Source: Chloroflexaceae bacterium (GTDB taxonomy: Bacteria; Chloroflexota; Chloroflexia; Chloroflexales; Chloroflexaceae). From it: a stretch of 64,000 bases of DNA. Location of the stretch: the NCBI GenBank assembly GCA_025057155.1, contig JANWYD010000011.1, positions 62,001 through 126,000 on the forward strand, in the 5' to 3' direction. The notes below the pieces were generated by a model, which made no database searches, was not told the DNA's origin, and worked only from the letters and a program-made list of their open reading frames with translations. How positions within the stretch are numbered: position 1 is the stretch's first letter; the number at the start of each line of letters is the position of its first letter. Positions 1 through 64,000 of the stretch are shown in pieces. The position numbers and the translations under genes were made by a program.

Positions 1-10
1 GAGGGTTGCG

Positions 11-799
11 TTACGCCCCCTCAGTCGCTTCAACCGGCGTGGGCGGACAATAGCCCAGACAGGCGCTGCACTCATCGGCGGCCTGGCGCACCAGCGGGCC
101 GAGCGCCCGCGCCCGTTCGAGCGACAGACGCGCCGCAGGACCGGAGATGCTGATGGCCGCCACACACCGACCGAAGCGATCAAAGATCGGCGCAGCGACG
201 CAGCATACTCCCAGTTCGCGTTCTTCGTCATCAAGAGCGAAGCCCTGGGAGCGAGCGGCTTCGAGCTCCTCGCGCAGGCGTTCGGGATTGGTGATCGTGC
301 GGGGAGTAAAGCCCTGCAATGCCGTATGTTCCAGGTAGGCGTCGAGCTGTTCGGGGGAGAAGGTCGCGAGGATCGCCTTACCGCTGCCGGTGCAGTACAG
401 AGGAGCGCGCTGCCCGACCTCGGTGAACATGCGCACCATCCGCGGGCTGGGGACCTGCTCGCTATAGACCCCCTCGTTATTGTGCAGCATCACCAGATTG
501 CTGGTCTCTTCGGTTGCCTCGGTGAGGCGCTGGAGCACCGGGCGGGCGATGCGATTGAGATGAAAGCGGCGATTACTGGCCGCACGGGCCGCTACCTGCA
601 GCAAACGCGGCCCGGGGCCGTAGAGGCGTGTATCGCGATCCTGAGCGGCATAGCCGCGCGCCACCAGACTTCCCAGCAGGCGGTGCACCGTGCCCAGGGG
701 CAAACCAACGCGCTCGGTCAGTTGCGAGAGACTGATATCGTCATCGGCCTCCGCCAACGCCTCGAGCACATCAAAGGCGCGATCAAGCGATTGGACCAT
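11..799 (-). CDS. IclR-family transcriptional regulator
   Basis: A 262-residue IclR-type regulator. The N-terminal winged helix-turn-helix (about residues 1-65) begins MVQSLDRAFDVLEAL and contains LTERVGLPLGTVHRLLGSL, the usual IclR recognition-helix region. The C-terminal effector-binding domain (about 75-250) has the typical GQRAPLYCTGSGKAILA stretch and a late conserved Cys in ELGVCCVAAPIFD. Family members bind small aromatic or aliphatic acids and control catabolic genes. No catabolic operon lies beside it in the window, so the ligand and target cannot be named; the target may lie left of base 1. A good promoter lies just upstream on the same strand. No strong ribosome binding site is visible before the ATG, but the start matches the family. 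Confidence 0.93.
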   Translation of the reverse strand: MVQSLDRAFDVLEALAEADDDISLSQLTERVGLPLGTVHRLLGSLVARGYAAQDRDTRLYGPGPRLLQVAARAASNRRFHLNRIARPVLQRLTEATEETSNLVMLHNNEGVYSEQVPSPRMVRMFTEVGQRAPLYCTGSGKAILATFSPEQLDAYLEHTALQGFTPRTITNPERLREELEAARSQGFALDDEERELGVCCVAAPIFDRFGRCVAAISISGPAARLSLERARALGPLVRQAADECSACLGYCPPTPVEATEGA

Positions 800-839
800 A
801 ACCGTTTCGTAGAAGGCGGGGATTAATTATGATAGCTGC

Positions 840-869
840 ACTATAGCCCAGAGATGGCGCAGATGTCAA
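840..869 (-). promoter_or_regulatory. Sigma70-like promoter for the IclR gene
   Basis: On the minus strand a perfect -35 box TTGACA (864-869) is followed after 18 bases by TATAGT (840-845). It sits about 40 bases upstream of the IclR start codon and points into it. IclR proteins often autoregulate, so the operator may overlap this site, but no clear palindrome was identified. Confidence 0.6.
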
Positions 870-1081
870 CAAATACTGCAACATGCCAAGGTTGCGCTAC
901 GCTTGCGCCTCGCGGCAGGTGCGCGGGCAAACCCCGGTGTTCCCATCCGCACCCGTTTCACTCGCTTCCTGATAGGAAGTTAATGCATCACCATCACCGG
1001 TTGCTGGGCTTTCACCATATTACTTTCGCTCTCAAAATATACTCTACCCTGTAACTTGTTCCTGCGATCACAAGCAATGGT

Positions 1082-1810
1082 ATGCGACCCCTGAAGCTGG
1101 TCCTGGCCCCCGAACGGATCCCCCGCCTTGCCCCCCGTCCGCATGGCGCATGGAACTTTATGCACGGCCTGGTGGCACTGGGTCTGGCGCTACTGGCGCT
1201 GGTGCTCTGGTTTGCCGTGGCCCGGCCAGTGAAAGTGCTGCCGCGGATTGCGCCACTACCCCCCTTTGCCCTGGAAGATCAGTACGGTCTGCCTATCAAT
1301 TCAAACGACCTGCTGGGGCGATTGGTGTTCATCAACTTCTCCTACACCCGCTGCGGCGCGGACTGCGCCGCGCAGCGGGAGCAACTGGCGGCTCTGCGCG
1401 AGCATCTGCGCGCCGCGGGACTTCTGGGCAGCGAAGTGCTTCTGTTGACGATCAGTTTTGATCCCCGGCGCGACACGCGCGAGGCGCTCCAGACCTACGC
1501 GGCCCGACTGGGCGCCGACCGGCGCTCCTGGCGTTTTGCCACCGGTGATCCTGCCGAGTTGAAGGCGCTGATCGGGGGCGAACTGGGCTTCTACTATGGC
1601 CAGCCCGATGCCAACGGGGTGATCAAGCACGACCAGCGGGTGATCCTCGTGGATAGCAATGGCATGATCCGGGCCAGGTACGCCGGCGAGCGGCTCAATG
1701 TGCAAACCTTTCTGCGCGACATTGAGCTGGTGCGCCAGGAACTGGGCAGCACTGGTCTGATGCGCCAGGTGTACGAAGCTTCGCACCTCTTTCTGTGCTA
1801 CCCCGATTAG
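1082..1810 (+). CDS. SCO1/SenC family copper chaperone
   Basis: A 242-residue SCO-type thioredoxin-fold protein that delivers copper to the CuA site of cytochrome oxidase. One membrane anchor (about residues 27-50) places the domain outside the cytoplasmic membrane. The copper-binding CxxxC motif is seen in FSYTRCGADCAAQREQL, and the conserved distal His is in KHDQRVILVD. Length and motif order fit the family. It lies directly upstream of the ba3-type oxidase genes on the same strand, which supports a role in maturing subunit II. The ATG at 1082 has no strong ribosome binding site. A start at the later Met (1163) would begin exactly at the membrane helix and cannot be excluded. Confidence 0.92.
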   Translation: MRPLKLVLAPERIPRLAPRPHGAWNFMHGLVALGLALLALVLWFAVARPVKVLPRIAPLPPFALEDQYGLPINSNDLLGRLVFINFSYTRCGADCAAQREQLAALREHLRAAGLLGSEVLLLTISFDPRRDTREALQTYAARLGADRRSWRFATGDPAELKALIGGELGFYYGQPDANGVIKHDQRVILVDSNGMIRARYAGERLNVQTFLRDIELVRQELGSTGLMRQVYEASHLFLCYPD

Positions 1811-2057
1811 GAGCCTGTCTGGACAACCAGGCTGCCCAACTATTTGTTTGTAGAAGGATGTAGCTCTCTCCGACCTCCCGCAGGCAGGGGCGTGGGAAAA
1901 CCCGATTTCCTCACCGCAACCTGGAAAGTTGCATGACCATCGCGCTCTGCAGGCAGGGGCGTGGGAAAACCCGGTTTCCCCGCATGGCGCTAAACGACTG
2001 AGAGAGTAGCCGTCTGCAACAGGCTATTGTGAACTAGAGAGGAGCGTACTGACTTCC
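1811..2057. repeat. Intergenic region with two copies of the GGGAAACCCGGTTTCCC palindrome
   Basis: No gene is seen between the SCO gene and the oxidase genes. Two near-identical short segments, each containing GCAGGCAGGGGCGTGGGAAA followed by a CCCG(A/G)TTTCC arm, occur at about 1880-1910 and 1948-1980. Each can form a hairpin (GGGAAA/TTTCCC). The same palindrome recurs at many other intergenic sites of the window (see 4516, 13400, 28791, 35884). They may act as terminators or be mobile palindromes. Confidence 0.6.
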
Positions 2058-2264
2058 ATGGCAACGCAAAACACCCCTGATCGCGAACGCTGGGCCCGGG
2101 CGCGGCCCGCCGCCGAACCCGCCGCCGAAGAGGATGAGCACGAGAGCCACGAACCCCCACGGGGGGCATTGCTGATTATCTGTGGCTATCTGGTGCTGAT
2201 CGTCGGCCTGTGGTTGCAGGTGTACCTGCAACTGTTGAGCAACGGAGGAGTCATCCGGCCATGA
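2058..2264 (+). CDS. ba3-type cytochrome oxidase subunit IIa-like small membrane protein
   Basis: A 68-residue protein with an acidic, Pro/Ala-rich N-terminus (about residues 1-35) and a single membrane helix (ALLIICGYLVLIVGLWLQVY). Size, single helix and position immediately before subunit II match the CoxIIa subunit of Thermus-type ba3 oxidases, which supplies the helix missing from the short subunit II. Its TGA overlaps the ATG of subunit II (ATGA), which shows translational coupling. A purine-rich site GAGAGGAGCG lies upstream but rather far from the ATG. The assignment rests mainly on context. Confidence 0.75.
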   Translation: MATQNTPDRERWARARPAAEPAAEEDEHESHEPPRGALLIICGYLVLIVGLWLQVYLQLLSNGGVIRP

Positions 2265-2752
2265 TACTGAAAAACCCCGAGAAGTTTATGGCCTATCTGT
2301 TCGAGGTGGCCTGGATCTTGCCGAGCGTGGCCATTCCCGTTGCGGTGATTACCGCGGTAGTCCTCACCGCCTTCGCCGTCGGGTTGCGCGTGCCCGATGT
2401 CGCCGGGCGCATTGACCCCCAGGCCATCACCGTCACCGAGCCGTTTGACGAGCCAGGTCTGCGTGAACTGGCGCCGGGCAAGTACCAGGCAACGATGATC
2501 GCCCAGGTCTTCCTCTTCACGCCGAACGAGATCGAGGTGCCCGCCGGTTCCGAGGTGACCTTTGTCCTTACCAGCCGCGACGTTATTCACGGGTTCAAGA
2601 TCGTCGGCACGTCGGTCAATATGATGGTCGTTCCCGGCCAGATCTCTAAACTGACCGTGCGCTTCGACCGGCCCGGCGAGTACCTGATTGTCTGTCATGA
2701 GTACTGCGGCAGCGGCCATCACGTAATGTCAGGCAAGGTGATCGTGTATTAG
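2261..2752 (+). CDS. Cytochrome c oxidase subunit II, ba3 type (CuA)
   Basis: A 163-residue subunit II with one N-terminal membrane helix (about residues 15-40) and a periplasmic cupredoxin domain carrying the binuclear CuA site. The CuA ligands appear as the His of RDVIHGFKI and the block CHEYCGSGHHVM (two Cys, Glu, His, Met). The short single-helix architecture is that of ba3/B-type oxidases. The start at 2261 is chosen because it overlaps the stop of the IIa gene by ATGA and follows GGAGGAG at 2244-2250. A longer reading from 2210 would only add residues overlapping subunit IIa. Electrons pass from a cytochrome c or blue copper donor to CuA, then to subunit I. Confidence 0.95.
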   Translation: MILKNPEKFMAYLFEVAWILPSVAIPVAVITAVVLTAFAVGLRVPDVAGRIDPQAITVTEPFDEPGLRELAPGKYQATMIAQVFLFTPNEIEVPAGSEVTFVLTSRDVIHGFKIVGTSVNMMVVPGQISKLTVRFDRPGEYLIVCHEYCGSGHHVMSGKVIVY

Positions 2753-2800
2753 TTGCGCTCCTGTCGGCGCTCCGATGCACCCTGAGCAAGAGGTTTCATC

Positions 2801-4483
2801 ATGGCAGTGATCGCTCGACCACGTGCCGCGGCGCGTGCAGATGTTGCGGATCGATTTGCCACCGAGAACCGCGTCGCGGGTCTCAACATTCTGGTGGCTT
2901 TTCTGGCCCTGGGCCTGGGCGGACTGATGGGCGTGCTGCAGGTGTTGCAGTACAACGGGATTGATCTCTACAAACCCCTCAAAGCAATCCTGCCCGGCGG
3001 CTACTACCAGGGTCTGACGCTCCATGGCGTGCTGAATGTGCTCGTGTTTACCACGTTCTATATCATCGGGTTTTTGACCTTCGTGACGGCGCGGTCCTTC
3101 GACCGCCCCCTCAGCAACCGTGGTCTGACCTGGTTTACCTTTTACTTTATGACCGCTGGCCTGCTCATCGCGGCCGTGCCGATTCTGCTCAACAAGGCCA
3201 CGGTAATGTTCACGTTTTACCCGCCGTTGAAGGCCAATGGCTTCTTCTACCTGGGCCTGACTATGGTAGTGGTGGGGACGTATTTTCTCCTGGCTAACCA
3301 GGCGATGACCCTGCGGGACTGGCGCCGGGATAATCCGGGCGCGAAGGTTCCTCTGGCGGCGTTCATGGCAATCGTGACGATGACCATGTGGGTCATTGCC
3401 ACGTTCGGCGTTGCGGTCGAAATGCTGGTATTGCTGTTGCCATGGGCCTTCGGTCTGGTTCCGGGCACCGATCCGCTGCTGGCGCGCACGTTGTTCTGGT
3501 TCACTGGCCATCCGATTGTGTACTTCTGGCTCCTGCCGGCGTACATCTCCTGGTATACGATTGTCCCCAGACTGGCGGGCGGCAAACTGTTCAGCGAGCC
3601 GATGGCCCGCGTGTCGTTCCTGCTCTTCCTGGTGTTGTCGGTGCCGATTGGCATGCACCACCAGTACACCGATCCCGGCATTTCTCAGATCTGGAAACTG
3701 GTGCACTTTATTTTCACCGTCGGCGTCTTTTTCCCCAGCCTGCTGACCTTTTTTAACGTGGTGGCCTCGCTGGAGCACGCCGGGCGCAGCCGGGGCGGCA
3801 AGGGCTGGCTGGCCTGGATCTTCGCCCTGCCCTGGAATGAGCCAGCCTTCGTCACTCAGGTCTTCGCGATGATGCTCTTTGCCTTTGGCGGCGCCAGCGG
3901 GGTGATCAACGCCAGTTACAACCTCAACCTGGTGGTGCACAACACTGCCTGGATCTCCGGCCATTTCCACCTGACCGTCGGCTCGGCGGTAGCGCTGACC
4001 TTTATGGGGCTAACCTACTGGCTGTTGCCCTACCTGGCCGGCCGGGAACTGTGGAGCCGGGGTCTGGCTCTGGCTCAGGCCTGGCTCTGGATCATTGGCA
4101 TGATCCTCTTCTCGCACTTCATGCACATGCTTGGCCTGGCGGGCATGCCCCGGCGCACCATGATCGGCTCTGCCCCCTACGTGTTGCCCGAGTGGGAGCG
4201 CCTGCTCCCCCTGACGATGATCGGTGGTCTGCTGATGTTTGCCAGCGCGCTGTGCTTCCTGGTGAACATGGTGATGACGCTCACGGCTGGCAGGCGGGTG
4301 GAAGCCGGGCCGGTGACCTTCGCCAGGGCGCTCTCGGGGCCTGAGGATGTGCCGGCCTTCCTCGACCGCCTGACGCCCTGGGTGCTTAGCGCGCTCGTGC
4401 TGGTGGCGATCAACTATGGCCCCACGCTGTACTTCCTTGCCACCACCGGGCGTTTCAATATTCCGGGGCTGTCACCCTGGTGA
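2801..4483 (+). CDS. Cytochrome c oxidase subunit I, ba3 type
   Basis: A 560-residue polytopic haem-copper oxidase subunit I. Low-spin haem ligand His is in YYQGLTLHGVLNVLVF. CuB ligands are in TGHPIVYFWLLP and MHHQYTDPG. The high-spin haem ligand region is SGHFHLTVGSAVALTF. About 13 membrane helices are visible. The sequence around the CuB site and the single-helix subunit II indicate a B-type (ba3) enzyme, which reduces oxygen to water and pumps protons at low oxygen tension. AAGAGGT precedes the ATG. No subunit III or haem-synthesis gene is nearby, as is normal for ba3 oxidases. Confidence 0.96.
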   Translation: MAVIARPRAAARADVADRFATENRVAGLNILVAFLALGLGGLMGVLQVLQYNGIDLYKPLKAILPGGYYQGLTLHGVLNVLVFTTFYIIGFLTFVTARSFDRPLSNRGLTWFTFYFMTAGLLIAAVPILLNKATVMFTFYPPLKANGFFYLGLTMVVVGTYFLLANQAMTLRDWRRDNPGAKVPLAAFMAIVTMTMWVIATFGVAVEMLVLLLPWAFGLVPGTDPLLARTLFWFTGHPIVYFWLLPAYISWYTIVPRLAGGKLFSEPMARVSFLLFLVLSVPIGMHHQYTDPGISQIWKLVHFIFTVGVFFPSLLTFFNVVASLEHAGRSRGGKGWLAWIFALPWNEPAFVTQVFAMMLFAFGGASGVINASYNLNLVVHNTAWISGHFHLTVGSAVALTFMGLTYWLLPYLAGRELWSRGLALAQAWLWIIGMILFSHFMHMLGLAGMPRRTMIGSAPYVLPEWERLLPLTMIGGLLMFASALCFLVNMVMTLTAGRRVEAGPVTFARALSGPEDVPAFLDRLTPWVLSALVLVAINYGPTLYFLATTGRFNIPGLSPW

Positions 4484-4515
4484 TGCTCGATTGACCCCGC
4501 TAATGGGCCGTTAGA

Positions 4516-4548
4516 GGGGTATGGAGAAACTCGGTTTCCCCATACCCC
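4516..4548. repeat. Palindrome GGGGTATGGAGAAACTCGG.. (hairpin)
   Basis: The arms GGGGTATGGAGAAAC and GGTTTCCCCATACCCC form an almost perfect stem of about 15 pairs. It lies 33 bases after the subunit I stop codon. It belongs to the GGGGAAACCCGGTTTCCCC palindrome family and may work as a terminator, although no T-tract follows. Confidence 0.6.
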
Positions 4549-4665
4549 CTTTGAGAAACGCGCAGCGCGGGCAGGCCCGCGCTCCCATGCTTCCATAACC
4601 TGCGTCCTGCGGCGCATCGCGCGACGATAACGAACGGTACATAGGGTGGATCACGCTCACGTTCT

Positions 4666-4673
4666 GGAGGTGA
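4666..4673 (+). promoter_or_regulatory. Ribosome binding site deciding the 4679 start
   Basis: GGAGGTGA lies five bases before the ATG at 4679. An in-frame GTG at 4646 lies upstream of this site and lacks one of its own; the ATG also places the signal peptide at the true N-terminus. Confidence 0.7.
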
Positions 4674-4678
4674 ACCCT

Positions 4679-6088
4679 ATGCGCCTTTGTTCCCGCCTCG
4701 GCCTGGTCGCGCTATTACTGCTGAGCGTTGCGCCTGCCGCAGCCTTCGCCCAGGAAGCTCCGCCCGTCCTCCGCGTCGCCGAAGTTACTCCTACAAGTCT
4801 CGTTGTTGAACTTGCCTGTCCCGGCGAAACGCTGCCCGCCCTGACCGCGACGATTGACGGCGCGGTCTACCCCGTGAGCGCGCCGATCCGTTCCGCCGTT
4901 CCGCTAGCCCTCGTCGTGGTGGTTGAGACGACGCCGGTGATGGAAGAGTCTGGCACGCCGCGCAGTACTCGTCTGCACGACGCGCTTACGCGCGCGCGCG
5001 CGTTGCTCGACCGCCTGCCGCCTGGCTCCCTGACCAGTCTGGTGACCTTTGATGCCACCGCGCGGGTGGTGTTACCGCTGACTCCCGATGGGCTGGCCGT
5101 GCGACGGGCCCTCGGCACGCTCGTTGGCGCCCCCGGCGCCCTCGGCGACCAGCCGCCCGCCCTGGGCCAGGCGCTGCGTCTGGCCGCCGAGACGCTCCTG
5201 GAGGCGCCGGAAGGGCCGCAGGCCCTGGCGCTCTTTGCCGCCAGCGCCGCGGATGCCCCTGTGCCGCCTCTGCCCACCGGGCTGGCGGCGGCGCGCGCCG
5301 TCGTAGACCTGGGGGGCGCCGACGAGGAAGGGCGCGGTCCTCTCGCGCCGCTGGCGGCCGACATCGGCGCGCTTTACGTGCCCTACGCCGCCGCCGATAG
5401 CGCAGCGCTCCCCGTGCGGAGCATGGCCGTTGACCAGCGCCTCGCGGACTGGGTGGGCGCCGCTGCGCCGCTCCAGGTGCGGATTGCCCTGGAGCGTATG
5501 GCTCCCGGCAGGCATGAACTCACCCTTGCCGGCTGCAGCGCTCCGGCTACAGTTATGTTTGATGTTCCCGCTCCTGATCAACCCTTCCGCCTCTGGTGGG
5601 TAGGATTGGGGGCTGTACCGCTCGTCGCGGCGGCCATGGTGGTTGCCTGGCGACGCCGGACGCTCTCAGGGACCCCTGAACGTTCCGGCGACAGTACAAA
5701 ACGTTATCGCGCGCCGGGGGCGGTGACGACCGAGCGGCGCATCACCGGGAGTCTGCCGGCCCTTGAAGTTGTGGTCTGGGATGGACGTGAGCGCCGGGTG
5801 TGGCCAGTACGCAGCCGGCAGATCACTGTGGGCCGGGATCCTGGCTGCGACGTCTGCATTCCCAGTAGCTGGGTTTCAGGACTGCACGCTCGTCTGTCGC
5901 TGATCGGCGATCGGGTAGAGATCACCGACATGGAGAGCACTAATGGCACCCTGGTCGGCGAACCGGGGCGACGCTTGACGCCGGGAGTGCCCGAGCCGCT
6001 TGAAGCGGGTGAGATAGTGCGCGTTGGTCCTCAGGTGCGCTTCTGTGTGCAGGTGGCGGCCTCAGCAGGCGCCGACGCCACACCGTGA
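4679..6088 (+). CDS. Membrane protein with VWA-like ectodomain and cytoplasmic FHA domain
   Basis: A 469-residue protein with a signal peptide (residues 1-25, ending AAAFAQ), an extracytoplasmic region resembling a von Willebrand A fold (about 70-270; LALVVVVE, SLTSLVTFDATARVV), one membrane helix near residues 301-325 followed by RRR, and a C-terminal FHA domain (about 365-460). The FHA signature residues are all present: VGRDPGCD, SGLHARL and ESTNGT. FHA domains bind phosphothreonine peptides. The VWA metal site is degenerate, with ETTPVMEES in place of DxSxS. It sits upstream of, and on the opposite strand to, the type VII-like genes, two of which concern FHA or secretion, so a regulatory or structural role in that apparatus is plausible but not proven. 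Confidence 0.75.
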   Translation: MRLCSRLGLVALLLLSVAPAAAFAQEAPPVLRVAEVTPTSLVVELACPGETLPALTATIDGAVYPVSAPIRSAVPLALVVVVETTPVMEESGTPRSTRLHDALTRARALLDRLPPGSLTSLVTFDATARVVLPLTPDGLAVRRALGTLVGAPGALGDQPPALGQALRLAAETLLEAPEGPQALALFAASAADAPVPPLPTGLAAARAVVDLGGADEEGRGPLAPLAADIGALYVPYAAADSAALPVRSMAVDQRLADWVGAAAPLQVRIALERMAPGRHELTLAGCSAPATVMFDVPAPDQPFRLWWVGLGAVPLVAAAMVVAWRRRTLSGTPERSGDSTKRYRAPGAVTTERRITGSLPALEVVVWDGRERRVWPVRSRQITVGRDPGCDVCIPSSWVSGLHARLSLIGDRVEITDMESTNGTLVGEPGRRLTPGVPEPLEAGEIVRVGPQVRFCVQVAASAGADATP

Positions 6089-6234
6089 CATCGCCGGTCA
6101 CCCTGATATGCCAACGCAACTTCGTCTCTGAAGGGACGATGCGGAGGGACGTCGTCCCCCCGCGCTCCGCTTTGAAACGAGGAGTGGGCGCACCCGGTCG
6201 TCCTATCCTTCTGCCAGCTATGAAAGGATCTCCG

Positions 6235-7368
6235 ATGGTACGTGTAAAGCTGATTGTCTCGATGCTGCTGGCCGCTGCCCTGGCAGCCTGCGTGGCTCCG
6301 GCGGCGCCTGTTGCTACTCCTGCGCCGAACAATCCGACCGTGCCGCCGGAAGAGGCTGCGCTCCTTGAGGTCCAGACCGCTCTGGAGCGGGGCGATTACG
6401 CTGCTGCCGTGGAGATGCTCGGCGCTCCGGTTAGTCCGGCCCACATAGCGCTGCTCGTGCGCGCGCGCATCGGTCTGACTCGCGAGATAATCGCCGCTGC
6501 CCCTGGCGACGCGCAGGCGCTTCGCGCCGCTCTCGACCAGGTTGGCCTGGCCCTGGCGCTCCGGCCCGACGATGCGGCGCTGCGCGATGAGTTGCTCGGT
6601 CTGGAGCGCGCGCTTGTCGCACTGCTGGCTGTTGAGGATCGGCGACAGGCGCTTCTGGCTGGTGAACCAGATGCGAATGATGTTGCCGCCCTCGACATGG
6701 CCCGTACACTGGCCGGGCGAGCCGTTGCGGCCGTCGCCGGCGAGCCGCGTCTGCCAGGCGCGGAGCAGATTGCGGCAAACGGCTTGCTTGCAGCGGCGGC
6801 TGTATTCGAGCGGAGCGGCGATGGCGCCGCTGACGACCGCGCCTCAGCCAGATGGCAGGAAGCGCGCGGGTTCTGCGAGCAGGCGATAGCGCTCCAGGCG
6901 AGTGATGCAGCCCGCTCGTGTCTCGAGCGACTGGCCAGCAAACTGAACCCGCCTGCCAGCGCCGCCGCGCCCGCCACGCCGGCAGCGGCAACCCTTCCTC
7001 TGCGCCGTCCAACTCCCGCCCCGCGTCCTCCCGCGCGTTCCACTGGCCCCGCCTTCAGCGTCGTGCAACGCAAAAGCTTCGATGGGAGCGGCAACAGTGG
7101 TCAGTTTGCCTCGTGCATTGACATTCAGGTCCTTGGGCCTGGCGGGCCAATCCCTGGCGCCGTTCTTGGCATCAATAACGGCGAGCACAGTTACCAGAAC
7201 CAGACCGACGCCAGCGGCTACACGGGGCGCTGCGGGCTGGGGGCCTCGACGTGGAGCGTTGTGCTCTTCTGGACGCCGCAGACAGGCAGTGTGAGCAGCG
7301 CGACCACCACCGTGTATCTCAACGGCGCGCCGGAGCAGCGCGCCGCCGTGGTGTTCCGGTCGCGGTAG
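6235..7368 (+). CDS. Lipoprotein with helical repeat region and C-terminal Ig-like domain
   Basis: A 377-residue putative lipoprotein. The start at 6235 is favoured because AAAGGA lies just upstream and the N-terminus MVRVKLIVSMLLAAALAAC is a lipoprotein signal peptide with lipobox AAC; 6220 is an alternative. After a Pro/Thr-rich tether come about 220 Ala/Leu-rich residues that look like TPR-type helical repeats, then a Pro/Ala-rich linker (PTPAPRPPARS) and a C-terminal domain of about 105 residues with GQFASCIDIQVLGPGG and SGYTGRCGLG, resembling a carboxypeptidase-regulatory or Ig-like fold. It follows the FHA membrane protein by about 145 bases in the same direction. The function is not recognised. 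Confidence 0.7.
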   Translation: MVRVKLIVSMLLAAALAACVAPAAPVATPAPNNPTVPPEEAALLEVQTALERGDYAAAVEMLGAPVSPAHIALLVRARIGLTREIIAAAPGDAQALRAALDQVGLALALRPDDAALRDELLGLERALVALLAVEDRRQALLAGEPDANDVAALDMARTLAGRAVAAVAGEPRLPGAEQIAANGLLAAAAVFERSGDGAADDRASARWQEARGFCEQAIALQASDAARSCLERLASKLNPPASAAAPATPAAATLPLRRPTPAPRPPARSTGPAFSVVQRKSFDGSGNSGQFASCIDIQVLGPGGPIPGAVLGINNGEHSYQNQTDASGYTGRCGLGASTWSVVLFWTPQTGSVSSATTTVYLNGAPEQRAAVVFRSR

Positions 7369-7670
7369 GAATGCCGCTATTTTGGATTTTCGATAGCGGA
7401 GCCAGTGGCGCCGGCGGAGTATCGGGGTGCGCCGCCTAGAACCGGCAGGGGTGACCGACCGGTCGCCCCTGCCGGTCCAGACGGGCAAGAAGGTGGCGGG
7501 CTGAACCCCGCTCTTGACTTGTGGGTGATGCATAGGCCACTCACCCGGCGGGGGCGGGAACCGGCCTCTTCACTCCGGCGGGCGGAACACCGTGAACCGT
7601 AAGGCGCCTGCGGACGTTACCTGAGGAACATTCCTGGGGGCTTCGCCTACCCGGGAAGCCGGCGCGACCC
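7369..7670. repeat. Gene-free region with strong hairpin and repeat family 5 copy
   Basis: This 302-base gap between convergent genes holds a perfect 11-bp stem, ACCGGCAGGGG (7441-7451) pairing with CCCCTGCCGGT (7466-7476), with a self-complementary loop. It is followed by a segment ending GTGGGTGATGCAT near 7533. Related sequence occurs near 53976-54062 and, inverted, at 59575-59676. A TATTTTGGATTTT tract is at 7379. The hairpin could terminate both converging transcripts. Confidence 0.6.
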
Positions 7671-8333
7671 CTACGCGGCGATGTCGCCGATCAGGGTAAT
7701 GGACAGGCTCAGACCGTCCTCGCCGAGCGTCAGGATGTCGCCGTCACGCAGGGGTTCGGGAGCGCCCGGAGCGATGCGCATACCGTTGAGCAGCGTCGCC
7801 ACGTCGGCGCGTTCAGTTGAGACGCTCCACGGACCGGTTTCGGCGGGGGCGATAAGGCAGTGGGGGCGATTGGACACGTAGCGGTAGGCGGAGCGCCGCT
7901 GTTCCAGCAGGGCCAGTTCGCGATGGTACATATCGGGGTTCAGCAGCGCCAGGGCCTGCAACAGCCAGGCCCGGCTCACGGTAGCGCCGCGTGGCGGAAG
8001 GGCCACTTCGCTGCCATCGGGAAGACCCAGCAGGCAACGCCGGGGTGTCGTGAGGCTGCGTTCGGTCAACCACAGATGGCTGCCTGAACGCACGCCCTGA
8101 GCACTGGCCCTTTCAGTCGGACGCAGCAACCTGCCCGCCGGTGAGGCCAGCCGCAGGGCGTAGGCGATAGGTTCGCCCCGCTCGTTCCGTACAGGCAGGC
8201 CGCAGCCATCAATGAGCAGCGGGAGCAGCATTTCGGGTGAGCTGTCCTCGCAAACAATGGTCGTCGTTTGCTCTGTGTCGCCGACGAGCCAGTGCAGGGT
8301 TACCGTAAGCATCTCCTGGCGTTGTTGAGTCAT
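7671..8333 (-). CDS. Ubiquitin-like (YukD/EsaB-type) and FHA domain fusion protein
   Basis: A 220-residue cytoplasmic protein. Residues 1-95 start MLTVTLHWLVGDTEQTTTIV and contain LLPLLIDGCGLP and a late GSHLWLTERS strand, a pattern like the ubiquitin-fold YukD/EsaB/EccD-N domain of type VII secretion systems. The C-terminal half (about 120-220) resembles an FHA domain (NRPHCLIAP, TLLNGMRIAP, LRDGDILTLGEDGLSLSITL), although the canonical GR...SxxH is weak. It lies 472 bases downstream of the EccC-like ATPase on the same strand. In Firmicutes systems FHA domains sit at the N-terminus of EssC and YukD is separate. Here the ATPase has no FHA, so this fusion may supply both modules. AGGGGA lies before the ATG. 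Confidence 0.7.
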   Translation of the reverse strand: MTQQRQEMLTVTLHWLVGDTEQTTTIVCEDSSPEMLLPLLIDGCGLPVRNERGEPIAYALRLASPAGRLLRPTERASAQGVRSGSHLWLTERSLTTPRRCLLGLPDGSEVALPPRGATVSRAWLLQALALLNPDMYHRELALLEQRRSAYRYVSNRPHCLIAPAETGPWSVSTERADVATLLNGMRIAPGAPEPLRDGDILTLGEDGLSLSITLIGDIAA

Positions 8334-8356
8334 AATTCAGTCCCCTGAGAGTAATA

Positions 8357-8454
8357 CTAGAGCACTGACCGGCATGCTTGATCCATTCAGGAACCTGCGT
8401 CGTGTGACTCCCTGCGCTTGCGCTGCCATCGTTGCGGGTCAATCGAGAAATGCT
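8357..8454 (+). repeat. Repeat family 3 copy (CTAGAGCACTGACCGGCATG..)
   Basis: It begins CTAGAGCACTGACCGGCATG, continues with CTTGATCC and ends with CATCGTTGCGGGTCAA and GAAATGCT. Related copies are at 41104-41208 (inverted) and 52181-52286. It lies 23 bases upstream of the ubiquitin-like/FHA start codon. Confidence 0.65.
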
Positions 8455-8472
8455 CCACCGTGGGACTCCCTT

Positions 8473-8648
8473 TTCTCAGGTGTAGTGTTTTTCGAGCGAG
8501 AAGAAGCGGTTTTCGACATTCCAATGCGCTTCCGATCCTCACCACCCGCCCGCCTCCCCCGCTCAGGGAGCGGGGGGAGTTGGGCGTCCCAATGCCCCGG
8601 ATGGCGAATGCGGCGCGAGCGTGCGCCGGAAAACCCTGCACCTGAAAA
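8473..8648 (-). repeat. Repeat family 1 (MITE-like, ~174 bp) copy A
   Basis: Terminal inverted repeats TTCTCAGGTGTAG and CTGCACCTGAAAA bound about 176 bases. The interior matches copies at 27599, 46099 and 52886 in reverse orientation: AGCGGTTTTCGACATTCCAA and GGGCGTCCCAATGCCCCGGA are shared. No reading frame of note lies within it. The size, ends and dispersal suggest a non-autonomous mobile element or a large intergenic palindrome. Confidence 0.75.
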
Positions 8649-8805
8649 GGGACTCCCTGGCGCCCAGACGCGATACCAACTCTTTACGGACCAGCCCTGG
8701 CGTCAATCCTGGTGGGCGGCCTGGCCGCCCCGAACCCTGCCGCCAGCGGCGAAGGTCGCATCAGCCGTCGCTGACCGGGGGAGGGTTCGGGAACGTGCAG
8801 CCCTC

Positions 8806-11800
8806 TCAGGAAGGCCACACGGCATCGGCCTGGGCGAGTTGCACCAGTTCGCGCTCCTCGTCGCGCACGAGCAGCGCCCGTCCAGGGGGTTGTTCGCTGG
8901 CGCGCTGATCGGCGAGAGGCAGCGCGACTCCCAGCAGCCGCGTGCCGGGATCGTAGCGCCCTGGCCACAGCAATAAACCGGCGCGGCCAGCGTCAAGGGC
9001 GCGCAGCAGATTGTCATCGGCGTAGGCAACGCCAGCGGCGACCAGCAGATGCTCCCCGTGCTGCCCGCCGACCTGGGCGATCTCAGTGAGGAGTTCGTGC
9101 AGGTTAGGTTCGCCGCCGAAGTTCTGGGTCAACTGGGCGCGCATACGCTCACGGCAGAGGGTGTAATCATCAATCAGCACGAGCCGGCGACGCGCAGGCG
9201 CTTCGGCGCGAGCAGCCAGAAGGCTGGCGCGGAGCATAGCGGCGCCGGCCTCATCGTCCACGTAGAGCATCGTATGGGGCAGCGCGCGAAGCGGGCGTAG
9301 CCCCCCGCGCGGCCCGTCGAGAATGAACAAGGCCAGTTCCTCAGGCCCGTAGCGGGCAATGAGGGCGCTGGCCGCGCAGAGCAGGGCGCCAGTTTTACCG
9401 CTGCGGCGCGGGCCGATGATCAGCGCATGCGGTGTTTCCTGGCTCAAATGGAGCCAGGCCGGGCCCAGGGTCAGGCTCTCGCGGCCGATTGGCGCGCTGA
9501 GCGCGTCGCCGGGGGCGGGGTCCTCGCTCGCGGCTTTCAGGGAGGCAAGGCTCAGGCGTTCAGGCAGCAGTTCGATCGGCGCCGGCCCCGCGCCCGCGCC
9601 CCGTTCGCGCCACTCGGCCCTCAAGCGTGCCGCCTGCTGGCGCAGTTCGATCGTCAGTTCGGCGTCCAGCGCGCCGGGACGTTCTTCAATGGCCTCGCCT
9701 CCGGCGCCGTCGCCATCGAGGCCCGGCAGAGCGATGTGTAGATCCAGCGGGCCGTAGTCAGGGTGCATAACAAGCGCGCGTCCCGGCAGGTGCTGCGGGA
9801 TTGGCGCGCTCACCCGCGCGCCGAGCAGATCGGAGTAGTCGTGCAACTCGGGCAGGCGCAGGGCAATACGGATCTCCATAAGCGAAAGCAGCCGGTAGGT
9901 GAGATCGGTGGCGCGATCAGCGCTCAGCGCAAGATGCACCCCGTAGGTCCGGCCAAGGCGTGCGATGCGGATCAGGTCGTCAATTATCTCGTCGTCCCCA
10001 TGACCGTCGCGGAACTCTTCCCGCAATACGGCGATTTTATCAATCACCACCAGAATGGCCGGAATGCGCCGGCCACCGGCGCGCAGGGCGGGCAGATCGG
10101 CGGCGTCGGCGGCACGCAGCACCTCCTGCCGTTCGCGGATGGTCGTCTCGAGCATGCGCATCAAACGGCGCACCCGTTCGCGTTCGCGGGCCTGGATGTG
10201 AGCCCCGACGTGTGGCAATCCAGCCAGGGGGCCAAGGCCCTGTCCGCCAGCGTCAATCAGGTAGCACCAGAGGTCGTCGGGGGTGTGCGACATCGCCAGG
10301 CCGAACACCAGGGCGCGCAGCAGGGTGGTTTTGCCGCTGCCGGGGGCGCCAATCGCCACCAGGTGACCGTCGGCCAGACTGACGCTGAACGGCTCGCGCC
10401 GGCTCTCCTGGGGCAGATCGAGCAGGCCGATGGCCTGGCGAAGCCAGGCTGAACCGGTGGGCGGTTCGCTCCAACCGTCGGCCACGCGCCCACTGACAGC
10501 AGCGAGTGACAACCGCGCGGGAAGTGGGGGCTGCCAGATGCGGGATGGCTCCCAGCCGGCCAGGGTGAGCGCGCGGGCCTCGGCGGCTTCGCGCAGGGCG
10601 CGCACCAGGATGTCGAGATCGGTCTCGCGCTGATCAGCCGGCGGATCGTGCATCGTCGTGACCGGCTGTTCGCGCCCATCGCGCAGAAAACTTACCCGTG
10701 GACCCGCAGCGCGCGCGGCGCTGCCGGTGCGGTGCGGCGTGGTGATCTGGGCCACCTGCATCAGTCGCGTTTCGGCGCCGACCCGGAAGAAGGCCCGCCC
10801 TGGCAGATCGGTGGGGAGGAAGGCAGCGTCGGGTTTGAGCAGCATCTCACGGCTATCCTCGGCGCTGCCCAGGCGCAGGGCGATGAAGAAGGTGAGCTGG
10901 CTGCGGATCTCGTTGGAGACGGCCCGCGCGGGTTGCTGGGTTGCCAGGAGCAGGTGTACTCCCAGTGAACGGCCCTGCTTCACAACGCGGATCAACTCGG
11001 CGACAAAGCCGGGATAGGTGCGCGCCAGTTCGTCGAATTCGTCCACGATGATCAGCAGGTTGGGCAGCGGCGGCAGGCCGGCACGGGCGGCCAGGGCGCG
11101 ATAGTCGCCGATGTTCTCGATGCGGGCGCTGTAAGCGGTGGCCACGCTCTTGAGCACCTCCTTGCGCCGGCGCAGTTCGCTCTTGATCGCCGTCATGGCC
11201 CGTTCGGCCAGACGCCCTTCGAGGTCGGTCACCATCCCCGCGCAGTGGGGCAGCGTGGCGAAGGGCATCAGGGCGGCGCCTCCCTTGAAGTCAATGAGCA
11301 GCAGTTGCAGACGCTCGGGGGGATGAGTCGTGGCCAGAGCGGCGATGATGCTCTGTAACAGCACGCTCTTCCCCGCGCCGGTCGCCCCGGCGATGATGCC
11401 GTGGGGGCCATGGCGGCTCTCGTTCAGATCGAGGCAGATGGGTTGCCCATCGGCCCCGGCGCCGATCGGCACGTCGGCGCGCCAGGCGGTGGCAGGCAGT
11501 TCGTTCCACCAGTGGGGCGGCGCCAGTTCGCTCACGTCGCTGATTCCGAGCAGGTCAAAGAGCCGGACTGAGCGGGGCACATCCTGCGCGCCGCCGCTTT
11601 CCACCAGCCGCACGCCGGCCAGGTGACGCGCGAGTTGATCGCTGGCCGCGAGATCGGCCTGATCAGGCGAAAAACGCTCACGGGGCCACTGATCGCCAGC
11701 GCGGGTCCAGCGGGCGCCGTGGGTTTCGAGTTCGAGCATCGCGGCGCAGGACTCGGGGAGCAGCGACCAGGCCGAAACCAGCAGCAGCGTGGCGATGCCC

Positions 11801-12828
11801 AGCGGGCCGCCGTGGCGGAGCAGTTCAGTAATGGCGGTGTAGGTCCCCGGCAGTTCGTCGCCGTCAACGAGCACCAGGATGCGCGGAGCTGAAGGAGCGG
11901 TCTCGTGTCGCGCGGCCCGTTCCCTCCGCCGGCTAAGGTGGTCGAGCAGATCGCTGGTGAGCCGTTCGGCGACATCGGGACGCCCGGCGAGCATGCGTAG
12001 ACCCGGCGAAGGGTCGTTGTTGAGCGGCAAAGTGTGTGGAAGCCAGCGCAGCCATTCCCACTCGGCGGCGCTGGCAGGGGCGTAGAGCGCCGCCAGCCGC
12101 AGATCGCCGGGGGCATGGAGCACGGCCGCCTGCCAGAGCAAGGCCCGCGCCAGAGCCAGGACCGCCGGGCGCGGCCCGGCGAGGCCGAGGGAGCCGAGCG
12201 TGGCCAGGGGCACACTGATGGGCGTCTGGCGCAGAGTAGCATGTTCGGCGGCGATGTGCAGCAGACGCTGGTCTACGGCGCCGGCAGGGGTGGGAGGCGG
12301 TACGTGCGCCTGGCTCGCTGCGGGGAGATTGCCGCTGCCCACCCGCAGGTCGAGGAAGTCATCGTCATCCGGGCGACGTTCCCAGAGACGCGGCTCGGGC
12401 GCGCCGCCGGTGACGCCAGCGATCAGCAGCAGTTCGCCGGGATCGGGCCAGAGATAGAGCCGCGCGCTGCGCTCCTGGTCGTAGAGGCGCCGCAGCCGGG
12501 CGCGCTGACTCTCCAGGCGGTCCTCGAAGTAGGCGCGGCGCTCGGCATACTGCGCGGCGGCGCGGCGCGCGGCGGCGCGACGGCTGGCGAGCGCCGCCCC
12601 GATTCCCATCAGCGCCAGCGCGCCACTGGGCAAGCCGACGAGCAGCGGGTTGCCGCCGCCGAGGCTGGCCGCGCTGGCGAAGACGCCCGCGCCCGCCAGA
12701 GGCAACACCAGTTGCGCCCAGTCGGTCGGCGCTGGCTCCGGCGGCGCGGGCGGTTCGGGCAATTCCACGCGCTCGGCGGCCCAGCGTGGGCGCACGCGAG
12801 GCGGCCGGTTAAAGGTGTGATCGCGCAC
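8806..12828 (-). CDS. Type VII-like secretion ATPase, EccC/EssC family (FtsK/SpoIIIE)
   Basis: A 1340-residue membrane ATPase, the motor of type VII secretion. Two membrane helices lie at about residues 36-85. Three FtsK/SpoIIIE ATPase domains follow. Domain 1 has Walker A GATGAGKS and Walker B LLIIVDEFDE, and looks catalytically complete. Domain 2 has GAPGSGKTT but VVIDK in place of a DE Walker B. Domain 3 has GPRRSGKTG and LVLIDDYTL. This matches EccC/EssC, where only domain 1 is normally competent and domain 3 binds the substrate signal. There is no N-terminal FHA pair as in EssC. The start is GTG at 12828 with AAGGAGG four bases upstream. It follows a WXG-like gene and a lipase gene on the same strand. 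Confidence 0.93.
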   Translation of the reverse strand: MRDHTFNRPPRVRPRWAAERVELPEPPAPPEPAPTDWAQLVLPLAGAGVFASAASLGGGNPLLVGLPSGALALMGIGAALASRRAAARRAAAQYAERRAYFEDRLESQRARLRRLYDQERSARLYLWPDPGELLLIAGVTGGAPEPRLWERRPDDDDFLDLRVGSGNLPAASQAHVPPPTPAGAVDQRLLHIAAEHATLRQTPISVPLATLGSLGLAGPRPAVLALARALLWQAAVLHAPGDLRLAALYAPASAAEWEWLRWLPHTLPLNNDPSPGLRMLAGRPDVAERLTSDLLDHLSRRRERAARHETAPSAPRILVLVDGDELPGTYTAITELLRHGGPLGIATLLLVSAWSLLPESCAAMLELETHGARWTRAGDQWPRERFSPDQADLAASDQLARHLAGVRLVESGGAQDVPRSVRLFDLLGISDVSELAPPHWWNELPATAWRADVPIGAGADGQPICLDLNESRHGPHGIIAGATGAGKSVLLQSIIAALATTHPPERLQLLLIDFKGGAALMPFATLPHCAGMVTDLEGRLAERAMTAIKSELRRRKEVLKSVATAYSARIENIGDYRALAARAGLPPLPNLLIIVDEFDELARTYPGFVAELIRVVKQGRSLGVHLLLATQQPARAVSNEIRSQLTFFIALRLGSAEDSREMLLKPDAAFLPTDLPGRAFFRVGAETRLMQVAQITTPHRTGSAARAAGPRVSFLRDGREQPVTTMHDPPADQRETDLDILVRALREAAEARALTLAGWEPSRIWQPPLPARLSLAAVSGRVADGWSEPPTGSAWLRQAIGLLDLPQESRREPFSVSLADGHLVAIGAPGSGKTTLLRALVFGLAMSHTPDDLWCYLIDAGGQGLGPLAGLPHVGAHIQARERERVRRLMRMLETTIRERQEVLRAADAADLPALRAGGRRIPAILVVIDKIAVLREEFRDGHGDDEIIDDLIRIARLGRTYGVHLALSADRATDLTYRLLSLMEIRIALRLPELHDYSDLLGARVSAPIPQHLPGRALVMHPDYGPLDLHIALPGLDGDGAGGEAIEERPGALDAELTIELRQQAARLRAEWRERGAGAGPAPIELLPERLSLASLKAASEDPAPGDALSAPIGRESLTLGPAWLHLSQETPHALIIGPRRSGKTGALLCAASALIARYGPEELALFILDGPRGGLRPLRALPHTMLYVDDEAGAAMLRASLLAARAEAPARRRLVLIDDYTLCRERMRAQLTQNFGGEPNLHELLTEIAQVGGQHGEHLLVAAGVAYADDNLLRALDAGRAGLLLWPGRYDPGTRLLGVALPLADQRASEQPPGRALLVRDEERELVQLAQADAVWPS

Positions 12829-12845
12829 CTGGCCTCCTTAAAGCA

Positions 12846-12871
12846 ATTGTAGATTTTGGATTTTGGATTGA
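12846..12871. repeat. ATTTTGGATT tract (repeat family 7)
   Basis: The tract GTAGATTTTGGATTTTGGAT, followed by TGAGTGCGGCGCATCTGGAT, lies between eccC and the WXG-like gene. Similar A+T-rich tracts followed by a conserved G+C-rich segment are found at 15080, 16880, 41008, 50450 and 54206. Confidence 0.6.
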
Positions 12872-12942
12872 GTGCGGCGCATCTGGATGCGGTTGGCATC
12901 GTGCTGATTCCCGAACATAGCGCCTGGAACTGTGTGGATGTC

Positions 12943-13314
12943 TTATACGGGGCGAGGGCCGGAGCGCTCGCGTTGCCGCCGTTCACGCTCCTCGCGCTCG
13001 CGGCGCTCGTGTTCCTCGCGCTCGCGCAGGCGTCGGGCCTGCTCTTCATGCGCGCGGGCGCTGGCATGCTGCACGTCGGCGGCAGCGCGGCGACACGCCG
13101 CGGCAATAGCGGTTAACTCGCCACGCAACCGGGAACTCGAGTGCTCGAAGAACTCGCGGTGCGGGCCGAGCCAGTCGGTGGCGGCTTCGCGGCTGGTCTG
13201 CGCGATTTCGGCGAGCGCGCGATCAATCTCGCCAGCGGTGCGCTGCAGGGCTGCCACGGCCTCGGTGGCGGCGCCATGGTCCCAACGCACATCTTGCCAG
13301 ATATCGTTTGGCAT
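12943..13314 (-). CDS. WXG100-like protein with charged C-terminal tail
   Basis: A 123-residue protein, predicted almost wholly helical. Residues 1-88 have the length and helix-turn-helix pattern of ESAT-6/WXG100 proteins, with W-L-G at residues 48-50 (TDWLGPHREFFEHSS) as the hinge. Residues 89-123 form an extreme Arg/Glu-rich tail (REREEHERREREERERRQRE) that is unusual for the family and could be a coiled coil or a docking tail. A good ribosome binding site CCAGGAGG precedes the ATG. It lies between the lipase-like gene and eccC on the same strand, so it is likely a secreted partner, or a chaperone-like adaptor for the lipase. No YxxxD/E export motif was seen. Confidence 0.75.
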   Translation of the reverse strand: MPNDIWQDVRWDHGAATEAVAALQRTAGEIDRALAEIAQTSREAATDWLGPHREFFEHSSSRLRGELTAIAAACRRAAADVQHASARAHEEQARRLREREEHERREREERERRQRERSGPRPV

Positions 13315-13433
13315 CAGCAGCCTCCTGGTTGAGTGTCTATCTGGAAAACCGGGTTGTGTCCGATTGCAACCCGCGCTACTGATGGTTTCCAGACGAGCGG
13401 GGGCGTGCGAAAACCCGGTTTCCCGGTTTCGTA
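13315..13433. repeat. Short spacer with GGGAAACC-type palindrome
   Basis: A 119-base spacer with a copy of the GAAAACCCGGTTTCCCGGTTT palindrome family near 13408-13430, abutting the lipase stop codon. It may cause partial termination between effector-like and downstream genes. Confidence 0.5.
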
Positions 13434-15062
13434 TCAGTTGCCGCCTGGCGACGCGGGAGAGCGCGGCGCTCCTGAGCCGCAGAGGGCGGGCGCCGGGGCC
13501 GTAGCTGGCGGAATCGGCGCATACACCTCGTGATAAGCGGGATCGATGGCGAAGGGAAGCACCTGCGCGGCCGCTGGCAGCCCGCGGTAACTGCTGGTGT
13601 CATAGGAGAGATGGGCGATCCTCGGGTCGCTTATCTCGCCGTCATCGAGGAGATGCACATTGGCGAAGCGCCCCGGATCGTGGCCTGCGCCGACATTGAG
13701 CGCGAGCGCGTCGTCGGTGTCCACGTAGTGGTTGACGACCGTATTGGCAAAGAGCGGCCCAGCGAGCGCGCCCGGGGCGTCCGGCGGCACGCCGTTAACT
13801 CCAGCGCGGTTGGGCCGCACCGCGCCGAAGGTGGTCACCGATCCCACCGTGATATTGTGCCTTTGCAGGTATTGCTGCACCTCTGGATCGTTGAGTGCAA
13901 GCATAACCATCCCGCCCCCCATGCTGTGACCAGCCAGGTGAATGGTGATGCCTTCGGGCAGACGTTCGAGGTGACCGAGGATCTGCTCCTTGACATACGT
14001 AAAGTAGCGATTCTCGTTCCCCGAAACCCCCTGTGAGGTCAACGCGACAGCGTAAAAGTTGTTCGGACCCTGGGCGTTAGCGACGTCCAGCCCGGCGATG
14101 CCAAAGGCGTACTCGTTGGCGCCCACCCGCGCCAGGCGCACCTGCTCGCCAGAATAGGAGCCGATCAAGCTGTGCTCGCCATACATCAGCGCCTGGGGGC
14201 TCAGATAGAGCCGGCCATCGGCGCTGCGATGGCGAACCGTCCCGGGATCGTACATCGCCTCCAGCGGTACGTCGAGGATGCCCCGCACGGGGTCGCGGAG
14301 CGGTTCGGCGAACTCGGACGGACGCGGGTGCGAGCAGGTGCCAAGCGTGCCGCAGAGCGCCAGGTGGATTCGGTCGAGCCGCGCGGTGATCGAACGCATG
14401 CGTTGCTCATCAACCGGCCGGTACATCAGGCGCCAGACGCTGTTGTGAACCAGCTCGAAGAAGTCCCTGGGCGAGGCAACTGGTTGAGCCATCCAGCGTG
14501 ACCACTCGGTAGCGACTACCGTACCCCCGGCGAGCATGCCCAGCAGCGCCAGGGAAGGCCCCATCCTGGCGAGCAGGTAGGGGATCTGCGAGGGCCAGGC
14601 AGATCCGTAGCTGTTCAGGACACGCTCGATTTCGGCGAGGTGGTAGTCGAGCATCGTGGCGATCCCGTTCCAAACCGCGCGGGCCAGTTCGGGCCGGCTG
14701 CGGACAAGCTCGATCAGTTTTGCATACTCCAGCGGTAACGAGGCGCGCATGGGGTGGTTGCCCATCCACTGCATGATCTGGGCGCGCAGGGTTGCGGCAG
14801 CCGCAGCGCGCGTATCGGCGGCGGTGAAGGCCCGCGCGACGTCAACCGTCCACGCCGCAAGGGCGGCCTGATCGCGGGCCGCGACGTTCAGACGGGCGGC
14901 CAGCCCTTCGATTTCCGGTACGCGATACTCGGTGCAGCGAGCGGCGAAATGCGCGAGGATCTCCGCGAGGCGCCGAGCCTCGTCCTCCAGGTTTGTGGCG
15001 GAGGCGCTGGAGGCGCGGGCGTAGCGCGTGAGTGCTGCGGGGCGCGCCGAACTGACGGTCAT
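13434..15062 (-). CDS. Putative type VII secreted lipase (WXG/LXG-like N-terminus, class 3 lipase-like C-terminus)
   Basis: A 542-residue protein with no signal peptide. Residues 1-100 are Ala-rich and helical (ASATNLEDEARRLAEILAHF, VPEIEGLAARLNVAAR), resembling the N-terminal targeting region of type VII effectors. A hydrophobic stretch lies at about 165-185 (SLALLGMLAGGTVVA). The C-terminal half is an alpha/beta hydrolase with nucleophile elbow GHSMGGG (Ser380), a candidate acid in NHYVDTDDALAL (about 448-451) and a candidate His in RIAHLSY (484), arranged like class 3 lipases. The region 250-350 holds SPQALMYGEHSLIGSYSGE. It is encoded between two WXG-like genes and upstream of the EccC-like ATPase, all on one strand. 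AAGGAG precedes the ATG. The lipase fold is well supported; export by type VII is inference. Confidence 0.8.
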   Translation of the reverse strand: MTVSSARPAALTRYARASSASATNLEDEARRLAEILAHFAARCTEYRVPEIEGLAARLNVAARDQAALAAWTVDVARAFTAADTRAAAAATLRAQIMQWMGNHPMRASLPLEYAKLIELVRSRPELARAVWNGIATMLDYHLAEIERVLNSYGSAWPSQIPYLLARMGPSLALLGMLAGGTVVATEWSRWMAQPVASPRDFFELVHNSVWRLMYRPVDEQRMRSITARLDRIHLALCGTLGTCSHPRPSEFAEPLRDPVRGILDVPLEAMYDPGTVRHRSADGRLYLSPQALMYGEHSLIGSYSGEQVRLARVGANEYAFGIAGLDVANAQGPNNFYAVALTSQGVSGNENRYFTYVKEQILGHLERLPEGITIHLAGHSMGGGMVMLALNDPEVQQYLQRHNITVGSVTTFGAVRPNRAGVNGVPPDAPGALAGPLFANTVVNHYVDTDDALALNVGAGHDPGRFANVHLLDDGEISDPRIAHLSYDTSSYRGLPAAAQVLPFAIDPAYHEVYAPIPPATAPAPALCGSGAPRSPASPGGN

Positions 15063-15379
15063 GGCCAGACTCCTTATATATCATTTCGGATTGTAAATTC
15101 TGGATTGCCGTATCTGGCAGCCCGATGAGCGCCGGCGATAATGCGCAGGCACCGTCTTCAACGGGCATTGATATCGGGGCGCGGGCAAGGGTGTCGTCGG
15201 CGTGGCAGACAACAGGCTTGCCCTGAGCGAAGGGCAAGCCTGTCTGTGGGAAGCCGGAGCGATGCTTTGCCATGCCCCCACAGCGAGAGCCTCGCAATCC
15301 AGGGCGGAATCGCCGGGACACAAGCCGCGCAGGTCACGCCAGGCGCGACCGGCGTGACCTGTGCGGCTGGCCGCTGGAG
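15063..15379. other. 317-base gap: family 7 tract and G+C-rich sequence
   Basis: A tract CGGATTGTAAATTCTGGATT followed by GCCGTATCTGGCAGCCCGAT lies at about 15088-15127, like the reverse complement at 54165-54222. The rest holds an inverted pair (ACAGGCTTGCCCT / AGGGCAAGCCTGT at 15210-15243), a near-perfect 13-bp stem that could attenuate transcription between the WXG100 and lipase genes. No gene is seen. Confidence 0.5.
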
Positions 15380-15661
15380 CTAGATGTTGCCGCCGGCCTG
15401 CATGATGTTCTGGTTGATCTGCTGGATCTGGCGGCGCAGTTCCTCGAGGGCCTGCTGGGTGCTGAGCAGCTTCCGGTGGGTGTCGGTCCACTGGGCGCGG
15501 AACTCGGCGGCCAGGCGGCCATCCCAGTTGCCAGGATCGCTGAGGATCTGGCCCTGGCTGTTCAATTCGCTGATCTGCTGAAGCAGCGGGCCATTGACGA
15601 TGCGCTGGAAGGCGTTGATGGCTTCGCGGGCGGTGGCGGTGGAGAGAACGCGGTCGCTCAT
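15380..15661 (-). CDS. WXG100 family protein (ESAT-6-like)
   Basis: A 93-residue, all-helical protein of exact WXG100 size, with the motif N-W-D-G-R at residues 45-49 between two helices (AREAINAFQRIVNGPLLQQI and LEELRRQIQQINQNIMQ). The start at 15661 follows AAAGGAG at good spacing; a longer frame upstream has no such support. WXG100 proteins are secreted as dimers by EccC/EssC systems, and the last residues contact ATPase domain 3. This gene is first in a same-strand run: WXG100, lipase, WXG-like, EccC, ubiquitin-like/FHA. It may pair with the 123-residue WXG-like protein or with the lipase N-terminus. Confidence 0.88.
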   Translation of the reverse strand: MSDRVLSTATAREAINAFQRIVNGPLLQQISELNSQGQILSDPGNWDGRLAAEFRAQWTDTHRKLLSTQQALEELRRQIQQINQNIMQAGGNI

Positions 15662-15750
15662 GGGTGGTGACTCCTTTGGTAGCAACGGATACCTCGCTGT
15701 ATGTACCGCTGCCGTTGTCAGGAGGATACGGGCGCTTCCGATTCGTGGGC

Positions 15751-15855
15751 GCGTGTTCAGATTTACCGCGGAGCATGCAGAGGAACGTAGAGGATAAGCG
15801 TTTGGAAGCCCTTTGCGCCCTCTGCGGCGCGAACGCGTTTGGTAGAGGCGAACAC
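15751..15855 (+). repeat. Repeat family 2 copy (GTGTTCAGATTTACCGCGGA..)
   Basis: A 105-base element with ends GTGTTCAGATTTACCGCGGA and GGTAGAGGCGAACAC, and core GCCCTTTGCGCCCTCTGCG. Other copies lie at 28846-28956 (reverse) and 62519-62622. The outer bases GTGTTC/GAACAC are inverted repeats. It is non-coding and palindromic, perhaps MITE-like. Confidence 0.7.
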
Positions 15856-15961
15856 GATCATTTCTGGTGAATACCGTGCATAGGCATGATCGCCCGGTCT
15901 CAAGACAGGGCGGTCTCAAATCCAAAAGCCACAATCCGAAAGGGCATACGGCGTCCGGCCT

Positions 15962-15990
15962 TTGTTGAGACCATCGTTCCATGGTATGCT
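15962..15990 (+). promoter_or_regulatory. Possible promoter for nadK
   Basis: TTGTTG (15962-15967) and TATGCT (15985-15990) are spaced by 17 bases, about 50 bases before the nadK start. The match to sigma70 consensus is moderate. Confidence 0.4.
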
Positions 15991-16041
15991 TGTGGCGCCA
16001 CCCCGCGGACGCAATCCCTTGCTGATCGAGGAGCCCTCACG

Positions 16042-16875
16042 ATGCTCAGGCGCGTAGCCGTTCTCTACAATCCATTCTCCCCGGTTTCCATCGAGCGTTC
16101 GGCAAAACTGGCCGAGTGGTTGCGGTCGCGAGACATAGCCGTCTGGCGTGGAGTGTCGCAAGAAGCGCGCGATATGCCAGGCGTGCTGAACGACACCGAC
16201 CTGATGGTCGCGATGGGCGGGGATGGCACGGTGTTGCGAGCAGCGCGCCTGTGCTTTCCGCTTGATATTCCTGTGCTGGCGGTGGCATTGGGGCATCTGA
16301 GCTTCATGGCCGAGGTGCAACCCGATGAGGTCGAGCAGGCGATTGAACTGGTGGATCAGGGGGGCGGCTGGTATGACGAACGGGCGTTGATCCGCGCCAG
16401 TCTGTACCGCCAGGACGTACATATCGCCGACTTCACGGCGTTGAATGAAGTAGTGCTCTCGCGCAGCGAGATCAGTCGCATCGTCAATGTGCAGGTGAGC
16501 GTGGATGGTTCGCCATTGACGACCTACCACGCCGATGGGGTGCTGGTGGCGACGGCGACCGGCTCGACGGCTTATGCGCTGGCGGCGGGCGGCCCGATCG
16601 TTGATCCACGTTCGCGGGCGCTGCTGCTGGTGGGGATCGCGCCGCATCTCTCGCGAGTGCCTTCGATGGTGCTGCACGAGGACGCGGTAGTCACCCTGCA
16701 ACTGCGCAGCCGCCACCATGCCAATCTGGCCGTTGATGGGCGCGAGAACCTGGCGTTGCAGGAGGGCGACGAGGTGGTCGTGCGGCGTAGCCCGCGGGTG
16801 TGCACCTTTGTGCGCTTGCGGCCAAGCAGCCAGTTCTACTCCCAACTGGTTGCCCGCCTTCGGCGGGACGAGTAA
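16042..16875 (+). CDS. nadK: NAD(+) kinase
   Basis: A 277-residue ATP-NAD kinase that phosphorylates NAD to NADP in the cytoplasm. The ATP-binding GGDGT motif is in LMVAMGGDGTVLRAARLCFP. The NAD-binding region has ALNEVVLSRSEISRIVNVQV and YHADGVLVATATGSTAYALAAGGPIV, all typical. The start at 16042 follows CGAGGAG, and the protein then opens with the usual strand MLRRVAVLYNP; an upstream in-frame extension has no family counterpart. It stands alone between divergent WXG100 and SRPBCC genes. A nadE gene lies 30 kb away on the same strand. Confidence 0.95.
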   Translation: MLRRVAVLYNPFSPVSIERSAKLAEWLRSRDIAVWRGVSQEARDMPGVLNDTDLMVAMGGDGTVLRAARLCFPLDIPVLAVALGHLSFMAEVQPDEVEQAIELVDQGGGWYDERALIRASLYRQDVHIADFTALNEVVLSRSEISRIVNVQVSVDGSPLTTYHADGVLVATATGSTAYALAAGGPIVDPRSRALLLVGIAPHLSRVPSMVLHEDAVVTLQLRSRHHANLAVDGRENLALQEGDEVVVRRSPRVCTFVRLRPSSQFYSQLVARLRRDE

Positions 16876-16879
16876 TAAC

Positions 16880-16915
16880 GATTTTGGATTTTAGATTTTG
16901 GATTTTGGATTGCGG
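16880..16915. repeat. ATTTTGGATT tract after nadK (family 7)
   Basis: Four near-repeats of GATTTTGGATT run immediately after the nadK stop codon, followed by GCGGTATGTAGCGTCCCGAT. The same order (tract, then CGTATCTGGCGTCCTGAT-like segment) is found at 15088 and 54165. Confidence 0.6.
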
Positions 16916-17052
16916 TATGTAGCGTCCCGATGAGAGTTCGCGTTGATGGTATTGAGGAAGTCCGAGCCTTGCCGCAACCCTCTAGTGGTCAGAGGATGCA
17001 AGTGTCTGTTCGCGTTCACCAGAGCAATGCAACCTGAAAGCGAGGAGGAGTT

Positions 17053-17691
17053 ATGCGATACGTCGGCGCCTCGGTGAGCGGCGTCCTGCGCGCGCCGGTG
17101 GAATCAGTGTGGGATCTGGTCGCCGACCCGACCCGTCACCCGGAGATTGCCGGAAGCGGCGAGGTTCAGGCGGTGACGGTGCCAGGGGGACGGATGGGGC
17201 CAGGCGTGGTGTTCGAGTCGCAGCAGCGTATGCGTGGGCTGTCGTATGTGACGGCGAACCGCGTAGTGCTCTGGGCGCCGCCCTACCGGATCGCCTGGCG
17301 AGTGGGCTTCACCTTTGCTCCGGGGATAGCGCAGATCTGGATGTTCAGTCTGGCGCCGGAGGCGGGCGGCACGCGGATCGAGAATGGCGTTGTGCTGCCC
17401 TACGCGCTGCCGGGGGTGTTTCCCTTCAGCCTGATCCACCGCGAGATAGCGCGGCGCGAGATATCGGTCATCAGGCCGACGTTTACACGGCTGGCGAGCG
17501 TCCTGGGCGTCGCGCCGCCAGTCGAACTAGTGGAGCGCTACGAAGCTCCGGCGATGCTGGCGGCCATGCTGCCCTCGCCATGGATTCAGGGCGCCCTGTG
17601 GACGGGTCTGGGCGCAGCCTTCATCGGTCTGCTGTTGCGCCTGCGCCGGTCGCTGCGCGCCACGGCGGGTCGGCGGAAGACAGGCGACTGA
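17053..17691 (+). CDS. SRPBCC-family protein with C-terminal membrane helix
   Basis: A 212-residue protein. Residues 1-145 fit the START-like SRPBCC/polyketide cyclase fold: it opens MRYVGASVSGVLRAPVESVWDLVADP, the usual edge strand and first helix (PVESVWDLVADPTRHPEI), and continues with a beta-rich core (GPGVVFESQQRM, RIENGVVLPYALPGVFPFSL). A single hydrophobic helix near residues 175-198 (IQGALWTGLGAAFIGLLLRL) anchors it to the membrane with a positive tail. The family binds hydrophobic ligands; no substrate can be named. AGGAGGAG precedes the ATG. A second SRPBCC protein is at 46500. Confidence 0.8.
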   Translation: MRYVGASVSGVLRAPVESVWDLVADPTRHPEIAGSGEVQAVTVPGGRMGPGVVFESQQRMRGLSYVTANRVVLWAPPYRIAWRVGFTFAPGIAQIWMFSLAPEAGGTRIENGVVLPYALPGVFPFSLIHREIARREISVIRPTFTRLASVLGVAPPVELVERYEAPAMLAAMLPSPWIQGALWTGLGAAFIGLLLRLRRSLRATAGRRKTGD

Positions 17692-17766
17692 TTAACCCTC
17701 AGCGCTCCACGATGCCAGACTATGTTCTTGAAGCTCATCAGGCGCCTGGCAGGCCGTGATCTGACA

Positions 17767-20217
17767 TCACTCTCCTGTGGGTATCCCCAGCGCCGTAGCC
17801 CCGCCACGGGCGCCGCCGCCGGGGAAGAGCGAGCGTTCGGCGACAATGGGCTGGGTGCTGCGTACCACCGCTGAGACGGCGTCCTCGTCGGGGTAGAGTT
17901 CGTGCACGGACAGGGTATAGCGGGCGCCAGCGGGCACCTCGAAGGTTTGCTGGCCAGTGGCGCCGCCGGAAAAGTTGAAATCCACCGTGACGCGGGCGGC
18001 AAGGCGACCGGGATTGCTGACGCAGAGAATGTAGCTCGTATCGCGGGTGCGCCCGTCAACGAAAGCCCAGCGCAGGGCGGGTTCCGCCGCGCCAGCGCTG
18101 ATCGTCCCCGCCGCGCCGCCGTTGAAGATCAGCGCGCGCTCGACGGCGATGGGCCGGTCCGCCTCGACCAGCGAGCTGAACCCCAGGTTCGGCGCGATTT
18201 CATTGGCATTAATGCTGAGTTGCGAGCGTGGCGGCACGGCGTAGCGGCGCGTCTCGGCGCGGCTGTCCGGTCCCATAAAGGTTACGACGGTGCGAGCGGG
18301 CTGAGTGTTAGGGTTCAGCACCAGCAGGCGCATACGGAAATCGCCCTCGGTGGTGCCTTCGGCGAAGTGCCAGCGGCGCGCCAGCGTGGTAATGCCGCGC
18401 CCGGTGTGCAGGCCCGCCTGCGCCGGTCCGAACCGCAGGGTGCGTTCAACGGCGATGGGCTGGCTGGCGATCACCTGTCCGCCGAAGTTGGCGCCGAGCA
18501 GCGGGCGCGAGCCATCGGGAAGGGTAATGTCGTGGACGGAGATCACCAGGCGCGACTGGGCGCCCACGGTCACGGGCTGCTCGAAGGTCAGGCCATCGCG
18601 GCGAAAATAGTTGACGGTTGCCTGAACGGTCGTAGGACCAGGATTGAAGAGGATCAGGTAGGTCCGGTTGTTGCCTTCGGTTGAGCCTTCGGCGAAGTAC
18701 CAGACCCGCGACAGCTCGGTGATGCCGGGACCGCCATCAATGTCAGTAGTGAGACTCATCGTGCGCTCGACCAGGATGGGCGCGCTGGACTCGACGATTG
18801 CCGGCAGGGCCGGGGCGTCCTGTACCAGGTCATTGACGGTCAGGTCAGCGCGGCCATTGGGTGGCACGCTGACGATGCGGGTGGTGGGCGCGCCGCCGAT
18901 GCGGATGAGGTTCACCCGCGCATCAGCCTGGGCGCCGGTGGGGTTGAAGAAGGTGAACCGCTGGCTGTAATCGGCTACGTTGCCCTCGGCAAAGTACCAG
19001 CGGGCGCGCACGGTGGAGGCATCTGCCTGGGTGCGGATCTGGGCGAGCTGGCCGCGCAGGGGCGGGAACGGATCGGGGGCCTCCGGAGCGACATCGTTAT
19101 GCCCGGCAATGTTGAGCCGGGTCTGGCGTTGCCCGTCGAGCACAACGACGTGATTGCCGGTGGGGGGGATGGCATAGGCTTCACCGAGCCAGGCCAGCAG
19201 GCTCACCAGCGACCCGGTGGCGGCAGAGGTCGCCGTCGCGTCGCGGGGGGCGATAAGCGCGACGTGAACGGCGGCGTCGTCCCCGGCCAGGCGAGGCACA
19301 CGCGAGGTTGGCCCGCCCAGACGGCCCTCAAAGAGGTTTCCCTCGGCGTCAATCAGGTAGTGATAACTGAGATCTTCCCAGCCGAGCACATCAGTCTGGT
19401 ACAGCGTAAGCGCGCGGACGAAATCGAGGGTGGCGGCAGGCGTCGGGCTGGCGTCAATCTGGTGGATAATCACGCCGCGCGGATCGCCGCGAACAGGTTG
19501 AGCGCCGCGGATGCTGCCGCTCCAGTCGGCCCGGCTGATCACCGTGGGGCGCTGGGTCAAAGTGGGCGGGCCGAAGAGGATAGGGCGGCGGGGCAGACCG
19601 GCGGCGAAGATGGGCGTCGCGGCGGTGGTGTTCAGATAGCTGAGGGTGACCTCTTCAAGGACGGGCGAGGCGCGGGCGATCTGGCTGCCAAGGGTGACGC
19701 GCAGTTGCAGGTACTGAGTGTCGGCGGGCAAGGCGAGCACATCAGGAGTGGCGAAGGCGCCCGCACTCCCGCTGGCGGCGGAGCGCGCATCGCCGGCGAC
19801 GAGGGGTTGCCAGGGCCCCCAGCCGCTTTCAGGGTCGCCATCGGGGGGCGTGGCGCGAGCGCGCACCTCCAGCAGCAACTGGGTGCCGTCGAGCACATCT
19901 GCGCGCCACTGAGCGCCAGCAGCGTTGATCGGAAAGCCTGTCTTGAGTGCAGGCGAGACGAAGCTGCCAAAGTTCTGACCGTCGGCGAGACGCAGTTCAC
20001 CACCGGCGTTATTGGTGACCAGAATCCCGCTGACGCTGCCCGCCTCCCAATCAGCGACGGACGAGAGGGCGAGCTTGCCGACGCGGGCCGGCGGTCCCTG
20101 CTGCTGGGCATGAGAGGGAGCCGCAGCGAACGACGCGAGCGTCATTACCAGCGCGATCAGAAGCGTGCAGGCGACGTGGCGCCCCCGGAGTGTAAAGAGA
20201 GCCAACATCCGTCGCAT
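17767..20217 (-). CDS. Secreted PGRP/amidase-domain protein with four C-terminal repeats
   Basis: An 816-residue exported protein. Signal peptide residues 1-37 end SHAQ. Residues 40-215 are a beta-rich domain. About 225-395 is a peptidoglycan-recognition/amidase_2-like domain: VISRADWSGS, GVIIHQIDASPTPAA, LSYHYLIDAEGNLFEGRLGG, and NIAGHNDVAPEAPDPFP. The Zn ligands appear as His of IIHQ, His of GHND and an acidic residue in PEAPDP. Whether it still cleaves or only binds cell wall is unclear. Residues 400-816 hold four repeats of about 100 residues, each starting W(Y/H/A)F(A/V)(E/D)G and ending near QPIAVER. These look like surface-layer or adhesion modules. AAGGCGG precedes the start. Confidence 0.82.
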   Translation of the reverse strand: MRRMLALFTLRGRHVACTLLIALVMTLASFAAAPSHAQQQGPPARVGKLALSSVADWEAGSVSGILVTNNAGGELRLADGQNFGSFVSPALKTGFPINAAGAQWRADVLDGTQLLLEVRARATPPDGDPESGWGPWQPLVAGDARSAASGSAGAFATPDVLALPADTQYLQLRVTLGSQIARASPVLEEVTLSYLNTTAATPIFAAGLPRRPILFGPPTLTQRPTVISRADWSGSIRGAQPVRGDPRGVIIHQIDASPTPAATLDFVRALTLYQTDVLGWEDLSYHYLIDAEGNLFEGRLGGPTSRVPRLAGDDAAVHVALIAPRDATATSAATGSLVSLLAWLGEAYAIPPTGNHVVVLDGQRQTRLNIAGHNDVAPEAPDPFPPLRGQLAQIRTQADASTVRARWYFAEGNVADYSQRFTFFNPTGAQADARVNLIRIGGAPTTRIVSVPPNGRADLTVNDLVQDAPALPAIVESSAPILVERTMSLTTDIDGGPGITELSRVWYFAEGSTEGNNRTYLILFNPGPTTVQATVNYFRRDGLTFEQPVTVGAQSRLVISVHDITLPDGSRPLLGANFGGQVIASQPIAVERTLRFGPAQAGLHTGRGITTLARRWHFAEGTTEGDFRMRLLVLNPNTQPARTVVTFMGPDSRAETRRYAVPPRSQLSINANEIAPNLGFSSLVEADRPIAVERALIFNGGAAGTISAGAAEPALRWAFVDGRTRDTSYILCVSNPGRLAARVTVDFNFSGGATGQQTFEVPAGARYTLSVHELYPDEDAVSAVVRSTQPIVAERSLFPGGGARGGATALGIPTGE

Positions 20218-20474
20218 ACGTTTCCGCCTTGCGCGCTGCTGAAACGGAGGGCCTGGCCCTGCCGGATTAACTGGACGGGGACGCTGCCACGTCCGACGGA
20301 TCCTCCAGAGGGGGCCGCAGTACCGCGGCGCGCACTAGATCCCTCTCAAACAGGGGTGGTTGCTCATCAATCGTCAATAAGCGAGGTGAGGCGGAGAAAG
20401 GCGGTTCCCCTAACCTCCTCGCCAACAAAGGGTGTTCCTGGAAGCGCCTCTCCAACCCTCCTTTACTCGCAGGA

Positions 20475-22730
20475 TCATCGCTCAGGCTTCACCGCGCCGC
20501 CAAAGGCGCCCTTGTAAGCATTGGCCGAGTCGTAAAGCATCCAGCCATCAATCTCCGGATACTTCTCGGTCGCCTCAATCTGGGCGCGCACCTCGGCGGG
20601 GCCATAGCGCACCACCTTGTACGCCCAGGGGTCGGTGTGATCCTGGAGCCACGGTCGCAGGCGCGCGTATTCGCCCTCGATCTGGCGCAGCGCCTCGGCA
20701 TTGGCGGCGTCGAGGACCTTAAATGGTTCATCAACGGGTGAAGGCAGATCGAAGGCGCCGGGCCACCAGAGGGACGGATACGGCATAGGGCAAATATAAT
20801 CGGTGTGGTCGCCCATGAGCCGGATGTCCTGAGCGATAGTGAGCGAACCACCGAGGACGACCCGCCCAAAAATGTCAATGGACATCTTCGCGCCGGCGCC
20901 ATTGACCGCCCGATGGGCCTCATCCATAAACTCGGTGATCACCTTAAACATGCGCTCAGGGTTGTCAACTGGATCGATCGGCTCGGAGAAGAGCAACTTA
21001 TCGCGAAACTCGGCGCGCTCGCCGAACCAGTCGGGGAAACGGATGTAGTCGTAGTTGATCTCGTCGAAGCCCATCAGGGCCGCCTCGACACCGAGCTGGA
21101 TATTGTAATCCCAGACATTGCGGTTGGTCGGATCGAGGTAGGCGTAGCGAATGCCGGGGCCAGGATAATCAGCGTAGACCTCGCCGGTCTCCTTGAGGCG
21201 AACGGACCACTCGGGGCGCGCGTCGGAGAGGGCATTGTCGTGGGAAAAGAGCTGGATGCGCGCGATGGTGTAGATGCCCATATCCTTGAGGCGCCGCACG
21301 AGAGCCGGCATATCAATGTAGGGCCGTGAAAGCCCGAGTTCGCGCGCCAGGGGCACCTGCGTGTCGTAATACACAATTCCCAGATCGTCTCGGAGATCGC
21401 TCTTCAGATCAATAACGATCGCGTTCAATTCCGTGCGGTCGATCAACTGAAGGTACTCCTCGAGCAGGGCGGGAGAGCTTGCGACGGCGGCAGTGACATA
21501 GAGGGCCTTCACCCGGAAGCGTTCAAGGGCAATCTCGGCGGGCACTGCGCCGGGCTTGATCGGCAGGACGACGGTGCGATAGCCCGGGGCAAGCACGTGG
21601 AGATAGCCCTGCTCAGGCACGCCCTTGAGAGTAAAGCTGCCATCGCTGCTATCGGCGATGCGTTCAAAGGCCACGGCGACGCCGGGATAAGCCGTGGTGG
21701 CAAGGATGGCCGCGTTGGCCAGGGGTTTGCCCGTATTCTTGTCAATCAGGCGGCCCCGAAGGGTGTCCGGGCGCAGCGCGGCGTCGAGCACTGTCGAGCG
21801 AGACAGTTCCTGGGCAAGCGGGGCATACCCATCGGCGCTGATCTCGACACTGGTCGCCGTAGCCGGGATACCCTCAAGACGGTAGTGACCATCGGGGCCG
21901 GAGGTGGCGCGGGCCGTACCGGCGGTGATGGCAGCCCCGGCCACCGCCTGGCCGGTGTAGCGATCAGTGATTGTGCCGGTCAGCACGCTGGGACGCAGGG
22001 CAAGATCGAGGCTGGTGGTGCGGCGCAACGTCCGTTCAACGGGCGCATAGTCCGGCGCGACCACGCTAAGGGTGAACTCTTCGGGCAGGTCGCTCAGCAG
22101 ATAGCGACCATCGGCGCCAGTGGCGACGCTAAGGGCGCTGGTGACATTGAACGTCGCCGTCACCTGAGCATTGGCGAGCGGTTGGCCGGTGTAGGCGTCG
22201 GTAACCGTTCCGCTCAGCGTGTTGGGCCGCAGGACGGTATTGAGGGTCAGGGTCAGGGCGTCGCTGGCCGCCAGTTCGGGACGTTCGGCCAGCAGGAGGC
22301 GCAGCGGCTCATAGCCGGGCGCAGACACCGCCAGCACATCACCCCGTCGCCAGCGGGAAGTGCTGAAGGCGCCGTTCGCGTCAGTCGTCACGGTTGTATT
22401 GCCGATGGTTACGCGGGCCTCGGGCACGGGCTGGGCGGTGTAGGCGTCGGTAATCGTACCGGTAAGCACCACAGGCTGGCGGCCACACCCGGCGATGATG
22501 GCGGCCAGGAACAGGATGCTCAGCAGGGCCGCGGGGCGCCCCGGCGAGCGCCTGTGTCGTATGGGAAGACGCGACCCTCTCAAATGCCTGCGCGCAACCC
22601 GCCGAGTTGCGCTGCCACTTGTCAACCGGCTGTAAACTGTGTTGAGACAGGTTCGTATCACCACGATGCTCTCAATCCATGGGTTACTGGCGCGTCCGAC
22701 ACAAAGCACTCCAGCCTGTGCCGTTCTCAT
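20475..22730 (-). CDS. Lipoprotein with four CarboxypepD-regulatory-like domains and a DUF4015-type glycoside hydrolase domain
   Basis: A protein of up to 751 residues. A lipoprotein signal (RPAALLSILFLAAIIAGC) lies near its N-terminus. Four carboxypeptidase-regulatory-like Ig repeats follow, each opening L(T/S)G(T)xTDxYTxQP (TGTITDAYTAQPVPEARVTI and three more). The C-terminal 350 residues match the putative glycosidase family PF13200/DUF4015: KALYVTAAVASS, LNAIVIDLKSD, FDEINYDYIRFPDW, MSIDIFGRVVLGG, DYICPMPYPS. The acids in YDYIRFPDW and in SIDIFG are candidate catalytic residues. The start is uncertain: ATG 22730, GTG 22664 or TTG 22583 are in frame, and the last gives a compact lipoprotein signal. 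It probably acts on cell-surface polysaccharide. Confidence 0.83.
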   Translation of the reverse strand: MRTAQAGVLCVGRASNPWIESIVVIRTCLNTVYSRLTSGSATRRVARRHLRGSRLPIRHRRSPGRPAALLSILFLAAIIAGCGRQPVVLTGTITDAYTAQPVPEARVTIGNTTVTTDANGAFSTSRWRRGDVLAVSAPGYEPLRLLLAERPELAASDALTLTLNTVLRPNTLSGTVTDAYTGQPLANAQVTATFNVTSALSVATGADGRYLLSDLPEEFTLSVVAPDYAPVERTLRRTTSLDLALRPSVLTGTITDRYTGQAVAGAAITAGTARATSGPDGHYRLEGIPATATSVEISADGYAPLAQELSRSTVLDAALRPDTLRGRLIDKNTGKPLANAAILATTAYPGVAVAFERIADSSDGSFTLKGVPEQGYLHVLAPGYRTVVLPIKPGAVPAEIALERFRVKALYVTAAVASSPALLEEYLQLIDRTELNAIVIDLKSDLRDDLGIVYYDTQVPLARELGLSRPYIDMPALVRRLKDMGIYTIARIQLFSHDNALSDARPEWSVRLKETGEVYADYPGPGIRYAYLDPTNRNVWDYNIQLGVEAALMGFDEINYDYIRFPDWFGERAEFRDKLLFSEPIDPVDNPERMFKVITEFMDEAHRAVNGAGAKMSIDIFGRVVLGGSLTIAQDIRLMGDHTDYICPMPYPSLWWPGAFDLPSPVDEPFKVLDAANAEALRQIEGEYARLRPWLQDHTDPWAYKVVRYGPAEVRAQIEATEKYPEIDGWMLYDSANAYKGAFGGAVKPER

Positions 22731-22746
22731 TCGGCAGGGTAGTCGT

Positions 22747-22775
22747 ATGATAAAGTTTTTACATGATATTGTCAA
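22747..22775 (-). promoter_or_regulatory. Sigma70-like promoter for the lipoprotein glycosidase
   Basis: On the minus strand TTGACA (22770-22775) and TATCAT (22747-22752) are spaced by exactly 17 bases. It lies in the 36 bases after the cyclase stop and just upstream, so the glycosidase has its own promoter. It also shows that the in-frame TTG at 22775 is the -35 box and not a start codon. Confidence 0.65.
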
Positions 22776-22811
22776 GACGGCTTACAGACAGGGCGCCTCT
22801 TGCAGAGAGTG

Positions 22812-25757
22812 TCAGGGGATTTTCACTTCGTACACGCGATGGGGTTCGAGTTTTCCCTTGAGATCCACGCTGCCAAGGGGGATCAGGGGCCAGGGCGACT
22901 GCCAGGACGGGGGCAGGGCCTCAACCAGGTGATAGGAGACGATCACCTGCCCGGCGCGGGCGAGTCCGGAGAGACGCGAAGCAGTATTCACGACATCTCC
23001 GATCAGCGTGTAGTCCTGACGTTGTTCGGAACCGATATTCCCGACCACGGCGCGGCCATAGCTGAGCCCGACGCCCATCCCGATATCGAGACCCAGTTCG
23101 GTGCGCCACTGGCGGGCGAGGCGGGCGAAGGCTCGTTGCATCTCAACCGAAGCGACCAGGGCACGCTGCGGATCGTCGGCATAGGCGATTGGCGATCCAA
23201 ATACGCCAATGATTCCATCGCCGAGAAATTTATCAATGGTGCCTCCGAAAGCGTAGAGCACTTCAGTCATGGCGGTGAAATAGCGGTTGAGGATCTTTTC
23301 GATCAATAAGCCAGGAGGAGTACGTTCGGTAATGGTCGTAAAGCCGCGCATGTCGGCGAAAATCACCGCCACATCGCGCTCGGTGGGATGGCCAAATTCC
23401 GTGCCGGCGTCGAGCAGCTGTTCGGCCACCTGGGGCGACACATAGCGCCGGAAGACGCTGCGGAGCCGCTCGCGTTCCTGGCGCTCCAGGCGTTTGATCG
23501 GGCTAATGTCGCGTAGCACCGCCACGTGACCGAGGGGGGTTTCATCGGCGCCGCGCACGGGCGCGACGCTGACGCTGAAGGTTACGTCGTCGGTCAGAAC
23601 GATCTCGGCAGCGGCGCCCACGCCATTGGCCTGCTGGATCAGCGGCGCCAACTGGCTGATGGCGGGGCGGTTGCCATGCTCGAGCGCCCCGAGACTCTGG
23701 CCGCGCGCGACGCCTAGATTCAGCCCCAGGCATTCTTCCGCAGCGCGATTGGCGAGCAGCAACTCACATTGCGGGCCAACGAGCAGGATAGGGTCCGTCG
23801 CGCCGCGTAGCACCGCGTTCAGGGTGGAGCGTTCCTCCGCAACTACCCGGTAGAGACGGGCATTCTCCATTACCTGGACGATGAGGCTGGCCACGGTCGT
23901 GGCCAGTTCCAGATCGGCGCGTCCGAAACCCGCCTCGCGACCCGTCGCATCGATGCAGAGGACGCCAAGAACGCGCTGGCCGGCTAGCAGCGGTACGAAG
24001 AGCATATCCTCGATCGCGCGGGCGGTGAAGAACTCGTGCAGAGCGGTGAAGCGTGGATCGGCGCGCAGCCCGCGGATCAGCGTTGGCTCACGCGCGTTCA
24101 GGATCACCTGCCGCGCGTCGGAATGGGTGGTGAACAAACGTTCCAGATCGGCGTCGTACAGGGTTGGCCCTCCGTGGAAGGCGATCAGGGGCTGCTCCTG
24201 CCGCTCAGCGTCGTTAAACAGCACCAGGCCAGCCTGGGGCACGCCGAAGATCGCCGCTACGGCATCGGCGGCGAGTTGCAGGTTCTGCGGCGCGTCAATC
24301 TGGGCGGTAATAGCCACCGAGAGGCGATTGACCTGGCTGAGTTGCGAGATGCGTCGTTGTTCCTGTTCGAGGAGGCGGGCATTCCCCAGCGCGATGCTGA
24401 ACTGGTTGACAATCGCATTGAGCACCGCCTCGTCGTTGGGGCCGAAAGCGTCTTCGTCCGGGCTGCGCAGTTCGAGGGTGCCCAGCATCTCACGGCGCAG
24501 CATCACCGGCATAACCAGCAGCGCGCGCACCTGCTCGTCGCCGGGCAGCATTGGCTCGAAGCGCGGGTCATGGGAAGCATCGGCCACTCGCACCGCTTGC
24601 CGGTGGGCAATGGCCCACCCGCTCAGGCCCCGCCGGGCGCATACGCTCACCGCCGCTGTGGCGGCGCCGCCGGCATCGGCCTGGAGCACGAGGCGCTCAC
24701 CCTGCAACAGCAGCAGGCTGACGCGGGGATAGCCAAACTGCTGCTGGATCATATAGACCATCAGGCGCATCAACTGCTCGGGCGCCATGAGTTCGGCAAG
24801 GTAGGTGTTGATCTCATTGACCTTGCGCAGTTCTTCGGCGCGGCGGGCGAGCAGTTCCTTCTGGCGCCGGGTCAGGCGGAAGAGCTGGGCGCTCTCGATG
24901 GCTACGGCGCTCTGAGCCGCCACCGAGGTGACCAGTTCCAGATGCTCCTCGGTGAAGTAGCCGGGCGTATGGTGCACCAGGGTGATCACTCCCAGGACGC
25001 GGCCCTCGCGCATTATCGGCATCGCCGCGACGGAACGCACATTGCTGTGCAGTGGATTGGCGGTGAACCAGCGCCCGTCCTGGCGCGTATCAGCAATGGT
25101 CAGCGGGCGGCGTTCCCGCAGCACCCAGCCGGCCACGCCCTGTTGCAGAATATGCTGGAGCGTGGCGCTGGCCGGGTTCCGACTGCTGGAGTAGCAGAGC
25201 ACCTGCTCTGCGTCTACATCGGTCAGAATGATACTGGCACGCGCAGCCCCTACTGCGTCGGCGAGATGATCAAGGAACCCGGTGAGCAGGGCGTCAAGAT
25301 CGATGCTGGAACCCAGGTCGCGGGTCAGGTGCAGCAGCAGTTCGGTTTTACGCTGGGCCCGCTCCAGCCCGCGTTGCGCCCGTTGCAGCCGCAGCATCGC
25401 CCGAACACGCGCCAGCAGTTCGTCAATGGCGATAGGTTTGACCAGAAAATCATCGGCGCCGGCGTCGAGACTGGCGACGCTCGTGCTCAGGTCGGCCGTC
25501 GCGGAGATGATCATCACGGGGATAAAAGGTTTGGATCGGTCAGCCTTGATGCGCCGGGTGATTTCGAGGCCGTCAATGCCGGGCAGAGCCAGATCGAGCA
25601 GAATAATGTCAGGGGTAATAAGATGGAGATATGCCAGGGCTTCCTCGCCGCTGGCAGTCAGAGACACACGGTAGCCATCGGCGACGAGAACATCATGGTA
25701 AACCCGCTGGATAATCTGATCATCCTCAACAATCAGAATGTGTGCCGGCTCGGTCAT
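22812..25757 (-). CDS. Receiver-GAF-GAF-GAF-PAS class III adenylate cyclase
   Basis: A protein of about 981 residues. An N-terminal receiver domain (about 5-120) has the DD pair (IVEDDQ), phosphoacceptor DIILLDLALPG and Lys in FLVKPI. Three GAF-like domains occupy roughly 155-655, then a PAS-like domain (about 660-780, ending LGHVAVLRDISPIKRLERQE). The C-terminal class III cyclase (about 800-980) has metal Asp residues in VIFADMRGF and FLGDGIIGVFG, Lys in IDKFLGDG and Asp in QDYTLIGDVVNTASRL, which points to ATP as substrate, and the transition-state Asn and Arg of NTASR. It makes cAMP under control of phosphorylation and ligand binding. The start may be 25757 or 25787; neither has a clear ribosome binding site. 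Confidence 0.92.
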   Translation of the reverse strand: MTEPAHILIVEDDQIIQRVYHDVLVADGYRVSLTASGEEALAYLHLITPDIILLDLALPGIDGLEITRRIKADRSKPFIPVMIISATADLSTSVASLDAGADDFLVKPIAIDELLARVRAMLRLQRAQRGLERAQRKTELLLHLTRDLGSSIDLDALLTGFLDHLADAVGAARASIILTDVDAEQVLCYSSSRNPASATLQHILQQGVAGWVLRERRPLTIADTRQDGRWFTANPLHSNVRSVAAMPIMREGRVLGVITLVHHTPGYFTEEHLELVTSVAAQSAVAIESAQLFRLTRRQKELLARRAEELRKVNEINTYLAELMAPEQLMRLMVYMIQQQFGYPRVSLLLLQGERLVLQADAGGAATAAVSVCARRGLSGWAIAHRQAVRVADASHDPRFEPMLPGDEQVRALLVMPVMLRREMLGTLELRSPDEDAFGPNDEAVLNAIVNQFSIALGNARLLEQEQRRISQLSQVNRLSVAITAQIDAPQNLQLAADAVAAIFGVPQAGLVLFNDAERQEQPLIAFHGGPTLYDADLERLFTTHSDARQVILNAREPTLIRGLRADPRFTALHEFFTARAIEDMLFVPLLAGQRVLGVLCIDATGREAGFGRADLELATTVASLIVQVMENARLYRVVAEERSTLNAVLRGATDPILLVGPQCELLLANRAAEECLGLNLGVARGQSLGALEHGNRPAISQLAPLIQQANGVGAAAEIVLTDDVTFSVSVAPVRGADETPLGHVAVLRDISPIKRLERQERERLRSVFRRYVSPQVAEQLLDAGTEFGHPTERDVAVIFADMRGFTTITERTPPGLLIEKILNRYFTAMTEVLYAFGGTIDKFLGDGIIGVFGSPIAYADDPQRALVASVEMQRAFARLARQWRTELGLDIGMGVGLSYGRAVVGNIGSEQRQDYTLIGDVVNTASRLSGLARAGQVIVSYHLVEALPPSWQSPWPLIPLGSVDLKGKLEPHRVYEVKIP

Positions 25758-25787
25758 ACGCTCGAATGGAGACGAGGAATAAGGCAT

Positions 25788-26377
25788 GGTACAGACCGGG
25801 ACGTTCCAGCTTGACCGTTGCTCCTCGGTGAAGACACAGAGCTGCAGAGGTGCAGAGGGGTCGAACGGTTAGTCAGGCCGATTTGAAACATAGCTGAGAG
25901 CCAGGTTTCTTGCAAAGGACCAGCTTCGCCTGTGTACCTCTGCGAAGCGGATGCGGAGGCGCCGCCTTCGACGATATGCGTTCGCTCACGGCGGCAGAAA
26001 CGTCTCCCCTTCTGTACAGCGCGCACCCGCTGCATGCGGACGAAAGGGTTGCGGTGAGGTTAGACCTCCCGACGCCTCCAGGACGGCAGCGCAGGCGCAA
26101 ACCGGGTTTTCCAAGCGTGTGTAGCGCGTTCCAGCGCCCTGTTGCAAGGTCAGTATAACATCAGAACTGACTCAGCGTCCACTTCCAGTGGCGGATTTTG
26201 GGGCGACTACGCTGCCCGACAGGATCATTATTTCGTAGGTTTTGGCAGCGTAGCCGCCAGAGAAAAACCTGGAGTGCGAAACTCGCCCCAGGGACTTTGC
26301 ATCAGCCCTGAGTATAGCATTAAGCCTGTCCAGAGGGAAGGGCGCCGTGGTATGATGATCACAATAATAGCAAAAGC
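25788..26377. other. 590-base gene-free region with family 6 repeat
   Basis: Between the divergent cyclase and site-2 protease genes. It contains CGCAAACCGGGTTTTCC (near 26097), related to the GGGAAACCCGG palindrome, and a family 6 element at 26198-26310. A TATGAT hexamer at about 26352, just before the protease gene, could be a -10 box, but no good -35 accompanies it. No gene is supported. Confidence 0.5.
26198..26310. repeat. Repeat family 6 copy
   Basis: It opens GGGGCGACTACGCTGCCCGA and ends GACTTTGCATCAGCCCTG. An internal stem pairs GGCGACTACGCTGCC with GGCAGCGTAGCCGCC. A diverged second copy is at 45857-45980 with the same two ends. Confidence 0.6.
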
Positions 26378-27517
26378 ATGGCCGATAGTGTGCCATTCAC
26401 GAAACGAGCGATTGGCAGAAGTATGGATTTCTATGTAGCCGAACCGACGGACGCGCTCTACGCCGCGGTGGCGGAGGTGATGGCAATTGATGCGGTAGAG
26501 CGTTTACAACTCGCCCGTGATGACCAGATGGCGACGCGCTTTGTGGGCCGGCTGCGTATGGAGGCGCAGAGCGCCTATGATCGGGTAGCGCCGCGGCTGC
26601 GGGCGATGGGCTATACACCGCTGTTGCAGGAGGCCGGCGATCATCAGGTGGCGCTGGTAGCGGCGCCGGCATTGCCCAGACCGGCGCCCTCGCGGCTCTG
26701 GCTGGCGCTGCTGCTCTTCGCCCTTACCGTGGCCTCGACGATCTTTGTGGGCGGGTTTTCCGCCGAGGGCTTTAATCTGGCGAAGGGGTTGGGTTTCAGC
26801 GCGGCGCTGCTGGGCATTCTGCTTGCCCACGAACTGGGCCACTATGTGGTGGCGCGGCGCGAGGGCGTGGCAGTGAGTTATCCTTTCTTCATCCCCGCGC
26901 CGATCTTTCTGTTGGGTACGATGGGCGCCTTTATTTCGATCAAAGAACCGGTGCCGAACCGGCGCGCCCTGCTGGCCATCGCCATCGCCGGCCCGCTGGC
27001 GGGGCTGATTGTAGCCATTCCGGTGCTCTTCATCGGGCTGAGCATTTCCGAGGTGCGCCCGATTGTGCCTGCGCCCGGCAGTTTTACCGAAGGCAACAGC
27101 CTGCTCTACGCGGCGATCAAGATCCTCGTCTTTGGGCGATTTCTGCCCAGCAATGGCGAGGATGTGTACCTGCATCCAGTGGCCCTGGCGGGCTGGGCCG
27201 GCCTGCTCGTCACCGGGCTGAACCTGTTGCCCGCGGGCCAGCTTGACGGAGGGCACATCTTCTTCGCCCTGTTTGGGCCGCGGCTGGCGCGGGCAATGAG
27301 CATGGTCGTCGCGCTGGCTCTGCTCGCGATGGGCTTTCTCTGGAGCGGCTGGTTCATCTGGGCGGTGATCGTGGCCCTCCTGGGTCAGCAGCGCAGCCCC
27401 CTGCTTAATGAGGTCTCGCCCCTGCGCGGCCCCTGGCGCCTCCTGGCCTTCCTGGGGCTGGTGGTGTTTATCCTGGTCTTTACGCCACGGCCGATTATGG
27501 AGACCACAGGGATGTGA
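26378..27517 (+). CDS. Site-2 protease family (M50) membrane zinc metalloprotease
   Basis: A 379-residue intramembrane protease. The zinc motif HELGH is in LLAHELGHYVVARREGVAV, and the second motif is NLLPAGQLDGGHIFF, where the Asp completes the metal site. About six to eight membrane helices are present (first at about 108-125). Residues 1-100 are a soluble N-terminal region. The form with NLLPxGQLDGG and a long soluble N-terminus is common in cyanobacteria, Chloroflexota and chloroplasts (EGY1-like). Substrates are likely membrane-bound regulators. The start may instead be ATG 26423 (MDFYVAEPTDALY); ribosome binding sites are poor for both. Confidence 0.9.
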   Translation: MADSVPFTKRAIGRSMDFYVAEPTDALYAAVAEVMAIDAVERLQLARDDQMATRFVGRLRMEAQSAYDRVAPRLRAMGYTPLLQEAGDHQVALVAAPALPRPAPSRLWLALLLFALTVASTIFVGGFSAEGFNLAKGLGFSAALLGILLAHELGHYVVARREGVAVSYPFFIPAPIFLLGTMGAFISIKEPVPNRRALLAIAIAGPLAGLIVAIPVLFIGLSISEVRPIVPAPGSFTEGNSLLYAAIKILVFGRFLPSNGEDVYLHPVALAGWAGLLVTGLNLLPAGQLDGGHIFFALFGPRLARAMSMVVALALLAMGFLWSGWFIWAVIVALLGQQRSPLLNEVSPLRGPWRLLAFLGLVVFILVFTPRPIMETTGM

Positions 27518-27561
27518 TTTCGCCGTGTTGGGGGGTGGTCCTCACCCTCCCCCGGCCCCCT

Positions 27562-27586
27562 CCCTCTCCACCGCAGGTGGAGAGGG
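27562..27586. terminator. Perfect 11-bp stem-loop after the site-2 protease gene
   Basis: CCCTCTCCACC pairs with GGTGGAGAGGG across GCA. A near copy is at 38087-38111 (one mismatch) and a diverged one near 53073-53098, so it is also a small repeat family. Lack of a T-tract leaves termination uncertain. Confidence 0.5.
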
Positions 27587-27598
27587 AGGGGGAGGCGC

Positions 27599-27726
27599 TT
27601 CTCAGGTGCAGGGTTTTCCGGCCCATACTCGCGTCGCATGCGCCATCCGGGGCGGGGGGTGAGGATCGTAAGTGCATTGGAATGCCGAAACCCCCTTCTT
27701 ACTCGAAAAACCCTTATACCTGAGAG
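27599..27726 (+). repeat. Repeat family 1 copy B (internally deleted)
   Basis: Ends TTCTCAGGTGCAGGGTTTTC and CTTATACCTGAGA match copies C and D, but about 45 central bases, containing the GGGACGCCCA segment, are missing after CGCCATCCGGGGC. A shorter derivative of this kind is usual for MITE-like elements. Confidence 0.7.
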
Positions 27727-27894
27727 GGGGGAGGCGCAGGGCCTTACTGCGGCCCGTGGGAGGGTCTAGCCCTGCCATATTCTTCCGGTGCGCAATGCGT
27801 ATGCTCTGGCGGCGCGGCGCGGTGCGCCGCCAGGAATATGCTACCATACGCCACATCATTGGATGAGCCGTCCTGGAGATGAGGGAGCGAGGGT

Positions 27895-28755
27895 ATGAAA
27901 TTGGTGACCTATCGCCACGAAGGCGCGGAGCGGATTGGCGCCCTGCGCGACGAGGCGATCGTTGATCTGAGCGAGGTTGCGCCATCAATGCTGGAGTTGA
28001 TCGCCGGGGGGCCGTCATTGCTGGCCCGCGCCCGGGCGATCACCGCCAGCGCTGAAAGCGCCGTGCCGCTTGAGGCGGTTTCGTTGCTGGCGCCTATCCC
28101 CAGACCTCGCAAGAACATCATCTGCCTGGGGATGAACTACGCCGCTCATGCAATCGAGTCGCTGCGGGCCAGAGGTCTGCCCGAGACACTGCCCGAATAC
28201 CCCGTCTTCTTCTCCAAGGCGCCCACGGCGGTCAACCATCCCGAGGCCGTGGTGCCGCTCATGCCCGACGTCTCTTCCCAGCGCGACTGGGAGGTGGAAC
28301 TGGCGGTAGTGATCGGCGTTGGCGGCAGGAACATTTCCAGGGAGCGGGCCTTGAGCCACGTCTTCGGCTATACTATTTTGAACGATGTTTCGGCCCGTGA
28401 TCTGCAAACGCGCCATCAGCAGTTTTTCTATAGCAAGAGCCTCGATGGTTCGGCCCCCATGGGTCCCTGGATCGTCACCGCCGACGAGATCCCCAACCCG
28501 CACAATCTGCGCCTGCGCCTGCGTCTCAACGGGGTGACGATGCAGGACTCGAACACCAGCGATATGATCTTCGATATTCCGACCTGCATTGCCACCTTCA
28601 GCCGCGGCATCACCCTCGAGCCAGGAGATATTTTTGCCACCGGCACGCCCGCTGGCGTGGGCATGGGCATGAATCCGCCGCGCTGGCTGCGGGCCGGCGA
28701 TGTGATGGAGTGCGAGATTGAGCGCATCGGGGTGCTGCGGAACGAGGTGTGGTGA
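27895..28755 (+). CDS. Fumarylacetoacetate hydrolase (FAH) family protein
   Basis: A 286-residue FAH-fold enzyme. The catalytic core carries IICLGMNYAAHAIE, PVFFSKAPTAVNHPEAVVP and the metal ligands in DWEVELAVVIG; LNDVSARDLQ, FYSKSLDGSAPMGPWIVT and FATGTPAGVGMGMNPPRWL complete the family signature. Relatives hydrolyse or decarboxylate beta-diketo acids in aromatic-acid breakdown, or act as acylpyruvases or oxaloacetate decarboxylases; the substrate cannot be deduced here. A strong purine-rich ribosome binding site (GGAGATGAGGGAGCGAGG) precedes the ATG. It stands alone; neighbours do not suggest a pathway. Confidence 0.92.
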   Translation: MKLVTYRHEGAERIGALRDEAIVDLSEVAPSMLELIAGGPSLLARARAITASAESAVPLEAVSLLAPIPRPRKNIICLGMNYAAHAIESLRARGLPETLPEYPVFFSKAPTAVNHPEAVVPLMPDVSSQRDWEVELAVVIGVGGRNISRERALSHVFGYTILNDVSARDLQTRHQQFFYSKSLDGSAPMGPWIVTADEIPNPHNLRLRLRLNGVTMQDSNTSDMIFDIPTCIATFSRGITLEPGDIFATGTPAGVGMGMNPPRWLRAGDVMECEIERIGVLRNEVW

Positions 28756-28790
28756 CCGGTTGCGGGCGCCGCGGGTTCCTCCATCGGGCA

Positions 28791-28824
28791 GGGGTATGGG
28801 GAAACCTGGTTTCCTTACATCCCC
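28791..28824. repeat. GGGGTATGGGGAAACC palindrome
   Basis: Arms GGGGTATGGGGAAACC and GGTTTCCTTACATCCCC form a stem of about 14 pairs after the FAH gene. It is one of the palindrome family also seen at 1894, 4516, 13408 and 35884. Confidence 0.6.
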
Positions 28825-28845
28825 TCCGAAGCCGGCAGCCGATAA

Positions 28846-28956
28846 TGTTCGCATCTACCGCACACGTTCGCACCGTAGAGGGCGCGGAGGGGCGCAAAGG
28901 GCTTCAAAAGCTCATCCTTTACGTTCCTCTGCGTGCTCGGCGGTAAATCTGAACAC
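28846..28956 (-). repeat. Repeat family 2 copy, reverse orientation
   Basis: Begins TGTTCGCATCTACCGCACAC and ends GGTAAATCTGAACAC, the reverse complement of the copies at 15751 and 62519. It fills most of the gap before the stop of the convergent membrane-protein gene. Confidence 0.65.
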
Positions 28957-28967
28957 GCGCCAGCAGC

Positions 28968-31094
28968 TTATGGTTCGACCGGTCGCAGAGCAATAGCAAA
29001 CGCGCACAGGCTGATGCGCCGAGGCGCCGCCGGGTCGGAGGCGGCGGGCGCCCGCAGGCGTAGTTCGTTGACACCGGGGGTGAGCAGCACCTGGGTCGTG
29101 TAGCGCCGCGGTTGGTCAGACTGGACGATCCAGGTAGCAGCCGGCCCGTTGCCGAGGGTTGCAACCAGTGGCCGGGGCTGATCAAAGGCGATCAGCCCCA
29201 GGTCAAGTTGTACTCGTAGCGGCCAGGGTTGAGGGTTGATCAGGTTGATTACGGCCTCCTCGTCCATCCAGCGCGAGCGACCAGACGGGTGTTCTTCGAG
29301 GGGGTGCCAGCCCGCGCCCATGCTGGCGAAGGGGGGGCAGGGCGGCGACGGAACCGGCAATTCGTACCAGAGGTAATCGCCAACCACCTGTGGCACGGGT
29401 GGCGCGCCCGTGAGAACGGCCGCCAGTTCGGCGATGGCGGCATGCTGATCAGGGCCCACCTCCGGTCGGTAGAGCAAGATATGGCGCACCGGGTAGGCGC
29501 ACTGCATGGCGCCTAACGTTTCGAGGTCGAGAGGCGCAATGTCTGGCGTAAGGCCCATCTGCGCGATAGCTCCCAGGAGCGGCGCCCGCTCAAGCGCCGG
29601 ATAGCTTGGCCACCGCGCGACGTAGCCGCCAATGATCGGCTGCTCGTGACCGATCTGGTTCAGCAGTGAGCGGCTATCTTCCATCGGGGCAAAGGGCAGA
29701 TCAGCCACGGCGCCAGGCCGCGCCCGTAGTTCTGCCATCAACGCTGGAGGCTCAAGGACAATCAGTTGCCGTTGCCCCGGGCCGGGCGGGGCCAGTTCGA
29801 TTATCGCCAGAACGGCGATGGCGCCAACCAGCAACGCCCTTCGTCCGGGCGGCTGGGGGGCGAGCAGGCGCTGCAGACCCAGGGCCGCCGCCACCACGGC
29901 CACCAGGAGCACCAGGGTCGTGAACAGCGAGGGGCGGCGGGCGATCTGGACCAGAGGAAGCTCCTGTACCAGAGCGTAAGGCAGGGGCAGCCCGGTGGGT
30001 TGACCGGCGATTCGGAGCGCTGGTCCCAGCGACAACAGCCAGGCTACCAGCCCCATCAGCGCCAGGGGACGCTGGCGACGCCACAGTTCTGGCAGACCCA
30101 GGGCCGCGCACCCCAGCAAGACCCAACCGGCGGCCACGTACCAGCCATCGGCGGCAAAGTCCGTCGGTGGCGGACGGGTGATCTCCCACAGGCGCTCGCC
30201 CCAGAGGGGATGCAGCATATTGGGGGCAAATAGTCCCAACAGATCGGCTGAGAAGCCCTGGATATAGGCGAACCAGATCGCGTCACGCGGCGCCGCTGCC
30301 GGCAGACGGTGGCGCGCCTGGACGATCCCGATCAGCAGTGGGAGGGTCGCCAGCCCCACACCTGCTCCGAGGCCGGCGAAGGCGCGCAGCAGATCGGCGC
30401 GCCGGGAAGAGCGCGCCAGGGCGGCCAGGCCCCAGGGTAGCGCGCCAATTAGAGCGATCAGCAACCAGTACCAGTCGCTCAGCATGACCAGCACTGTGGC
30501 CCCAATCGTTGCTAGCACCGTTCGCCACGAGGGATTGCGCTCCAGGTGCAGCAATGCCAGCAGATAGAAGATGAGCCACTGGAAGCTGATCAGGTTCAAC
30601 TGGTGGATCTGGAGCTTGAACATGTGGAACGGGCTGGCCGTTAACAATAGCCCGCACAGGAGGGCAATGCCCAGGTAGGGCGTAAAGAAGCGGGCGAGCA
30701 GGAAGGCCGCATAGCCGCTGCCGGCCATGGCCAGCAGGACCGCGGCGTTGAACCCGGCTACTGGCCCGAACAGCGCTGCCACGGGGAGCGTTGCGAGGAA
30801 ATTGCTCAGGCCCATGGTCTGGACATAGAGCTGAACGCCGTCGGGGTAGTAGAGCAGATCGGTCCAGAAAGGATTGTGCCCGGAGCGCAGGGCGCGCAGC
30901 GTCCACCAGATGTTCCAGACATTCTGGATGCCATCTTCGCGAGCGTCATAGAGGTAGCCGTGGATGGTTCGTGCGCTGGCGATGGCCGTGGTGAAGGCGG
31001 TGGCCATCGGCCAGGTAAGGATTACCGCTGCGCCGGTATAGCATAGCAAAGCTACCAGGTGAGGGAAGAGGCGCGCGCCACGCCAGGGTGTCAT
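28968..31094 (-). CDS. Multi-pass membrane protein, GT-C glycosyltransferase-like
   Basis: A 708-residue protein. Residues 1-430 hold about ten membrane helices. The first periplasmic loop carries ARTIHGYLYDAREDGIQNVW with an acidic pair, as in GT-C transferases, followed by WNIWWTLRAL and TDLLYYPDGVQLY. Residues 450-700 form a soluble region (MEDSRSLLNQIGHEQPIIGG; SLCAFAIALRPVEP) with beta-rich character. Such proteins transfer sugars from lipid carriers to cell-surface glycans or proteins, but the exact family is not recognised. No strong ribosome binding site precedes the ATG. It lies downstream of carB on the same strand by 32 bases. Confidence 0.7.
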   Translation of the reverse strand: MTPWRGARLFPHLVALLCYTGAAVILTWPMATAFTTAIASARTIHGYLYDAREDGIQNVWNIWWTLRALRSGHNPFWTDLLYYPDGVQLYVQTMGLSNFLATLPVAALFGPVAGFNAAVLLAMAGSGYAAFLLARFFTPYLGIALLCGLLLTASPFHMFKLQIHQLNLISFQWLIFYLLALLHLERNPSWRTVLATIGATVLVMLSDWYWLLIALIGALPWGLAALARSSRRADLLRAFAGLGAGVGLATLPLLIGIVQARHRLPAAAPRDAIWFAYIQGFSADLLGLFAPNMLHPLWGERLWEITRPPPTDFAADGWYVAAGWVLLGCAALGLPELWRRQRPLALMGLVAWLLSLGPALRIAGQPTGLPLPYALVQELPLVQIARRPSLFTTLVLLVAVVAAALGLQRLLAPQPPGRRALLVGAIAVLAIIELAPPGPGQRQLIVLEPPALMAELRARPGAVADLPFAPMEDSRSLLNQIGHEQPIIGGYVARWPSYPALERAPLLGAIAQMGLTPDIAPLDLETLGAMQCAYPVRHILLYRPEVGPDQHAAIAELAAVLTGAPPVPQVVGDYLWYELPVPSPPCPPFASMGAGWHPLEEHPSGRSRWMDEEAVINLINPQPWPLRVQLDLGLIAFDQPRPLVATLGNGPAATWIVQSDQPRRYTTQVLLTPGVNELRLRAPAASDPAAPRRISLCAFAIALRPVEP

Positions 31095-31126
31095 ACGATT
31101 TCAGATGGCCGAACCAACTGGTGCCA

Positions 31127-34390
<3,264 letters not shown>

Positions 34391-34713
34391 CGCTCGTATG
34401 CAACTCCTCAACGGGGAGCGTGGTTTCCTCCGCTCCGCTTACCGGTCACCGCAGGGGATTATACCTGATCTTCCGGGCAAGGTGTGGGAGGAGAGGGGCC
34501 TCTCCGGGGCTGGAGCAGAGACCGGTTTCAGAGCCAGGCCCAAACACGAAACCTTCGCCTATCTCCGAGGCTTCGAGGAACTTTACCTCTCTGAAAGACC
34601 CGTTCTGGTGCACCGCGACGAGGCCGCGCCGCACCGGAACAGGAACTCCTGCGGGGGGCGCAGGCTCGTGCACCCCCCGCTCAGACGGAGTCTCGATGTA
34701 GTATGGGGTGATT
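34391..34713. other. Intergenic region before carB
   Basis: About 320 bases with no supported gene. It separates carB from the low-G+C methyltransferase, both on the minus strand. The segment CTCCTGCGGGGGGCGCAGG is G-rich. The carB promoter should lie here, but no convincing hexamer pair was found. Confidence 0.4.
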
Positions 34714-35400
34714 TCAAACTCCTGCTTTGTAAGCAACAATGACCTCGGAAGGAAATAGCATCTGCTGGTAATACTCTCGCGCTTCAACGCTGAATCCGAG
34801 CTGTTGTAATCGTTCTTTCAACTTGATGCCGCGACAACCGCCCATGGTTTTCGGTGAAATGCTGTAGACAACGTCGTAAATCTTACTTCCAAAGCGTTCA
34901 CCTTCGGTCATGTTGACCATAATAAGTTTCCCGTTCTTTTTAAGCACACGCCTGTATTCCAACAGAATGTTATCCATGTCACTGAACGGGATAAGGTCGA
35001 GCATGTAATGATTTGTCAGGGTGTCAATCGATTCGTCTTTGATGCCTAGATGAAAGGCCGTTCCCACAGCCAGAGTGTAGTTCGCTCCGGAAATTCCTCT
35101 GAGGCGTCTTTTTGCTTTTTCGAGCATGCCCTTCGATAGATCGACGCCGATATTAATGCCGTTTGGGTTGCGTTTGACTATTTCATAAAACGCCAGTCCT
35201 GTCCCTACAGCGACTTCAAGAATAGACTGGCCATCTTGAATCGCCGCGAGTTCCAGGGCTCTGTTCCTGGCGTTTGATTCTGTCAAGATCGCCCAGATAT
35301 CATAAAGTGGCGCGATCCTGTCATACAACAAGCGAATATGCTCTTGCTCGATCCTTGCGTCAAGGGTCTTGTTATCCGGGCCGCAACACGCGATGCCCAT
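34714..35400 (-). CDS. Class I SAM-dependent methyltransferase, low G+C
   Basis: A 228-residue methyltransferase. Motif I is in ILEVAVGTGLAFYEIVKRNP, the acidic ribose contact in GINIGVDLSKGMLEKAKRRL, and motif IV/post-I in LTNHYMLDLIPFSDM. The layout resembles UbiE/COQ5-type and phosphatidylethanolamine N-methyltransferases, so a lipid or quinone substrate is possible but not shown. A strong AGAGGAGAGG precedes the ATG. The gene is unlike its neighbours: bases 34861-35040 counted by eye are about 43 % G+C, against about 60 % or more in adjacent carB, and codon use includes many A/T-ending codons. This suggests recent acquisition. Confidence 0.88.
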   Translation of the reverse strand: MGIACCGPDNKTLDARIEQEHIRLLYDRIAPLYDIWAILTESNARNRALELAAIQDGQSILEVAVGTGLAFYEIVKRNPNGINIGVDLSKGMLEKAKRRLRGISGANYTLAVGTAFHLGIKDESIDTLTNHYMLDLIPFSDMDNILLEYRRVLKKNGKLIMVNMTEGERFGSKIYDVVYSISPKTMGGCRGIKLKERLQQLGFSVEAREYYQQMLFPSEVIVAYKAGV

Positions 35401-35541
35401 GGTCCTCTCCTCTAGCGTTGGTAACGCCTGACGCCCCCCTGGCGCGGCGAGGAAGCGCAGCCGTTCGCCGCCGTTGCGGGTTGATCCTGGTAGGGGAGGC
35501 CCAGGGATATCCTTCTGGGGCCGCAGGCCCCCGCCACCCTT

Positions 35542-35727
35542 TTAATTCCTTTTCCTCACCCGATCCCAGAGAAAGACAACCGCCAGAAACAGCAGCGCCA
35601 CAACCAATCCCTGCCACCCATCTCTTAACATTAAGTTCCAACCGCCTTCCTGGTACAGGTAATAGAGCCAGGCGCCAAAAAGAAATCCGGTCGCCACTAC
35701 GATAGCATTTTTGATGTCTTTGCTCAC
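35542..35727 (-). CDS. Small two-helix membrane protein (61 residues)
   Basis: A short gene starting with GTG at 35727, preceded by GAGGGGAAC. It encodes 61 residues with two hydrophobic segments, AIVVATGFLFGAWLYYLY and GLVVALLFLAVVFLWD, and a positive end RVRKRN, so it is a small membrane hairpin protein. It shares lower G+C content with the methyltransferase about 140 bases downstream on the same strand. The function is not recognised. The Shine-Dalgarno site, sensible hydropathy and immediate stop after a charged tail support it as real. Confidence 0.6.
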   Translation of the reverse strand: MSKDIKNAIVVATGFLFGAWLYYLYQEGGWNLMLRDGWQGLVVALLFLAVVFLWDRVRKRN

Positions 35728-35883
35728 GGTTTTGTTCCCCTCAAGACCTGGTTTTGCCGCGCTAATGTTTGGGTTCCCTTTCGGTGGAGGATCGCAGAAG
35801 GGCGCAGCCTTCCGCGATCCTCCCCTCACGCAGGAGGGTTTTCTGCGAGGGCGTAACTCTTGCAGCCCCTTGCCCAGGCAGAG

Positions 35884-35910
35884 GCGTGGGGAAACCCGGT
35901 TTGCCCGCAC
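35884..35910. repeat. GCGTGGGGAAACCCGGTTTG palindrome
   Basis: Arms GCGTGGGGAAACC and GGTTTGCCCGCAC form a hairpin in the gap between the ABC-F gene and the small membrane gene. Around it, GAGGGTTTTCTGCGAGGGCG (35835) and GAGGGTTTTCTGGAAGGGCG (35932) make an imperfect direct repeat. Confidence 0.55.
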
Positions 35911-35986
35911 CCCTTCGAACGACCAGTGAGGAGGGTTTTCTGGAAGGGCGTAGTCTTCCCGGCCCTTCCCGTTCGAGAGCCTGGCT

Positions 35987-37915
35987 TCAGGCGGCCAGTT
36001 CGGCCCACTGGTCGTACTTCGCCGCCAGCAGGGTTTCGAGTTCGGCGTATTGCGTGCCCAGGGCAGTGATCTGTTGCACGTCGCGGGCGGCGCTGGCCCG
36101 CTCCAGGTCGGCCTTGAGGCGGCCAAGTTCCTGTTCGAGCAGGGCCACTTCCGCTTCCAGCGCCGCCAGGCGCTTCTTGCGCTGGCGATCTTGCAGCGCG
36201 GTTGTCTCGGAGGCCGCCGCCGGCCGCGCCGCAGCGGGAGCAGGAGCAGGCGCGCGCGCCGCCTGCGCCTCGGACGGCGCTGCGGCGGCCGCTTCGCGGG
36301 CGGCGACGAAGTCGCTGTAGCCGCCCAGGTACTCGCGAATGCGCCCCTGTTCGACGTGCCAGACTTTATCGGCCAGGGCGTCAATAAAGTAGCGGTCGTG
36401 GGAGACGAAGAGGATCGCGCCGGGATACTCCTTGAGCACGGCTTCAAGGGCCTCGCGGGCGCCGATATCCAGGTGATTGGTCGGCTCGTCAAGGATGAGC
36501 AGGTTGCCCGGCAGCAGCGTCAGTTGGGCCAGGGCGACCCGCGAGCGTTCGCCGCCGCTGAGGTCGCCAACGCGCTTGAACACATCGTCGCCGCTGAAGA
36601 GGAAGCGCCCCAGCAGGGTGCGTGCCGCGGCTTCGCCGAGGGTCGGGCTGGCCCGCGTCAGTTCCTCCAGCACGGTCGCGTTCCAGTTGAGCGCGTCGTG
36701 GCCCTGGGCGTAGTAGCCGATGTGCACCTGATGTCCCAGGCGCGCCTGGCCCCGCAGCGGGCGCACCTGGCCCAGAATGGTCCGCAGCAGGGTCGTCTTA
36801 CCACAGCCATTGGGGCCGAGGAGGGCCACCCGTTCGCCGCGATGCACCTCAAGCCCATCGGCGCGCAGCAGCACGCGGGGGGCGGTGTCCGGGCCGTCGC
36901 CGGGAAAGCCGACCACCAGGTCGTCGAGGGCGAGCGCCAGGGCGCCGCTGCGAAGCTGGGTGTCGAGGAAGAGACGCAGGCGCGCCGGTTCGCGGGGCCG
37001 TTCGATGGCCCGCTCGCGCTTCAGCCGTTCGAGGCGCTTCTCGCGGCCCTTTGCCTCGCGGGCGCGCTGGCCGGCCTTGTAGCGGCGAATGAACTCCTCG
37101 GTGCGCGCAATGAACTCCTGCTGGGCGCGAAACTCCTTCAGCCGCCGTTCCATACGCTCGGCCTTGAGTTCTAGGTAGCGGTTGTAGGGGGCCGGGTAGT
37201 CCTCCAGTTTGCCGAAGGCCACTTCCAGGGTGCGCCGGGTGACGCGATCAAGGAAGTAGCGGTCGTGGGAGGTCACGATCAGCGTGCCATCCCAGGAACG
37301 GAGGAAGTGTTCAAGCCACTCCAGGGCCTGCATGTCGAGATGGTTGGTCGGCTCATCGAGCAGCAGCAGGTCGGGGTCAGAGAGCAGCGCGGCGGCGAGG
37401 GCGGCGCGGGTCTTCTGGCCGCCGGAGAAGTGGGCCATGCGCTGGTGGTACTGGCTCTCGTGGAACCCCAGGCCCTGCAGGGTGCGCTTGATGCGCGGCT
37501 CGACCTCGTAGCCGCCCATGTGCTCGAAGCGGGCGGTAAGTTGCCCGTAACGCTCCATCGCCGCTTCCCAGCCCGGAGCGGCGGTGTCGGCAATCACCGG
37601 TTCGAGAGCCCGCATCTCCGCCTCCAGATCGCGCAGGGTCGCCAGGGCGCGCTCCATCTCCTGCCAGAGGGTCAGGTCGCCGCCGAAGCGCACCTCCTGG
37701 GCCAGATAGGCGATGCGAGCGCCGCGCGCGATGGCCGCCTGGCCCGCGTCGGGGCTTTCCAGGCCGGCGATGATCTTCAGCAAGGTGCTCTTGCCGGCGC
37801 CGTTCACGCCGACCAGGGCGACCTTCTCGCCCCGGGCCACCTGGAAGCTGAGGTCCTCGAAAATCAGTTCGGCGCCGTAGTACTTGGTCAGGCCGCCGAC
37901 GCTCAACAGGGTCAT
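35987..37915 (-). CDS. ABC-F family ATPase (Uup/YfmR-like)
   Basis: A 642-residue soluble protein with two ABC domains and no membrane part. Walker A motifs are GVNGAGKSTLL and GPNGCGKTTLL; signatures are FSGGQKTRAALAAALL and LSGGERSRVALAQLTLL; Walker B segments are DLLLLDEPTNHLDM and LLILDEPTNHLDI. The inter-domain linker (about 240-320) is rich in Arg/Lys/Glu, as in ABC-F proteins that enter the ribosomal E site. A C-terminal coiled coil (about 560-640; RLAALEAEVALLEQELGRLK) resembles Uup. Likely roles are resolving stalled ribosomes or antibiotic protection. The start at 37915 has GGAG nearby; an upstream in-frame ATG at 37930 is less likely. Confidence 0.93.
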   Translation of the reverse strand: MTLLSVGGLTKYYGAELIFEDLSFQVARGEKVALVGVNGAGKSTLLKIIAGLESPDAGQAAIARGARIAYLAQEVRFGGDLTLWQEMERALATLRDLEAEMRALEPVIADTAAPGWEAAMERYGQLTARFEHMGGYEVEPRIKRTLQGLGFHESQYHQRMAHFSGGQKTRAALAAALLSDPDLLLLDEPTNHLDMQALEWLEHFLRSWDGTLIVTSHDRYFLDRVTRRTLEVAFGKLEDYPAPYNRYLELKAERMERRLKEFRAQQEFIARTEEFIRRYKAGQRAREAKGREKRLERLKRERAIERPREPARLRLFLDTQLRSGALALALDDLVVGFPGDGPDTAPRVLLRADGLEVHRGERVALLGPNGCGKTTLLRTILGQVRPLRGQARLGHQVHIGYYAQGHDALNWNATVLEELTRASPTLGEAAARTLLGRFLFSGDDVFKRVGDLSGGERSRVALAQLTLLPGNLLILDEPTNHLDIGAREALEAVLKEYPGAILFVSHDRYFIDALADKVWHVEQGRIREYLGGYSDFVAAREAAAAAPSEAQAARAPAPAPAAARPAAASETTALQDRQRKKRLAALEAEVALLEQELGRLKADLERASAARDVQQITALGTQYAELETLLAAKYDQWAELAA

Positions 37916-38086
37916 CACGCTGCTCCACATACAGATGCGGGGCCTGGCCCCGCTCTTTTTTCATTATGCCAGATGGCGGGCGTCTGTCAACCGGCTGCGC
38001 CGGACCCTATCGAGAATAAGTCCTTCGCGGGAGGGCGCAGCCCTCCCACGCCCTGCTGCGGGCGGAGGCGTGCGGGCGCGCTTCCT

Positions 38087-38111
38087 CCCTCTCCGCCGCA
38101 GGTGGAGAGGG
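38087..38111. repeat. CCCTCTCCGCC-GCA-GGTGGAGAGGG hairpin
   Basis: Near-perfect 11-bp stem with a 3-base loop, matching 27562-27586. It lies just past the glycosyltransferase stop codon and could act as its terminator. Confidence 0.5.
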
Positions 38112-38117
38112 ATGGGG

Positions 38118-39296
38118 TCAGGGGGAGGGTGAGGACTGCCTCAGTTCTTCAAGAATGCGCTCCAGCTCGGCGCAGTGGCGTTGCCAGGAGTAGCGGGCTA
38201 CCACCCGCTCGCGGGCGGCCGCACCCATAGCCAGGGCGGCGGCGGGGTTGGCGAGTACGCGGGCGATGGCCGCGGCCAGGGCCTCCACGTCGCCTTCGGG
38301 GAAGAGGGCGCCCTCGCGGCCCTCGCGGATGACCTCCGTGAGGGGAGGGATGGCCGTGGTCACCACGGGCAGGCCGGCAGCCATGTACTCGTAGACCTTC
38401 AGCGGCGACCAGAAGAAGCCGGCAGCGCGCAGGGCCGGGTGCGGCGCGGTAGTGAAGGGCGCCACGCCCACGTCGGCGGCGGCGAGCAGGTCAGGCACGC
38501 GGGCATAGGGCACGGCCCCGGTAAAGGTGAAACGCTCCGCCCGCGGCGCGGCGAGGGCCATGGCGGCGGCCCGCTCCGGCCCGTCGCCGATCAGGGTGAA
38601 GCGCAGGTCGTGACCCTGGTCGAGCAGGCGCAGCCCGGCGCGCACGACATCGGTGGCGCCGTGCCAGGCGCGAAATGAACCCAGGAAGACCACGTTGGGC
38701 GGGGAGTGGATCTGGCGCCGCTGCCGGGCCACGGGAGCGAAGCGCTCCACATCGGCGCCCCAGGGCAACTCGACGATCCGGGTGCGGGGGATGCTCGGCG
38801 GCACCGTAGTGTGCAGCGGCGTCACGATGCGGTCGGCGGCGCGGCACTGCCACTCGGCCCAGCGCCGCAGCGGGCCGCCCAGGGCATCGTCGAGGCGCCG
38901 CTTGAAGACGGCGGGCGGGTCAACGATCAGGGCGTTGACTTCCAGGAGCGCGGGCGCACCAAGGTGTCGGGCAGCGAGGATGCCGACCCCGGCGAAGTTG
39001 TAGTAGCGCTCGATGATCACATCGGGGCGCAGGAGGCGCGCCAGGCGTAGCACCGGCGCCGCGCCCAGCAGGCTCAGGACCTTGGGCACGTCCTGATAGT
39101 GCAGGTAGATGCCGTCGAGACGCGAGGAGACCGGGCGGACGAAGGGCGCCAGGCCGCTCCAGCCTTCGCGCGACGCGGCCACAAGATGCACCTCGTGCCC
39201 GCGCCTGACCAGACCTCGCGCTACCTCGTAGGCGTGGGTGCTGCCGCCGAGAGCCCCTGGCACCGGAATGCCAGCGGTGACGTAGAGGATCTTCAC
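38118..39296 (-). CDS. Glycosyltransferase family 4
   Basis: A 392-residue GT-B fold enzyme. The N-terminal acceptor domain starts MKILYVTAGIPVPGALGGST, with the glycine-rich loop that precedes SSTHAYEVARGL-like helices in GT4. The donor half has VFLGSFRAWHGA, FTLIGDGPERAAAM, and the nucleotide-sugar motif VYEYMAAGLPVVTTAIPPLTEV with the EX7E-type acidic pair. It probably adds a sugar to a cell-surface polysaccharide or lipid. The start is GTG at 39296, and it overlaps the TGA of the upstream c-di-AMP receptor-like gene by four bases, so the two are translationally coupled. Confidence 0.92.
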   Translation of the reverse strand: MKILYVTAGIPVPGALGGSTHAYEVARGLVRRGHEVHLVAASREGWSGLAPFVRPVSSRLDGIYLHYQDVPKVLSLLGAAPVLRLARLLRPDVIIERYYNFAGVGILAARHLGAPALLEVNALIVDPPAVFKRRLDDALGGPLRRWAEWQCRAADRIVTPLHTTVPPSIPRTRIVELPWGADVERFAPVARQRRQIHSPPNVVFLGSFRAWHGATDVVRAGLRLLDQGHDLRFTLIGDGPERAAAMALAAPRAERFTFTGAVPYARVPDLLAAADVGVAPFTTAPHPALRAAGFFWSPLKVYEYMAAGLPVVTTAIPPLTEVIREGREGALFPEGDVEALAAAIARVLANPAAALAMGAAARERVVARYSWQRHCAELERILEELRQSSPSP

Positions 39297-39535
39297 AGGC
39301 GCTCGTAGCGCTCCAGGTCCATGATAATCGCCAGGGTGCCAGGGGCGACGCCCTTGACCAGATCGCAGGCCTGGTCTACCTGCTGATCCTCGACGCCGAC
39401 GAGCAGGGTTGTATTGCCCCGGCGCAGAAAGCCGCCGGTCGTCGCCAGGCGCGTGACCCGGAAACCCTGCCCGACCAGGGTGTCCACGCTCACGTCGGCG
39501 TGGGCATCGTCGGTGACAAACACGATCAGTTTCAT
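39293..39535 (-). CDS. Short c-di-AMP receptor-like protein (DarA/PstA family)
   Basis: An 80-residue P-II-like protein. MKLIVFVTDDAHADVSVDTL, GFRVTRLATTGGFLRRGNTT and LLVGVEDQQVDQACDLV match the DarA/PstA c-di-AMP receptor signature, including the Arg and Thr of GFRVTR, GGFL and the Asn of GNTT. The protein is about 30 residues shorter than DarA because the long loop before the last strand is missing; the chain passes straight to APGTLAIIMDLERYERL. It may therefore bind a nucleotide differently or signal to other partners. The start at 39535 (MKLIVF) fits the family; 20 upstream residues do not. It overlaps the glycosyltransferase start, a coupling worth noting. Confidence 0.8.
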   Translation of the reverse strand: MKLIVFVTDDAHADVSVDTLVGQGFRVTRLATTGGFLRRGNTTLLVGVEDQQVDQACDLVKGVAPGTLAIIMDLERYERL

Positions 39536-39656
39536 CGCCAGACCCTGTGCGCGACCCTCCGGCGGCATTATAGCCAGCGCGATGCCCCCCGTCAACGGCG
39601 CGGGGCCGTGCAGGGACCGGCGAACCCGAACGTCCTGATCTGGACCGGTGTCTGGT

Positions 39657-40823
39657 TCACTTTCCCACCCCCAGAGCTACCAGCATAATCAGGGTAAAAT
39701 TGTACCCTCCGTGCACGATCGCCGCCACGCTGGTGCTGCTGCGCTGGCGCACGATCCCGCACGCCACGCCGACGAGAAAGACGATCAGCAGGGCGTCCCA
39801 GTTGTACTGGAAGGCGTGCAGGCTCGTAAAGAAGAAGTTGGAGAGCCACAACCCCAGGCGTGGCTGCAACACGCCCCGCATCGCCAGTTCCTCCCCCAGA
39901 CCGGCGGAGATGCCAATCACCAGCGCGCCAACCGGGTTAATGGCAAAGGCAAACAATTGCTCAAAAGCTTCCTCGTCGGTTACCGGCCAGCCCATCAGCC
40001 CCCAGAGCCACTCGATGGCCGCACCGAGCGCCTGCGCGGCCCCCGCCAGGAGCAGGGCCAGCCCCAGCCCTATCAGCGCCTGGCGCGGCGTCGGGCGGGT
40101 CAGCCCCAGCCGCGCCAGCGCCCCGCGCAGATCGCGCGTGATGCCAAAGCCGACGGCAAGAATGGCTGCCGGAATCGTCCAGATCAGACTGTAGATCTGA
40201 TCGCGCAGCAACCCGGCTGCGTCGCGCCCGCCGGCATTCCCGGCCAGATTATCAACCAGGGTCAGGAACGGGGGGGCGCCGAGCACGACCAGGGGCACGA
40301 TAGCGACCAGCCCGATGGTCACCACGGCAATCAGGGCGACGGCATGCACGAATGACGCTGGATTGATGGGCACGATCCTGGCGAGGAGGCGGCGCGCCGC
40401 GGGCAGGATGAACAGCGCGCCAATAGCGATGCTGCCCGCGATGCCCAGCATCACCAGTCCCAGGCGCGCCAGTTCCGCCGGCCCCAGGAGGGGCAAACGC
40501 TCTGTTTCGGTCAAGCGGCCGCCGCTGAGCACGCTTGCCGACAGGCCCAGGGCAATCAGGCTGACGCCGCCAACCATCAGCGCCAGCCACAGCCCTGTGG
40601 CGACCCAGGCCCAGTTGGGGCGTTCGCCGCCAAGGTAGGCCAGCACCGCCAGCACGGCGAACGGCAGCGTGTTGACGCTGGCAGCCATAATCTGGCCAGG
40701 CTCCCCGCCGACCGCGCTGCCCACGGCGAAGAGCAATACAAACAGTCCCAGGCCCGCGCCGAACGGCCATAGATTGACCGCCTGCCGCTGCTTCTCGGCG
40801 CTTACGCTGCCAGGGTCGGACAT
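39657..40823 (-). CDS. CPBP family intramembrane glutamic endopeptidase
   Basis: A 388-residue polytopic membrane protein with about eight helices. The catalytic motifs of the CPBP/Abi family are all seen: EELAMRG (EExxxR), FFFTSLHA (FxxxH) and AIVHGGYN (HxxxN/B). Such enzymes process prenylated or membrane proteins, or give bacteriocin self-immunity; the substrate is unknown. The start at 40823 follows AAGGAG with seven-base spacing; an upstream ATG at 40865 lacks this. It lies 121 bases upstream of the c-di-AMP receptor-like gene on the same strand. Confidence 0.9.
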   Translation of the reverse strand: MSDPGSVSAEKQRQAVNLWPFGAGLGLFVLLFAVGSAVGGEPGQIMAASVNTLPFAVLAVLAYLGGERPNWAWVATGLWLALMVGGVSLIALGLSASVLSGGRLTETERLPLLGPAELARLGLVMLGIAGSIAIGALFILPAARRLLARIVPINPASFVHAVALIAVVTIGLVAIVPLVVLGAPPFLTLVDNLAGNAGGRDAAGLLRDQIYSLIWTIPAAILAVGFGITRDLRGALARLGLTRPTPRQALIGLGLALLLAGAAQALGAAIEWLWGLMGWPVTDEEAFEQLFAFAINPVGALVIGISAGLGEELAMRGVLQPRLGLWLSNFFFTSLHAFQYNWDALLIVFLVGVACGIVRQRSSTSVAAIVHGGYNFTLIMLVALGVGK

Positions 40824-41205
40824 ACCGTTGCTCCTTACCAGTCTGTAAAACAAGTTTCCCGGCAATTCCGCCTCCCTCCCAACCTCCCCCCGTTGGCTGG
40901 GAGGCGCCGGACTCCCTCACCCGGCGGGGGAGGGTTGGGGAGGGGGTGGGGTTGAGCGAAAAACTTCGTTCACACACTACTACTTAACTGTTCCCTGGTT
41001 GGAAAAAATTGTAGATTGCCGATTTTGGATTGCGGATTAGGCGCGGCGCATTTGAACGTGTCGGCGTCATGCGGACGCTCCAACAGGTTGGCAGGAAGCG
41101 CACTATAGCGTTTCTTGAAAAGGTTGACCCGTAACGATGGCGGCGCAGGCGCAGCGAGCTACACCGCTCAGATTCCTCAGTGGATCAAGCATTCCGGTCA
41201 GTGCT
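40824..41205. other. 382-base gene-free region with repeats
   Basis: A G/C-rich inverted stretch (CCTCCCTCCCAACCTCCCC with GGTTGGGGAGGG) lies at about 40868-40946, an ATTTTGGATT tract (family 7) at about 41008-41042, and a family 3 element at 41104-41208 that reaches the stop of the REC-EAL gene. No gene is supported. Confidence 0.5.
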
Positions 41206-41208
41206 CTA
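41104..41208 (-). repeat. Repeat family 3 copy, overlapping the REC-EAL stop codon
   Basis: The reverse complement of CTAGAGCACTGACCGGAATG, then CTTGATCC, runs to CGTTACGGGTCAACC and GAAACGCTATA. The element's first bases (CTAG, 41206-41209) contain the TAG stop of the REC-EAL gene. It matches 8357-8454 and 52181-52286. Confidence 0.7.
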
Positions 41209-42456
41209 GCGTAGCGAGGCTCGCCGCCCCATCCACTGCAGGGCCGCCTCGCCGGGCATTGGCTGGGCGATAGCGTAGCCCTGCGCCAGATCGCAGCCAA
41301 TGCTTCGCAGATAGGCCAGCACGTGCGCGTTCTCGACCCCCTCGGCGGTGCAGCGGAGCCCCAGGCTGCGTCCGAGGTCAACGATAAAGCGTGTCACGGT
41401 GCGCGACTCCTTCGATTGCATCGCCGTCATCACGAACGACTTGTCGATTTTGATCTCCGAGACGGGCAGGCGCACCAGTTGCAGCATAGACGAAAAACCG
41501 GCGCCAAAATCATCAAGGGCCAGGTGAAAGCCATGCATCCGCAGCTGGGTGAGCAGGTCAAGCGAGGCGGTGGGATCGTCTATCGCGCTGCTCTCGGTCA
41601 GTTCAAAACTCAGGTGCTCCGGGGCGATGCCGAGTTGCCGGCACCGGGCGCGAATCTGATCAAAGAGCGCGGTATTGCTCAGCGTCCGCGCCGAGATGTT
41701 CACCGCCAGTTGCAAGCCTGTCTCCAGCCCGGTGGAAGCGGGCGAGGGGGTGACGCTGTTCCTGCCGGTACAGAGTGGCGCGAACCAGCGCAGCGCCTGG
41801 TCGGTCACCCGCAGCGTCAGTTCGTCAATCAGGCCGGCGGCTTCGGCCAGGGGAACGAAGCGAGCGGGAGGAATCAGGCCCCGGTCGGGATGGCGCCAGC
41901 GGGCCAGGACCTCGAAACCCGCCAGGGCGCCGGTGGCGCAGACAACCTTGGGCTGGTAGTAGGGAATGATGGCCCCGCCGAGGAGAGCGCGCCGCAACTC
42001 GTTGGCATCAAGCTCCGTCGCGGGCGCCAGCGCGCCGGATTGCGCGGTTCCACGCTCAACGGCATTCGATGGAATATTGCTGAGCAACAACTGCCGCAAT
42101 CGCGTCGGTGTGAAGGGTTTGGCAACCACCCCGACAATGTTCAGGCCATGCTCGGCGGCGAGTCGCCCGGCGGCGTCGAGGACCCGCGCGTCAACGCCGC
42201 TGGTGATGATGATCCCTGCAGTGCAACCCAGCAACGCCAGGTTCTGGATCACCTGGATGCCATCCATCTGCGGCATGATCAGATCCAGGGCGATATGGGT
42301 CGGATTCCATTCCTCAACGGCCTGAAAGAACTCCTGGGGGCGCGAGGTGTAGCGCGTGTCCAGCCCCGACAGCGTGGCGATGGCGCTGATCGTCTGCCCG
42401 ATCAGCGGATCGTCATCCAGTATCAACAGGCGTCTGCGTGGCACACTACTGGTCAT
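41206..42456 (-). CDS. Response regulator with EAL phosphodiesterase domain
   Basis: A 416-residue two-domain protein. The receiver (about 8-125) has LLILDDDPLIGQTISAIATL, phosphoacceptor in HIALDLIMPQMDG and Lys in GVVAKPFTPTRL. The EAL domain (about 165-405) has YYQPKVVCATGALAGFEVLA with E-V-L in place of E-A-L, then ELTESSAID, LDDFGAGFSS and EIKIDKSFV, so the metal-binding acids and catalytic Lys are present. It probably degrades c-di-GMP when phosphorylated. The start overlaps the stop of the upstream hybrid kinase by four bases (ATGA), so the two are coupled and likely form one signalling pair. Confidence 0.93.
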   Translation of the reverse strand: MTSSVPRRRLLILDDDPLIGQTISAIATLSGLDTRYTSRPQEFFQAVEEWNPTHIALDLIMPQMDGIQVIQNLALLGCTAGIIITSGVDARVLDAAGRLAAEHGLNIVGVVAKPFTPTRLRQLLLSNIPSNAVERGTAQSGALAPATELDANELRRALLGGAIIPYYQPKVVCATGALAGFEVLARWRHPDRGLIPPARFVPLAEAAGLIDELTLRVTDQALRWFAPLCTGRNSVTPSPASTGLETGLQLAVNISARTLSNTALFDQIRARCRQLGIAPEHLSFELTESSAIDDPTASLDLLTQLRMHGFHLALDDFGAGFSSMLQLVRLPVSEIKIDKSFVMTAMQSKESRTVTRFIVDLGRSLGLRCTAEGVENAHVLAYLRSIGCDLAQGYAIAQPMPGEAALQWMGRRASLR

Positions 42457-45400
42457 ATGCTCTTTTCCCCGTCACCTCGACTCTCAGCCCCGGTTGCCAG
42501 CGCCTCCCGCACCTTCCGCGCCAGATCCATGCGGCGGTAGGGCTTGCTCAGGAGCACCACTCCCGGGTCCAGACGCCCGTGGTGCACAATCACATTTTCA
42601 GCATAGCCCGATGTATAGAGCGCTTTGATCCCCGGTCGCACCTGGCGCGCCGCTTCCACCAGCTCGCGCCCGCTCATCCCGCCGGGCATCACGATATCTG
42701 TAAAGATCAAGTCAATATCATCGTGGGCGCGGACGATCTCCAGCGCCTCTGGCCCGCTCCCGGCCTCCAGCACCCGGTACCCCAGGCTCGTCAATTGCTG
42801 GCGGGCAAAGTTGCGCACAGCCTCGTCGTCTTCGACCAGCAGAATGGTCTCGTTCCCGCCTGTCCACGTCCTTTCGATGCCTGGCTGATAGCCGGCAACC
42901 GTCTCGACGGCGCGCGGCAGATACAGTTTGACCGTCGTGCCGCGACCAGGCTCGGAGTAGATCGTCACGTGCCCGCGCGATTGCTTGATGAAGCCGTAGA
43001 CCATGCTCAGGCCGAGGCCGCTGCCCTTGCCTTTCTCCTTGGTGGTGAAGAACGGCTCAAAGACATGGGGCAAATGTTCTGGCGCGATGCCAACGCCGGT
43101 GTCGGACACGGCGATCAGCACGTAGGGGCCGGGGGTCACCTCGGTGGCGCGCTCGGCGTACTGCTGATCGAGCAGCACGTTCGCGGTTTCGATCGTCAAT
43201 GCGCCGCCCGTTGGCATGGCGTCGCGGGCGTTAATGCAGAGGTTGAGCAGCGCGCTCTCCAGTTGCGCCGGATCGACGAGCGCCGGCCACAGGTCGGGAG
43301 CGAGGATCGCCTGGATCGCGATGTGTTCGCCGAGGGCGCGGCGGATCAGCCCGTCCATCCCCGTTACCAGCCGGTTCACGTCCACCGCGCGGGGATCGAG
43401 GGCCTGGCGCCGGGCGAAGGCCAGCAGATGCTGGGTAAGCTCCGAACCGCGCTGGGCGGCGGCGCCGATCATCTCGGCCAGCATCTTGAGATCGGGGTTG
43501 CCGGCGAGGGCTTCGCTCAAGAGTTCAGCATTGCCAAGCATCACCGTCAGCAGATTGTTAAAGTCATGGGCCACCCCGCCGGTCAACTGGCCCACCGCTT
43601 CCAGGCGCTGCGACTGGCGCAACTGTTCTTCGAGCTTCACTTGCTCGGTAACGTCGCGTTGAATGGAGACGAAATGGGTGCAATTGCCCTGCTCGTCGGT
43701 AATAGGAATAATGCTGAATTCGTTCCAGAACTCCTCTCCTGACTTTCGGTAATTAATCACTCGAACGACTATGAATTCGCATTGCTCTAAAGCGACGCGC
43801 ACCCGGTCAAGCTCGCTGCGCTGGCTGCGCGGGCCTTGCAGGATACGCGGGCTGCGCCCCAGCACCTCATCCGGACGGTAGCCCGTGATGCGCTCGAAGG
43901 CGTCGTTGACGAAGATGATCCGCGGGCCGGGTTCATCAATCGGCCGGGCCTCGGTGATCATCACGATATCGTTGAGCCGCGCCACCGCCGTTTCCAGCAG
44001 CCGCAACTGGTCCTCCATCTGCCGGCGCCGGGTCACGTCGCGAAAATAGACCGCCACGCCTTCCTCGGAGGGATAGAGGCTGAACTCCAGCCAGATCCCG
44101 CGTCGGGGAAAAAACTCCTCGAAATGGGCCGCGCGCCCCGTGGCCCGCGCCTGGCTGTACTCGCGGTCGAACCGCGTTCCCCGGATCTGCGGAAACGTCT
44201 CGTAGATGCTCTTGCCGAGGAGATCGGCCCGGCTTCGGAGCAGGATGTGTTCGGCGTGGGTGTTCATGTAGGCAATCCGCCCATCTGGATCGATGATAAC
44301 GAACCCATCAGTGACGCTTTCCAGGATCGTTCGCAGGCGCGTGGCGAGGCGCTTCTGCTCGTCAATATTAGTAGCGGCGCCGTACCATTTGATGACATTG
44401 CCCTGTTCGTCGCGAACGGGGAAGGCGCGGGCCAGGTGCCAGCGGTAGCTCCCGTCGCGGGTGCGGAAGCGAAACTCCGTTTCAGAGGGCATACCCGCTC
44501 GCACCCCCTGCTCGCATGCCGCGCGGGCGGCGTCCACGTCATCGGGATGCAGCAGGGTGAGCCAGCCGTCGCCCAGGGCCTGGACCGGCGCCCCCGGGCC
44601 GCACAGCTCGGCGATGGCCTGATTAATGTAATCGAGCTTCCCCGCGACGTCGTTAGTCCAGACGATCAACGGCACCGACTCGGCGAACTGCCGGAAGCGC
44701 GCCTCGCTCCGCGCTAGCGAAGCCTCTATCTCCTTGGCGCGTGAAATGTCCTGCACCGCGCCATGAACGGCGACGATCTTCCCGCTGGCGTCGCGCACTG
44801 CGCGCCCGAAGGTGCTCACCCAGAGGCGCCGTCCGCCAGTGGTGATGATCTCGAACTCCTCGTCGTAGGGCGTGCCCTCACGCGCACAGCGCTCGAAACA
44901 GGCGCGCATGCGCTCCAGGTGCTCGGGAGCGATGAAGCGTTCAAAATCCAGCGTCTCCGGAGGCGATGCCGGGTCCAGTTCGTAGATCTGCGCCACCTCG
45001 TCCGTCCATCGTACCGGACCGTTGGGCAGATAAGCGATCCAGCCGCCCAGGCGTCCGGCCGTGCTGGCCATACGCAGCAATTCGTACTGCTGTTGCACCA
45101 CTCGTTGCTGCTCCTCATTCCGCTCCATGACGCGCAACAGGGCCAGGCCCAGACCGGCCGCGGCGAGCATGCCGCCCACGGCGCTCCCGGGATTGATCAG
45201 CGCGTAGGCCGACCACTCCTCGGGCAACGGCGCCAGCGCATAGCTGGCAATGCACAGCAGTGTTCCCAGCACCGCGACGGCGATCACGAACGGTGCGCGT
45301 CGGGCGAAGATGGCGATCAGAATGGGGAGCACGTAGAGCGCTGCCGGGGCGCGCATCAACGGGGTGATCGCGTCGGCCAGGGCCACCAGCGCCAGCGTCG

Positions 45401-45467
45401 CCAGGCTCAGCGCCATCCAGAACGGGGAGGTCGCGGCCATGGGCACTCGGGTAACCGACCATTTCAT
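42453..45467 (-). CDS. Hybrid sensor histidine kinase with four PAS domains and receiver
   Basis: A 1004-residue membrane sensor. Several helices lie in residues 1-110. Four PAS/PAC domains follow, at roughly 135-625, including FRQFAESVPLIVWTNDVAGK and VFINDAFERITG-like segments. The HisKA dimerisation helix carries GGVAHDFNNLLTVMLGNAEL. The HATPase (about 750-865) has NLCINARDAMP, DTGVGIAPEHLPHVFEPFFT and GSGLGLSMVYGF. A C-terminal receiver has TILLVEDDEA and DLIFTDIVMPGG. The ATG at 45467 is chosen since GTGAGGA lies about ten bases upstream. It is the likely phosphodonor to the coupled REC-EAL protein. Confidence 0.92.
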   Translation of the reverse strand: MKWSVTRVPMAATSPFWMALSLATLALVALADAITPLMRAPAALYVLPILIAIFARRAPFVIAVAVLGTLLCIASYALAPLPEEWSAYALINPGSAVGGMLAAAGLGLALLRVMERNEEQQRVVQQQYELLRMASTAGRLGGWIAYLPNGPVRWTDEVAQIYELDPASPPETLDFERFIAPEHLERMRACFERCAREGTPYDEEFEIITTGGRRLWVSTFGRAVRDASGKIVAVHGAVQDISRAKEIEASLARSEARFRQFAESVPLIVWTNDVAGKLDYINQAIAELCGPGAPVQALGDGWLTLLHPDDVDAARAACEQGVRAGMPSETEFRFRTRDGSYRWHLARAFPVRDEQGNVIKWYGAATNIDEQKRLATRLRTILESVTDGFVIIDPDGRIAYMNTHAEHILLRSRADLLGKSIYETFPQIRGTRFDREYSQARATGRAAHFEEFFPRRGIWLEFSLYPSEEGVAVYFRDVTRRRQMEDQLRLLETAVARLNDIVMITEARPIDEPGPRIIFVNDAFERITGYRPDEVLGRSPRILQGPRSQRSELDRVRVALEQCEFIVVRVINYRKSGEEFWNEFSIIPITDEQGNCTHFVSIQRDVTEQVKLEEQLRQSQRLEAVGQLTGGVAHDFNNLLTVMLGNAELLSEALAGNPDLKMLAEMIGAAAQRGSELTQHLLAFARRQALDPRAVDVNRLVTGMDGLIRRALGEHIAIQAILAPDLWPALVDPAQLESALLNLCINARDAMPTGGALTIETANVLLDQQYAERATEVTPGPYVLIAVSDTGVGIAPEHLPHVFEPFFTTKEKGKGSGLGLSMVYGFIKQSRGHVTIYSEPGRGTTVKLYLPRAVETVAGYQPGIERTWTGGNETILLVEDDEAVRNFARQQLTSLGYRVLEAGSGPEALEIVRAHDDIDLIFTDIVMPGGMSGRELVEAARQVRPGIKALYTSGYAENVIVHHGRLDPGVVLLSKPYRRMDLARKVREALATGAESRGDGEKSI

Positions 45468-45856
45468 CAATGACACGTCCTCACCTGCTCAGCGCAACCA
45501 TCTGCACATCAAGGAACATCGCCGCACTGCACCCCTCGTGGTGCACGGGTATCTTCACTACCACCTGCTGAGGAAGGAGCATTTCCGGAAGAACTCTCCG
45601 GCCCCTCTGCTCGCCAACCTGCCAGACCCTACGCGACGCTGCCGTACACCACGGGTAAAAGAGACGTTCCTGGGAGGTCGAGCACGACCCAGGCGCTCTT
45701 ATCGGGCCGAGAGGTGATGCATGCCCCCCGTTTGCACCTCGGGCCATCCGGTCGAAGCGCTTCCTGCAGTCGCTTCTCATGGTACCGCACGAACGCCCGC
45801 ATATAGTAGATGCGTCTGCAAAGACGCAGGGTTGATGCAACGTCCCCCCGGCTGAG

Positions 45857-45980
45857 GATTGGGGCGGCTACGCCGCCCGATAGGGTCAATTTTTTTTGGA
45901 TGGTTCTGGCAGGGTGGCGGCCCAAACCATCCCTAAACCTGGAGTCCGGGGCCTCCCCCCGAGACTTTGCATCGGCCCTG
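45857..45980. repeat. Repeat family 6 copy, diverged
   Basis: GGGGCGGCTACGCCGCCCGA at one end and GACTTTGCATCGGCCCTG at the other match 26198-26310. The interior contains a run of eight T and GGCAGGGTGGCGGCC. Confidence 0.6.
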
Positions 45981-46098
45981 CACAAAGACGGACCGGTATC
46001 CCATCATGCGGCACCCGTATTACCCTGTCCGTTCCCCCAGCTACCGAGCTGGTGCGCGAGGCGACCAGGTTGCCATACCGCTTCCCTGAGGGGGAGGG

Positions 46099-46272
46099 TT
46101 CTCAGATGTAGGGTTTTCCGGCACATGCTCGCGTCGCATGCGCCATCCGGGGCATTGGGACGCCCAAATCCCCCCTCTCCTGTGAGTGGGAGAAGGGGGC
46201 GGGGGGTGAGGATCGTAAGCGCATTGGAATGCCGAAAACCGCTTCTCGCTCGAAAAACCCTACACCTGAGAA
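46099..46272 (+). repeat. Repeat family 1 copy C, 174 bp
   Basis: Ends TTCTCAGATGTAGGGTTTTC and AACCCTACACCTGAGAA are near-perfect inverted repeats. Its interior, with CGCGTCGCATGCGCCATCCG and GGATCGTAAGCGCATTGGAA, matches copy D (52886-53059), also 174 bp. No coding capacity is seen. Confidence 0.78.
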
Positions 46273-46381
46273 CAGAGTCCGGGAAGGCCAGGCGTCCGGG
46301 GGGTGCGGGGAGGCATAGCCTTCCTGGCCCCCCACGGCAGCTCAGGTGTGAACCACGTCTAACATTTCTTTGCACAGACTG

Positions 46382-46410
46382 TTGACAGGCGCAGCAAAAC
46401 CGCGTATACT
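46382..46410 (+). promoter_or_regulatory. Consensus sigma70 promoter
   Basis: TTGACA (46382-46387) and TATACT (46405-46410) are separated by 17 bases, pointing into the SRPBCC gene 90 bases downstream. The leader contains two near repeats (GTGCAAAGCGTGG, GTGCAATAC, GTGCAATCG), which might be regulator sites. Confidence 0.7.
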
Positions 46411-46499
46411 GCTCTTGTGCAAAGCGTGGACAAATCTGTGCAATACAATGTGCAATCGCACAGGTTCGAGGGCCTGCCGCCCGGAGAGGAAACAGACCA

Positions 46500-46979
46500 A
46501 TGATTAACGTTACGCGCCAGGCCTATCTGGAAGGGTTCACCCCGGCGGAGATCTTCGCCACGCTCTCCGACTCGCAGGCCATCGCTCAGATACTCCCCCG
46601 CGTCCAGCGGGTTGAGGTCACCCGGCGCGACGATGCTGCGCGCACCGCTCGTCTGGTGACTTATATGAACATTGGGGGCATCTTCGGCACCATTCGCTCC
46701 GAGGGTGAACTGTCCTGGGAAGATGATCGCGCCATTCGCTTCAAGGTGCGCACCCCGGTTGAGGTTGAGACGTCCTGGGAACTGGCGCCGGTCAAGACTG
46801 GCACGGATATTCAGTTGAGCACTTCGCTCAACCTGGCGCCGATGCTCGGCCCGATGGCTTCCTTCGTCCCCACCCAGCAGGTAAGCGCCTTGATGGCGAC
46901 CGAGCTGGAAGCGGTGCTCAAGGCGCTTGCTCGCCGAATGCGCGAGAGCCGCTTACAGGCCCGAGCCATCGCCGCCTGA
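46500..46979 (+). CDS. SRPBCC family protein
   Basis: A 159-residue START-like/polyketide-cyclase-fold protein: strand INVTRQAYLEGF, helix TPAEIFATLSDSQAIAQILP, core strands and a long C-terminal helix (QQVSALMATELEAVLKALAR). It is soluble and probably binds a hydrophobic small molecule or lipid; no substrate is evident. GAGAGGAAA precedes the ATG. It has a consensus promoter upstream and an intrinsic terminator downstream, so it is a well-defined single-gene transcript. Confidence 0.85.
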   Translation: MINVTRQAYLEGFTPAEIFATLSDSQAIAQILPRVQRVEVTRRDDAARTARLVTYMNIGGIFGTIRSEGELSWEDDRAIRFKVRTPVEVETSWELAPVKTGTDIQLSTSLNLAPMLGPMASFVPTQQVSALMATELEAVLKALARRMRESRLQARAIAA

Positions 46980-47008
46980 CGGTTCCGGGAATACCCGATA
47001 TAATGAAG

Positions 47009-47041
47009 ACCTCGCGGGTGTCGCCAACCCGCGAGGTTTTT
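47009..47041 (+). terminator. Rho-independent terminator after the SRPBCC gene
   Basis: A perfect 11-bp stem ACCTCGCGGGT (47009-47019) / ACCCGCGAGGT (47027-47037), loop of seven bases, followed by T residues. It lies 30 bases after the stop codon. Confidence 0.85.
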
Positions 47042-47071
47042 CAGTATTTGCGCGTCCTTAATTATGGGAGG

Positions 47072-47182
47072 GTTCAGATGGGCTTCGCCCTGCCGGGAAC
47101 ATCATGACGTATTACCGGACGCTGTTGCTGCCCGCTTATGGCGTAGTTCAGATGGGCTTTGCCCTGCCGGGAACATCATGAC
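47072..47182. repeat. Direct repeat of 37 bases, period 74
   Basis: GTTCAGATGGGCTTCGCCCT plus CCGGGAACATCATGAC at 47072-47108 recurs at 47146-47182 with one change (TTCG to TTTG). Each unit includes GGGC(T)TTCGCCC, a small hairpin. It lies in the 283-base gap before nadE. Confidence 0.75.
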
Positions 47183-47262
47183 CTGCGTATGGTGGCGCAG
47201 GGCGCGACGGATGGGCAACCGACGAACCCGGATTCACCCTGCCTGATTGCCGGAAGCGTAGC

Positions 47263-49338
47263 ATGTCCCTGCCATTTCTCAATCTCTATCGCCACGGCTT
47301 CGCGCGGGTCGCGGTAGCCGTGCCTGCCGTGCGCGTGGCCGACCCGCTCTTCAACGCCGAACGCACTATTGCCCTGGCGCAGCGCGCCCATACCGCGGGC
47401 GCCGCCGTAGCGCTCTTTCCTGAACTCGGTCTCTCGGCCTACACGAATGAGGATCTCTTTCACCAGGCCGCCCTGCTCGAGACCACCCTCGCCGCCCTGG
47501 GCAAGGTTGTGGCCGCCAGCGCCGGATTGCGCCCCCTGCTGCTGGTAGGCGCGCCCCTGCGTGTCGAGGGCAAGCTCTTCAACTGCGCCGTCGCCATTCA
47601 TGCCGGGCGCGTCCTGGGGGTGGTTCCCAAGAGCTACCTGCCGAACTACCGCGAGTTCTACGAGAAACGGCACTTTGCCGCCGCCCGTGCCGCCCTGAGC
47701 GCCACGATTGATCTCTTCGATGCCACTGTGCCCTTCGGCCCCGATCTGCTCTTCGTGGCCCGCGATTGGCCCGCCCTCGCCGTCCATGCCGAGATCTGCG
47801 AGGATGTCTGGACCCCTATCCCTCCCAGCACCTACGCCGCCCTCGCCGGGGCTACCGTGCTCTGCAACCTCTCGGCCAGCAACATCACCATCGGCAAGGC
47901 TGATTATCGCCGCGCCCTCTGCGCCGCCCAGTCCGGCAAGTGCCTGGCGGCCTACCTCTACTCCGCCGCCGGTCCCGGCGAAAGCACCACCGATCTGGCC
48001 TGGGACGGGCACGCCCTGATCTACGAAAATGGCGAATGCCTGGCCGAGTCGCCGCGCTTTGCCAGCGACGAGCAGATCATCTTTGCCGATGTGGACCTCG
48101 AACGGCTCCTCCAGGAGCGCATGCGCCAGACCAGTTTCGGCGACGCTGCCAGCGACTATCAGGCGCGTCTGCAAACGCTGCGCCGCGTGCCCTTCGCCTT
48201 CCAGCCGCCCGTTGGTGAACTGCCCCTGCTGCGAGTTGTCGAGCGCTTCCCGTATGTGCCCAATGATCCCGCTACCCGCGACGAGCGTTGCTATGAAGCC
48301 TACAATATCCAGGTGCACGGCTTGATGCAACGGCTCAAGGCCACCGGCATCAGCAAGGTGGTCATCGGAGTCTCTGGCGGCCTCGACAGCACCCAGGCGC
48401 TGATCGTCGCCGCCCGGACGATGGACCGCCTCAACCTGCCCCGCGCCAACATTCTCGCCTATACGCTGCCGGGCTTCGCCACCAGCGAGCGTACCCGCGC
48501 CAATGCCCACGCGCTGATGCGCGCCCTTGGCGTGAGCGCTGGCGAGATTGACATTCGCCCTTCCGCCCTGCAGATGCTGCGCGACATCAACCATCCCTAC
48601 GCCCGCGGCGAGCCGGTCTTCGACGTGACCTTCGAGAATGTGCAGGCCGGAGAACGCACCTCGCATCTCTTCCGCCTGGCCAACTTCCACCAGGCCCTGG
48701 TTCTCGGCACCGGCGACCTGAGCGAACTGGCCCTGGGATGGTGCACCTATGGCGTTGGTGATCATATGTCGCACTACAACGTCAATGCCTCGGTGCCGAA
48801 AACGCTCATTCAGCATCTCGTTCGCTGGGTGATCCGTTCGGGCCAGTTCGACGATGCCACGAACGCCACTCTCCAGTCCATCCTCGATACTGAGATCTCG
48901 CCGGAACTGGTGCCGGCTCGCGATGGCGCGGACGATGAGCCAGCGCAACACACCGAGGCCCTCATCGGCCCCTACGCCTTGCAGGACTTCAACCTCTACT
49001 ACCTCACCCGCTTCGGCTTTCGTCCGAGCAAGGTCGCCTTTCTCAGCTACCACGCCTGGGCCGATGCGACTCGCGGCGCCTGGCCCGAGGGCCTGCCTGA
49101 AACCAGAAGGGTGGCCTATGACCTGGCGACCATCAAGCGCTGGCTGGAGGTCTTTCTGTACCGTTTCTTCCAGATCAGCCAGTTCAAGCGCTCGGCGCTG
49201 CCCAACGGGCCAAAGGTCGGCTCGGGCGGCTCGCTCTCGCCCCGCGGCGACTGGCGCGCTCCCAGCGACTCGAGCGCCCGTGTGTGGCTGGAGGAACTGC
49301 GCGCCAATGTGCCCGATACGCCGCGCGCGGCCGGATAA
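47263..49338 (+). CDS. nadE: NAD(+) synthase, glutamine-hydrolysing
   Basis: A 691-residue two-domain enzyme that converts deamido-NAD, ATP and glutamine to NAD. The N-terminal nitrilase-type glutaminase (about 1-290) has the Glu of [17 protein letters not shown], Lys of [20 protein letters not shown] and Cys of [15 protein letters not shown]. The C-terminal synthetase (about 345-690) has the ATP loop [20 protein letters not shown] and [20 protein letters not shown]. Length fits the bacterial glutamine-dependent form. The ATG follows GGAAG. It completes NAD biosynthesis with nadK at 16 kb. Confidence 0.97.
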
Positions 49339-49402
49339 TCAGGTTATGCGGTTACATTCCGGGAGGGCCTGTTCCTGCCAGACCCTGCCCTCAAGCAGGG
49401 GC

Positions 49403-49429
49403 GCGTGGGGTGACCTGATTTTCCCACGC
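49403..49429. repeat. GCGTGGGGTGACCTGATTTT palindrome
   Basis: Arms GCGTGGG and CCCACGC flank GTGACCTGATTTT, a diverged member of the GGGGAAACCCGG palindrome family, between nadE and ldhA. Confidence 0.45.
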
Positions 49430-49455
49430 TCTCACCAGAGAGGAAGGAGAGACGC

Positions 49456-50451
49456 ATGCGCGTCCTTGTGTACGATACCCATTCCTATGATCGCACCTTT
49501 CTCGACCAGGCCAACCAGGGCCGTCACCAGTTGGAATACACCTCGGCGCAGCTCGATCCCCATACTGCGACCCTGGCCCAGGGTTACGATGCCGTCTGTC
49601 TCTTCGTCAACGACCGGGCCGACGCGCCGGCAATCGAGCGTCTGGCGAGCGGCGGCGTACGCCTTATCGCCCAGCGCTCCACCGGCTTCAACAACATTGA
49701 CCTGGTCGCTGCCCGGAGCCACGGGATCACAGTGATGCGCGTCAGCTACTACTCGCCCTATTCGGTGGCCGAGTTCGCCGTTGGCCTGTTGCAGACCCTC
49801 AACCGGCGCATCCACCGGGCCTACAACCGCACCCGCGAGTTCAACTTCCGCCTGGCCGGACTGCTGGGCCACGACCTGCACGGCCGCACCGTCGGCGTGG
49901 TGGGCACCGGGAAAATTGGCGCCGTCTTCGCGCGGATCATGCACGGCTTCGGCTGCCCGCTGCTGGCCTACGACGTGCGCGAAAACCCGGAGTGCCTGGC
50001 CCTGGGCGTCACCTACGTGAGTCTGGAGGAGTTGCTGCGCCGCTCCGACATCATCAGCCTGCACGTCCCCCTGCTGCCCGACACCTACCACATGATCAAT
50101 GCGACAACCCTGGCGCTGATGAAGCCGGGAGTGATGCTCGTCAACACCAGTCGCGGCGGCCTGATTGACACTGAGGCGCTGATTGCCGCCATCCAGCGCG
50201 GGCACGTCGGCGCCGTGGCCCTCGATGTCTACGAGGAAGAAGAAGGCAAGTTCTTCCGCGATCTCTCCGACACGGTGATAGACGACGAGGTGCTGGCCCG
50301 CCTGATGACCTTCCCCAATGTACTCGTCACCAGCCACCAGGCCTTCTTCACCTACGAGGCCATGACCACCATCGCCGAGACAACCATCCGCAACCTCACC
50401 GACTTCGAGGAGGGCCGCGAAAACGAGAACCTGCTGCGCCCCGGCCAGTGA
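49456..50451 (+). CDS. ldhA: D-lactate dehydrogenase (2-hydroxyacid dehydrogenase, LdhA type)
   Basis: A 331-residue NAD-dependent D-2-hydroxyacid dehydrogenase that interconverts pyruvate and D-lactate. It follows the fermentative LdhA pattern along its length: VCLFVNDRADAPAIERL, STGFNNIDLVAARSHGITVM, TLNRRIHRAYNRTREFNF, nucleotide loop VGVVGTGKIGAVFARI, catalytic Arg in NTSRGGLID, Glu in LDVYEEEEG and His in TSHQAFFTYEA. GGAAGGAGA gives a strong ribosome binding site. It may supply an outlet for fermentation or dark metabolism. Its stop codon overlaps a long inverted repeat. Confidence 0.93.
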   Translation: MRVLVYDTHSYDRTFLDQANQGRHQLEYTSAQLDPHTATLAQGYDAVCLFVNDRADAPAIERLASGGVRLIAQRSTGFNNIDLVAARSHGITVMRVSYYSPYSVAEFAVGLLQTLNRRIHRAYNRTREFNFRLAGLLGHDLHGRTVGVVGTGKIGAVFARIMHGFGCPLLAYDVRENPECLALGVTYVSLEELLRRSDIISLHVPLLPDTYHMINATTLALMKPGVMLVNTSRGGLIDTEALIAAIQRGHVGAVALDVYEEEEGKFFRDLSDTVIDDEVLARLMTFPNVLVTSHQAFFTYEAMTTIAETTIRNLTDFEEGRENENLLRPGQ

Positions 50452-50568
50452 TTGTAGATTTTGGATTTTGGGTTTTGGATTGCGGATTGGGCATGGCATA
50501 ACCAGACATTCCCGATCCGCAATCCAGAAAATCCAAAATCCAAAATCCGAAATCCAAAATCCACAATC
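50450..50568. repeat. Long inverted repeat of ATTTTGGATT units
   Basis: Left arm GATTGTAGATTTTGGATTTT (with GGGTTTTGGATTGCGGATTG after it) faces right arm CCCGATCCGCAATCC followed by four ATCCAAAATCC units and CACAATC. It forms a hairpin of 40 bases or more, begins in the ldhA stop codon and lies 80 bases before yifB. It may terminate ldhA. Confidence 0.7.
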
Positions 50569-50648
50569 GGCCCGCCCGTAACCTCTTCCCGCGCCATCCG
50601 GTATACCCGGCGGAGCATCAAGGATGTGTCGCGAGGACGGGGGGCCGC

Positions 50649-52166
50649 ATGCTCGCCAAGGTTCACAGTTGCGCCGTCGTTGGTCTGGAAGGCATCCTGG
50701 TAGAGGTTGAAGTGGACATTGCCCAGGGCCTGCCGTCGTTCGCCGTGGTTGGACTGGGCGACGCGGCGGTGCAGGAGAGCCGCGAACGGGTCCGCTCGGC
50801 GGTGCGCAACTCGGGGCTGACCTTCCCGATGAAACGGCTCACGGTGAACCTGGCCCCCGCCGACCTGCGCAAGGCCGGGCCGGCCTATGACCTGCCGATT
50901 GCCGTGGGCCTGGCGCTGGCCTCGGGCCAGGTGGCAGGCGTCACCGAAGGGGCCGCCTTCATCGGCGAGCTGGGCCTTGACGGGGGGGTGCGCCACACCG
51001 AGGGCGTGCTGCCGATGGCCGCGGTAGCCCGCCAGCACGGCCTCACCACGCTCTATGTGCCGGTGGAGGACGCCGCCGAGGCCAGCCTGGTCGAAGGCGT
51101 CACCGTCATCCCTGTGCGGAGCCTGGCTGAACTGCTCGCCCACATTAGCGGCGAGCGGCCCATCGCCCCCTATCTCAGCCAGGTGCGCCATCTCCCCGAA
51201 GAGGAACCCTTCCCGGTAGACTTCCAGGACATCAAGGGCCAGGAACACGTCAAGCGGGCGCTGGAAGTGGCCGCCGCGGGGGGGCATAACATCCTCATGT
51301 CGGGCACGCCCGGCTCGGGCAAGACGATGATGGCCCGCGCCCTGATCTCCATCCTCCCCCCGCTGTGCCTCGATGAGGCCCTGGAAGTGACCAAAATCTA
51401 CAGCGTCTGCGGCCAGTTGCCCAGAGACACGCCCCTGGTGCGCCGCCGGCCCTTCTGCGCGCCCCACCACACCACCTCTATCGCCGGGCTGGTGGGCGGC
51501 GGGCCGGGCCGCGCGCGCCCGGGCATGATCAGCATGGCTCATCGGGGCGTGCTGTTCCTCGACGAGTTGCCCGAGTTTGGCCCCAAACTCGAGGTCCTCC
51601 GGCAACCGCTGGAGGAACGGGTGGTCACCCTCAGCCGCTCCTCCGGCACCATTACCTACCCGGCGGCGGTGATGCTGGTGGCCGCCCAGAACCCCTGCCC
51701 GTGCGGCTGGTACGGCGACCCTGAGCGCCAGTGCACCTGCTCGCCGGCCATGGTCACGCGCTACCAGAAGCGCATCTCCGGGCCTCTGCTCGACCGGCTG
51801 GACATCCACGTTGATGTGCCGCGAGTGAACTACGAGAAGCTCAGCAGCGACCGCCTGGGCGAGCCGTCGCGGACCATCCGCGAGCGGGTGATCGCCGCGC
51901 GCGAACGGCAGCACGAGCGTTTCGGCAGCGCGGGGACGCGCACCAACGCCGACATGGGCCCGGCCGACATCCGGCGCTACTGCCAGCTCGACGCGGCAGG
52001 GCAGGCGCTCATGAAAGCCGCCGCGCGGCAGATGAACCTCTCGGCCCGCGGCTTCCACCGTGTTATCAAGCTCGCTCGCACCATCGCCGACCTGGCCTGC
52101 GCCGAGCAGATTGGCCCGGCTCACCTGGCTGAAGCCCTTCAGTACCGGCCACGCCGGATGGAATAA
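50649..52166 (+). CDS. comM: YifB/ComM family magnesium-chelatase-like AAA ATPase
   Basis: A 505-residue ATPase of the YifB/ComM family. The N-terminal Lon-like fold region starts MLAKVHSCAVVGLEGILVEV and PAADLRKAGPAYDLPIAVGL, as in the family. The AAA module has Walker A GTPGSGKTMMARALISILPP and Walker B VLFLDELPEFG, then QNPCPCGWYGDPERQCTCSP and a C-terminal helical domain RGFHRVIKLARTIADL. In naturally transformable bacteria ComM drives branch migration of incoming DNA. No other competence gene is in the window. Its stop is followed within 15 bases by a family 3 repeat. Confidence 0.94.
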   Translation: MLAKVHSCAVVGLEGILVEVEVDIAQGLPSFAVVGLGDAAVQESRERVRSAVRNSGLTFPMKRLTVNLAPADLRKAGPAYDLPIAVGLALASGQVAGVTEGAAFIGELGLDGGVRHTEGVLPMAAVARQHGLTTLYVPVEDAAEASLVEGVTVIPVRSLAELLAHISGERPIAPYLSQVRHLPEEEPFPVDFQDIKGQEHVKRALEVAAAGGHNILMSGTPGSGKTMMARALISILPPLCLDEALEVTKIYSVCGQLPRDTPLVRRRPFCAPHHTTSIAGLVGGGPGRARPGMISMAHRGVLFLDELPEFGPKLEVLRQPLEERVVTLSRSSGTITYPAAVMLVAAQNPCPCGWYGDPERQCTCSPAMVTRYQKRISGPLLDRLDIHVDVPRVNYEKLSSDRLGEPSRTIRERVIAARERQHERFGSAGTRTNADMGPADIRRYCQLDAAGQALMKAAARQMNLSARGFHRVIKLARTIADLACAEQIGPAHLAEALQYRPRRME

Positions 52167-52180
52167 TGTTGGATCGCCGT

Positions 52181-52286
52181 CCAGAGCGCCGACCGAAATG
52201 CTTGATCCGCTGAGGACTCTGAGCTGTGTGGCTTGCAGCGCTCGTGCCGCTATCGTTGCGGATCAACCTGTTTGAGAAACGCTATA
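52181..52286 (+). repeat. Repeat family 3 copy after comM
   Basis: CCAGAGCGCCGACCGAAATG, then CTTGATCC, ends at GTTGCGGATCAACC and GAAACGCTATA, matching 41104-41208 (reverse) and 8357-8454. Confidence 0.65.
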
Positions 52287-52427
52287 AGGCGTCCCGCTGG
52301 GACCTGTCATCGCAGTAGCCGGGTTACGGCTTCGCCGGGGTGCATGTCCGCCGTGGACGAAACAAAATCAGTCGCGGCGCAGGGCCCGGCTCTCCCCGTG
52401 CGTTGTTAGTCTAATGAGGATTAAGCA

Positions 52428-52844
52428 ATGCATCATCCGGTATCCCACCCTGATCCCTTGGGCATCGCGCTTCCGGTTTCCGATGCTCCCTGCCCGCCTG
52501 CCAACGACCCCGAGGCCATCCTGCGCTGGCTCTACTCGAAGCACCTGCAAGCCGGACGCATCGAGCCGCGCCGCGAGCACGCCGATCCCTTCTGGCGGCG
52601 CATCGCCGAGAAACGCCACGACCGGCGGCGCCTGGCTGCCAGTCTCCGCGCCGATCCCGAGCGCGAGACGCGCCTCGGTCGTATCGCCGGTGTGCTGGGG
52701 CTCGATCTTTCAGGACTCGACCTTGAGGCGCAGATCGAGACTGTTGTGCGCGCCTTTGTGCCGATGCGGTATCATATCAGTGGAGAACTGGAACTGCTGG
52801 GAGAGCTCGAACGGGCCGCCGAGGTGCTTGTGGCGACGTACTGA
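52428..52844 (+). CDS. Small uncharacterised protein (138 residues)
   Basis: A soluble protein, Arg/Glu-rich and mostly helical: ANDPEAILRWLYSKHLQAGR, DPFWRRIAEKRHDRRRLAAS, FVPMRYHISGELELLGELER. TGAGGA precedes the ATG. Its reading frame shows coding-like codon use and it is bounded by repeats on both sides. No family is recognised. It lacks membrane segments, Cys pairs and catalytic motifs that would suggest a role. Confidence 0.6.
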   Translation: MHHPVSHPDPLGIALPVSDAPCPPANDPEAILRWLYSKHLQAGRIEPRREHADPFWRRIAEKRHDRRRLAASLRADPERETRLGRIAGVLGLDLSGLDLEAQIETVVRAFVPMRYHISGELELLGELERAAEVLVATY

Positions 52845-53348
52845 GGTGATACGGGGTAGTTGGGTCCTCACGCTCCCCCCGGCCCTTCTCAGGTGTAGAG
52901 TTTTCCGGCGAATGCTCGCGTCGCATGCGCCATCCGGGGCATTGGGACGCCCAGCGCCCCCCTCTCCCGCGAGCGGGAGAGGGGGGCGGGGGGTGAGGAT
53001 CGCAAGCGCATTGGAATGCCGAAAACCGCTTCTCGCTCGAAAAACCCTGCACCTGAGAACCCCCTGGCCCCCTCTCTCTCCGCTGCTGGTGGAGAGGGCG
53101 CCGAGCGCAGGAAGGCGAGGGAGGGTGAGTAGCGGTAACCCTGCCGGTTCGAGCGCTGTGGGAATCCGCGGTTCCCCGCACCGTTGCCCGATAGGGGGGT
53201 CTGGGAAGTCGTCGCCCTCCCGGGAACGCCTGTTTTCACGCCAGATCTACCCAATGGTGCAGTGTGTCAACCGGCACGTTGGTATACGATGGCTGGTGAG
53301 CGCCAGACGCACCGTGTGGCGCTAGAGCGGTGAGTAAAGGAGCAACCT
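52845..53348. other. 504-base region with family 1 element
   Basis: It contains family 1 copy D (52886-53059), a diverged GGTGGAGAGGG hairpin (53073-53098) and a GTGGGAATCCGCGGTTCCCC palindrome (53159-53181). No gene is supported. Confidence 0.55.
52886..53059 (+). repeat. Repeat family 1 copy D, 174 bp
   Basis: Ends TTCTCAGGTGTAGAGTTTTC and CCTGCACCTGAGAA are inverted repeats. Interior agrees with copy C over nearly all its length, including GCGCCATCCGGGGCATTGGG and CCGAAAACCGCTTCTCGCTC, plus an internal hairpin CCCCTCTCCCGC / GCGGGAGAGGGG. Confidence 0.78.
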
Positions 53349-53735
53349 ATGGGCCTCTTTGAACGCAAGAGCGCCGCCGAGAGCACCCTTGAACAGGTAG
53401 AGAGCAGCGCCGTGGCCGCCGTCGAGCAACTCGCCCAGACGATCCGTGAGCGAGTTGACAATGAGACTGGGCAGCAGATCGCCAGTTTGCTCACGCGCCT
53501 GGCCGAGCGGGTTGACGCGATGGATCTGGCCGCCCAGATGGAGAAGGCGGCGCAGCGCGTCAGCGAGCAGGTCGAGCATACAGGCGAGCAACTGGCCGCC
53601 CTCGGTTCTAAGTCGGTACCCGAGCAGCCGTCGGGATGGATCACCCCTTCGCTGATCGGCTTTATTCTCGGCCTGGGCGCAGGTATCGTGCTGGACCGCT
53701 TCGTTTTCAGCCAGCAAGAGGGTAAGCACGCTTAA
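53349..53735 (+). CDS. Small helical protein with C-terminal membrane helix
   Basis: A 128-residue protein. Residues 1-90 form long amphipathic helices with regular heptads (AESTLEQVESSAVAAVEQLA, MEKAAQRVSEQVEHTGEQLA), a likely coiled coil. A helix near residues 99-117 (SLIGFILGLGAGIVLDRFVF) anchors it. The profile is like YtxH-type or apolipoprotein-like stress proteins, but there is no specific family match. AAAGGAG gives a strong ribosome binding site before the ATG. Confidence 0.7.
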   Translation: MGLFERKSAAESTLEQVESSAVAAVEQLAQTIRERVDNETGQQIASLLTRLAERVDAMDLAAQMEKAAQRVSEQVEHTGEQLAALGSKSVPEQPSGWITPSLIGFILGLGAGIVLDRFVFSQQEGKHA

Positions 53736-54226
53736 AATCCGTTTTTCACGCTGAGACCCCGGTCGGTCCCGCGCGCGAGGGATCTGGAAAGGGGTCGCTT
53801 CCGTAGAAATCACTCTGTCCTTGTAAGGTGTAAGCAAGCTCCGCAGGGGAAGGTCCTACGCATTGCCCGCAGTCCCGTCGTCACCGCCCCTGTTCCGCAG
53901 AAGCGCGTCCTGATGCCGAGTACGGCGAAGGGACCGGTGGCGCCGCTGGAACGCCGGGCGCTGCCGAGCAAACCGCCAGGATGGCCTGTCGGTCGCCACT
54001 GTCGCTGCTGACGGGCGGGCAGGCTGGCTGCTGAACTGTTCCTATAGGTGTGGGTAATGCACGGCGGGAAAGTCTGGGAGGGCTTTGCCCTCCCAGAAAC
54101 CTTTTATGCGTTGTCGAAACGGCTCAGCCGCCAGAATGTCTGATGCCAGTCCCCGTTCGACGCCGCGCATGCCCATCATCGCCAGGTCGCATCAGGACGC
54201 CAGATACGGCAATCCAAAATCAGCAT
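53736..54226. other. 491-base region with repeat families 5 and 7
   Basis: It includes a family 5-like segment (about 53976-54062, ending GTGTGGGTAATGCAC) and a reverse family 7 segment at about 54165-54222 (GACGCCAGATACGGCAATCC then AAAATC), which ends at the C45 peptidase start. No convincing gene is seen. Confidence 0.45.
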
Positions 54227-55402
54227 ATGTTTCCACAGTTGGCCATCAGCGGAGCAGCCTATGAGCGCGGGCGGGCCTACGGCGCCGCCGCCGCGCCTCT
54301 GGTTCGCCACAGCGTCGCCAGCTACGCCCGCCTCTTTGCCGCGCGACGCGGCCTGGATTGGGCGGCCATTCAGGTCGAGGCGCTGCGCTTCATACCCCTG
54401 CTCGCCGCACTGGCGCCCGATTTGCTTGAGGAGATGCGCGGCATCGCCGATGGCGCCGGCCGCGCTCTGGGCGAAATCATCGCCCTTAACGCGCGTACCG
54501 AGTTACTGGCCGGCATCCCCCCCGGCACCTATCACCCTGATGGCGCGGCCGCGCGCGCCCGTAACCGCCTGGCCGGCGTGCCCGAACATCCGCCTGAGCC
54601 GGGAGAAACCGCGGCGCCATCGGCCCTGGCTGCAGATGACGGCGAATGCACCACCGTGGCCGCAGCGGGGACCGCCACACTTCAGGGGGGGACTTTGCTG
54701 GCGCAAACCTGGGACTGGCAGGGTGATCAGCGCGCCGCATGCCTGTTGTTGCGGGTGCGCGCTCCCGGAGAACCCGACATCCTGACCCTGACCGAGGCCG
54801 GCATGCTCGCCAAGTGCGGTCTGAACGGCGCCGGCGTAGCGGTCGCGCTGAACCTGCTCCGTTCGCGCAACGACGGCCGCGACGCGGGCATGCCGGTGCA
54901 CGTGCTGCTGCGCAAGATGCTGCAGAGTACGGACTTCGCCGCGGCGCGGGCGTGCGCCGGGCTGTCCGCGCCGGGCGCTTCGTCGTGCATCACGCTGGCG
55001 AGCGACCGTGGCGACCTGGTGAGCCTGGAGATGACTCCCGATGGCGTGGCGGAAGTTCCCGCCACGGATGGCCTGCTGGCCCACGCCAACCACTGCCTTG
55101 ACCGGCGCGCGGCAGCGGGCGAGTGCCCGCTGGAGCCAACCTCGACCACCCGCGAGCGTTTCGGGCGAGCGTGGGATCTCCTGCGCCGCGACGCCGGTCG
55201 CCTTGACATCGCCGCGTTCCAGGCCATCCTGACCGATCATGAGGGTGCGCCTCGCTGCATCTGCCGGCACCCCGATCCGCGTGCGCCCCGGCTGGATCGA
55301 ACCGAGAGCATTTGCGGTCTGGTGATGGATCTGCGGGCCCGGGTCATGCACGTGGCGCCGGATGTGCCGTGCACGGCGCCCTTTGAGCCGGTGGCGCTCT
55401 AA
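54227..55402 (+). CDS. C45-family (acyl-CoA:6-APA acyltransferase-like) peptidase/Ntn hydrolase
   Basis: A 391-residue protein of the penicillin-acyltransferase-like C45 family, which self-cleaves before an internal Cys. That Cys is 141, in DDGECTTVAAAGTA, and is followed by GGTLLAQTWDWQ and GMLAKCGLNGAGVAVALNLL, typical of the family. N-terminal motifs GAAYERGRAYG and EIIALNARTEL agree. Family members hydrolyse amide bonds of small acylated amines; the substrate is not known. The start at 54227 is taken where family similarity begins; a longer in-frame reading from 54050 is non-coding in character. Confidence 0.9.
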   Translation: MFPQLAISGAAYERGRAYGAAAAPLVRHSVASYARLFAARRGLDWAAIQVEALRFIPLLAALAPDLLEEMRGIADGAGRALGEIIALNARTELLAGIPPGTYHPDGAAARARNRLAGVPEHPPEPGETAAPSALAADDGECTTVAAAGTATLQGGTLLAQTWDWQGDQRAACLLLRVRAPGEPDILTLTEAGMLAKCGLNGAGVAVALNLLRSRNDGRDAGMPVHVLLRKMLQSTDFAAARACAGLSAPGASSCITLASDRGDLVSLEMTPDGVAEVPATDGLLAHANHCLDRRAAAGECPLEPTSTTRERFGRAWDLLRRDAGRLDIAAFQAILTDHEGAPRCICRHPDPRAPRLDRTESICGLVMDLRARVMHVAPDVPCTAPFEPVAL

Positions 55403-55489
55403 GGACGTGCGCCGCGCTCCCGTCCTCTTCCCCTCCCTCGCAGTGAAGAAACATCCACGGACAATCGGCGCAGCGAGCCGCTTGGATGG

Positions 55490-55518
55490 TTGCAAATCTC
55501 TTTTGTCATATATACAAT
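55490..55518 (+). promoter_or_regulatory. Sigma70-like promoter
   Basis: TTGCAA (55490-55495) and TACAAT (55513-55518) with 17-base spacing. It points to the membrane-protein gene at 55656, leaving a leader of about 130 bases. Confidence 0.5.
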
Positions 55519-55655
55519 CAGGTTACACGACCGGGCTGGCTATCGCTTCACCGATCCCCCACGGGCGGGGGCTGGGAGGAGCGCGGTTTCCCGGTACTCC
55601 TTCAGGGCGCAGGTTCCGGGCAAGGTCGCCACTTGAAACAAAGGAGCAGACGGCT

Positions 55656-56345
55656 ATGGAAGGCGTCACCGTTCCTCTCGCGCTGCAAGACTACATGACG
55701 GTCATCTTCTCGGCCCTTGGTCTGGCCATCCTTACCCGCATGGTGTACCAGTTCAATCGGGAGTTAGGGCGCATGGCGCTCGCCGGGATGGCGCTGATCG
55801 TGCTGGGGGGCTTCCTGAAGGCCAGCGGCAAACTCGTTAGCGCCGCTGGCGGCCCGGATCTGGCGTTGCTGCATCAGGGTCTCTTCCCGTTGATCGCGCC
55901 CGGTTTCGCGCTAATGGCCTGGTCCCTCTACCAGATCCGCCGCATGTTCCGGGATCAGCCTCCCCTTCGGCGGCCCTGGCTCGTGCCTGCGATCCTCATT
56001 GCAGTGTTCGGCCTCGGCGCGCTCGCTCTGGCGATGGCCGGCGGGCCGTGGAAGGTGCCGCTGATCCTGCTGGCTGCCATCGGCAACGTAGGTATGCTCA
56101 TTCTGCTAGCCATCGCCGCCTGGGGTCGCAAGATGTGGTTCACCGGGGCGTTGTTCATCGTCGTCCTGGTAGTGGTGCTGGTCATGTCGCAACTGGCGAA
56201 TATGAAAGATGTCTCGATTGGAATGATCTGGTTCGAACAGATCACCCAGACGATTGCGCAGATGCTCTTCGCCCTGGCCGCCTGGAACTTTAGCCAGAAG
56301 GTTGCGGCGCTGTATGCTCGCCCCCTGGCTGCTCAGACGGTCTGA
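55656..56345 (+). CDS. Six-helix membrane protein of unknown function
   Basis: A 229-residue hydrophobic protein with about six membrane helices, including TVIFSALGLAILTRMVYQF and GALFIVVLVVVLVMSQLANM. A positive stretch (YQIRRMFRDQPPLRRP) suggests the loop faces the cytoplasm. No known motif is seen. It is preceded by AAAGGAG and followed by a 17-bp perfect inverted repeat that probably ends the transcript. It lies 258 bases before the cytochrome lipoprotein gene on the same strand, though nothing shows that they are linked. Confidence 0.75.
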   Translation: MEGVTVPLALQDYMTVIFSALGLAILTRMVYQFNRELGRMALAGMALIVLGGFLKASGKLVSAAGGPDLALLHQGLFPLIAPGFALMAWSLYQIRRMFRDQPPLRRPWLVPAILIAVFGLGALALAMAGGPWKVPLILLAAIGNVGMLILLAIAAWGRKMWFTGALFIVVLVVVLVMSQLANMKDVSIGMIWFEQITQTIAQMLFALAAWNFSQKVAALYARPLAAQTV

Positions 56346-56426
56346 TACGGCGAGGGTGGCGCGAACGTTCCTCTACTGCACTGCGCGGCTGAGCCATGCG
56401 GAGCCTGCGATGAACCTGGCGCATTC

Positions 56427-56478
56427 TTGAACAGGAGGGTGGAGGAGGTCCATGACGCTCTTCCACCCTCCTGTTCAA
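56427..56478 (+). terminator. 17-bp perfect stem-loop after the membrane-protein gene
   Basis: TTGAACAGGAGGGTGGA (56427-56443) pairs perfectly with TCCACCCTCCTGTTCAA (56462-56478). The loop is 18 bases and there is no T-tract. It may terminate transcription or be an operator-like palindrome. Confidence 0.6.
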
Positions 56479-56603
56479 CCGATCCTGCCGTCAGGTGATC
56501 AAGACCTAACGATCAGCGAAGAGCTATTCACTGCTCTCTCGGATCGGTCTGGCTATACTCATATCAGGCTAGCCAGCGCCAGACGCCTCTGAGAGGAGCG
56601 GAG

Positions 56604-57752
56604 ATGGGAGTATTGTTGCGCTTTTGGCGCGCGGGCGGTCGGTTGGCGACGGTCTTCCTGGTTGCCAGCATGCTCCCCGGTTGCAGCGCCGGTCCTTCCA
56701 CGGCCACCCTGCTCGATCCGCCGCCAGTTGCCTCCCCGTCACCTGTGCCGGCCCCTGACGATGTGGAGGTGGGGCGGCAACTCTTCACCGGTCAATTCGC
56801 CGTACCCGGATTCGTCGCGTGCATCGGTTGTCATAGCGTTGATCCTGCCAGTCGCGCAGGTATCGGTCCGAATCTGGCCGCCATCGCGCAAGTCGCCGGC
56901 CAGCGGGCGCCCGGAATGACGGCTGCTGAGTACATCGAACGCTCAATCCGGTTTCACGATGAGTTTGTGGTTCCAGGCTACAGGGCGGGGATTGCGCGGG
57001 GCGCCCTGGGGGGCCGGGATTTCAACGATGTGCTGAGCGACGAGCAGGTGGCCGCGCTGGTGGCTTACCTGATGAGTCTGCCCGCCAATGCGCCCGGCGC
57101 CAACGCCACGACGGGCGTCGCCGCGGCGCCTGCTGCGCCACGCGCGAGCGCCGCGTCCCCGCAGCTCGCAGCGAGCGCAACCGCCACGACGACGCGCGCC
57201 ACGGCGACTGCCAGCGCGACGTCCACGGCGACGGCGCGCGCCACGGCGACCACAACCGCTTCGGCCACCAGTACGCCGAGCGTCGCATCAACGGCTACAC
57301 CGGCCACTACCCCAACGGTTACCGCGAGCGCCACCGCGACTACAGCGTCAACCGCCACAGCAACTGCCACCCCTGCGGGAACCGGCACCCCGACTGCAAG
57401 CCCGACGGCGATCCCGGTCGCTACGGTTCCGCCCTCGCCAACTCCGCCACCCGCGCCGACGCCAGCGCCGGCCCCTACGCCTACCGTGGTTGCCGTCGCC
57501 GCCACCCCGACGCCGGCGCCGCTGCCCTCGGCGCCCGACGACCCCAATCTTGCCCGCTACGCCGGGTGCGTGAGTTGTCATAACCAGCACCCGCAACAGG
57601 TGCGCATGCCCCACCCGTTGAATCCCGCCTGCAACGAGTGCCACCGTGGATCGCCGAACCGCATCGGGTGCCCGACGTGCCACAGCATGCATGCGGTTGA
57701 CAATAAGCACGAGCCTGTACCCGATCTGGCCTGCGCGACGTGCCATCGGTAG
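56604..57752 (+). CDS. Penta-haem c-type cytochrome lipoprotein with T/A/P-rich linker
   Basis: A 382-residue lipoprotein (signal ATVFLVASMLPGC). Haem motif CIGCH at residues 73-77 opens an N-terminal monohaem cytochrome c domain (RQLFTGQFAVPGFVA, AAEYIERSIRFHDEF); a clear axial Met is not seen. A linker of about 140 residues, almost wholly Thr/Ala/Ser/Pro, separates it from a C-terminal block with four more motifs: CVSCH, CNECH, CPTCH and CATCH. This suggests electron transfer at the cell surface, e.g. between a soluble donor and a reductase. GAGAGGAGCGGAG precedes the ATG. The fusion architecture is unusual. Confidence 0.9.
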   Translation: MGVLLRFWRAGGRLATVFLVASMLPGCSAGPSTATLLDPPPVASPSPVPAPDDVEVGRQLFTGQFAVPGFVACIGCHSVDPASRAGIGPNLAAIAQVAGQRAPGMTAAEYIERSIRFHDEFVVPGYRAGIARGALGGRDFNDVLSDEQVAALVAYLMSLPANAPGANATTGVAAAPAAPRASAASPQLAASATATTTRATATASATSTATARATATTTASATSTPSVASTATPATTPTVTASATATTASTATATATPAGTGTPTASPTAIPVATVPPSPTPPPAPTPAPAPTPTVVAVAATPTPAPLPSAPDDPNLARYAGCVSCHNQHPQQVRMPHPLNPACNECHRGSPNRIGCPTCHSMHAVDNKHEPVPDLACATCHR

Positions 57753-57958
57753 AGGCGGAATGGCGGGGCCGGGGGGAGACGGCCCGATGGCGAAAATGTT
57801 CACGAACGTGCGCCCTGCCTCCCCGCCACCCCCTGCACGTTGAATGCGCAGGTGGTGGTACAATACCTTTGAATCTGATCCTGCATCGCTTTGCGAGGCC
57901 TGGCCTCAGGTGCGTGCCACTCGGAGGGCTGGCCTTCACCTTACTGGAATGGAAGCCG

Positions 57959-58354
57959 ATGGTTCTCATTGCAACCCTCTGCGCTCCGACGCGCGTTGCG
58001 CTGACGCGCCTGGTAGCGCGCCGGGGCATGACCGCTCTGGTCTGTTTTGATGGCGCGGCGGCAGTGGCCGCTGCGCGCGGGCAACGGAGCGAGTTGCGGG
58101 GGGCGATCCTCGATGCTGACCTGCCCTCGCTGAACGGCCCCGATGTTGCTCGCGCCCTTGCCGACGAAGTTGGCCCCCTGCCAACGTTCATTCTTACCCC
58201 CCCTTCTCTGCGATTGCTTTCGAACCCGGCCGGCATCAGCGACGACGAGCTGGCGCGGATTGATGCATGGCTCGCGAGGCTTCCGCTGGCATCTTCCTCG
58301 GAGCCGTTTCTGCTTCCTCAGGCTGTGCTGTCTCTCGAAGATATAGCCGTCTGA
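57959..58354 (+). CDS. Degenerate receiver-like domain protein
   Basis: A 131-residue protein whose first 110 residues follow the receiver fold: MVLIATLCAPTRVALTRLVARRGM, GAILDADLPSLNGPDVARAL (candidate Asp in LDADLPSLNG), FILTPPSLRLL. The acidic DD pair and the switch Lys are missing, so it is probably not phosphorylated in the normal way. The start at 57959 is where the fold begins; an earlier in-frame ATG exists at 57740 but its added segment is not receiver-like. It lies between the cytochrome and cobT genes without obvious link. Confidence 0.55.
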   Translation: MVLIATLCAPTRVALTRLVARRGMTALVCFDGAAAVAAARGQRSELRGAILDADLPSLNGPDVARALADEVGPLPTFILTPPSLRLLSNPAGISDDELARIDAWLARLPLASSSEPFLLPQAVLSLEDIAV

Positions 58355-58505
58355 GATTCGGTCTCGGCAACGTTTCAAGATGAAAACCGGGAATGCGGGT
58401 TTCCTCAGCTCTGCCTGTTGGGGACCGCAACAACCCCTCGTTTCATACTGTCCCCGTGTGGTGCTGCCGCACAATCGTCTGACATCTGCGCAGGAGGTTG
58501 ACCCA

Positions 58506-59561
58506 ATGAGCCGGCTAGAACAGACCATCGCCCAGATTGCTCCCCTCAACGATGAAGCCATGGCCGAAGCGCGTGCGCGCCAGGATGTGCTGACCAAGCC
58601 CCAGGGTTCCCTGGGGCGCCTGGAGGCGCTGGCGACGCAGATCGCCGGTATCACCGGCAATCCGCGCCCGCGTCTGCTCCAGCCGGCAGTGGTGGTGATG
58701 GCCGGCGATCACGGTGTGGCTGCCCAGGGCGTGAGCCTTTATCCCGCCGAGGTCACGCCGCAGATGGTGCTGAACTTTCTCCGTGGCGGCGCGGCGATCA
58801 ATGTCCTGGCGCGGCATGTCGGCGTGCGGGTGGTCGTGGTTGACATGGGCGTGGCGGTTGATCTGCCTCCGCATCCCGAACTGCTGGTGCGCAAGATTGC
58901 TTACGGGACGCGCGATTTCAGCCGCGAGCCGGCAATGAGCCGCGAGCAGGCCCGGCAGGCCGTGGAGACCGGCATTGCTGTGGTCGAGGAGATGATCGCT
59001 GCTGGCGTTGATGTGGTTGCTACCGGCGATATGGGCATCGGCAATACGACGCCTTCGAGTGCCGTCGTTGCCGCTATTGCCGGACGTCCGGTCGCCGAGG
59101 TGACCGGACGCGGCACCGGCCTGGATGATGCCGGCCTGGCCCGCAAAGTGGCCGTGATCGAGGCTGCTCTGGCCCTGCACCGGCCCGATCCTTCCGACGG
59201 CCTAGATGTGCTGGCAAAGGTGGGGGGCCTGGAAATCGGCGGCCTGGCCGGGGTGATTATCGGCGCGGCAGCCCGGCGCGTTCCGGTGGTGGTTGACGGC
59301 TTCATCTCCGGCGCGGCGGCGCTGATTGCCTGCACGCTGGCGCCGGCGGCGCAGCCCTACCTGATCGCCGGCCATCGCTCGGTTGAACGGGGCCATCAGG
59401 CCGTGTTTGGTCGGCTTGACCTCGAACCGCTGCTCGATCTGGGATTGCGCCTGGGTGAAGGTACCGGGGCAGTGCTAGCCATTTCGCTCTGCCAGGCTGC
59501 CTGCAAGATCCTCGATGAAATGGCCACCTTTGGCGAGGCCGGCGTGTCGGGGCCGGCGTAA
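58506..59561 (+). CDS. cobT: Nicotinate-nucleotide-dimethylbenzimidazole phosphoribosyltransferase
   Basis: A 351-residue CobT that builds alpha-ribazole phosphate, the lower ligand of cobalamin, from nicotinate mononucleotide and dimethylbenzimidazole. Signatures are DVLTKPQGSLGRLEALATQI, VMAGDHGVAAQGVS, EVTPQMVLNFLRGGAAINVL, TGDMGIGNTTPSSAVVAAIA, VDGFISGAAALIA and RSVERGHQAVFGRL. The ATG at 58506 follows GCAGGAGG. No cobalamin riboswitch was recognised upstream, and no other cob gene is in the window. Confidence 0.95.
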   Translation: MSRLEQTIAQIAPLNDEAMAEARARQDVLTKPQGSLGRLEALATQIAGITGNPRPRLLQPAVVVMAGDHGVAAQGVSLYPAEVTPQMVLNFLRGGAAINVLARHVGVRVVVVDMGVAVDLPPHPELLVRKIAYGTRDFSREPAMSREQARQAVETGIAVVEEMIAAGVDVVATGDMGIGNTTPSSAVVAAIAGRPVAEVTGRGTGLDDAGLARKVAVIEAALALHRPDPSDGLDVLAKVGGLEIGGLAGVIIGAAARRVPVVVDGFISGAAALIACTLAPAAQPYLIAGHRSVERGHQAVFGRLDLEPLLDLGLRLGEGTGAVLAISLCQAACKILDEMATFGEAGVSGPA

Positions 59562-59574
59562 AGACCCCTTCTGC

Positions 59575-59676
59575 CGTGATGCATTACCCATAATTGGAAC
59601 AGGCTTTTGCCCCGAACATTCCGCTCGTCAGGACCGGCAAAAGCGACCGGCCGGTCCCGACGAGCGGTGCCCGACG
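59575..59676 (-). repeat. Repeat family 5 copy with hairpin
   Basis: CGCTCGTCAGGACCGG pairs with CCGGTCCCGACGAGCG (15 of 16 pairs). Reverse-complement sequence matches the hairpin and following segment at 7441-7533, including GGTAATGCAT. It sits between cobT and the convergent repeat-protein gene. Confidence 0.6.
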
Positions 59677-59789
59677 CCTGCTGGCTGCGCCGGCCACAGG
59701 CAGACAAAAAGAGGATACGAGGAGACGAATCCTCCTTGCATCCCTCCAGACAGCGCCTTAGAGATGCAACGTCTCCCGAACCCGCGGCC

Positions 59790-61625
59790 TCAGCGCACGA
59801 TGAAGCGGATGGCGTAACTTACGTCATTGTTCACGTTGTCGTTCTGCGAACTGCGAATGGCCATCACGTAGAGACCGCGCTGCGCTCCCTCCGGTACCGT
59901 GTACGACCAGGTAATAACCCCCTTCGCATCGGCCCGCAATTCGCGGTCGAAGCGTTCGATCGAACCATCAGGCCGGTTCAGCCAGTAGCCGGCAAATTCG
60001 CCGTCCTTAAAGCCCGAGGCGCTGAAGGTGAAGGTCGTCCCGATACCGCCCTCCTCAGGCGTGACTCGCGCCGCCGGGGCCGGGGTGGCGCCATCGGTGA
60101 TGCTGAACGTGATGCGCTCGATCTTCCGCGTGTCCTGGCCCCGCGCGACCATGGTCCACTGGCCGCCGATGCTGGTGGCCGGGGCCGTCCAGGTCCAGGT
60201 GACCGTGCCTTCGGAAGTGGCGCGGATGTCGGGGGGACCGGCGACGATGACGCCATCGGGGCGTTCGAGCCAGGTGTCAATCCGCTCGATGGCATTGAAG
60301 CCCCGAGCCTGGAAGGTGAAGGTCGTGCCGGGTGGCCCGCTGAGAGGGTTGACACGTGCCGCAGCCGGCGGATCGGCGGCGATGACGAAGGCGATCTGGA
60401 TCTCGCGGCGACTGGCGAGGCCACGGAAGCTCATCGTCCACATACCGGATGGCGCGCGGGCCGGGGCCTGCCAGGCGAGGGTCACGCGGCCATCGCCATC
60501 GGCGCGCACCGGGGTGCGTCTGGTGTCATCCACCGTCCCGTCGGGCCGGGTTGGCCAGTAACCGACCTCTTCGATGCTGTTGAAACCGGTCACCACGAAG
60601 GTAAAGGTAGCCCCGGGCGTTCCAGCGGCAGGGGTCACCTGGCCGCTCAGGGGTGGAGGACCCGCGGGGGCCGGGTTTGCGCCGGTGATCGTAAAGGGAA
60701 TGGCCACTTCCACCCGGCTATCGCGCCCGCGACTGACGGCCTGCCAGACGCCGGCCTGAGCGCTGGCGGGGCTGGCCCAGCGCCAGGTCGCGATGCCGTT
60801 GCGATCGGCGATCAGGTAGGGTGTGGCATCAACGGCGCGCCCGTCGGGCGTGGTCAGCCACGAGCCGACCTGTTCGCCGGGGGTAAAGCCGCCAATGGTG
60901 ATCGTGAAGACTGTGCCTGGCGCTCCGCTTGGCGGCGTCACACTCCGCTCAGGGGCAGGGGCCGCTGGCGCGATGATGGTGAAGCGCGCAATGATCTCGC
61001 GGCTGGTCTGCAGATCGCGCACCACCATCTGCCAGACGCCGCCGCGGGCATCGTCCGGCGCCGTCCAGCGCCAGCGCAGTTCACCGCGGGCGTCGGGGAC
61101 GAGATTCGGGTCCTTGCCGGGCGTCAGGTCACGGCTAGCGCCGCCGGGGTCAACCAGCCAGGCGGCGACACGCCGGCCGGGGGTGAGACCGCTGGCCTGA
61201 AACTCGAAGGCGGTTCCCGGCGCGCCACTGGATGGGGCCACGCTGATGGGATCGGGGAGCGGATTTGACCCGGCAACCGTAAAGGGAATAGCAAGCAATA
61301 CATTGCTGGTGACGCCGCGAGCGGTCATGGTCCATTCCCCGTTGGGGTCGCCAGGGGCAACGTCCCAGCTCCAGATAATCGCGCCGCGGGCGTCGGCGAT
61401 GACCGAAGGATAACGCGGTCGAGCGACGCCGCCCGGAGGGGTGGCCCACAGGTCAACCCGTTCGCCGGGCGTGAAGCCCGTAGCGGTAAAATGGATACGC
61501 ACGCCCGGCCCGGCCACGGCGGGCGAGGCGCTGCCGCTGGCCGCGTGCGTCGCCGGGGCAAGGCCTGAAAGCGCCAGGGCGCCGAGGAACAGCATGAGTA
61601 TCGAAGTTCGAAGGTACGGGTTCAT
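59790..61625 (-). CDS. Secreted protein with six tandem Ig-like repeats
   Basis: A 611-residue exported protein. The signal peptide is MNPYLRTSILMLFLGALALS with cleavage near THAAS. The rest is six repeats of about 95 residues, each with a GxPGTxFxFxxxGF opener, an xxWxxxPDG segment and a GxWxMxxRGxxSxRxxxIxFxI closer, e.g. SGAPGTVFTITIGGFTPGEQ and SGPPGTTFTFQARGFN. The fold is likely Ig/fibronectin-like, typical of surface or sheath proteins. There are no catalytic motifs. The last repeat is the most diverged. AGGAAGG precedes the ATG. Confidence 0.8.
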   Translation of the reverse strand: MNPYLRTSILMLFLGALALSGLAPATHAASGSASPAVAGPGVRIHFTATGFTPGERVDLWATPPGGVARPRYPSVIADARGAIIWSWDVAPGDPNGEWTMTARGVTSNVLLAIPFTVAGSNPLPDPISVAPSSGAPGTAFEFQASGLTPGRRVAAWLVDPGGASRDLTPGKDPNLVPDARGELRWRWTAPDDARGGVWQMVVRDLQTSREIIARFTIIAPAAPAPERSVTPPSGAPGTVFTITIGGFTPGEQVGSWLTTPDGRAVDATPYLIADRNGIATWRWASPASAQAGVWQAVSRGRDSRVEVAIPFTITGANPAPAGPPPLSGQVTPAAGTPGATFTFVVTGFNSIEEVGYWPTRPDGTVDDTRRTPVRADGDGRVTLAWQAPARAPSGMWTMSFRGLASRREIQIAFVIAADPPAAARVNPLSGPPGTTFTFQARGFNAIERIDTWLERPDGVIVAGPPDIRATSEGTVTWTWTAPATSIGGQWTMVARGQDTRKIERITFSITDGATPAPAARVTPEEGGIGTTFTFSASGFKDGEFAGYWLNRPDGSIERFDRELRADAKGVITWSYTVPEGAQRGLYVMAIRSSQNDNVNNDVSYAIRFIVR

Positions 61626-62010
61626 GACGGTTTCGGACCTTCCTACGCGGTGTAACTCGTAGTCATTGTACTACGCCTGGATGTCGGAGAGACCTGACAG
61701 GAGGAGGAGATCAGGTTACATCTGAGTCATACATGGCAGGTACGGGAGAACGAGGCCCGGTCGAGACAACGCCTTATCGTTGCGATGGGGCGCCGCGACC
61801 GCGCCCCGGCCGGTTGCCGCATGTATGAACTGGTTCTGCTCGTGCTACAATACGCGCGCTCACTACATGCCAGGATGATGATTGGCGCAGTCGGAGCGGG
61901 TGTGGGAGGGATTCGCCCTTCCTGCAAGAACCTATCATCACAACCAGGTGGTCACACCGGTGGTTCACAGGCAGTCGCTATGCTCCAGGCTTATTCACGG
62001 AGGTATGGAT
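61626..62010. other. 385-base region between divergent genes
   Basis: A possible -10 box TACAAT lies near 61848, but its -35 is poor. GTGTGGGAGGGATTCGCCCTTCC near 61900 is a short G+C hairpin segment. No gene is supported, although reading frames cross the region. Confidence 0.4.
61999..62004 (+). promoter_or_regulatory. Ribosome binding site deciding the 62011 start
   Basis: GGAGGT is six bases from the ATG at 62011 and directly abuts the ATG at 62005, so initiation at 62011 is favoured. Confidence 0.6.
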
Positions 62011-62496
62011 ATGACGACGGAACCGCTGCGCGAGGGAGAGGCTATCACGAGTGGTGGCGCGGTTAGCTTTGCCACAAAGCTGCGCTCTGTGCCCGGTCTC
62101 GATCCGGAGGTGGTTGAGAAACTGAACGCGATCGGGATCGCTGATAATGCCACGCTCCTCGCGCGGGGCGCGCAACCCGAAGGTCGCGATGAGATCTGTG
62201 CTGCAACTGGCATCAATGCCGTGCAATTGCTCAGCACCCTGTACCTGATGGATCTAGAGCGTGTGGACGGCGTATCGTGGACCAGCGCGCGGCTGCTGGT
62301 CGGGGCGGGGGTCACGACGGTTCCTGATCTGGCCTTCCGCAGCGCTGACGATCTGCTGCCCCAGATCCAGCGGGCAAATGAGGAACTGGGCCTGGTCAAG
62401 CGTCTTCCCTCGCGCAAGGCCGTGCAAGGCTGGATTGACCACGCGCGAACGTTGCCCCAGGCCATCTTCTTTGGCGGCAACAGTGAAGTCTTCTGA
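62011..62496 (+). CDS. DUF4332-like helix-hairpin-helix protein
   Basis: A 161-residue soluble protein with two helix-hairpin-helix-like segments, typical of DUF4332 proteins: LRSVPGLDPEVVEKLNAIGI and SARLLVGAGVTTVPDLAFRS, with LQPQIQRANEEL-type helices after. Such domains bind DNA or act as protein-protein scaffolds, and in cyanobacteria and Chloroflexota they are common but uncharacterised. The last third (RKAVQGWIDHARTLPQAIFF) is a single long helix and tail. Immediately downstream a family 2 repeat begins. Confidence 0.75.
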   Translation: MTTEPLREGEAITSGGAVSFATKLRSVPGLDPEVVEKLNAIGIADNATLLARGAQPEGRDEICAATGINAVQLLSTLYLMDLERVDGVSWTSARLLVGAGVTTVPDLAFRSADDLLPQIQRANEELGLVKRLPSRKAVQGWIDHARTLPQAIFFGGNSEVF

Positions 62497-62518
62497 GGCG
62501 GAAAGAGAGCGTCAAGCA

Positions 62519-62622
62519 CGTGTTCAGATTCACCGCGGAGCACGCGGAGGAACCGGAAGGATGCGCTTTTTGAAGCCCTTTGCGCCCTCTGCGATGCGAA
62601 CGTGTTCGGTAGATGTGAACAC
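62519..62622 (+). repeat. Repeat family 2 copy
   Basis: ACGTGTTCAGATTCACCGCG opens and GGTAGATGTGAACAC closes this copy, matching 15751-15855 base for base over most of its length. It lies between the DUF4332-like gene and the GGDEF-EAL stop. Confidence 0.7.
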
Positions 62623-62672
62623 TATTGAGCATCACGGGGAGGTGCTGGGAGGGCTGTGCCCTCCCAGATTGT

Positions 62673-64000
62673 TCAAGCCGAAAGTGATCTGGTGCTGAGG
62701 AGCGACTCGAACCTGGCCGCGGGCAGGGGCGGACTGAACAGAAAGCCCTGAAACAGATCACAACCGGCGTCGAGCAGGAAGCTATGCTGCAGTCTGGTTT
62801 CAATCCCCTCGGCGACCAGTTGCAGGTTCAGCGAACGCCCCAGGGTCACAATGGCGTGGACTATGCCCCGGTTGCCATTCTGCGAGGAGGCATCGAGCTG
62901 AGCTACGAAGGTCCGGTCAACTTTCAGCGTGGTAAGGGGCAGGCGTTGCAGATAGGCCAGCGACGAGTAGCCGGTGCCGAAATCATCGAGGGCCAGGGCG
63001 ACGCCCAGCGCGCGCAGTTCTTGTAGCTGGTGCAAGAGCGACTCGAGATCGCCCACGAGCATACTCTCGGTCAGTTCCAGTTCAACCAGCCTCGGATCAA
63101 GGTTGCTGCCGGCAATCGTGGCGGCGACCATGGACGGAAAGGATGGTTGCGCGAACTGGATCGCCGAAATGTTGACCGCTATGGGAACGAGCAGGAGACC
63201 CTTCTGTCGCCACTCCCTAAGTTGTCGGCAGACCTCTTGCAGGCACCATTCGCCGATCGGGACAATAAGCCCCAGTTCTTCGGCCAGAGGAATGAAGCGT
63301 GCCGGAGGGATCGTGCCCAGCCTGGGATGTTGCCAGCGGATCAGCGCCTCTGCTCCCCTCAGCCGTCCGGCGCGATCCACCTTGGGCTGGTAGAACAGGA
63401 CGAACTCATCGCGCTCCAGCGCCCGGCGCAACTGGTTTTCCAGTTGCAGGCGCTCCAGGGCCATGCGATTGGTGCTGGGATCGAAGAACTGAAAGCTGTT
63501 ACGCAGGGTGCTTTTGGCCCGATACATGGCGACATCGGCGTTGCGTTGCAGCGTTTCGGCATCCTCGCCATCATCGGGAAAGATGCTGGCGCCGATGCTG
63601 GCGCTGAGGAACAGTTCCTGGCCTTTAACCAGAAACGGCATGCGCAGCATCTCGTGCAGGCGTTTAGCGACCTGCGAGACCTGGCTGCTATCGGCGATCT
63701 CCGGCAGGACAAGCATAAACTCATCCCCACCCCGGCGCGCCAGAGTGTCGCTGGCGCGCACGCAGCCCTCGAAGCGACGCGCGAGTTGTACCAGGAGCAT
63801 ATCGCCGACGCTGTGCCCCAGAGTGTCGTTGATCTGTTTGAAACGGTCCAGGTCAATGAACAGCACCGCTACTTTATGCCGGGAGCGCCGAGCGGCCTCA
63901 AGCGCCTGGCGAAGGCGATCCTCGAAGAGGGCGCGGTTGGGCAGCCCGGTCAGCGGGTCATAGTAGGCCTGTACGGCAAGTTGTTGCAGACGTTCATGCT
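62673..64000 (-). CDS. GGDEF-EAL c-di-GMP signalling protein (5' end outside window)
   Basis: The frame is open from the right edge, so only the C-terminal 440 or so residues are seen. The diguanylate cyclase domain opens YYDPLTGLPNRALFEDRLRQ, has metal/substrate residues in FIDLDRFKQINDTLGH and an intact RRGGDEF active site. The EAL domain has EALIRWQHPRLG, LELTESMLVG, ALDDFGTGYSSLAYL and LKVDRTFVAQLD, with the catalytic residues present. It could therefore make, break or only sense c-di-GMP. The GTG at 63866 is only an internal codon. The N-terminal sensory domain lies beyond base 64000. Confidence 0.93.
   Translation of the reverse strand, partial: HERLQQLAVQAYYDPLTGLPNRALFEDRLRQALEAARRSRHKVAVLFIDLDRFKQINDTLGHSVGDMLLVQLARRFEGCVRASDTLARRGGDEFMLVLPEIADSSQVSQVAKRLHEMLRMPFLVKGQELFLSASIGASIFPDDGEDAETLQRNADVAMYRAKSTLRNSFQFFDPSTNRMALERLQLENQLRRALERDEFVLFYQPKVDRAGRLRGAEALIRWQHPRLGTIPPARFIPLAEELGLIVPIGEWCLQEVCRQLREWRQKGLLLVPIAVNISAIQFAQPSFPSMVAATIAGSNLDPRLVELELTESMLVGDLESLLHQLQELRALGVALALDDFGTGYSSLAYLQRLPLTTLKVDRTFVAQLDASSQNGNRGIVHAIVTLGRSLNLQLVAEGIETRLQHSFLLDAGCDLFQGFLFSPPLPAARFESLLSTRSLSA

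Follow-up and report, generated by a model that had tools for sequence, protein, structure and literature searches.

A conserved YukD-FHA fusion protein encoded beside an FHA-less type VII secretion ATPase in Chloroflexales

Ubiquitin-like and FHA domains are found in several arrangements around the ATPase of described type VII secretion systems (T7SS; PMC11217815, PMC9600267, and PMC9436818). In T7SSb, the ATPase EssC (YukB in Bacillus) carries two degenerate FHA domains that contact a partner of kinase fold; the FHA region of Bacillus YukB binds the pseudokinase domain of YukC independently of phosphorylation (PMC9600267), and FHA2 of EssC is required for association with EssB (PMC9436818). 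The ATPases of T7SSa, c, g, and h, on the other hand, lack FHA domains, and T7SS ATPases are not grouped by FHA presence (PMC11217815). EsaB/YukD of T7SSb and TsxB of newer subtypes are discrete small proteins (about 80 residues for YukD/EsaB) of ubiquitin-like type without Gly-Gly, encoded together with the ATPase and WXG100 proteins, whereas EccD of T7SSa is a polytopic membrane protein that joins a YukD-type domain to a further module and is paired with an ATPase lacking FHA. The ubiquitin-like domain of EccD touches EccC, and EsaB and TsxB are thought to act likewise (PMC11217815), although a YukD-YukB contact was not seen in the Bacillus two-hybrid results described in PMC9600267. T7SSc (TscA-G; Garrett et al. 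2024, PMC11217815) combines an FHA-less ATPase with a discrete YukD protein (TscB), a Ser/Thr kinase, a PPM/PP2C phosphatase, and a vWA protein predicted to be cytoplasmic, and T7SSe, f, and j possess a separate protein with a C-terminal FHA domain (TseJ, TsfJ, and TsjJ), the N-terminal domain of TseJ and TsfJ being DUF6382 (PMC11217815). Chloroflexota are not mentioned in the text of this main subtype classification (PMC11217815).

The window analyzed here, a stretch of 64,000 nucleotides from a Chloroflexaceae bacterium, holds an EccC/EssC-type ATPase together with a WXG100 gene, the combination by which a T7SS is recognized, whereas the N-terminal FHA pair that defines a T7SSb ATPase is absent (Table 1). 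Downstream of the ATPase gene and on the same strand lies a frame of 220 codons (ATG at 8333, stop at 7671-7673), in which an earlier note had proposed a YukD-like N terminus and an FHA-like C terminus; that note placed the gene correctly at 7671-8333 without giving its strand, which is minus. The YukD-like domain of this protein lacks a C-terminal Gly-Gly, as in EsaB/YukD and TsxB, but is fused to an FHA-like domain instead of standing alone. The protein resembles EccD in joining a YukD-type domain to another module beside an FHA-less ATPase but is soluble, with no clear membrane segment by hydropathy, as the earlier note had supposed. It differs from EssC/YukB in that there is a single FHA-like domain and this lies on a soluble protein apart from the ATPase, with contact to a kinase-fold partner proposed here as the shared feature, and from TseJ and TsfJ in having YukD as its N-terminal domain. 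T7SSc comes nearest in component set (kinase, PP2C, vWA, and FHA-less ATPase), but the system was not filed there because its YukD is fused and its vWA protein has hydrophobic segments and an FHA domain. EssB/YukC (PF10140) was rejected as a component, there being no match in the source genome at E ≤ 0.001 while the Bacillus subtilis control matched. The EccD membrane domain (PF19053) likewise had no match in the source genome, a weak negative since its control matched only below the cut-off, and EccB (PF05108) matched nowhere, the controls included.

Table 1. Features of the YukD-FHA locus, with positions in the window
Feature	Position	Strand	Evidence
vWA protein with hydrophobic segments and C-terminal FHA domain	4646..6088	+	FHA 4.4e-14, VWA_2 7.4e-7
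Conserved lipoprotein-like protein, Ig-like segment at C terminus (labels by eye)	6085..7368	+	Synteny
YukD-FHA fusion gene	7671..8333	-	Reading frame, Pfam, family alignment, dN/dS
FHA-like domain, residues ~99-216	7686..8039	-	Pfam, PDB profile search, hhalign 82%
Ser154 to His158, FHA SxxH-like	7860..7874	-	Ser154 22/23, His158 23/23
Stretch from Arg121 to Ser154, ~17-19 residues beyond ordinary FHA	7878..7970	-	Alignment spacing
Arg121	7971..7973	-	Invariant, 23/23 aligned members
YukD/EsaB-like ubiquitin-fold domain, residues ~9-90	8064..8309	-	Pfam, hhalign 98.9%, sequence
EccC/EssC-type FtsK/SpoIIIE ATPase, 1340 residues, without FHA	8806..12828	-	Pfam, NCBIfam, PDB matches
Small WXG-like partner protein, weak match	12943..13314	-	Pfam/NCBIfam; position conserved
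Lipase-like protein, candidate secreted substrate	13434..15062	-	Lipase_3 E 0.0018, below cut-off; synteny
WXG100 protein, matched over residues 133-196	15380..15982	-	Pfam PF06013

Taken singly, the 220-residue protein matches Pfam YukD (PF08817; residues 36-89, E = 0.0031, 18.7 bits) and Pfam FHA (PF00498; residues 156-204, E = 0.0033, 18.3 bits) below the curated cut-offs of 27 and 20.7, the FHA match is limited to the latter half of the fold (profile positions 20-67 of 67), and a PDB search with this protein alone gave nothing significant. Across the family, 16 of the 18 aligned members, this protein counted, match YukD at E ≤ 1 (best E 7.5e-8) and 14 of the 18 match FHA at the same threshold (best E 9e-5). 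When ten members drawn from this 18-row alignment were scanned one by one, L026 passed both curated cut-offs, accompanied by L012 for YukD and by L008 and L017 for FHA, while L004 matched YukD only and L019 matched neither; among distant members, L088, L089, and L090 match FHA (E 0.002-0.011) and L091 does not. Profile-profile comparison by hhalign, the check that the earlier note had called for, gave 98.9% (E 2.7e-17) for the N-terminal half against nine YukD-type domains and a weaker 81.9% (E 1.1e-5) for the C-terminal half against eight FHA domains, an alignment whose N-terminal end appears out of register, and the swapped pairs used as controls reached 0.9% and 0.4%. In a PDB search with the family profile, FHA domains ranked first (RNF8, E 4.4e-4, but also 1uht and the Rad53 FHA), with talin and the ubiquitin-like domains of EccD/Snm4 behind them at E > 0.04. 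Because of these family statistics and the profile-profile results with their swapped controls, the two identities stand above chance, and a chance likeness was rejected, also in view of the single-relative scans. All 23 aligned family members are of similar size (~210-250 residues) and carry the second domain, and dN/dS over the whole gene is 0.10-0.15 for the source gene and two close relatives, so that selection acts on the protein, in both halves, and a reading-frame artefact could be discarded. The YukD-FHA fusion, as first seen by the earlier note within 220 residues, is thus a real and conserved architecture. A second, separate YukD in the source genome was also considered and rejected, no other YukD match being found there; the PF08817 search of that genome was empty at E ≤ 0.001 because the 220-residue protein itself lies at ~0.003. 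Two AlphaFold models, built on alignments of 4 and 5 rows, were uninformative (mean pLDDT 39 and 40), the YukD half showing a beta-beta-alpha order at pLDDT ~40.

The phosphothreonine site of FHA domains comprises Gly-Arg, Ser-x-x-His, and Asn-Gly residues, and in ordinary FHA domains the Arg and the Ser are ~14 residues apart. In the 23-member alignment, Arg121, His158, Trp169, and Cys100 are invariant, and Cys159 and Asn183 are kept in 21 and 19 members, respectively. Arg121 is probably the counterpart of the FHA "GR" arginine, an assignment made from residue order since the Pfam matches begin at profile position 16-21; the preceding Gly is not kept in the family, and the canonical Asn-Gly is not found in the corresponding columns of the alignment. 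The Arg-to-Ser spacing is 28-33 residues in all 23 members, and the intervening stretch is helical in both AlphaFold models, at low pLDDT. The FHA signature is therefore partly degenerate, as the earlier note had it, with Arg, Ser, and His kept and Asn-Gly lost. Because of this loss, and because the YukB FHA-YukC contact has been reported to be phosphorylation-independent, it is uncertain from the residues whether binding by the FHA half would depend on phosphate. The FHA domain of the neighboring vWA protein, on the other hand, is canonical, with GR, SxxH, and STNGT intact. As a separate observation, the pair of conserved cysteines (Cys100 and Cys159; within 7674-8333, minus strand) might have a disulfide or metal role.

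The source ATPase scores above the NCBIfam cut-off for EccCa (TIGR03924; 532.4 bits against 509.15) but below that for EssC (TIGR03928; 601.3 bits against 778.4), and its PDB matches are EccC5 and YukB. In this protein and in 42 of the 43 other ATPase frames listed, an RPPR motif lies at most 140 residues from the frame start, leaving no room for an N-terminal FHA pair, and no FHA appears among the best 25 of 41 Pfam families for the source ATPase; an FHA pair on the ATPase was rejected from the position of the motif, which bears out the earlier statement that it is lacking. The accompanying idea that the FHA module had been moved off an EssC-type ATPase was not supported by the EccCa and EssC scores. 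Because the ATPases of T7SSa, c, g, and h are likewise FHA-less and T7SS ATPases show no grouping according to FHA (PMC11217815), no loss of FHA from EssC needs to be invoked. The exception among the ATPase frames, L098, has its RPPR motif at 165, preceded by a YukD domain: here (L098:4008-8477, G136:C22) YukD (E 1.2e-8) is N-terminal on a full EccC/EssC-type ATPase with three FtsK stretches. ATPase-like frames of ~2,900-2,990 residues with a start resembling the EccC N-terminal region were also seen (L149:9224-17569, G055:C2, and similar places). In the source, the 472-bp gap between the ATPase and fusion genes contains interspersed repeats (8357-8657) with copies near 27.6, 41.1, 46.1, 52.2, and 52.9 kb at 75-88% identity, and in relatives the gap ranges from an overlap to ~350 bp.

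Relatives, which the earlier note had proposed to check, do share the fusion. Some match to the fusion protein was found in 24 of 61 related genomes, several at the FHA part only, and 41 of the 61 were matched when the N-terminal region of the ATPase served as an independent query. Excluding the ~2,900-residue versions and two fragments (G025:C1118 and G052:C70) from the places found by the ATPase search left 44 loci for comparison, in 36 of which the fusion adjoins the FHA-less ATPase (35 by a 23-row profile, plus G003, a fragment at a contig end); the two genes are on the same strand in 35 of these 36 and divergent in L075. Two layouts occur, one with the fusion downstream of the ATPase, as in the source, and the other with the fusion, itself longer, placed upstream of an ATPase that is also longer (L088-L094 type). 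Of the eight loci without the fusion, L132 and L135 stop at a contig edge, and the remaining six, non-truncated (L136-L140 and L142), indicate that some systems of this type can do without the fusion. L136-L140, which we guess to be Chloroflexus-like, have a shorter ATPase and neither YukD-FHA nor a kinase on the examined stretch, and WXG100, substrate-like, and partner genes are neighbors in L136 and L138. In a search of 301 Chloroflexota genomes, 29 of them from the same order by the entries listed, matches spanning both domains were confined to that order: none of the 272 genomes outside it had a place spanning YukD and FHA, and YukD there either stood by itself or was joined to a different partner, namely a ubiquitin-conjugating domain, WD40 repeats, or an ATPase. 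For example, L095:6986-7885 and L096:9332-10186 encode a YukD-UQ_con fusion beside a discrete YukD-like gene, which looks like a bacterial ubiquitin-like pathway and not secretion, and L097:7495-9000 and L099:8986-10542 run from a YukD-like start through a hydrophobic segment to a WD40 propeller (the Pfam scan covering L097). A second YukD-like domain, on a protein with one hydrophobic segment, was noticed in the same cluster as YukD-FHA at L088:15957-17258 and L090:12675-13895. A tblastn search of plasmids for the fusion gave no match, and a contig scan with the 220-residue protein as sole query returned close relatives only. Searches of the open-access literature turned up no earlier description of a YukD-FHA fusion. 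The architecture thus appears to be unreported, although the machine that contains it is of a known kind.

Upstream of the ATPase lie the WXG-like, lipase-like, and WXG100 genes; the WXG100 match (E 1.8e-5, 25.4 bits, just under the cut-off of 27.3) is conserved in relatives, and its position within the frame suggests that the true start is probably internal. The lipoprotein-like gene, for which no Pfam match was obtained, is convergent with the fusion gene, and the vWA-FHA gene is on the same plus-strand side. In L076, a single run of genes in one direction encodes WXG100, lipase-like, partner, ATPase, YukD-FHA, vWA-FHA, Ser/Thr kinase (E 1.8e-27), PP2C, and lipoprotein-like proteins. Kinase, PP2C, and vWA occur together with the ATPase in L076 and L075, whereas the source cluster has the vWA only. 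A kinase is present on the examined stretch at 17 of the 36 fusion loci and absent from it at 19, these stretches varying in length and some reaching contig ends, and at none of the six non-truncated loci without the fusion, a difference from which little can be drawn because the related genomes are not independent. The source genome has 21 kinase matches, and that with the greatest similarity to the in-cluster kinase of genome G001 (45%) lies on another contig, C18; its relatives are found in G002 (73%) and G004 (70%), and its best match in G001 is that genome's own in-cluster kinase. This pattern, taken from five genomes, would fit relocation of the kinase gene.

The earlier suggestion that the protein couples phospho-signals to the ATPase thus keeps a plausible setting, given the kinase and PP2C genes in the clusters of relatives, while its phosphate-dependent part has become uncertain. 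In the strict form of this idea, the FHA half would be a true phosphothreonine reader: the kinase would mark itself, the vWA-FHA protein, or the ATPase, YukD-FHA would bind the mark, PP2C would reset it, and secretion would be switched in this way. The near-complete conservation of Arg121, Ser154, and His158 is in keeping with such a reader, as are the retention of Lys78, Glu95, the HxD residues His195/Asp197, and Asn202 in all six aligned kinases and the occurrence of PP2C in L075, L076, L078, L088, L090, and L093. We nevertheless regard it as unlikely, since the Asn-Gly is missing, the Arg-Ser separation is long, the DFG aspartate is missing in one kinase of the six (L065), the canonical FHA residues belong to the vWA-FHA protein instead, and the corresponding Bacillus contact is reported as phosphate-independent (PMC9600267).

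YukD-FHA might alternatively act on the substrate side, as a chaperone or targeting adaptor that holds the WXG-like/lipase-like complex and passes it to the ATPase. Gene order does group the fusion with the WXG100, partner, lipase-like, and ATPase genes, but the lipase-like genes vary widely in length and similarity while the adaptor keeps a constant size, no precedent for substrate binding by an FHA domain was seen, and the T7SS chaperones described in PMC11217815, EspG and EsaE, are of another kind; these points make a substrate-side role distinctly improbable. Even less probable, to the point that we give it very little weight, is that only the YukD assignment is correct and the C-terminal half adopts an unrelated fold that resembles FHA over a short stretch by chance. 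The sub-threshold FHA score of the 220-residue protein, the locally misregistered hhalign result of 82%, and the uninformative AlphaFold models would agree with an unrelated fold, yet FHA is matched in 14 of 18 members and above the curated cut-off in three of ten single scans, the profile retrieves RNF8, 1uht, and Rad53 FHA domains for this region, and three of the four distant members match FHA as well.

The reading that we prefer, with a probability of about 0.58, is that YukD-FHA belongs to the core of a Chloroflexales T7SS as a cytoplasmic adaptor, with its YukD half on the ATPase and its FHA half on a kinase-type/vWA-FHA module. The EsaB-like half would dock on the FtsK/SpoIIIE ATPase at its cytoplasmic part, much as the ubiquitin-like domain of EccD does on EccC, and the FHA half would bind the kinase-type/vWA-FHA signaling module, like the EssC FHA on the pseudokinase EssB and perhaps free of phosphate. 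Since the ATPase itself lacks FHA, this contact would be supplied in trans by the fusion. The precedents of EccD-EccC, YukB FHA-YukC, and EssC FHA2-EssB, together with the natural YukD-ATPase fusion in L098, suggest this adaptor role, which is also consistent with the domain identities, the conservation, the tight linkage to the ATPase, and the linkage to kinase, PP2C, and vWA-FHA genes in many relatives. On the other side stand the Bacillus two-hybrid result (PMC9600267), the weak FHA match, the position of the kinase outside the source cluster, the 19 fusion loci with no kinase on the examined stretch, the six fusion-free systems, and models at pLDDT ~40. The two contacts and the direction in which they act are inferred, as is any phosphorylation-based control of secretion. 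A more elaborate version, which we consider doubtful, would define a Chloroflexales-specific T7SS subtype with a YukD-FHA clutch, in which YukD engages the FHA-less ATPase, the FHA domain with its helical insert reads the kinase/PP2C state, and reversible assembly gates secretion.

The natural YukD-FHA and YukD-ATPase fusions point toward a part for YukD in coupling the ATPase to a kinase, and the FHA module that is fused to YukD here sits on the ATPase itself in Bacillota. Such fusions offer small soluble constructs that bear on the role of EsaB/YukD in type VII secretion. Together, these data outline an arrangement of T7SS in Chloroflexota that is absent from the text of the main subtype classification (PMC11217815). 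In this arrangement, since relatives keep the fusion beside the secretion motor, the protein is probably a clip tying a kinase-type module to that motor.
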